From a candidate division TA06 bacterium SM23_40 (GTDB taxonomy: Bacteria > LJUI01 > SM1-40), in the NCBI GenBank assembly GCA_001303705.1, contig LJUI01000070.1, positions 1 through 12,953 of the forward strand: DNA of 12,953 bases, read 5' to 3'. A program made the translations under genes and the position numbers. This document shows positions 1 through 12,953 of this stretch, one piece after another (within the stretch, counting starts at the first letter, position 1; each line of letters begins with the position of its first letter). Under the pieces are notes generated by a model. The model was not told the origin of the DNA. It made no database searches and saw only the letters and a list, made by a program, of their open reading frames with translations.

Positions 1-30
1 CTCAGGCGACGAGATGCTCGCAGTCCATCC

Positions 31-49
31 TGACGGCAGCAAACCGTCA
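31..49 (-). other. Short hairpin overlapping the comEC stop codon
   Basis: TGACGG and CCGTCA form a 6-bp stem with a 7-nt loop, and the comEC stop codon is part of the stem. No T-tract follows on the minus strand, so it is not a convincing intrinsic terminator. It may stabilise the 3' end or simply be chance. Nothing else is recognised in positions 1-46. Confidence 0.3.
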
Positions 50-2482
50 CTTCGTGTCCCCCGACCATGCCCGAGAAATGTCGCGGTACGGGGAGGATCC
101 TTCGTCTACCATACCGTCAACGACAAGATGCTGGCCATCGATCCCGGCTCTGATCGCCCCTACGAGATCAGTCCTCAACACAGCACTTCCCGTTCGCCTG
201 TACCGTTCCACCACTCTTGGATCAGGGAGTCCGAACCGGTTTCTCGCCCCCACACTGATCACCGCAACCTCGGCACCGATGCCGGACGCGAACTCCTCCG
301 AGTTTGCATCCTCTCCCCCGTGGTGGGGAACCTTGAGCAGAATACTACGCCCATCTCTCTCCACCACATCCAGGATGCCCTCCGTCCTCTCGAGGTCGCC
401 CGTGAGGAGGATGGTCCACTCCCCCCAGTCAATCGCCAGCACAACCGACCAGTCATTTCTATTTGCAGGCGGGGCGACGCCATCGGTCCCCCACCCGCGC
501 GGCGGATGGAGCACACGTACTGCAGCTCCGATCCCCTCGATCCGATCCCCTGCCCTGATCCGGTAGTAGGGAATACCACGGCGGCGGATCTTCTCGACGA
601 ACCGCCGATATGTGGGAGAGTTACCGGGAAGCCCGGAATCGAGGACGACCTCGACATCGAACTCTTCAACCAGATAGACGAGACCCCCCAGATGATCCGC
701 ATCGGGATGGGTGGCCACGAGGACGTCGATCGATCGATGCCCCTGGCTCCACAGATACGGGGCGACGATCGCCTCTCCCGCGCTCCAATCCCGGAATGCA
801 GGCCCTCCGTCCACGACCATCACCCTCCCGCCCGGGCCGGTAATTACCATCGCGTCTCCCTGCCCGACATCGAGGAATATGGCCCGGAGGTCGGTGCGGC
901 ACGGGGCGAAGACGCCGTGCCAGACCCACACCTGTGCCAGAATGAGGAGCCAGATAAGGGCCACTCTGCGTACGCACCTTCCGTCCGTTGCCCGACACAG
1001 GATCACGAGGGTAAGGTAGTACATGAGAATCGAGAAGGCGTGCGGGGCCGGGAGGCGAAGCGACGCACACTCCACCCGGGAGACGAACCTGACCGCCGCG
1101 AGGAGCAGGGTGAGGACTGCCCATTCGGCCGCGGCGAACACCTGGCCGAGCACAGAGGAGATGAGGCCAGAAGTGACGGTAGCCAGGGAGAGGGCGATGG
1201 CCAGGCCGACGAGGGGAATGACGACGAGATTTGCCAGGGGAGCGAGGAGAGGAAGACGGAAGAAGTGATAGGCGACGAGAGGAGCGGTACCCAGCTGGGC
1301 CGCGACCGAGACACCGAGGGCCTGGCAGATGCGGGCGGCAGGTGAAGACCCACTGCGTACCGCAGCGGGGAGGAGGGCAAGGAGTCGCGGAAAGACGAAC
1401 AGGATAGAGAACGTGGCGAGGAAGGAGAGCTGGAATCCAAGATCGTGCAGGGCGCGCGGAGCGGCGACGAGGATGGCGAGGGCGATCGCGGCGAGAAGGT
1501 TGATCCGATCGAACCGCCGGTCGAGAGTGAGGGCAATGCTCCCCATCCCGAACAGAGCGACAGCCCGGATCACCGACGGACGGAGTCCTGTCAACGGAGC
1601 ATATGCCACCAGGAGGACCGCGGTGAGGAGCGAGGCAGCGGTGCGGGGGAGTCCCACCCCGCGCAGGAAGAGCGTAGCAATGAGTGCCAGAATGCCGACG
1701 TGGAGTCCGCTCACCGCCAGCACATGGATCATTCCTGACGTTCTGAACCATGACTCTACGTAACCGGGCAGGCCTTCACGGTCGCCGAGAAGGAGTGCTC
1801 CGATCACGGCCCTGGGGTCGCCGCGCAACCACCGGTCGAGGGTACAGGAGACATAGCGTCGCACCGGGCAGACGATGCAGCGCAGAACCGGATTCCCCCC
1901 TCCCCGGCAGATCACCGCAATGCCATCAGGATCTGCGATTCGCATGACCCCGTACACGCCGCGCTGCGCAAGATATCGCCGGCGGTCGAAACCACCGGGA
2001 TTCCTCGCCGGGGATGGAACCTCGAGCACTCCCCTCATCTCGACCAGATCGCCGTACGAGACGCCGAGGAGATGGTGCGCCCCGACCACCTGAACCAGGC
2101 CATCGACATGCACACATGCCGACCCCACCCCGAGCCGGAAAGCCCTGACGAGGACGGTCGTCCTCCACGGCTCCCTCACCGGATCGCGGATGACTGTGCC
2201 GGCAAGCCTCACCTGAAAGGGAAGCCCGGCAAACCGGGATAGATGTGCGGAAGAGAAGTAGTCCGTCGCGAGTTCGTATCGAACGAGACCGGCGAGCACG
2301 AGGGCGGCGAGAAGAATCGGGGTGCGGATTTCTCGACCCCGCTCGATCAGCACGAGACCCACCCAGAGAGCGAGACCGCACGACACCGCCCAGAGGAGAA
2401 AGAGAGGTGGTACGCTGAGGAACTGCCCGATAACGATCCCGCCGCCGTATGCCGCCAGAGTCAAAAGAGCCGGCTGCCCCAT
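47..2482 (-). CDS. comEC: ComEC/Rec2-type DNA uptake channel with C-terminal metallo-beta-lactamase domain
   Basis: Inner-membrane channel that moves single-stranded DNA into the cytoplasm during natural transformation. The 811 residues match full-length three-domain family members. Residues 1-190 hold N-terminal membrane helices and the DUF4131-type soluble region, with the typical NPGGFDRRRYLAQRGV stretch at 161-176. Residues 225-520 form the competence domain with many membrane helices and the signature HVLAVSGLHVG at 253-263. Residues 530-800 form the metallo-beta-lactamase-like domain, with LDVGQGDA (537-544), the metal/nuclease-like motif THPDADH (591-597), LLTGDL (692-697) and KVPHHGG (717-723). 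The ATG at 2482 has only a weak ribosome site (GGGATGAGAG). A 145-nt spacer separates it from a terminator-like hairpin in the leader, so expression may be attenuated. No other competence gene is visible here. The family call is secure; competence of this organism is inferred. Confidence 0.95.
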   Translation of the reverse strand: MGQPALLTLAAYGGGIVIGQFLSVPPLFLLWAVSCGLALWVGLVLIERGREIRTPILLAALVLAGLVRYELATDYFSSAHLSRFAGLPFQVRLAGTVIRDPVREPWRTTVLVRAFRLGVGSACVHVDGLVQVVGAHHLLGVSYGDLVEMRGVLEVPSPARNPGGFDRRRYLAQRGVYGVMRIADPDGIAVICRGGGNPVLRCIVCPVRRYVSCTLDRWLRGDPRAVIGALLLGDREGLPGYVESWFRTSGMIHVLAVSGLHVGILALIATLFLRGVGLPRTAASLLTAVLLVAYAPLTGLRPSVIRAVALFGMGSIALTLDRRFDRINLLAAIALAILVAAPRALHDLGFQLSFLATFSILFVFPRLLALLPAAVRSGSSPAARICQALGVSVAAQLGTAPLVAYHFFRLPLLAPLANLVVIPLVGLAIALSLATVTSGLISSVLGQVFAAAEWAVLTLLLAAVRFVSRVECASLRLPAPHAFSILMYYLTLVILCRATDGRCVRRVALIWLLILAQVWVWHGVFAPCRTDLRAIFLDVGQGDAMVITGPGGRVMVVDGGPAFRDWSAGEAIVAPYLWSQGHRSIDVLVATHPDADHLGGLVYLVEEFDVEVVLDSGLPGNSPTYRRFVEKIRRRGIPYYRIRAGDRIEGIGAAVRVLHPPRGWGTDGVAPPANRNDWSVVLAIDWGEWTILLTGDLERTEGILDVVERDGRSILLKVPHHGGEDANSEEFASGIGAEVAVISVGARNRFGLPDPRVVERYRRTGSAVLRTDLVGAIRAGIDGQHLVVDGMVDEGSSPYRDISRAWSGDTK

Positions 2483-2560
2483 CTCTCATCCCGTATCCAC
2501 AGGCCCCCATACCCACTCCCGGTCGGTATCGGATGCGCACCACGATCTCCACACCGCGAT

Positions 2561-2577
2561 CATGGGACCCTCCCATG
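2561..2577 (-). repeat. Perfect inverted repeat in the comEC 5' untranslated region
   Basis: CATGGGA, a 3-nt spacer, then TCCCATG: a 7-bp perfect stem about 80 nt upstream of the comEC start and downstream of the leader terminator. It could be an RNA hairpin in the 5' untranslated region or a protein-binding dyad. No T-tract follows. No known element is recognised. Confidence 0.35.
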
Positions 2578-2611
2578 CACCCCACTCGCCGCTTTCCCGG
2601 CTCCGGACGGG

Positions 2612-2651
2612 AAAGAGAAAAGCCCCCGTTCCGCCGCCGGCGAACGGGAGC
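2612..2651 (-). terminator. Intrinsic terminator inside the comEC leader (possible attenuator)
   Basis: On the minus strand a 10-bp stem (GCTCCCGTTC with GAACGGGGGC, one G-U pair) with a 10-nt loop is followed directly by TTTTCTCTTTC. It lies downstream of a strong promoter (2720-2748) and upstream of comEC, with no open reading frame of its own between them. It therefore ends a short transcript of about 100 nt or acts as a conditional terminator for comEC. Confidence 0.65.
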
Positions 2652-2713
2652 CCTGTTCGATTCAGCTCGAGAGGCCTCTCGGGCCCCACAGCTGCTGCTC
2701 ATGCTCTCTGTGC
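2612..2713 (-). ncRNA. Short leader transcript or small RNA upstream of comEC
   Basis: This is the stretch between the predicted start site (about 7 nt after the -10 box at 2720-2725) and the T-tract of the terminator at 2612-2651. It contains a self-complementary element CGAGAGGCCTCTCG (2668-2681). Next to it GGGGCCC (minus strand, 2681-2687) can pair over 7 bp, including one G-U, with GGGCTCC (2647-2653). That second segment is also the start of the terminator's 5' arm, so two mutually exclusive folds are possible, as in attenuators. I do not recognise a known riboswitch, T-box or leader peptide. It could equally be a free-standing small RNA. The ends are approximate. Confidence 0.4.
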
Positions 2714-2719
2714 TACTCT

Positions 2720-2748
2720 ATTGTATGGAGGAGCCTTGTCACCGTCAA
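2720..2748 (-). promoter_or_regulatory. Sigma-70-type promoter for the comEC leader
   Basis: Minus strand: -35 box TTGACG (2743-2748), 17-bp spacer, -10 box TACAAT (2720-2725). Each box differs from consensus at one position and the spacing is ideal, making it the strongest promoter match in the window. It starts directly after the terminator of the upstream gene, as expected for a new transcription unit. Confidence 0.75.
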
Positions 2749-2750
2749 TG

Positions 2751-2780
2751 AAAAAGTACCTCCTGCGTCGTGGCAGGAGG
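2751..2780 (-). terminator. Intrinsic terminator after the DnaD-like gene
   Basis: Minus strand: CCTCCTGC, a 6-nt loop, then GCAGGAGG form a perfect 8-bp GC-rich stem (2759-2780). It is followed by TAC and five T residues (plus-strand A run 2751-2755). It lies about 70 nt after the stop of the gene at 2849-3253 and just before the comEC leader promoter, so it separates the two units. Confidence 0.75.
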
Positions 2781-2848
2781 CTCTATGTCCCGGCATGAAG
2801 GTCTGTCTTCGTCTCCGGGGGCCGGCTCAGCGCATCGCCACTTACGGC

Positions 2849-3253
2849 TCAGGCAGAGCCACCGTCGCCCTTACTGCTCCGTCTCTTCCGCCCTCGAGCT
2901 GCCGCCGTACCCTGCTCCCCTGTCCGCCGCTCTCTCAGCATCTCCCGGAGTTCTCTCACCTCATCAGGCCAGAGCGACCACCCGTACAGCCGCTGCATAA
3001 TCCATTGCCAGGGCTTCTTTCCCAGTTCTCTCGGAGCCTTCTCTATCGCCTCGATGACCTCATCGGCGGACCGGCGCGATCCATCTGCCTTCTTAGAGAG
3101 ACGAGCTATCTGAACCGTTGTCAGTTCCTTTCCGTACTTCGCCTCGTAGGCATCAGCGATCCGATCGTAGTCGGATGCCTGCTGCTTCCTCCGCGCCTTC
3201 TGCCCCACACCTGACTGCGGCCGAGATGAAGCCGGTGTTGCCTGCGAGCGCAT
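2849..3253 (-). CDS. Small basic protein with a possible DnaD-like C-terminal domain
   Basis: A 134-residue protein not firmly recognised. Residues 1-27 and 110-134 are low-complexity and rich in R, K, S and G. The core 28-108 looks helical and folded. Its pattern (a YxxKYGKELT stretch near 36-45, DEVIEAIEKA at 64-73, then PWQWIMQRLYGW at 81-92) resembles the DnaD/DnaB_2 domain, in which an acidic helix precedes an aromatic 'Yi..IL..W' ending. That would suggest DNA binding or replication-initiation help, as in Gram-positive or phage proteins, but the match is by eye only. The ATG at 3253 has AGGGAGG 10 nt upstream. It has its own promoter (3444-3473) with a palindrome over the -10 box, an untranslated leader of about 185 nt, and an intrinsic terminator downstream, so it forms a single-gene unit. 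Open frames on the opposite strand over this region look like shadows. Confidence 0.6.
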   Translation of the reverse strand: MRSQATPASSRPQSGVGQKARRKQQASDYDRIADAYEAKYGKELTTVQIARLSKKADGSRRSADEVIEAIEKAPRELGKKPWQWIMQRLYGWSLWPDEVRELREMLRERRTGEQGTAAARGRKRRSSKGDGGSA

Positions 3254-3397
3254 GACCGTCCGTCCTCCCTGATGCCAGAAATGCTACCTCGTGCTGCCGA
3301 GCATGGACCGTCAGGTCCCTCTCTCCTGCTTCTATCTTGTATCCTGTTTCCTGCTGACATACTCCATCGGGCCCATCGGATCGCGGGCAGCAGCCAT

Positions 3398-3416
3398 TCC
3401 GATGGCCATCGCAGAA
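3398..3416. repeat. Second copy of the palindromic repeat (possible operator O2)
   Basis: A 19-bp element holding the perfect 12-bp palindrome CGATGGCCATCG (3400-3411). It matches the copy at 3434-3452 at 17 of 19 positions, offset by exactly 36 bp in the same orientation. It falls roughly 27-36 nt into the predicted transcript of the DnaD-like gene, a usual place for a second repressor site. Confidence 0.5.
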
Positions 3417-3433
3417 TCGACAACGGCGGCCCG

Positions 3434-3452
3434 TCTGATGGCCATCGTAGAA
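3434..3452. promoter_or_regulatory. Palindromic repeat overlapping the -10 box (possible operator O1)
   Basis: Contains the perfect 10-bp palindrome GATGGCCATC (3437-3446), which overlaps the -10 hexamer at 3444-3449 and the predicted start site. Together with the copy 36 bp downstream it looks like a repressor operator pair. Two further CCATCG half-sites lie at 3364 and 3373. The regulator is unknown; autoregulation by the DnaD-like protein is only a guess. Confidence 0.5.
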
Positions 3453-3473
3453 CACGAGGCGTGAACATGTCAA
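3444..3473 (-). promoter_or_regulatory. Sigma-70-type promoter of the DnaD-like gene
   Basis: Minus strand: perfect -35 TTGACA (3468-3473), 18-bp spacer, -10 TACGAT (3444-3449). The predicted start near 3437 gives a leader of about 185 nt before the ATG at 3253. The leader holds the second palindrome and a small hairpin GGACC-GTCA-GGTCC (3305-3318). The -35 box is only 26 bp beyond the VOC gene's stop codon. Confidence 0.65.
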
Positions 3474-3500
3474 GCGAAAGTCGTCGCCATGTCTGCTACG

Positions 3501-3869
3501 CTACTCCGCCGAGGGATCTTCCTCCATCAGCCCGAAGACATTTCCCTCGGTGTCGGTGCAGTAGGCCATCCACCCCACTCCGGGCACCGAACGCTTCCCC
3601 ATGATAACCTCCCCGCCCATCTCCTTGATCTTTGCCGTGTATTCGTCGACAGAGGGGACATCGACCGTATTGTACGTGCCGGCATGCGGGTCCATCCGCC
3701 TCATGATCCCGCCGTCGATCCCCGGCTGGCCCTGCTCCCCCGTCGTCACCAGCCAGTAGTCTGCCGGACCCTCCCACTTCTTGATCTGCCAGCCGAACAC
3801 CTTCTCATAGAACGCGGCAGCTCTGGCGGGATCGTCCGCGTTGATCTCAAAGTGAACCACTCTCGGCAT
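3501..3869 (-). CDS. VOC superfamily (glyoxalase/bleomycin-resistance fold) protein
   Basis: A 122-residue single-domain protein of the vicinal oxygen chelate fold. The strand start VVHFEI (4-9) with H6, the DDPARAAAFYEKVFGW segment (12-27), the central PGIDGGIM (49-56), and the closing CTDTEGNVFGLMEED (104-118) with E116 are typical. H6 and E116 would be metal ligands. The length suits a protein that works as a dimer. Members bind small substrates or act as dioxygenases, isomerases or resistance proteins; the substrate cannot be read here. The start is the ATG at 3869 because AAAGGAGG lies 5 nt upstream. A longer in-frame reading to 3950 adds a low-complexity, unsupported extension. A promoter lies upstream at 4024-4052. 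It seems unrelated to the redox cluster apart from strand. Confidence 0.9.
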   Translation of the reverse strand: MPRVVHFEINADDPARAAAFYEKVFGWQIKKWEGPADYWLVTTGEQGQPGIDGGIMRRMDPHAGTYNTVDVPSVDEYTAKIKEMGGEVIMGKRSVPGVGWMAYCTDTEGNVFGLMEEDPSAE

Positions 3870-3874
3870 ATCGA

Positions 3875-3882
3875 CCTCCTTT
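3875..3882 (-). promoter_or_regulatory. Strong ribosome binding site that sets the VOC start
   Basis: AAAGGAGG on the minus strand, 5 nt before the ATG at 3869 (AAAGGAGGTCGAT-ATG). It is close to the perfect anti-16S complement and fixes the start 27 codons inside the longest open frame. Confidence 0.8.
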
Positions 3883-4023
3883 GCGCCGGAACAAGCTACG
3901 CCCACCGCCGCCACGCACCACCGCCGGAGGGCAGCTCCACCCCGTCTCACTGCTGTGACGCGTCCCCCAATCGCCTATCCCGCCGGACGACATGCAGGAC
4001 CCGATTCGATGCCGCGGGACCCT

Positions 4024-4052
4024 TACATAGTGTGATCACCATGCGGCGTCAA
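4024..4052 (-). promoter_or_regulatory. Probable promoter of the VOC gene with a small palindrome in its spacer
   Basis: Minus strand: -35 TTGACG (4047-4052), 17-bp spacer, -10 TATGTA (4024-4029; first three positions match consensus, so weak). The spacer contains the palindrome GTGATCAC (4032-4039), a possible regulator site. The resulting leader would be about 150 nt. Confidence 0.45.
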
Positions 4053-4091
4053 CTCGAACTGCCGCTGCGTTCCTGTATTGACCGCAGGCTG

Positions 4092-4340
4092 TCACTCCCT
4101 GTGTCGCCCGCCAGATCTGGCACCGGCCAGGCCCGCCAGCACCGCGACGAAGATGGCGACCTTCAGTGCGGTGAACCAGGATATCGACTCCGCGACGAGG
4201 CCCTGCTCGACCGCTCCGGGGAAGAGATCCGGGATCGTCCAAGCCCAGAGCACCTTCACCAGGAACAGGGCGACAATGAAAACGATGACGATGAGCGCGA
4301 GGATGCCGGGCACGACTGCCAGCCAACATGAACTCCTCAT
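4092..4340 (-). CDS. Small membrane protein with two predicted helices, family not recognised
   Basis: An 82-residue protein. Residues 7-33 form a long hydrophobic helix and 55-74 a second one. Between them is a compact loop WTIPDLFPGAVEQGL (34-48), which looks conserved and functional: aromatic, prolines, one acidic pair. The tail RSGGRHRE is basic and probably cytoplasmic. The ATG at 4340 is chosen because GGAGGAGG (4349-4356) lies 8 nt upstream; an in-frame start at 4397 would add 19 polar residues without support. It starts 146 nt after the flavoprotein stop. It is tempting as a membrane anchor for that complex. However, it has two helices rather than the usual three and no histidine within a helix for haem, so this is not supported. 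Function unknown. Confidence 0.75.
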   Translation of the reverse strand: MRSSCWLAVVPGILALIVIVFIVALFLVKVLWAWTIPDLFPGAVEQGLVAESISWFTALKVAIFVAVLAGLAGARSGGRHRE

Positions 4341-4380
4341 GAGCGAGACCTCCTCCCCATGGCGTTCCCTCCGCAGACGG

Positions 4381-4434
4381 TCGCAGGGCTGCGCCACACC
4401 CCTCGATGACGCGGCGATGGCGCTGGCCCTGCGA
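4381..4434. other. Long two-part stem-loop between the flavoprotein and the small membrane protein
   Basis: TCGCAGGGC (4381-4389) pairs perfectly with GCCCTGCGA (4426-4434). After a 1x2 internal loop GCGCCA (4391-4396) pairs with TGGCGC (4418-4423). That gives 15 base pairs with a 21-nt apical part. No T-tract follows on either strand, so it is not a standard intrinsic terminator. It could be a 3'-end stabiliser of the redox operon, a processing site, or a leader element of the small membrane gene. Confidence 0.5.
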
Positions 4435-4486
4435 AACGGATATCGAGTATGTTTGAGGATTACTACGATGTAGGGCGGGGAGTCTC

Positions 4487-6115
4487 TCAGGATCCGATCG
4501 TGATGAGATGGCTCTTGAGCTCGTCCGGCCGGTAGTCCGGGAGCAGCATCGGCGCGCGACGGGTGGTCTCGACCCCGTTCTTCTCGAGCTCCTCGTGGTA
4601 GCGGCGCACGTGGTCGAGCCCGAGTTCCCCTGGAACCGTCTCCTTTGCCCTGAGCGCTGCTGCTGCTCCTGCACGCCGCCCGAAGACGACGATGTCGAGC
4701 AGGGAGTTGCCCATCAGCCGGTTCCGCCCGTGGACCCCGCCCGCCACCTCGCCCGCCACGTACAGCCCCTCGATCTGAGAGGCGCCCTGATCGTCGATCA
4801 CAATTCCGCCATTCTGGTAGTGCTGGGTCGGGTAGACCAGGATCGGATCCGCGGTCATGTCGATTTCGAACCGTTCATACTGTCGGTACATCGCCGGGAG
4901 CAGCCGCTGAATGGTCCCGCTCCCGTGAATCTCCTCGATGAGAGGGGAGTCGAGCCACACACCTCGCATGCCGCTCGGCGTGACGACCCCGAGGTTTCGC
5001 TCCGTGCACTCCCTGATGATCGCAGCGGATTCGGCATCCCTCGTCTCGAGTTCATACACGAACCGATTCCCCTCGCCATTCACAAGCTGCGCCCCAAGAC
5101 CCCGCACCTTCTCGGTGACGAGCTGTCCCACGATCTGCTCCGGGTAGGCCGCCCCGGTGGGATGATACTGGATGGTGTCCATGAAGGCAAGCTCACACCC
5201 TGCCCGATATGCGAGCACCAGGCCATCGGCAGTCGCGCCATAGTGATTGGTGGTGGGGAATCCCTGCACGTGAAGCCGCCCCGCTCCCCCCGTCGCAATG
5301 ACCGTCGCCTTGGCCCGGACGATCGAATACTCCTGCGTCTCCATGTTGTAGAGGATCGCGCCGGTGCATCGCCCCTTGCCGTCGGTGAGCAGTTCTACGA
5401 CCGGTGAGAACTCGATCACCTCGATATCCTGGTTGAGCACCTCGTCCCGGATCACCTTCATGATGTCGCCGCCGGAGTAATCGCGCGCAGAATGCATGCG
5501 CTTGCGCGACGTTCCCCCTCCGTGGATCGTCACCATCGTCCCGTCCGGCTCCTTGTCGAACATGACGCCCATCTCCTCGAGCCAACCGATGACCTTGGGC
5601 GCGTCTATCACCAGCGCGCGAACGAGGGCGGGATCGTTGTGGAACCCGCCTCCACCGATGACATCGAGGTAGTGGATCGACGGCGAATCGTGACTCTTGT
5701 CGGCAGCCTGTATCCCACCCTGGGCCATCATCGTGTTGGCATCGCCGAACCGGAGCTTGGTCGCCAGCAGCACACTCGCCCCGCTCTCCCGGGCAAGGAG
5801 CGCGGCCGCGCCGCCAGCGCCGCCGCCGCCGACAACGAGCACATCGACATCGTGATCGATCCGTGAGAGGTCGAAGTCCTCGGGATCTACCAGACTTCTT
5901 GCCTCGATGAGATCGGCGATCTCATGGGGAGCACGATCGCCCCTGCTCGGCCCCACGCGAAGCTCCCGCTGCTGCTCTCCCTTGTAGTCGGGGTGATGGT
6001 CCCTGAGTAGCTGAGCCTTCTCGTCAGGACTCATGAGACCCAGTTCCTGCGTCTTCCTGAATGCGCGTGTGCCTTCAAGTATCTTGATCGATTGCCGCAT
6101 GGCTTCGGTGTACAC
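4487..6115 (-). CDS. FAD flavoprotein of the fumarate reductase / succinate dehydrogenase / L-aspartate oxidase superfamily
   Basis: Probable catalytic subunit of a soluble fumarate-reductase-like enzyme. The FAD fold begins at 90 with VDVLVVGGGGAGG (90-102). Active-site elements are all present: YHPTG (317-321), TEKVRG with an arginine (334-339), QHYQNGG (431-437) and VHGRNRLMGNSLL (461-473). The position that carries covalent FAD as histidine in FrdA/SdhA (SHT..A.GG) is asparagine here (ANTMMAQGG, N127). This matches L-aspartate oxidase and suggests non-covalent FAD. Residues 1-85 are an extension absent from classical FrdA, and the C-terminal helical domain is short (542 versus about 590-600). 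The start is GTG 6115, with GGGGGA upstream and 12 nt after the preceding gene. Its FrdB-like neighbour and lack of nadA or nadC favour a reductase over NAD biosynthesis. The substrate may be fumarate or another 2-enoate; not provable here. Confidence 0.85.
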   Translation of the reverse strand: MYTEAMRQSIKILEGTRAFRKTQELGLMSPDEKAQLLRDHHPDYKGEQQRELRVGPSRGDRAPHEIADLIEARSLVDPEDFDLSRIDHDVDVLVVGGGGAGGAAALLARESGASVLLATKLRFGDANTMMAQGGIQAADKSHDSPSIHYLDVIGGGGFHNDPALVRALVIDAPKVIGWLEEMGVMFDKEPDGTMVTIHGGGTSRKRMHSARDYSGGDIMKVIRDEVLNQDIEVIEFSPVVELLTDGKGRCTGAILYNMETQEYSIVRAKATVIATGGAGRLHVQGFPTTNHYGATADGLVLAYRAGCELAFMDTIQYHPTGAAYPEQIVGQLVTEKVRGLGAQLVNGEGNRFVYELETRDAESAAIIRECTERNLGVVTPSGMRGVWLDSPLIEEIHGSGTIQRLLPAMYRQYERFEIDMTADPILVYPTQHYQNGGIVIDDQGASQIEGLYVAGEVAGGVHGRNRLMGNSLLDIVVFGRRAGAAAALRAKETVPGELGLDHVRRYHEELEKNGVETTRRAPMLLPDYRPDELKSHLITIGS

Positions 6116-6127
6116 CGCTCATTCCCC

Positions 6128-6808
6128 CTATTTGGGCTCGATGTCTCGCTCGTTGTATCGCTTGCGGAGATCCTTCTCGCCCGCCCCCATGAGTGCGGCT
6201 ATCTCCTCGTCGAACTTCCCGCTCTCAACCTCCGCCACGCGATCGGCCAGATGCTGCGCGCGGGGAGCGATGTCGCGCGCGTACAGCCGCCGGCACAGGA
6301 CTCCGACGTAGTATTGGACGATCTCCGCGGGACAGCGCGACGCACAGAGCCCACACATAAGACAGTCGAACGAAATGTCGGCAGCTTTGGCGATATCGCC
6401 ACGCAAGGCAGCCTGGACATAGTCCATCACCTGAATATCCTGCGGACATATCTTGGTACACGTGTTGCAGCTGACGCACCTGGCCACCTCGGGATACTGT
6501 TTCAAGACCGCAGCGATGTTTGCGTCGAGCTCCTCAATGTCGTACTCGGCCTTGTTTGCCGGATAGAACGGTATCTGAGTAAGGTGCATCCCGTCCTCTA
6601 CTACAGTCTGACAGGCGAGCCCCACCTTCAGCTTGTAGTCGTCCTTCGTGCGGTACACCGTTCCACATGCACCGCAGAACCCGCCCCGGCACCCACAGCC
6701 CCTGACCAGCCGATAACCCGCGTGCTCCATCGCCTTCATGATGGTGAGGCTCGTGGGCACCTCATACCGCTTGCCCATGATGTAGATGGTCACGTTCTCG
6801 TCTTCCAT
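6128..6808 (-). CDS. Iron-sulfur subunit with [2Fe-2S] and two [4Fe-4S] motifs (FrdB/TfrB/HdrC-like)
   Basis: A 226-residue electron-transfer subunit, expected to pass electrons to or from the flavoprotein encoded 12 nt downstream. Residues 1-80 are a plant-type ferredoxin domain with C40-x4-C45-x2-C48-x17-C66 for [2Fe-2S]. Residues 105-165 hold two regular ferredoxin motifs, CVSCNTCTKICP (C111, C114, C117, C121) and CLMCGLCASRCP (C149, C152, C155, C159). Classical FrdB/SdhB has one [4Fe-4S] and one [3Fe-4S] motif, so the second half looks more like HdrC. Unlike thiol:fumarate reductase TfrB there is no C-terminal CCG (HdrB-type) domain. The length is normal for FrdB. The ATG at 6808 is preceded by GGAGGAAGAGG. 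It lies 135 nt after the previous gene, the longest gap but one in the cluster. Confidence 0.85.
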   Translation of the reverse strand: MEDENVTIYIMGKRYEVPTSLTIMKAMEHAGYRLVRGCGCRGGFCGACGTVYRTKDDYKLKVGLACQTVVEDGMHLTQIPFYPANKAEYDIEELDANIAAVLKQYPEVARCVSCNTCTKICPQDIQVMDYVQAALRGDIAKAADISFDCLMCGLCASRCPAEIVQYYVGVLCRRLYARDIAPRAQHLADRVAEVESGKFDEEIAALMGAGEKDLRKRYNERDIEPK

Positions 6809-6943
6809 CGTTGCCTCTTCCTCCGTGTCTACACCCGAAATGGCGCCCCCGCAATCGAACGGGAGTCTCGGCCTGCATCACTCTCTGTCGAACACATCGG
6901 ATACTATATCGAGCCACGTCCTGGCCAGCGCCGGGGCCAATCC

Positions 6944-8062
6944 CTAGCGGGGCTCCAGCTCATCCTCCCTGAACGTAGCGAGCGGGAGGGGCTCATCGAG
7001 GTCTCTCCCTGCCACGTATTCAAATGCCTCCTGCACCCGATGGCCCACTGTCTTGAACAGCGCGAGGAGGGGAATGTCATTGGGACACGCATCTTCACAG
7101 GCGCCGCAGGCGACGCATGAACTCGCCATGTGATTGAGTCGCCCGAGGTGAAACAGCACAGTGTCAGGAAGCATACGGTATGCCCCCTTTCGCGCAGCCC
7201 GTCTCAGATATTTCCAGCCCTCCAGATCGAACGTGTCCGAATCGAAGAAACAATGCATGCAGTAGCAGATGGGACAGACGGTCATGCAGTTGTGACAGTT
7301 GATGCACGGCGCCAGCATCGCGAGGAGACCCTCGAGTCCAGTAGCCTCTCCCTCAATCGAGGCGAACATCTCATCGCGTGCCTTCTCTCTGGCCGCCATG
7401 ATCTCGCCCAGGGCCTCGCGGCGGCGCTCGTCGCTCCCCTCTTCGGGCGCCGCCAGTCCGTCGATGAGTGCCTCACCCTTCTCAGTGGTGGCGATGAGTA
7501 ACAGCTCCTTGTTCAGGTCCGCGCCAAATAGCCCGATGACCAGATCGCCTGTCTCAGGAGCGGGACGCTCGCATACCCGGCATGCCGACCGGAGACTCTC
7601 ATGGAGGAGATCCGAACTGACCCTGTTCAAGAATTCCTCGGTGGAGCCTCCGCCATCCCTCTTCGCTGCTGCATATGCCCGGAGGTGCTGGGCCCCATAG
7701 CAGTCGAATCCGATGATAATGAGATTCTCGAGATCTGCCTGCTTCAGCTTCGTGAGCTCCACCAGCGCCCTGATCTCACACGGCCTCATCACAACGGCTA
7801 CCGGCCTATCCATGGGCGCGATCCGGGTGAGTCGGGAGACGGCCCTCGCAGCATTGATAGGCATGACCGGGGCGAGGACATCGATCCCCGAGAGCTCCTC
7901 GGGCTCGGTGATGAGTGTCTGCACCACGTTATCTGCAGAGGGGACCGCCCTCGGAGCCATGACCGCCCCGACCGAGGGACCTTCGAGGAGTCCGGCGAGA
8001 AATCCCCGTATCGCACCTGCGACATCGCCGTCATCTATCTGAAGCCTCGCTAGTTTAGCCAT
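6944..8062 (-). CDS. FrhB/FdhB-like flavin and iron-sulfur oxidoreductase subunit
   Basis: A 372-residue protein resembling the beta subunit of coenzyme F420 hydrogenase/formate dehydrogenase. Evidence is the central VMRPCEIRAL (91-100) and IIIGFDCYGAQ (115-125) segments. The C-terminal half has a cysteine-rich motif CINCHNCMTVCPICYC (253-268, plus C271) and a second ferredoxin motif CVACGACEDACP (316-327). CRVCERP at 161-167 adds two more cysteines. In anaerobes such proteins sit beside hdrA and mvhD and serve as the electron entry or exit point, using F420, NAD(P)H, ferredoxin or formate-derived electrons; which one applies here is unknown. The ATG at 8062 is chosen for GAGGGAG 5 nt upstream and an 11-nt gap from mvhD. 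An in-frame GTG at 8089 would overlap mvhD and lacks a site. It should be translationally coupled to mvhD. Confidence 0.82.
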   Translation of the reverse strand: MAKLARLQIDDGDVAGAIRGFLAGLLEGPSVGAVMAPRAVPSADNVVQTLITEPEELSGIDVLAPVMPINAARAVSRLTRIAPMDRPVAVVMRPCEIRALVELTKLKQADLENLIIIGFDCYGAQHLRAYAAAKRDGGGSTEEFLNRVSSDLLHESLRSACRVCERPAPETGDLVIGLFGADLNKELLLIATTEKGEALIDGLAAPEEGSDERRREALGEIMAAREKARDEMFASIEGEATGLEGLLAMLAPCINCHNCMTVCPICYCMHCFFDSDTFDLEGWKYLRRAARKGAYRMLPDTVLFHLGRLNHMASSCVACGACEDACPNDIPLLALFKTVGHRVQEAFEYVAGRDLDEPLPLATFREDELEPR

Positions 8063-8073
8063 CGTCACTCCCT

Positions 8074-8502
8074 CTACAGAGACCAGCACTTGGCCATCGG
8101 GCTCGGGCCAAGAGCCTCTACGCTGCGGACCATCTCATCGACTGTCTCGGCGAATTTCTTGCCCTCACTTGCGCTGATCCATTTCATCCATACCCGGTCC
8201 TCCTCAAGGCCCAGCGTGCGGAGGATCGTGCGGAGCGCAGTCACCCGTCTCCTCGCCTTGTAGTTCCCGGAGACATAGTGACAATCTCCGGGGTGACATC
8301 CCGCCACTAGAACGCCATCTGCCCCCTCGAGCAGCGCCTTCAGGATGTATGCCGGATCGACAGATCCGCTGCACATGACCCGGATGCCCCGGATATTCGG
8401 GGGATATTGTATCCTCGTCGTTCCGGCGAGATCGGCGGCGTTCGATGCACACCAGTTGCACAAGAACCCAACGATCTTCGGCTCAAACCCGTTCTCGCTC
8501 AT
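8074..8502 (-). CDS. mvhD: MvhD/HdrD-type [2Fe-2S] electron-transfer subunit
   Basis: A 142-residue protein of the methyl-viologen-reducing hydrogenase delta subunit family, which links an electron input module to HdrA. Hallmarks are GFLCNWCASNAADLAG (12-27), VMCSGSVDPAYILKAL (42-57) and GADGVLVAGCHPGDCHYVSGNY (starting near 60). The five cysteines supply the [2Fe-2S] ligands. Some homologues, such as those in class II benzoyl-CoA reductase clusters, use selenocysteine in this family; here all positions are ordinary cysteine. The ATG at 8502 has GGAGG 7 nt upstream; two TTG codons before it are not needed. It lies 61 nt after the double HdrA gene and 11 nt before the FrhB-like gene. The full protein is the usual single-domain size, not fused to HdrA. 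Confidence 0.93.
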   Translation of the reverse strand: MSENGFEPKIVGFLCNWCASNAADLAGTTRIQYPPNIRGIRVMCSGSVDPAYILKALLEGADGVLVAGCHPGDCHYVSGNYKARRRVTALRTILRTLGLEEDRVWMKWISASEGKKFAETVDEMVRSVEALGPSPMAKCWSL

Positions 8503-8563
8503 CAACAATCCTCCGCCTCATACGTGCAATGCTAGAGCACTTCCTCATGACCCGGCTCACACC

Positions 8564-11500
8564 CTACAGTGCAGCATCGAGCATCGCAAAGAGCTGACGC
8601 TCGCGATAGCCTCGCAGCTTCGCCGCGCCGTTGGGACAGATCGTCGCGCAGACTCCGCACCCCTGGCAGATCGACTCTGAGACGATAGCAATCTTCTCGT
8701 CAGTGTCGATGGTGCGGGCGCCGAAAGGACAGCCCTCCACACAGAGCTCACAGCCCGAGCACCAGCGCCGATGCACCTCGGACACAAGCCGGGGAGGAGC
8801 CTCCTTCAATCTCCGGATGATGGCGGCGGCGCGGGAAGCAGCTGCCCTCCCGGAGCACAATGTCTCTTCGAGAGAGCCGGGCGAATGGGCGAGCCCGCAG
8901 GAGAGAATACCCTCGGTCACCATCTCCAGCGGACGGAACTTCACGTTCGCCTCGGCGATAAACCCATCCTCTGTAGTCTCTAACGGCGCGGCAGGCGGCG
9001 GCTCCGGATCGATACCGGTGCTCAGTACCAGCAGGTCGGGGTGCAGTACGATGCGGCCTCCGAGCAGACGATCCATGACCTTGACCTCGAGGCTGCCGTC
9101 CTCCAGCTCGACAGATGGCTTGTCTTCGACGTCATAACGCAGAAAGACGATGCCCTGCTCCCTCGCCTCACCGTAGTACTGCTCCTTCAGACCGTAGAGC
9201 ATCATATCCCGGTACAAGATGTAGACGTCCGCTTCAGGGTCCCGCCGCCGGATCTCCATCGCATGCCTGACGGCATGGGAACAGCAGATCCTGCTACAGT
9301 AGGGCCGCGCTCCTTCACGTGACTCGACACACTGTATCATCACCACGGCTTTGGCATCGAGCGGATCCTCGCTCTCAGCGAAGCGCCTGGCAAGGGTCCG
9401 CTGTCCGATAACGCGATCGGTTGTGCCGAAGAGGTATTCGGTCGGTTCATGTTCGACCGCTCCGGTCGCTATGATGACAGCTCCGTACTCGGTTTCTGCT
9501 GGCGGGAGGTTCTCCGTCCCTCCCTCGGGCCGACGGAGCTCCGCCCTGAACCGGCCCAGTTGGCCGGAGACATCAGTCACTTCGGTGCCGAGCGAGATGT
9601 TGACACGAGACGAAGCCTGGACCGCCTCAATCGTCTGGGCTACTGCCGCGCGTGGGTCGGCGTCGCCGAGCACGGCGAAGATCTCACGTGCGTTCCCTCC
9701 CAGCTCGTTCGACCGCTCGATCAGATCTACCCCGATCCCCTGGTCGGCGAGGGCGAGCGATGCTGCCATTCCGGCCATACCTCCGCCCACGACCAGCACG
9801 CGGTCGCTCACCTGACCCGGCTTCGGCGGCATGATCTCCTCGAGCCGCAGTCTCTCGTATCCCATGGCGAGCAAGTCCTTCGCCTTCTCTGTCGCCGCCT
9901 CGAGATCGGCGTGCACCCATCCATCACCTTCACGGTAGTTGACCCATTCCACCAGACCGGTATCGACTCCCGCCTTCCTCGCCCGTTCTCCGACGAGCAA
10001 CTGGTACGGGTTGGGGGTGCATGCCCCGACGATCAGCCGTTCCGCCCCGCTCTCGGCGATCGCCTTCTCAAGTTCCTCGAGCCCTGACGCAAGACAGAGA
10101 TAGGGAACCTCGGTGACACTCGATACCCCGAGCAGCCCTTCGAGGAGTTCTCGCAGCGCGCCGAAGTCGAGGGAGCTGTCGAGTTGGCCGCCGCACCGGC
10201 AGAGAAACGCGGCGATTCCCCCTCTCTCCCGCGGCTCCTCCTCCCGCGTAGACGGCTCTTCGGTCCCGGTAAGTGCCTCTGTCTCCTCCGCGGGCGCCGG
10301 GACCGCCTCCGGTTCCACCTGCGCGCGCCCGAGGATCGCCGCGGCACCGGCGGCCGCCGCGCTCGCCTGGACTACGGCCTGGGGGATGTCGGACGGAGCG
10401 GTGAACGAGCCGCAGACAAAGATCCCCTCACGGTTAGTCGTCGTGCTCGAGAATCCTACAGGAGCACTGAATCCGAACTCGTTGAGCCCGACCCCGAGTG
10501 CCTGCCCTAAATCCCTGGTAGACTGGGGCTGCACCTGCCCGGCGGAGAGGACGACAAGATCGAATGCCTCGTGCTGGAGCTCCCCCTCCTCGGTCTCGTA
10601 GGTGATGACCAGATCCCCTGACTCACGCTCCTCCGAGACGGCGGGCACCCGACATCTGGTGAAGCGAATGCGTCCCTCGCTCATCGCGCGCTCGTAGTAC
10701 CGGTGGTAGCCCTTTCCGTACGCCCTCATGTCCATGAAGAAGATGTGGGGGACGATCTGGGGATCGATCTCTGTGAGGAGCATCGCCTCCTTCAGGGCAT
10801 ACATGCAGCACGCAGATGAGCAGTACGGCCGTTCGTTGTCGCGTGAGCCGACGCACTGGAGGAACGCTACGCGACGCGCAGGTGCACCGTCCGAGGGCCG
10901 AACGAGCGGGGCCTCAGCCGGCTCCCGGGCATCGCTCCTCAGCTCGCGCCCTGTGGGGCTTATCAGTCGCTCGAGATCGAGACTCGTCACTACATTGGCC
11001 AGACGTCGGTACGCGTAGTGGGTGAGCGGACCGGGGTCGAATTCCTGGAATCCCGGATCGAGAATGACTGAGCCAACCGCGAGTTCGAGGAGCTCCTCGG
11101 CGGCCTCCAGATCGATCGCCTCAGTGGGGCAGACCTTGACACACTCGCCGCACATCGTGCACGTCTCGGGATCGATGACATACCGGTTCGCCGTGGCATT
11201 GGGGTGGCTGAGATGGATGGCCTTGTGGCGCGTCAAACCTTTGTCGAATGGATCGTCTGTCTCCACCGGGCAGACGTCTACGCACAGGGCACAGCCGATG
11301 CACGTGGCCTGGTCGACATACCTGGGCGCCCGCGCCACCCTGGCGACGAATGCCCCGGCCTCGCCTTCAAGGCCTACGAGCCCGGATGAGGTGAGGACGA
11401 CGACGCCCGGATGAACGAGCTCCCGCCGCAGGCAGAACTCCCCCGCGCCGTCCCGCGCCACGCTCGGCAGGAGCCGGCAGAACCCGCAGTCATTCGTGGG

Positions 11501-11695
11501 GAACCATTTGTCGAGCTGGACCAGCGCCCCACCAAGGTACGGTCTCTTCTCGACGAGATAGACCTTGTACCCTATCTCCGCGAGGTCGAGCGCAGCCCGG
11601 ATGCCGCCGACGCCGCCTCCTACCACCAGGGCTGCTCCCTTCCGCTCTCCCCCGGAGGCCGCTGTCTCTCGCTCCGATGTTGCCGCTCGCGCCAC
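8564..11695 (-). CDS. hdrA: Double HdrA fusion: two FAD modules with six or more iron-sulfur sites
   Basis: A 1043-residue fusion of two HdrA-type modules, the likely bifurcating core or a relay. Module 1 (20-457): FAD motif VVGGGVGG (24-31), TNDCGFC (67-73), an inserted ferredoxin domain (C132/135/138/142 and C179/182/185/189), and the signature CVGSRDNERPYCSSACC (281-297). Residues 457-492 are an acidic, proline-rich linker. Module 2 (493-1043): an HdrA N-terminal Fe-S domain (C499, C501, C534, C559), FAD motif VVGGGMAG (635-642), signature CVESREGARPYCSRICC (789-805), and a terminal two-cluster ferredoxin (C979/982/985/989, C1010/1013/1016/1020). Module 2 lacks the inserted ferredoxin; module 1 lacks the N-terminal Fe-S domain. 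The GTG start at 11695 has AGGAGG 5 nt upstream. The size resembles BamE of class II benzoyl-CoA reductase clusters, but no bamB, bamC or bamG-I is present. Confidence 0.93.
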   Translation of the reverse strand: MARAATSERETAASGGERKGAALVVGGGVGGIRAALDLAEIGYKVYLVEKRPYLGGALVQLDKWFPTNDCGFCRLLPSVARDGAGEFCLRRELVHPGVVVLTSSGLVGLEGEAGAFVARVARAPRYVDQATCIGCALCVDVCPVETDDPFDKGLTRHKAIHLSHPNATANRYVIDPETCTMCGECVKVCPTEAIDLEAAEELLELAVGSVILDPGFQEFDPGPLTHYAYRRLANVVTSLDLERLISPTGRELRSDAREPAEAPLVRPSDGAPARRVAFLQCVGSRDNERPYCSSACCMYALKEAMLLTEIDPQIVPHIFFMDMRAYGKGYHRYYERAMSEGRIRFTRCRVPAVSEERESGDLVITYETEEGELQHEAFDLVVLSAGQVQPQSTRDLGQALGVGLNEFGFSAPVGFSSTTTNREGIFVCGSFTAPSDIPQAVVQASAAAAGAAAILGRAQVEPEAVPAPAEETEALTGTEEPSTREEEPRERGGIAAFLCRCGGQLDSSLDFGALRELLEGLLGVSSVTEVPYLCLASGLEELEKAIAESGAERLIVGACTPNPYQLLVGERARKAGVDTGLVEWVNYREGDGWVHADLEAATEKAKDLLAMGYERLRLEEIMPPKPGQVSDRVLVVGGGMAGMAASLALADQGIGVDLIERSNELGGNAREIFAVLGDADPRAAVAQTIEAVQASSRVNISLGTEVTDVSGQLGRFRAELRRPEGGTENLPPAETEYGAVIIATGAVEHEPTEYLFGTTDRVIGQRTLARRFAESEDPLDAKAVVMIQCVESREGARPYCSRICCSHAVRHAMEIRRRDPEADVYILYRDMMLYGLKEQYYGEAREQGIVFLRYDVEDKPSVELEDGSLEVKVMDRLLGGRIVLHPDLLVLSTGIDPEPPPAAPLETTEDGFIAEANVKFRPLEMVTEGILSCGLAHSPGSLEETLCSGRAAASRAAAIIRRLKEAPPRLVSEVHRRWCSGCELCVEGCPFGARTIDTDEKIAIVSESICQGCGVCATICPNGAAKLRGYRERQLFAMLDAAL

Positions 11696-11700
11696 AGTCT

Positions 11701-11706
11701 CCTCCT
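11701..11706 (-). promoter_or_regulatory. Ribosome binding site selecting a GTG start
   Basis: AGGAGG on the minus strand within GAGGAGGAGACT, 5 nt before GTG at 11695. It makes GTG the clear start of the double HdrA gene, although the upstream gene ended 145 nt earlier. Confidence 0.75.
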
Positions 11707-11840
11707 CGGCATCTCACCCCTATCGCTCTATCGGCTCACGCCCCGGATGCGGTGCTGGACGCCGTGCCAGTCTGTGCGAACTCGATCGACGCAGGGCCGC
11801 GCCGCATGTGGGCGACCCTGACATCCTCGGGCCGGAATCC

Positions 11841-12953
11841 TCAATAGTCTTCGGTCGCCACCTCGATCATCTCCATGTACTGCCGGCTGCTGAAATTCGT
11901 GTGACTGATGGCTCCTGAAGGGCAGGCTACGCTGCACCCGCCACATCCCTCGCAGAGCATCTCGTTCACCTTCGCCACCTTCTCGACGAGGTCGACCTCG
12001 ACAGCACCATATGCACACGCCGCCTCGCAGTACCCGCACGCGCGACAGACCTCTGGATCGACAGAGGCGACGGTCGGCTCGTGGTCGAGCTCATCGCCGG
12101 AGAGCAGATCAACCACCTTCATGGCCGCCCCCGATGCCTGGGAGACAGTATCGGTGATATCCTTCGGGGACTGAGCTGCCCCGGCGATGAAGATACCCGC
12201 AGTGAGGGTCTCGACAGGCCGCAGCTTCAGGTGAGCCTCCTTCAGGAACCCATATTCATCGGTACCGATGCGGAGAAGCTTCGCCAGCTCCTTGACGCCC
12301 TTGTTGGGCACCATCGCGGTGGCGAGGACCGCCATGTCTGCCGCCACTTCCACGTTCCTGCCGGTGAGCGTGTCGACACCCCACACCATGATCTTGCCGT
12401 CCTCCTGGAAGATCTTCGACACCTTCCCGCGCAGGAAGAGAATCCCCTCCTCCTCCATCCCCCGCTGGACGAACTCCTCGTATCCCTTTCCGTTGGAGCG
12501 GATATCGATATAGAAGACGTATGCCTGGCCGTCGTGCACGCGGTGTTTGTACAGCATCGCCTCCTTGGCTGTGTACATGCAGCAGACACGAGAGCAGTAG
12601 GCCACTCCAGACTCAGGATCACGCGACCCGACGCAGTTAACGAAGACGACCTCTTTGGGGATCCTCCCGTCGGATGGCCGTCTCACCTCGCCTCCCGTGG
12701 GGCCGGATGCCGCCAGAATGCGTTCGAACTCAAGGGCCGTGACGATGTCGGGAGATGTGCCGTACCCGTAGGCTGCGAGTCCTTCCCACTCGTACAGATC
12801 ATACCCCGTGGCTACGACGATCGCGCCCACATCGAGGTCGACGAACGCATCTTCCATCCCATGCCGGATTGCATCGGGCTCGCACGCCGCAACACAGGCC
12901 TTGCACTCAGAGCACCCGGCGCAGTTGAGACACCGCTTCGCCTCAGATACCGC
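11841..12953 (-). CDS. hdrA: HdrA-type flavin/iron-sulfur protein, 5' end beyond the window
   Basis: The last 371 residues of an HdrA subunit, which in methanogens and many anaerobes carries the electron-bifurcating FAD. The frame is open to the right edge, so the start is outside; an internal ATG at 12857 is not the true start because the inserted ferredoxin motif (CLNCAGCSECKACVAAC, visible residues 8-24) lies upstream of it. Then come the FAD/NAD-like region, the HdrA signature CVGSRDPESGVAYCSRVCC (visible 107-125) and a C-terminal two-cluster ferredoxin (C303/306/309/313 and C334/337/340/344). Full-length HdrA has about 650 residues, so some 280 are missing, including the N-terminal Fe-S domain and the first half of the FAD fold. 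It ends in TGA, followed by 34 further in-frame codons with protein-like composition. It leads the visible part of the cluster. Confidence 0.95.
   Translation of the reverse strand, partial: AVSEAKRCLNCAGCSECKACVAACEPDAIRHGMEDAFVDLDVGAIVVATGYDLYEWEGLAAYGYGTSPDIVTALEFERILAASGPTGGEVRRPSDGRIPKEVVFVNCVGSRDPESGVAYCSRVCCMYTAKEAMLYKHRVHDGQAYVFYIDIRSNGKGYEEFVQRGMEEEGILFLRGKVSKIFQEDGKIMVWGVDTLTGRNVEVAADMAVLATAMVPNKGVKELAKLLRIGTDEYGFLKEAHLKLRPVETLTAGIFIAGAAQSPKDITDTVSQASGAAMKVVDLLSGDELDHEPTVASVDPEVCRACGYCEAACAYGAVEVDLVEKVAKVNEMLCEGCGGCSVACPSGAISHTNFSSRQYMEMIEVATEDY

Follow-up and report, generated by a model that had tools for sequence, protein, structure and literature searches.

The "succinate operon" of Pseudoclostridium thermosuccinogenes combines genes for a fumarase, Flx-Hdr, and a fumarate reductase, and a coupling of fumarate reduction to ferredoxin has been proposed for it (PMC7282089 and reference 15 therein). 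In tubeworm symbionts and in Thioflavicoccus, genes for FlxABCD-HdrABC are accompanied by korABCD and tfrAB (PMC6315080), and Candidatus Celaenobacter, which is locus L086 of the present comparison, carries TFR, OGOR, fumarase, Mvh, and Hdr genes (PMC8542988). A shared complex or a functional link was suggested by the authors of the latter two reports. A bifurcating fumarate reductase has been proposed or implied for individual organisms in the papers on P. thermosuccinogenes, the tubeworm symbionts, and Celaenobacter, and what is new here is a variant of the donor module, the breadth of the family, and the swapping of its modules. No experimental demonstration of HdrABC-linked, ferredoxin-coupled fumarate reduction was found in the literature searched.

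The window analyzed here corresponds to the entire contig C12 (12,953 bp), which terminates within an hdrA gene. On the basis of open-reading-frame calls and profile matches, positions 4487-12953 contain six genes, all on the minus strand and co-directional, as an earlier note on this DNA had described. The first of these encodes the C-terminal 370 residues of HdrA, cut by the contig edge (11841..12953). It is followed by a gene for a 1043-residue protein (8564..11695), by mvhD/flpD, which encodes a [2Fe-2S] electron-entry subunit of 144 residues (8074..8508; Pfam FlpD, E 1.8e-55), and by a gene for an FdhB-like subunit with an FrhB_FdhB_C domain and two [4Fe-4S] clusters (6944..8089), the start of which is likely the ATG at 8062. 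An frdB-like gene (6128..6808; 226 residues) and an frdA-like gene for a soluble fumarate reductase flavoprotein (4487..6115; 542 residues) complete the set. The intergenic gaps, computed from the coordinates in the order hdrA to frdA, are about 145, 55, 11, 135, and 12 nt, and thus the earlier count of three gaps of 11-61 nt holds. The 1043-residue protein had been taken for a single HdrA2. It is indeed HdrA-like, but three stretches of the HdrA profile are matched, and it consists of two HdrA-like halves fused head to tail, the first of which lacks the HdrA N-terminal domain. The same fusion gene occurs in L043, L048, L051, L055, L056, L059, and L072. Scans for promoters and terminators gave no usable signal.

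Contig C47 of the same genome encodes the fumarase alpha and beta subunits, HdrC, and HdrB, together with an N-terminal part of HdrA (L128:1-914, minus strand), inside which it ends. This part is complementary to the C-terminal part in the window. There is no direct suffix-prefix overlap between the window and C47; the connection runs instead via a repeat on contig C176, with which the ends of C12 and C47 each share an exact 104-bp overlap. In the window this stretch, identical to the interior of C176, lies at 12850..12953 on the minus strand and forms the exit edge of the repeat, which was left unresolved by the assembly and codes for an NfnB/GltD-like NAD(P)H domain inserted in HdrA. When bridged across the repeat, hdrA forms one open frame of 1,122 codons for amino acids. 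The part of HdrA in the window displays 58-62% identity to the class of single HdrA proteins versus 35-37% to fused HdrA, and the part on C47 73% versus 55%. The gene order is the same in two relatives (L055 and L051), where hdrBC is located directly upstream of hdrA. The pairing of C47 with the window is consequently the best supported, and the operon would read fumAB-hdrC-hdrB-hdrA(NfnB insert)-hdrAA-mvhD-fdhB-frdB-frdA. Contig C67, which encodes the gamma subunit of a 2-oxoacid:ferredoxin oxidoreductase and the start of an HdrA with an in-frame TGA, overlaps C176 at its end by the same 104 bp as does C47, and might be joined to the window with C47 leading into C176, such that hdrCB would not be directly upstream. 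Given that C176 runs on into a fused double HdrA whereas the halves in the window and on C47 are of the single class, and given the gene order in L055 and L051, this arrangement is highly improbable.

The earlier note had stated that the cluster has no HdrB, and had proposed that the FrdB/FrdA pair replaces HdrBC as the high-potential branch. Within the window none is visible, and L043, the nearest FrdBA relative, likewise has no HdrB near its homologous cluster. In addition, the second half of FrdB has the HdrC fold, and therefore a direct docking on HdrA is conceivable. Yet the absence is an artefact of the contig edge, for hdrB and hdrC are on C47, tied by the 104-bp overlaps to the same repeat, and the presence of hdrBC immediately ahead of the truncated hdrA, which the note itself had named as evidence against its proposal, is what the C47 pairing and both relatives display. 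Moreover, 66 of the 83 related loci encode an HdrB no more than 11 kb away on the same strand, with ∼0.03 expected by chance for this genome, and the apparent exceptions L059, L072, and L090 resolve, since in each of them a same-strand HdrB lies just outside the flanking sequence first considered. A complex in which FrdBA takes the place of HdrBC is thus very hard to credit. FrdAB is an addition to HdrABC rather than a substitute for HdrBC, and because hdrB and hdrC sit just past the contig edge, the cluster is an unusual variant of an enzyme type that has already been proposed. Of this operon, which probably specifies a soluble fumarate reductase complex based on HdrABC, the 3' two thirds lie in the window.

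The subunits of the core can be related to structures of known complexes. The bridged HdrA matches the HdrA of 5odc_A (E 8e-200), with both the FAD domain and the terminal ferredoxin domain present; the part in the window alone matches the HdrA2 model (E 5e-115), and the insert matches NfnB (4ylf_B, E 5e-105). HdrB contains two complete CCG motifs formed by Cys 9, 41, 42, 78, 81, 153, 192, 193, 228, and 231, and these ten cysteines are conserved at >=95% among 63 sequences. HdrC has two [4Fe-4S] clusters and scores below the equivalog cut-offs. The solved chains nearest to the FdhB-like protein are the FdhB subunits of formate dehydrogenase-HdrABC complexes. HdrA, HdrB with its ten cysteines, HdrC, MvhD, and the FdhB-like subunit are all related to solved chains of the methanogen MvhAGD-HdrABC and FdhAB-HdrABC complexes, but here FrdBA, the fumarase, the HdrA fusion, and the NfnB insert are extra, and the operon is without FdhA or a hydrogenase. 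With the P. thermosuccinogenes operon the locus shares, by the best-supported pairing, the combination of fumarase, HdrABC-type core, and fumarate reductase. By description the two are set apart by the entry of NADH via FlxABCD in that organism, and by the NfnB insert, double HdrA, MvhD, and FdhB without FlxABC here. Indeed, neither FlxA nor FlxB was found in the window or on C47, where the FdhB-like protein is present instead. The symbiont and Celaenobacter sets likewise mix genes for fumarate reductase, Hdr, and 2-oxoglutarate:ferredoxin oxidoreductase, although their donor module is Flx or a [NiFe]-hydrogenase. According to the consulted portion of its report, HdrL of Desulfobacterium autotrophicum is an HdrA/glutamate synthase fusion in which a GltD-like domain is likewise fused into HdrA with mvhD adjoining, but no neighboring FrdB/FrdA pair is mentioned in that portion (PMC2702500). 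Qmo-Apr, the parallel chosen by the earlier note, also pairs HdrA-like proteins with an enzyme of the FrdA superfamily; the operon described here, however, lacks a membrane QmoC-like subunit, and its FrdA has dicarboxylate residues.

The catalytic set of FrdA is complete (His 318, Thr 334, Glu 335, Arg 338, Arg 359, His 432, and Arg 466) and invariant among 49 sequences. Asn 127 occupies the position of the histidine that binds FAD covalently, and an asparagine is likewise found there in flavocytochrome c3. The top structural matches are soluble fumarate reductases of the flavocytochrome c3 type (Z about 40, rmsd 2.2-2.4, 387-390 aligned residues), and there is a conserved N-terminal extension of ∼85 residues. 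No second Frd/Sdh flavoprotein was found in the genome, which is ∼90% complete; the sole other full-length PF00890 protein is NadB (L-aspartate oxidase). FrdB has a [2Fe-2S] domain (Cys 40, 45, 48, and 66) and two [4Fe-4S] motifs (Cys 111-Cys 121 and Cys 149-Cys 159), and it has no CCG motif. In a structure search, HdrC was the closest match to its second half, and SdhB/FrdB chains were absent among the listed matches, although kinship with them is still possible. A quinone-linked Sdh/Frd of types A-D was rejected, as there is no membrane-anchor gene in the operon and the second cluster motif of FrdB is a full CxxCxxCxxxCP in place of a [3Fe-4S] site. For 8-methylmenaquinol:fumarate reductase or type E, the scores fell short of the cut-offs (SdhA, 197.8 versus 1100; SdhE, 153.8 versus 500).

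The best-scoring family models for FrdA are TfrA and NadB. Methanogen TfrAB is similarly soluble and composed of an FrdA-type flavoprotein, FrdB, and HdrB-like CCG modules. Methanogen TfrB is an FrdB-HdrB fusion, whereas in the present operon HdrB has a gene of its own and is accompanied by HdrC and HdrA, and the equivalog cut-offs are missed by far (TfrA, 327 versus 718; TfrB, 31.9 versus 385). These homologues are nonetheless named thiol:fumarate reductases in the literature, and the disulfide-reducing site of HdrB, with all ten CCG cysteines retained, is apparently complete, so a small thiol or disulfide could be its true substrate. HdrB would then oxidize cellular thiols (or reduce a disulfide) and FrdA would reduce fumarate. 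The thiol pair would be regenerated by HdrA-MvhD-FdhB, and the halves would be joined by thiol/disulfide rather than by direct wiring. In Desulfovirgula, Desulfofundulus, and other loci, the operon consists of HdrC-HdrB-FrdB-FrdA with no HdrA, and HdrCB-FrdBA can therefore exist without a local bifurcating subunit. However, HdrA is encoded in 58 of the 83 clusters, its stop codon overlaps the frdB start in three of them (L059, L060, and L072), and CoM/CoB thiols are not known from these bacteria. Such a split enzyme is rather unlikely.

The reading that we favor, with some confidence, is a bifurcating HdrABC-linked fumarate reductase. The fumarase would supply fumarate to the complex. A hydride from NAD(P)H would enter at the NfnB/GltD-like domain of HdrA, and/or electrons would enter via FdhB-MvhD, and the FAD of HdrA would divide the electron pair. 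One electron would pass through the ferredoxin-like clusters of HdrA to ferredoxin, and the other via HdrC/HdrB and then FrdB, with its HdrC-like fold, to FrdA, at whose non-covalent FAD fumarate would be reduced to succinate. The net reaction, 2 NAD(P)H + fumarate + Fd(ox) -> succinate + Fd(red), would yield about -33 to -49 kJ/mol, as calculated from standard potentials of +33, -320, and -420 to -500 mV. The 2-oxoglutarate:ferredoxin oxidoreductase often co-clustered in relatives would be an obvious user of the ferredoxin, in a reductive TCA branch. With respect to other donors, no molybdopterin oxidoreductase for formate via FdhB and no CofH match for F420 were found in the genome, and its hydrogenases are located on contigs other than those of the operon. 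The earlier linkage of FrdA/FrdB to an HdrA-type core thus stands, and fumarate-ferredoxin coupling is still the best reading because of that linkage, the conserved synteny, the complete FrdA site, and the fumarase in the operon; only the replacement of HdrBC falls away. Run in reverse, the complex would be a confurcating succinate dehydrogenase that makes NAD(P)H from succinate and reduced ferredoxin, as propionate oxidation needs. Methylmalonyl-CoA mutase is encoded twice in the genome, and fumarase and Kor are reversible TCA neighbors, but covalent FAD supports succinate oxidation, and the non-covalent FAD at Asn 127 of a flavocytochrome c3-like protein suits fumarate reduction better. We consider this direction improbable.

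Relatives of FrdB with 53-76% identity occur in more than 80 loci of bacteria and archaea, and the gene linkage is conserved in distant relatives. Fumarase accompanies the genes in 16 of the 83 loci and Kor (2-oxoglutarate:ferredoxin oxidoreductase) in 24. The electron-input module varies ([NiFe]-hydrogenase, FlxABC, or FdhB) while HdrCB-FrdBA is constant, and it changes 25 times on the FrdBA tree, where the minimum possible is five. Such swapping is what a role of FrdA as terminal acceptor would predict. We tentatively suggest a modular family of soluble, ferredoxin-coupled fumarate reductases in many bacterial and archaeal phyla, in which the output half, HdrCB-FrdBA, stays constant and the donor modules are interchangeable (H2, NADH through Flx, NAD(P)H through the NfnB domain in HdrA, or FdhB). 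In the variant described here, HdrA may carry two potentially bifurcating flavin domains, of the HdrA and NfnB types, in one chain.

As the synteny is broadly conserved and cultured hosts exist (Desulfovirgula and Desulfofundulus, with the HdrCB-FrdBA core), the key activities are directly testable. Few organic couples in anaerobes are as positive as fumarate/succinate, and a membrane-free coupling of its reduction to ferredoxin would alter the energy yields of fermenters, of autotrophs using the reductive TCA cycle, and, in the reverse direction, of syntrophic propionate oxidizers.

The run of six minus-strand Hdr, MvhD, FdhB, FrdB, and FrdA genes described in the earlier note is present at 4487-12953. 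It consists of a partial hdrA at the right edge of the window (11841-12953), an hdrA-hdrA fusion (8564-11695), mvhD (8074-8508), an fdhB-like gene (6944-8089), frdB (6128-6808), and frdA (4487-6115). Immediately 3' of frdA lies a minus-strand open reading frame of 101 aa without a Pfam match (4092-4397). Two other neighbors, a ComEC/Rec2-type competence protein (47-2482) and a glyoxalase-family protein (3501-3950), are unrelated to the cluster. The window is a complete contig of a 2.88 Mb draft genome (189 contigs, completeness ~90%). The closest genomes in the comparison share only the domain with it, and thus the organism is remote from its sequenced relatives.

The same note had held that the cluster lacks HdrB and that the FrdB/FrdA pair takes the place of HdrBC. 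A search of the genome with the intact HdrA and HdrB of a related locus, L055, led instead to contig C47, which encodes on its minus strand fumarase alpha, fumarase beta, hdrC (135 aa), hdrB (296 aa), and 304 aa of an hdrA ending at the contig end. The L055 HdrA is covered from residues 2-289 by C47 and from 296-646 by the window. No direct overlap between the two contigs was found. The ends of C47 and of a further contig, C67, both match the first 104 bp of contig C176 exactly, and the window end has an exact 104-bp match within C176, beginning 1,446 bases into it. Such a pattern marks an unresolved repeat that has C47 and C67 as entries and the window and the remainder of C176 as exits. The repeat codes for an NfnB/GltD-like NAD(P)H-binding domain (NfnB 4ylf_B, E 5e-105), and the hdrA bridged from C47 through it to the window is one open frame of 1,122 aa.

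The pairing of entries and exits was tested by HdrA class. Against single HdrA proteins the window half reaches 62% identity (median 58%), and against fused ones 35-37%; for the C47 half the values are 73% (median 62%) and at most 55%. Since both halves are thus of the single class, C176 runs on into a fused double HdrA, and the HdrA start on C67 lacks the N-terminal domain, we infer C47-window to be the best pairing. By this sequence-based linkage, HdrB would not be missing from the cluster.

The NfnB/GltD-like domain (~1.5 kb; C47, L128:1-104; C67, L145; C176, L133:15632-17077; window, 12850-12953) is a single collapsed assembly copy used by two different hdrA genes, which suggests recent duplication or gene conversion within them. 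The second Hdr locus (L136, the C67 contig end, and L133, on C176) carries a 2-oxoacid:ferredoxin oxidoreductase gamma gene and, next to it, an HdrA whose frame contains a TGA that likely encodes selenocysteine; it leads into the GltD-containing double HdrA. Additional HdrA frames with TGA occur on C176 and contig C86.

FrdA matches the TfrA, NadB, and Sdh/Frd models, with every score below cut-off. Its AlphaFold2 model (pLDDT 89) matches flavocytochrome c3 fumarate reductase with a Z of ~40, and the catalytic residues His318, Thr334-Glu335, Arg338, Arg359, His432, and Arg466 have aligned counterparts in that enzyme and are invariant in 49 relatives. As in flavocytochrome c3, an asparagine (Asn127) occupies the position of the FAD-linking histidine of membrane Sdh/Frd. 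The N-terminal extension of ~85 residues is strongly conserved (Y2, R17, R20, H41-P42-D43, G55, and E71 are invariant), lies mostly outside the flavocytochrome c3 structural matches, and is possibly a docking element; residues 1-85 contain no recognized domain. No other Frd/Sdh flavoprotein was found in the ~90% complete genome, the other full-length PF00890 protein being L-aspartate oxidase.

FrdB displays a [2Fe-2S] domain and two [4Fe-4S] motifs, the cysteines of which are all invariant. In its model (pLDDT 89), residues 3-81 match complex-I/hydrogenase [2Fe-2S] domains (Z ~8), and residues 94-182 best match HdrC of solved HdrABC complexes (Z 11.9, rmsd 2.3, 88 aligned), a moderate score for a helical domain and only a hint. 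The fold match suggests possible docking of FrdB on HdrA or HdrB, in the manner of HdrC.

The frdB product has at least 80 relatives (about 54-76% identity) in genomes labeled Eisenbacteria, WOR-3, Cloacimonadota, Aminicenantes, Atribacteria, Spirochaetes, Bacillota, Thermoplasmata, Heimdallarchaeota, Bathyarchaeota, and others. A census of 83 loci that took strand into account counted FrdA in 82 of them, HdrB in 66, HdrC in 64, HdrA in 58, and MvhD in 55; a Kor subunit was present at 24 loci and fumarase at 16. The window's gene order, which the earlier note had proposed to seek in relatives, recurs in L055 and L051, both with hdrC-hdrB immediately upstream of hdrA. Of ten loci whose long flanks at first showed no HdrB, three (L059, L072, and L090) have it on the same strand just outside the fetched stretch. 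No HdrB was found near the clusters in the genomes of L043 and L062, or within the fetched stretches of L046 and L063. The nearest FrdBA relative, from a Methanomassiliicoccales archaeon MAG (L043:5144-12315), reads hdrAA-mvhD-fdhB-frdB-frdA; upstream of this run there is just a short C-terminal fragment of HdrA, and HdrB is absent from the vicinity. Operons without HdrA were also observed, namely HdrC-HdrB-FrdB-FrdA in Desulfovirgula/Desulfofundulus-type loci (L044, L047, L052, L053, L054, and L058) and HdrB-FrdB-FrdA in L073. These could be split thiol:fumarate reductases or output halves borrowing HdrA from elsewhere. Fusions within related clusters (L086:4154-6538, L104:4835-7219, and L035:2-1321) are HdrA-MvhD (794 aa) and an HdrD-like HdrC-HdrB (439 aa).

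Adjoining HdrCB-FrdBA are [NiFe]-hydrogenase subunits in L049, L065, L079, L086, L089, L101, L104, and L107, and FlxABC in L031, L075, L084, L087, L091, and others. The window's HdrA-HdrA, MvhD, and FdhB set occurs in L043, L048, L051, L055, L056, L059, L064, L066, L072, L090, and L130. On a quick FrdB+FrdA tree the donor labels change approximately 25 times, versus a least possible 5 and a shuffled mean of 42.6; some of the labels were assigned manually, at loci whose automatic operon call had been interrupted by a contig end or an antisense ORF. FrdBA and HdrCB are constant, and the donors are exchanged.

The FdhB-like protein finds its closest match in the FdhB of formate dehydrogenase-HdrABC complexes, but neither a molybdopterin oxidoreductase nor F420 CofH was detected in the genome (completeness ~90%). 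The operon's only recognizable hydride site is the NfnB-like insert of HdrA, which makes NAD(P)H the probable donor.

The observed genes, residues, and synteny lead us to favor, moderately, a ferredoxin-coupled fumarate reductase that is built on HdrABC and takes its electrons from NAD(P)H; formation of the complex, its electron path, bifurcation, and direction are inferred. With standard potentials of +33 mV for fumarate (PMC5861303), -320 mV for NAD(P)H, and -420 to -500 mV for ferredoxin, the reaction of two NAD(P)H with one fumarate would yield ~33-49 kJ/mol while ferredoxin is reduced. The chief competing explanation is a split thiol:fumarate reductase, given that HdrB retains its ten cysteines. 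Alternatively, the complex could possibly run in reverse as a confurcating succinate dehydrogenase, in keeping with the methylmalonyl-CoA mutase in the genome.

The concept of a ferredoxin-coupled fumarate reductase is already known as a hypothesis, for it or its parts have been put forward previously. The "succinate operon" of Pseudoclostridium thermosuccinogenes combines fumarase, Flx-Hdr, and fumarate reductase (PMC7282089), a bifurcating fumarate reductase was proposed in a 2019 preprint as cited therein, and a complex of Flx-Hdr, KorABCD, and TfrAB has been suggested (PMC6315080). In Celaenobacter, TFR, OGOR, fumarase, Mvh, and Hdr genes lie together (PMC8542988), and HdrA/GltD fusions have been described under the name HdrL (PMC2702500). 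In the displayed part of the table of a 2018 review on bifurcating enzymes, the HdrABC complexes include no fumarate reductase. What is new here is the donor set of the window, together with the breadth and modularity of the system among its relatives.
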